A DNA stretch of 5,559 bases from Candidatus Naiadarchaeum limnaeum (lineage in GTDB: Archaea; Undinarchaeota; Undinarchaeia; Undinarchaeales; Naiadarchaeaceae): the NCBI GenBank assembly GCA_014189685.1, contig DVAB01000048.1, positions 1 through 5,559 of the forward strand, written 5' to 3'. This document shows, piece by piece, positions 1 through 5,559 of the stretch. The notes beneath the pieces were generated by a model that ran no database searches, was not told the origin of the DNA, and saw only the letters and a list, made by a program, of their open reading frames with translations. The position numbers were made by a program, and so were the translations under genes. Within the stretch, counting starts at the first letter, position 1, and each line of letters opens with the position of its first letter.

Positions 1-3000
1 AAGGACTGGGAACCTGCTGAATTGAAACATCTAAGTAGGCAGAGGAAAAGAAATCAATGAGATGCTCCTAGTAACGGCGAGCGAAAGGAGCGTAGAACAA
101 ACCGAATCTTTGCTGGCAACAGTAAAGAAATGTGGAGCCGCGTATTACCTGATAAGTTGGAGGGAGGTTGTCTGGAAAGTCGTGCCTTAGAGTGTGATAG
201 CCACGTAATTTTGACTTGTCGGGTAAATTGTGGAAAAGAGTAGTGCACGTTAGGATTCGTGTACGAACATGGGTCGCAGTAAGATCCAATTCTAAATATT
301 TCCCAAGACCGATAGCGTACCAGTACCGCGAGGGAATGCTGAAAAGCTCCCGTAAAGGGGAGTGAAAAGAGCCTGAAAACAAGGGGTTATGTTACGATGC
401 AGCCCTTAGGGGTTGCATCATCCGTTTTGAAAAACGGGCCGGCGAGTTTCTGTCTGTGGCGAGCTTAATTCGAAAAGAATGAGGCGTAGCGAAAGCAATA
501 AGCCCGCAGCGTTGAGCGAGGGGCAACGTGTGCTCGCGTGGAGTCACAGAGAGAAGACCTGAAGCCTATCGAGCTAAACCAGGGCAGGATGAAGCCTCTG
601 TAAAAGGAGGTGGAGGTCCGAAGAGGTTCTGCACATAAGCGTTCTTCTGACCTTGGCTTAGGAGTGATATGCCAATCGAGATGGGCAATAGCTGGTTCCT
701 ACGGAAATACGCCAAAGTGTAGCATCGATGGAGTTGACTAACAGGGTAAAGTACAGATTGGATATTCAGGGGCTTCGGCTTCGGTGTCCTGTCTAACTCT
801 GAATCTGTTAGTAACGTAGAAGTCGATAGTAAGTAAGCGTGGTTAAGCTACGTGGGCGAAAGGGGAACAACCCAGCGAAAGGTTAAGGCCCCAAAATGTT
901 GGCTAAGTGTAAGCAAGGTTTTGCCGCTCTTAGACAGCCGGGAGGTAGGTTCCGAAGCAGCAATCCTCTAAGCAACGCGTAACAGCGGACCGGCCGAGAG
1001 CGACAAGACCGAAAATGGACGGGGCTAAGCCAACTGCCGATACCTTTCTCCGCGAAAGCGTGAGGTACGTAGGCGCTGTGATCGGGTAGAAGCTAGTGCG
1101 AGAGCATTAGTGGACCAATCGCAGATGTGAATGCCGGTGTAAGTAGAAGCTTAGTATCGTGTGAAACGATACCATCAAAGGGCTAGGTTTTCTCAGCACT
1201 AATCGTTAACTGAGAGTTAGTCGGTGCTAAGACAAGTGCGTAAATGTGCTTGCCGAAGGAGAATTCTGTTAATATTCAGAAACCACAAAATTGCGTGTGG
1301 CAACACTAGCAACTTTCTGAAACTTGATGCTAAGTCAGCATCTTCTATCAAAGATGTTAAGCGTTGAAACCTGAGGAGTTCCGTAATGGAGAGAATTAGG
1401 CTAATACGCGAATAGCTTCCGCAAGGAAGTTTGATTAATGCATTGAGTCCGTGAAAAAGAAAGTTGAAGTTATTTTGTGACCGTACTCAGAACCGACACA
1501 GGTGCCCCTAGCCTAGAAAGCTAAGATGTGAGAGGGCACTCCTTCCAAGGGAACTCGGCAAATTAGCCGCGTATCTTCGGTAGAAGCGGTCTCAGCTGTT
1601 GTGGCGCAAGCTGCGATGGCTGGGTGCAATGGCCAGGGGAACCGGACTGTTTAACAAAAACGTAGGTAAGTGCTAAGTCTAAACGGCTTAGCATACTTGC
1701 TGATTCCTGCCCAGTACAGATACCTGAAAGCTCGTTTCAACGGGACCAAGGGCCTGTAAACGGCGGAGGGAACTCTGACCTTCTTAAGGTAGAAATCTGC
1801 CTTAGTAAAATTGGGCTAGTTGCTGGAAAGTCTCGAAGAAATTTAGTAGTAAATTATTTTGGTGACGAAATAATTATCTGAAAATCTAAATAGAGAGACA
1901 ATCAGCAGGAAAGATTTCTGGAATTACGACCCAGAAAAATCCTCAGAGACTATACGCCCAACATCCGCAAAGGATGAAGATATAGTCCGAACCTTGCAGC
2001 GATGCAAGGAGGTAACCCGAAATGTTTACCCGCCACATAGCGTGGTCTACAAATAACAAAAAGTAACAGATTGAGCGAAATGCCTTGTCATTTAATTGGT
2101 GACGTGCATGAAGGGCTAACTAGGTTCCCACTGTCCCTGGGAGGAACCTCACGAATTTTCCGTTCTGGCGAACAAGCCAGAGACTTCCGGTGGGAAATGA
2201 AGACCCCGTAGACCTTCACTGCAGCCTGTAGCTGCGGTTTGGTTTTGTCTGCATAGAGTAGTCGGTACCCGTTACCAGGTTGCAATCTCGGTTGCAATCA
2301 AGGGAAAAGTGTAACACCGATCTTACAGAACCGAATCGCTTACCCATTCAGGGGACACCTTCAGGTGGGCAGTTTTGCTGGGGCGGCAACCTCCCGAAAA
2401 AGTATCGGGAGGACCTTATGGTCAGCTCATCCTGGTTGGAAATCAGGAGTTGACGGTAAGGCGAAAAGCTGGCCTGAATCTGTTCTGAAGAGCGAGGGAC
2501 GGATAGACGAAAGTCTAGCCTAGCGAACATTGGTGCTCTTTTGCTGAGAGCCCAATCTGATAGAAAAGGTACCTCGGGGATAACTGAGTTGTGCCGAGTT
2601 AGAGTTCACATCGACCTCGGCGCTTGCTTCTTCGCTGTCGGCTTTGCTTATCCTGGCCGTGTACAAGCGGCCAAGGGTGCAGGTGTTCACTGATTAAAAA
2701 GCATCATGAGCTGGGTTCACAACGCCGTGAGGCAGTTGGTTTACAATCTACCGGAAGTGTTGATAGTCTGAGGAGAAGGCCGTTTTAGTACGAAAGGAAC
2801 GAGCGACCCGCGCCTCTGGTGTACCGGTTGTCTGATAAGGCAACGCCGGGCAGCTACGCGCGTACGGATAAGCTCTGAACGCATCTAAGAGCGAAGCCGT
2901 CCCCAAAAAGAGACTGTCTGAAGCTCTCGTAGAAGACGAGTTTGATAGGACCGGGGCGTACGCAGCAAGGTAACGAGCTGTTCAACCCGCGGTTACTAAT

Positions 3001-3005
3001 TGCTT
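1..3005 (+). rRNA. 23S ribosomal RNA, 5'-truncated, interrupted by a group I intron
   Basis: Large-subunit rRNA. The window opens inside domain I (around E. coli position 140), so about 130 bases of the 5' end are missing. Landmarks in order are: the GAAACATCTAAGTA block at 25-39; GTAACGGCGAGCGAA at 71-85; the GTPase-centre GAAGCAGC near 954; helix 69 and TTAAGGTAGCGAAAT, split by the intron; GAAGACCCCGTAGACC near 2199; the P-loop CTGGGGCGG near 2379; the peptidyl-transferase GGGATAAC near 2577 and CTGTCGGC near 2635; the A-loop TGTTC near 2683; and the sarcin-ricin loop AGTACGAAAGGA near 2787. Base G at the E. coli 2058 equivalent fits Archaea/Eukarya. The spliced exons are 1-1790 and 2074 to about 3005. 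The 3' end is set by the conserved GGTTACTAAT block and is uncertain by several bases. Several near-invariant positions are changed (see findings), but helix pairs co-vary, so I judge the gene functional. No 5S gene follows in the window. Confidence 0.97.
1791..2073 (+). ncRNA. ORF-less group I self-splicing intron at 23S site L1931
   Basis: A 283-nt insertion separates TTCTTAAGGT from AGCGAAATGCC, a sequence otherwise continuous in 23S rRNA. The exon ends in U (1790) and the intron ends in G (2073), as group I introns require. P1: exon 1784-1790 pairs with guide 1799-1805, with a U.G pair at the splice site. P3: TTGGGC 1811-1816 with GCCCAA 1956-1961. P4: TGCTG 1821-1825 with CAGCA 1903-1907. 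P5: GTCTC 1830-1834 with GAGAC 1895-1899, extended by ATTTAG 1841-1846/CTAAAT 1886-1891 and a hairpin 1852-1875. P6: GG 1908-1909 with CC 1941-1942, capped by 1915-1921/1931-1937. P7: GACTATA 1948-1954 with TATAGTC 1981-1987. P8: CATCC 1962-1966 with GGATG 1972-1976. P9: 1992-1998/2003-2009 with a GCGA tetraloop. Two more hairpins follow (2011-2030 and 2033-2045). There is no room for a P2 stem and no homing endonuclease ORF. Group I introns are known in some archaeal rRNA genes. I do not assign the subgroup. Confidence 0.95.
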
Positions 3006-3086
3006 CAATCTTGTTTAGTAATCTCTATGATATCCTATGCACAGTCGATGATTTTAATTATATTCTTAAGCATACAATTGATAAAA

Positions 3087-3094
3087 TTTATAAA
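3087..3094 (+). promoter_or_regulatory. TATA box of the RNase P RNA gene
   Basis: TTTATAAA is centred about 26 bases before the GGAGACGAG that opens RNase P RNA helix P1. This is the usual archaeal TATA-to-start distance. It lies in the AT-rich spacer after 23S rRNA and implies that the RNase P RNA has its own promoter rather than depending on rRNA read-through. The rest of the spacer, 3006-3086, shows no gene. Confidence 0.6.
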
Positions 3095-3113
3095 CTAACT
3101 AATTATATTTTGT

Positions 3114-3402
3114 TTTGGAGACGAGCTAGCAAGCTCAGCCCGCAAGGGTTAGGAAAGTCTGTCCTCGCAAAAATCTGACAAGCGCGTAATGGTGCTAGTT
3201 GAGAACAGAAACACACTGTTTGCTTTGACTTATGATGAGCAGTTGCAGGTGAAATATCTCAACTCGGATGCGAGCAAGGCCTTTGAGCCGCTATGTTCAC
3301 AAGAACATCTCGCCGAACCTGTTCGGCGTTGAGTCGAATGCTTGCACTCCTTTCCTCGCAAGAGGAGGAGCAACTGAAGACAGCTTATCACTCGTCTCCA
3401 AA
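3114..3402 (+). ncRNA. rnpB: RNase P RNA (archaeal)
   Basis: This is the catalytic RNA of RNase P, which removes 5' leaders from pre-tRNAs. Helix P1 closes the molecule: TTTGGAGACGAG at 3114-3125 pairs perfectly with CTCGTCTCCAAA at 3391-3402. P2 is formed by AAGCT 3131-3135 with AGCTT 3382-3386. P3 is a GCAA-capped hairpin (3137-3150), followed at once by the conserved CR-I block AGGAAAGTCTGTCC (3151-3164). P4 pairs CTGTC 3159-3163 with GACAG 3379-3383, sharing two bases with the P2 strand as I have drawn it. Further landmarks are the ACAGAAAC box near 3205, GGTGAAAT near 3248, and CGGATGCGAGCAAGGCC near 3265. The 3' CR-V block reads ACTGAAGACAGCTTAT (3373-3388), matching the usual ACAGAA-NNN-GGCTTAT form except for A to T in ACAGAA and G to A before CTTAT. 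Exact ends are uncertain by a few bases. A T5 run just downstream (3406-3410) may terminate transcription. Confidence 0.92.
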
Positions 3403-3420
3403 TACTTTTTAAATCTACAG
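3401..3420 (+). repeat. Promoter repeat copy 1, before the 38-residue membrane protein
   Basis: AATACTTTTTAAATCTACAG is identical to the sequence at 3592-3611. Its TATA-like core TTTTTAAAT (3406-3414) is centred 25 bases before the ATG at 3435, which predicts a leaderless mRNA. The element begins where RNase P RNA helix P1 ends, so its T5 run may also serve as that RNA's terminator. The promoter role is inferred from spacing. Confidence 0.65.
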
Positions 3421-3434
3421 CTTGGTTCAAATAG

Positions 3435-3551
3435 ATGAAAAATGAAATGCTAACAAAACATGATTTAAAAGATATAGAAAACATGCTAAAAGCTCTTATT
3501 TTTATAATTATTTTTTATGGTAGTCTTTTATTTGTTGCGCATTTGCTATGA
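3435..3551 (+). CDS. Unrecognised 38-residue single-span membrane protein
   Basis: A small gene of 39 codons including its TGA stop. I do not recognise the family. Residues 1-19 are polar and could form an amphipathic helix (HDLKDIENMLK). Residues 20-38 are almost entirely hydrophobic (ALIFIIIFYGSLLFVAHLL) and would span the membrane once, leaving essentially no tail. This resembles the layout of tail-anchored proteins such as Sec61-beta. The start at 3435 is supported by an in-frame TAG immediately before it and by the promoter repeat 34 bases upstream, the same offset seen for secG. There is no Shine-Dalgarno sequence, as expected for a leaderless message. It lies between the RNase P RNA and secG on the same strand. 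A role with the Sec translocon is only a guess from shared promoter and position. It is too short and unlike SecE to be named so. Confidence 0.6.
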   Translation: MKNEMLTKHDLKDIENMLKALIFIIIFYGSLLFVAHLL

Positions 3552-3591
3552 ATTACAGCTTGATAATTAGTATGCTGCGGTAGACTATTAG

Positions 3592-3611
3592 AATACTTTT
3601 TAAATCTACAG
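3592..3611 (+). repeat. Promoter repeat copy 2, before secG
   Basis: An exact second copy of AATACTTTTTAAATCTACAG. Its TATA-like core TTTTTAAAT (3597-3605) is centred 25 bases before the secG ATG at 3626. The 14 bases between repeat and ATG differ from copy 1, as do the flanking bases upstream, so only the 20-mer and the spacing are conserved. The spacer before it (3552-3591) holds no other gene. Confidence 0.7.
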
Positions 3612-3625
3612 TTAAGCGTTAAATT

Positions 3626-3796
3626 ATGGCAGAAAAAATTCGTTTACCAAGCTCAGAAGGTGGATTAGTAAGATACTCAGATGAAGATTATCCAAGTAAG
3701 CTTCAACTAAAACCAGAGTATATTATTGGTTTTGCAATCGCTGTGATCGTGATATTCGCATACTTAGCTGCATTCGGAGGCAGTTTGTTTAACTAA
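3626..3796 (+). CDS. secG: Preprotein translocase subunit SecG/Sec61-beta
   Basis: A 56-residue accessory subunit of the SecYEG (Sec61) protein-conducting channel in the cytoplasmic membrane. The sequence has the archaeal Sec61-beta plan. It begins with a short polar N-terminus with the family's GG-LVRY-D block (LPSSEGGLVRYSDEDYPSK, residues 7-25), followed by a LKPEYI linker (28-33). One membrane span (about 33-51, IIGFAIAVIVIFAYLAAF) and a very short outer tail follow. Length is typical of the family. The ATG at 3626 is preceded by an in-frame TAA (3620-3622) and a TATA element 25 bases upstream, indicating a leaderless message. Its stop codon shares one base with the aIF2-beta start (TAATG), so the two are translationally linked and probably start a three-gene operon. 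Confidence 0.92.
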   Translation: MAEKIRLPSSEGGLVRYSDEDYPSKLQLKPEYIIGFAIAVIVIFAYLAAFGGSLFN

Positions 3797-4215
3797 TGGT
3801 ATGGAATTATACTTATGATGAGATGCTAGAAAGAGTTTACTCGCAATTACCAGTAAGTTCTAAAGAAGAAGTTCGTTTTGAACTTCCACAAATAAAATCT
3901 GTTTTGTCAGGTAATAAAACTGTTGTTTCAAATTTGCCACAATTAGCAAGCACATTTCGCAGATCAGTTGAGCACCTATTGAAGTTTATGCTAAGAGAGC
4001 TTGCAACAACTGGCGAGCAAAAAGGTTCTGAATTTGTTTTTGTTGGAAAATTTAGGCAAGAATTTTTACAAGATAAAATAAACAAATATGCAAAAGAATT
4101 TGTGTTATGTCATCAGTGTGGCAAGCCAGACACAAATTTGTTAAAAGAAGCTGCTACAACATTTTTAATTTGCGAGGCTTGCGGTGCCAGAGAGTCCCTA
4201 AGAACATTAAAATAA
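3796..4215 (+). CDS. eif2b: Translation initiation factor aIF2, beta subunit
   Basis: A 139-residue beta subunit of the heterotrimeric aIF2, which delivers initiator Met-tRNA to the small ribosomal subunit as a GTP complex; cytoplasmic. It shows the family's short N-terminal helix that contacts the gamma subunit (YTYDEMLERVYSQLP, residues 5-19). A central alpha/beta domain follows, with the conserved FRRSVEHLLKFMLRELATTG segment (54-73). The C-terminal zinc ribbon uses C105-x2-C108 and C126-x2-C129 (CHQCGKPDT and CEACGARES). Archaeal aIF2-beta lacks the eukaryal lysine-rich N-terminal extension, and so does this protein; length is normal. The ATG overlaps the secG stop by one base. A GGAGG lies 15 bases upstream inside secG, farther than usual for a Shine-Dalgarno site, so coupling may matter more. 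The next gene, DUF424, is a common archaeal neighbour of this factor. Confidence 0.96.
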   Translation: MVWNYTYDEMLERVYSQLPVSSKEEVRFELPQIKSVLSGNKTVVSNLPQLASTFRRSVEHLLKFMLRELATTGEQKGSEFVFVGKFRQEFLQDKINKYAKEFVLCHQCGKPDTNLLKEAATTFLICEACGARESLRTLK

Positions 4216-4216
4216 A

Positions 4217-4516
4217 ATGTATTACAAAACTTATGAGTCAAGATACGGTTTAATGGTAGCAGTTGCAGATAAAGAATTAATTGGAAAAAAGTTTAAATTC
4301 CGCAACACAGACTTTTTTGTAAATCCTAGATTTTACAAAGGCAGATCAGCAAGTGAAAAAGAAATTATTGTGCTATTAAAGTCTGCAGTTTCCATGAACT
4401 TAGTTGGAGCAAAATCAGTTGCTTGCGGTAAATCTTCTGGCGCAATATCTGATGAAAATATTTTAATGATTTCAAAAAAAGTTCCGCACGCGCAGGCAAT
4501 AGTTATGCAGATTTAA
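4217..4516 (+). CDS. DUF424 family protein
   Basis: A 99-residue archaeal protein of the DUF424 family, whose biochemical role is not established to my knowledge. Family features visible are: the N-terminal YYKTYESRYGLMVAVADKELIGKKF with the 'AVADKELIGK' strand-turn (about residues 15-25); the FF-x-N-x-R-FY-KG segment (33-42); a central helix (46-58); NLVGAKSV (61-68), in which related proteins have NLVG; and the closing VPHAQAIVM (89-97), with the typical PHAQ motif. Length matches the family. It starts one base after the aIF2-beta stop with no visible Shine-Dalgarno sequence, so translation is probably coupled to that gene. Its frequent pairing with aIF2-beta in archaea suggests a role in translation, but that is inference. 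Its stop shares a TTAA with the stop of the convergent zinc-ribbon gene. Confidence 0.85.
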   Translation: MYYKTYESRYGLMVAVADKELIGKKFKFRNTDFFVNPRFYKGRSASEKEIIVLLKSAVSMNLVGAKSVACGKSSGAISDENILMISKKVPHAQAIVMQI

Positions 4517-4671
4517 ACGTTTCCGCATTGTGGGCAAATTAATTTTTGTTTTAATTCAGAATTATATTTAAATTCATATTGGCAGTTGTTACACTTATAA
4601 CTAATAATTTTTCCGATTGCAGACAAAAATGTAAAACCTTTACTGGTTTTTTCTTCAAAAAGTTTTGGCAT
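4513..4671 (-). CDS. Small zinc-ribbon protein, unknown function
   Basis: A 52-residue protein: residues 1-24 are a basic, mixed segment (MPKLFEEKTSKGFTFLSAIG), then a zinc-ribbon-like fold from C27-x2-C30 (YKCNNCQYEF) to C46-x2-C49 (ICPQCGN), 15 residues apart. Four cysteines at this spacing suggest binding of one zinc ion. The family cannot be named; similar mini-ribbons occur in archaeal RNA-polymerase-associated and ribosome-associated proteins. The ATG at 4671 lies 6 bases after the stop of the upstream phosphatase gene on the same strand, so the two are probably co-transcribed, downstream of tRNA-Gln. The 3' end overlaps the DUF424 gene by the 4 bases TTAA, which give both genes their TAA stop. 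No good Shine-Dalgarno sequence is visible. Confidence 0.75.
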   Translation of the reverse strand: MPKLFEEKTSKGFTFLSAIGKIISYKCNNCQYEFKYNSELKQKLICPQCGNV

Positions 4672-4677
4672 GGGGTT

Positions 4678-5136
4678 TTAAAAAATTCTAAGCATATTTA
4701 TAATTTGCTGTGCAACTGCACTAGCAACTATTCCAAATATGGCTCCGACTAGCACGTCTATTGGGTTGTGTCTTTTTAGCATAACTCTTGTTACGCAAAC
4801 TGCTATTATTCCAGCAATAAAGACGACAGTAACAAAAAAGTTTTCATAAAACCCAATTAATGTTATCGCTAAAGCAGTTGCTCTGCCAGCATGCAAACTT
4901 GGAAACGCTCCAGATTTTAGTTTTTCAAACCAGTTTGCGTAGTTCTGTCCATCCGGTCTTTTCTTCCACCAAAAAAATCTAATTGTTGCTGTTACGCCGT
5001 ATATAATTACAAATGCGATTGTTAGTGCCCAAAATTCTGCATAATTTTTTGTTATTAAAAACAAGAATGCTGAAGCGACATAAATGGGATCGCCACCTAA
5101 CGAACTTATGTCCGGAATTAAATCTAATGTTTTCAT
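4678..5136 (-). CDS. PAP2-family membrane phosphatase
   Basis: A 152-residue integral membrane protein of the type 2 phosphatidic acid phosphatase superfamily, which removes phosphate from lipid phosphates or pyrophosphates at the membrane. The three-part phosphatase signature is present. Motif 1 is R53-x6-R60-P61, with Arg in place of the usual first Lys. Motif 2 is P79-S80-L81-H82 (PSLHAGRA, in place of PSGH). Motif 3 is R117-x5-H123-x3-D127 (RVMLKRHNPID). H82 and H123 would be the catalytic acid and nucleophile. About four to five hydrophobic spans surround them (roughly 18-30, 34-53, 84-95, 99-116, 128-147). In Archaea the likely substrate is a polyprenyl or dolichyl (pyro)phosphate or another lipid phosphate, but this cannot be decided from sequence. 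The ATG lies only 5 bases after the 3' end of tRNA-Gln, and the zinc-ribbon gene follows 6 bases downstream. Confidence 0.87.
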   Translation of the reverse strand: MKTLDLIPDISSLGGDPIYVASAFLFLITKNYAEFWALTIAFVIIYGVTATIRFFWWKKRPDGQNYANWFEKLKSGAFPSLHAGRATALAITLIGFYENFFVTVVFIAGIIAVCVTRVMLKRHNPIDVLVGAIFGIVASAVAQQIINMLRIF

Positions 5137-5141
5137 TTTAA

Positions 5142-5214
5142 TAGCCCCGAGCGGATTCGAACCGCTGCCACAGCCTCCAGAGGGCCGTATCCTTGACCAC
5201 TAGACGACGGGGCT
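5142..5214 (-). tRNA. tRNA-Gln (anticodon CUG)
   Basis: A 73-nt cloverleaf on the - strand. The acceptor stem is AGCCCCG/CGGGGCT with discriminator A. The D-arm has GTCT pairing with GGAT and the GG of its loop. The anticodon stem CGGCC/GGCTG holds the loop CTCTGGA, giving anticodon CUG, which reads CAG (Gln). The T-arm is AGCGG-TTCGAAT-CCGCT. The first pair A1-U72 is the pair by which archaeal GatDE recognises tRNA-Gln, so glutamine is probably made by amidation of Glu-tRNA-Gln. CCA is not encoded. The PAP2 gene starts 5 nt downstream on the same strand. A likely TATA box lies about 28 bases upstream. Confidence 0.95.
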
Positions 5215-5256
5215 ATATTATTAAACCTTTTAAAGTAATTTTTAAATCCTATGTAT
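5215..5256. promoter_or_regulatory. Interleaved divergent promoters of tRNA-Gln and tRNA-Arg
   Basis: The 42-base gap between the two divergent tRNA genes holds two TATA-like elements. CTTTTAAAG (5227-5235) is centred 26 bases before tRNA-Arg at 5257. ATTTTTAAAT (5238-5247; ATTTAAAAAT on the - strand) is centred 28 bases before the tRNA-Gln 5' end at 5214. Each element lies closer to the other gene, so the two pre-initiation complexes would cross and might compete. Assignment rests on spacing. Confidence 0.55.
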
Positions 5257-5330
5257 GGGCCTGTAGTTTAGCTTGGATAGAACGCGAGCTTGCGGAGCTT
5301 GTGACGGGAGTTCAAATCTTCCCAGGCCCG
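5257..5330 (+). tRNA. tRNA-Arg (anticodon GCG)
   Basis: A 74-nt cloverleaf. The acceptor stem is GGGCCTG/CAGGCCC with discriminator G. The D-stem is GTTT/GAAC. The anticodon stem CGAGC/GCTTG has loop TTGCGGA, giving anticodon GCG for the arginine codons CGC/CGU. The T-arm is GGGAG-TTCAAAT-CTTCC. CCA is not encoded. The gene faces away from tRNA-Gln. A T6 run at 5354-5359 could end its transcript. Confidence 0.94.
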
Positions 5331-5371
5331 CTACAAAACAATTATATAGCTTATTTTTTGAGGAGTGAAAA

Positions 5372-5376
5372 GGTGA
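5372..5376 (+). promoter_or_regulatory. Ribosome binding site GGTGA
   Basis: GGTGA lies 5 bases before the ATG at 5381 and is complementary to the usual 16S anti-Shine-Dalgarno sequence. A weaker GAGGAG lies at 5360-5365. This is the clearest Shine-Dalgarno site in the window; secG and the 38-residue gene look leaderless instead. Confidence 0.6.
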
Positions 5377-5380
5377 AAAA

Positions 5381-5559
5381 ATGTCAGGAATGGTTATTGG
5401 TGAGCAACTAAATAAAATAACAGCGGAACGCAAAGCGCTAGCCAGACAAATGACTATAGCGAATAATGTTGAAATAACTAATGTTACATCAAAAGAGTTT
5501 GTAGTTGGCGGGGATAAAAAACCAGGTTTAAGCTTTGATTTTCAGTTCATAACAAAATA
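5381..5559 (+). CDS. Conserved-looking hypothetical protein, 3'-truncated by the window
   Basis: The first 59 residues of an open reading frame that runs off the window. It begins with a short charged helix (IGEQLNKITAERKALARQM, about residues 6-24). A run of beta-strand-like segments follows (VEITNVTSKEFVV, GLSFDFQFITK). A helix with an AER motif followed by NNVEI and a FDFQF strand resembles an uncharacterised family of small archaeal proteins, but this is memory of a pattern, not an identification, and I assign no function. The ATG at 5381 is supported by the GGTGA site 5 bases upstream and an in-frame TGA at 5366-5368. The alternative start Met4 (5390) is less well placed. A TATA-like ATTATATAG (5341-5349) lies 25 to 30 bases upstream of the likely transcript start. 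Confidence 0.7.
   Translation, partial: MSGMVIGEQLNKITAERKALARQMTIANNVEITNVTSKEFVVGGDKKPGLSFDFQFITK

Follow-up and report, generated by a model that had tools for sequence, protein, structure and literature searches.

The window, which is the whole stretch of DNA analyzed, is an entire 5.6-kb contig (positions 1–5559; contig C34 of genome bin G000) with an archaeal locus. It starts inside a 23S rRNA gene, the first part of which is missing (1–3019), continues with an RNase P RNA gene, and further contains genes for Sec61-beta, aIF2-beta, a DUF424 protein, a PAP2 protein, and two tRNAs. The 23S rRNA gene matches the archaeal LSU model RF02540 (2238.8 bits; model positions 153–2987 over window positions 1–3019), and is split by an intron into a 5′ exon (1–1790), the start of which lies off the contig, and a 3′ exon (2074–3019). 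The RNase P RNA (3118–3398) is archaeal and divergent, with a score of 62 bits (E-value 8e-17) against the Rfam cut-off of 84. The exons, the intron with all its elements, and the RNase P RNA lie on the forward strand. The sequence AATACTTTTTAAATCTACAG occurs twice, at 3400–3420 and 3592–3612, upstream of small genes, and looks like an archaeal promoter element.

Identity and limits of the intron

The earlier note described an ORF-less, P2-less group I intron at the L1931 site of an archaeal 23S rRNA gene, and proposed a covariance-model search and a structural alignment with other L1931 introns; it proved right in every particular tested. The search identified window positions 1791–2073 (283 nt) as a match to the Rfam model Intron_gpI (RF00028) with a score of 87.9 bits and an E-value of 4e-22, against a gathering score, the curated cut-off, of 50 bits. 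The alignment revealed a core, including covarying P3 and P7 helices, that is common to 97 relatives. The intron is inserted after U1790, which we take to be the equivalent of U1931 in E. coli numbering. After excision of the intron, the flanks read CTTAAGGT followed by AGCGAAATGCC, in agreement with uninterrupted sites such as CTCTTAAGGTAGCGTAATACC in G002–G004, three genomes of the bin's order, all of which have an uninterrupted site. A cut placed two bases downstream would produce an identical joined RNA; the limits 1790/1791 and 2073/2074 are selected by the U·G pair of P1, formed by U1790 and G1799 at the 5′ splice site, and by the last base of the intron, G2073, according to the rules of group I splicing. 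The intron is thus confirmed as complete, without an ORF and without P2, within the limits proposed for it.

Archaeal rRNA introns are mostly of the bulge-helix-bulge type (PMC6125680), which is cut by the tRNA splicing endonuclease. At the junctions of the window intron, no register provides a complete 4-bp central helix together with a paired outer helix, and the two 3-nt bulges that should flank such a helix were not found at the exon-intron junctions. The site is occupied instead by a full covarying group I core, and the bulge-helix-bulge explanation has next to no probability.

The window intron shares P1, P3–P7, and the 3′ end with two published IB4 introns, which were identified among our sequences by their exact coordinates: IB4.1 (L007; CBTY010000008.1, 399334–399054) and IB4.27 (L094; MNWW01000056.1, 8341–9021). 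Based on the homology and the structure described below, we estimate at about 95% the probability that the window intron is self-splicing and belongs to the L1931 family, a widespread type of group I intron that Nawrocki et al. (2018) described as IB4.

Structure and proposed splicing mechanism

The P1 helix is formed in the predicted fold by the exon strand UUAAGGU (1784–1790) and the internal guide sequence GCCUUAG (1799–1805), which is present unchanged or as a one-base variant in all L1931 relatives. The guide sequence is connected to P3 by the linker UAAAA (1806–1810), and P2 is absent, since these five bases are all that separates P1 from P3, as the earlier note had observed. The 5′ strand of P3, UUGGGC (1811–1816), pairs with GCCCAA (1956–1961). 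The strands of P4 (1820–1825 and 1903–1908) enclose P5 (1830–1899), which in the minimum-energy fold has a branched P5a/P5b extension with a GUGA tetraloop capping P5b. The fold has a z-score of −5.9, i.e., it lies 5.9 standard deviations below those of shuffled sequences. The P6/P6a hairpin (1908–1942) occupies the position of the LAGLIDADG endonuclease gene in many relatives, and the P6 insert of the window intron is 24 nt long. The strands of P7, the guanosine-binding helix, are GACUA (1948–1952) and UAGUC (1983–1987). The covariance model and the predicted fold agree on the P8 hairpin (1962–1976) and on P9 (1992–2009), the GCGA loop of which belongs to the GNRA type. Hairpins P9.1 and P9.2 (2011–2045) are predicted from the sequence and coordinates. 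The intron terminates with the conserved sequence AAGUAACAGAUUG (2061–2073), which ends in the terminal G, and corresponds to AAGTAACAGATGTG in its relatives. Thus, the splice-site U·G pair, P3 to P8, and the GNRA-capped P9 claimed in the earlier note are all present, to which the structure adds the branched P5 extension, P9.1, and P9.2. The hexamer AAUCUG near the start of the intron can pair with CAGAUU at its end; this complementarity occurs in the window only and is absent in the relatives, and we take it to be a chance event.

The pseudoknot of P3 and P7, with the guanosine site in P7, is supported by covariation. Variation occurs at five of the six P3 pairs, which nevertheless remain standard, with many pair types, in at least 96 of the 97 introns, and A-U, U-A, and G-C pairs were observed at the same position of P7. 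The P3 of the window intron departs from the common UCUGGC/GCCAGA by changes that compensate each other. Compensatory changes of this kind indicate selection on structure, which bears on whether the sequence could be a degenerate, non-splicing relic, or an insert that is retained, or excised without ligation as in the fragmented 23S rRNAs of some bacteria. The intron is divergent within its family and its splicing is deduced from its sequence, as a relic reading would allow; against this, all of the core pairs are intact, as are J8/7 and the terminal G, and the differences between P3 and the family consensus are compensatory. It is therefore very improbable that the intron is a relic or an insert of this kind.

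We infer the splicing chemistry in the cell from this structure. The transcript would fold so that P1 forms between the exon and the guide sequence, and a guanosine held in P7 would attack after U1790. The freed end of the exon would then attack after G2073, so that AAGGU would be linked to AGCGAAAU and the helix 69–71 region of the 23S rRNA made continuous again. A homing endonuclease was not found in the window intron, in agreement with the earlier note: the longest open frame on either strand has 60 codons. Because the endonuclease gene is absent, the intron is not expected to home by means of its own protein, and we infer that it would be passed on vertically, be lost, or spread through recombination or the nuclease of another element.

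The L1931 family and the source of the contig

Most properties of the window intron are known from previous studies. Nawrocki et al. described 39 group I introns in archaea, the shortest of which has 248 nt and 18 of which have no endonuclease match; LSU/1931 is one of the sites most often occupied, with many IB4 introns, several of them about 250–310 nt long (PMC6125680). Bacterial L1931 introns lacking P2 were described in 2007, and the loss of P2 is common in IC2, IA1, and IB4 introns (PMC1995217). LAGLIDADG inserts at site 1931 have been reported from CPR bacteria (PMC11270868). Class, site, compact size, absence of an ORF, and absence of P2 have all been published, and compact ORF-less archaeal L1931 introns have been available since 2018, which bears out the earlier note's remark that the class is not new.

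When RF00028 was run against 394 archaeal genomes, 15 matches were obtained, 7 of which are at L1931 in addition to that of the window. These eight introns, a set unselected for the linker, have the core and the guide sequence in common, and all eight contain the UAAAA linker and hence lack P2. A collection with one genome for each species was then scanned for a sequence pattern, which identified 113 stretches with L1931 introns from archaea and bacteria; the pattern required the linker, which makes the scan uninformative about P2, and permitted both letters at the last guide base. Judged by length, 51 of the 99 complete cores have no large insert, 41 have an insert in P6, and 7 in P8. The long frames in P6 and P8 inserts match LAGLIDADG_1 in both cases tested. 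The introns with the large insert in P8 rather than P6 are bacterial (L021, L027, L036, L056, L084, L108, and L118), and that of L084 is a LAGLIDADG_1 match. The small P2-less form, which the earlier note considered an open point, is real but not noteworthy, since it is the normal form at L1931. The window intron alone is one more divergent member of a documented family, and the roughly 100 L1931 introns collected from archaea and bacteria are consistent with the absence of P2 as a family trait.

In comparison with the archaeal IB4 introns at LSU/1931, such as IB4.1 (281 nt), IB4.5 (311 nt), and IB4.24 (248 nt) (Nawrocki, Jones and Eddy 2018, PMC6125680), the window intron has the same gene, insertion point, guide, P2-less linker, core, 3′ end, and size class, and likewise lacks an endonuclease gene. 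It differs in its P3, in ending with AGAUUG where the others end with AGAUGUG, and in its divergence, none of the compact relatives being more than 67% identical to it. The bacterial L1931 introns, known from Synechococcus, Thermotoga, and Simkania (PMC1995217) and from CPR bacteria (PMC11270868), resemble it in site, core, and the absence of P2. In contrast, these bacterial introns are usually 650–700 nt long and carry a LAGLIDADG_1 gene, which is located in P6 or P8 in the ones sampled here.

The window contig is probably misbinned, because its 23S rRNA, RNase P RNA, and aIF2-beta genes are second, divergent copies in the 984-kb bin. The other copies of the 23S rRNA and RNase P RNA genes are located on contig C23, and that of the aIF2-beta gene on C40. 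The 23S rRNA from C23 clusters with genomes assigned to the bin's order (support 100/99) and shares 96% identity with its counterpart in L116, whereas the 23S rRNA of the window does not cluster with these genomes. The C40 copy of aIF2-beta is 51–65% identical to those of genomes of the bin's order, in contrast to 37–43% for the window copy. The GC content is 33.8% in the coding part of the window and 36–39% in the sampled contigs of the bin. Judging from these sequences, the contig probably comes from an archaeon of which the searched sets include no close relative. The host phylum given by the bin label was dropped after the second copies of the three single-copy genes had been found. Placement by aIF2-beta was not successful, as no match above 48% identity was among the matches listed from the 394 archaeal genomes, and in a tree of the 3′ half of the 23S rRNA the window sequence lies outside the clade of Woesearchaeota and Pacearchaeota, among unsettled branches at the base of the archaea.

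Contig C23 starts inside an L1931 intron (L137, 1–23), the last 23 bases of which are identical to the tail of the L116 intron. The bin therefore contains two different L1931 introns, which probably come from two organisms. The LAGLIDADG gene of the L116 intron looks truncated. L116 and L061 belong to one woesearchaeal assembly, JACPMZ01, in which two 23S rRNA contigs contain different L1931 introns (553 and 677 nt, respectively); this assembly is probably a mixed bin. The 23S rRNA flanks of L042 (titled Woesebacteria) and L047 (titled Aminicenantes) are archaeal, and these contigs are therefore probably misbinned or mislabelled. Misbinning of this kind warns against reading the host phylum, and hence descent or transfer, from the bin labels of rRNA contigs.

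Origin and spread of the intron

The earlier note left open whether the intron descends vertically or came from bacteria. In a tree of the core (110 columns), the window intron groups with five archaeal introns with moderate support (90/74). The tree contains about 8 changes of domain label, at least 3 of which are forced by well-supported branches, and the cores of bacterial L1931 introns differ little from that of the window intron, as expected if the intron had been gained directly and recently from a bacterium. The guide sequence provides a further argument for such a gain. Its last base, at window position 1805, faces a C in the exons of bacteria and a U in those of archaea, so that G1805 pairs perfectly with the bacterial base and forms only a wobble pair with the archaeal one. 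However, G is kept not only by all 54 bacterial introns but also by 37 of the 45 archaeal introns. Furthermore, the full-length tree of 48 compact introns (259 columns) places the window intron in three nested archaeal groups, all well supported: it is sister to L117 from Woesearchaeota (98/91), and belongs to a group of five archaeal introns (98/92) and to one of eight (97/95), which includes an intron from an Asgard host. A recent bacterial donor is thus unsupported, and we consider a direct and recent gain from a bacterium improbable.

The nearest relative on the full-length tree, L117 (Woesearchaeota ARS1199, NZCN01000007.1, 265 nt), resembles the window intron in its P5 of the UCUC/AGAGA type and in having no endonuclease gene. 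Its host 23S rRNA is inside the Woesearchaeota clade, unlike that of the window. With an end branch of 0.52, the window intron is a long branch in the tree, and the support values overstate the certainty of its exact sister.

Constraining all archaeal introns of the compact set to one clade was not rejected (AU p 0.39), and a single old transfer into archaea is compatible with the data. Older exchange of L1931 introns between the domains may also have occurred, as the label changes on the core tree suggest. Holding the introns of Nanobdellota, Woesearchaeota, and Pacearchaeota together was rejected (AU p 0.024, for a group picked after the tree had been seen), which points to movement of L1931 introns between archaea. 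On the sequences available to date, the sub-lineage of compact endonuclease-less introns that includes the window intron appears only in archaea, mostly DPANN.

An A at the last guide base, complementary to the archaeal exon U, is present in 8 of the 45 archaeal introns (L010, L019, L048, L054, L061, L082, L085, and L105) and in none of the 54 bacterial ones (Fisher p 0.0013, with introns counted as independent despite their kinship). The base changed between G and A about 6 times on the tree, and the window intron has kept G. The distribution suggests that the guide sequence has been retuned to the archaeal exon.

A broader reading, which we put forward tentatively and regard as rather unlikely, is that the window intron belongs to a clade of endonuclease-less L1931 introns, with hosts among Woesearchaeota, Aenigmatarchaeota, Pacearchaeota, and an Asgard archaeon, and that such introns are mobile across archaeal phyla without a gene of their own, with their guide retuned from G to A. 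If this were true, the introns would move between phyla by gene-less means, for example with the help of a trans-acting nuclease or by reverse splicing, and their guide sequence would have adapted to the archaeal exon after their entry into archaea.
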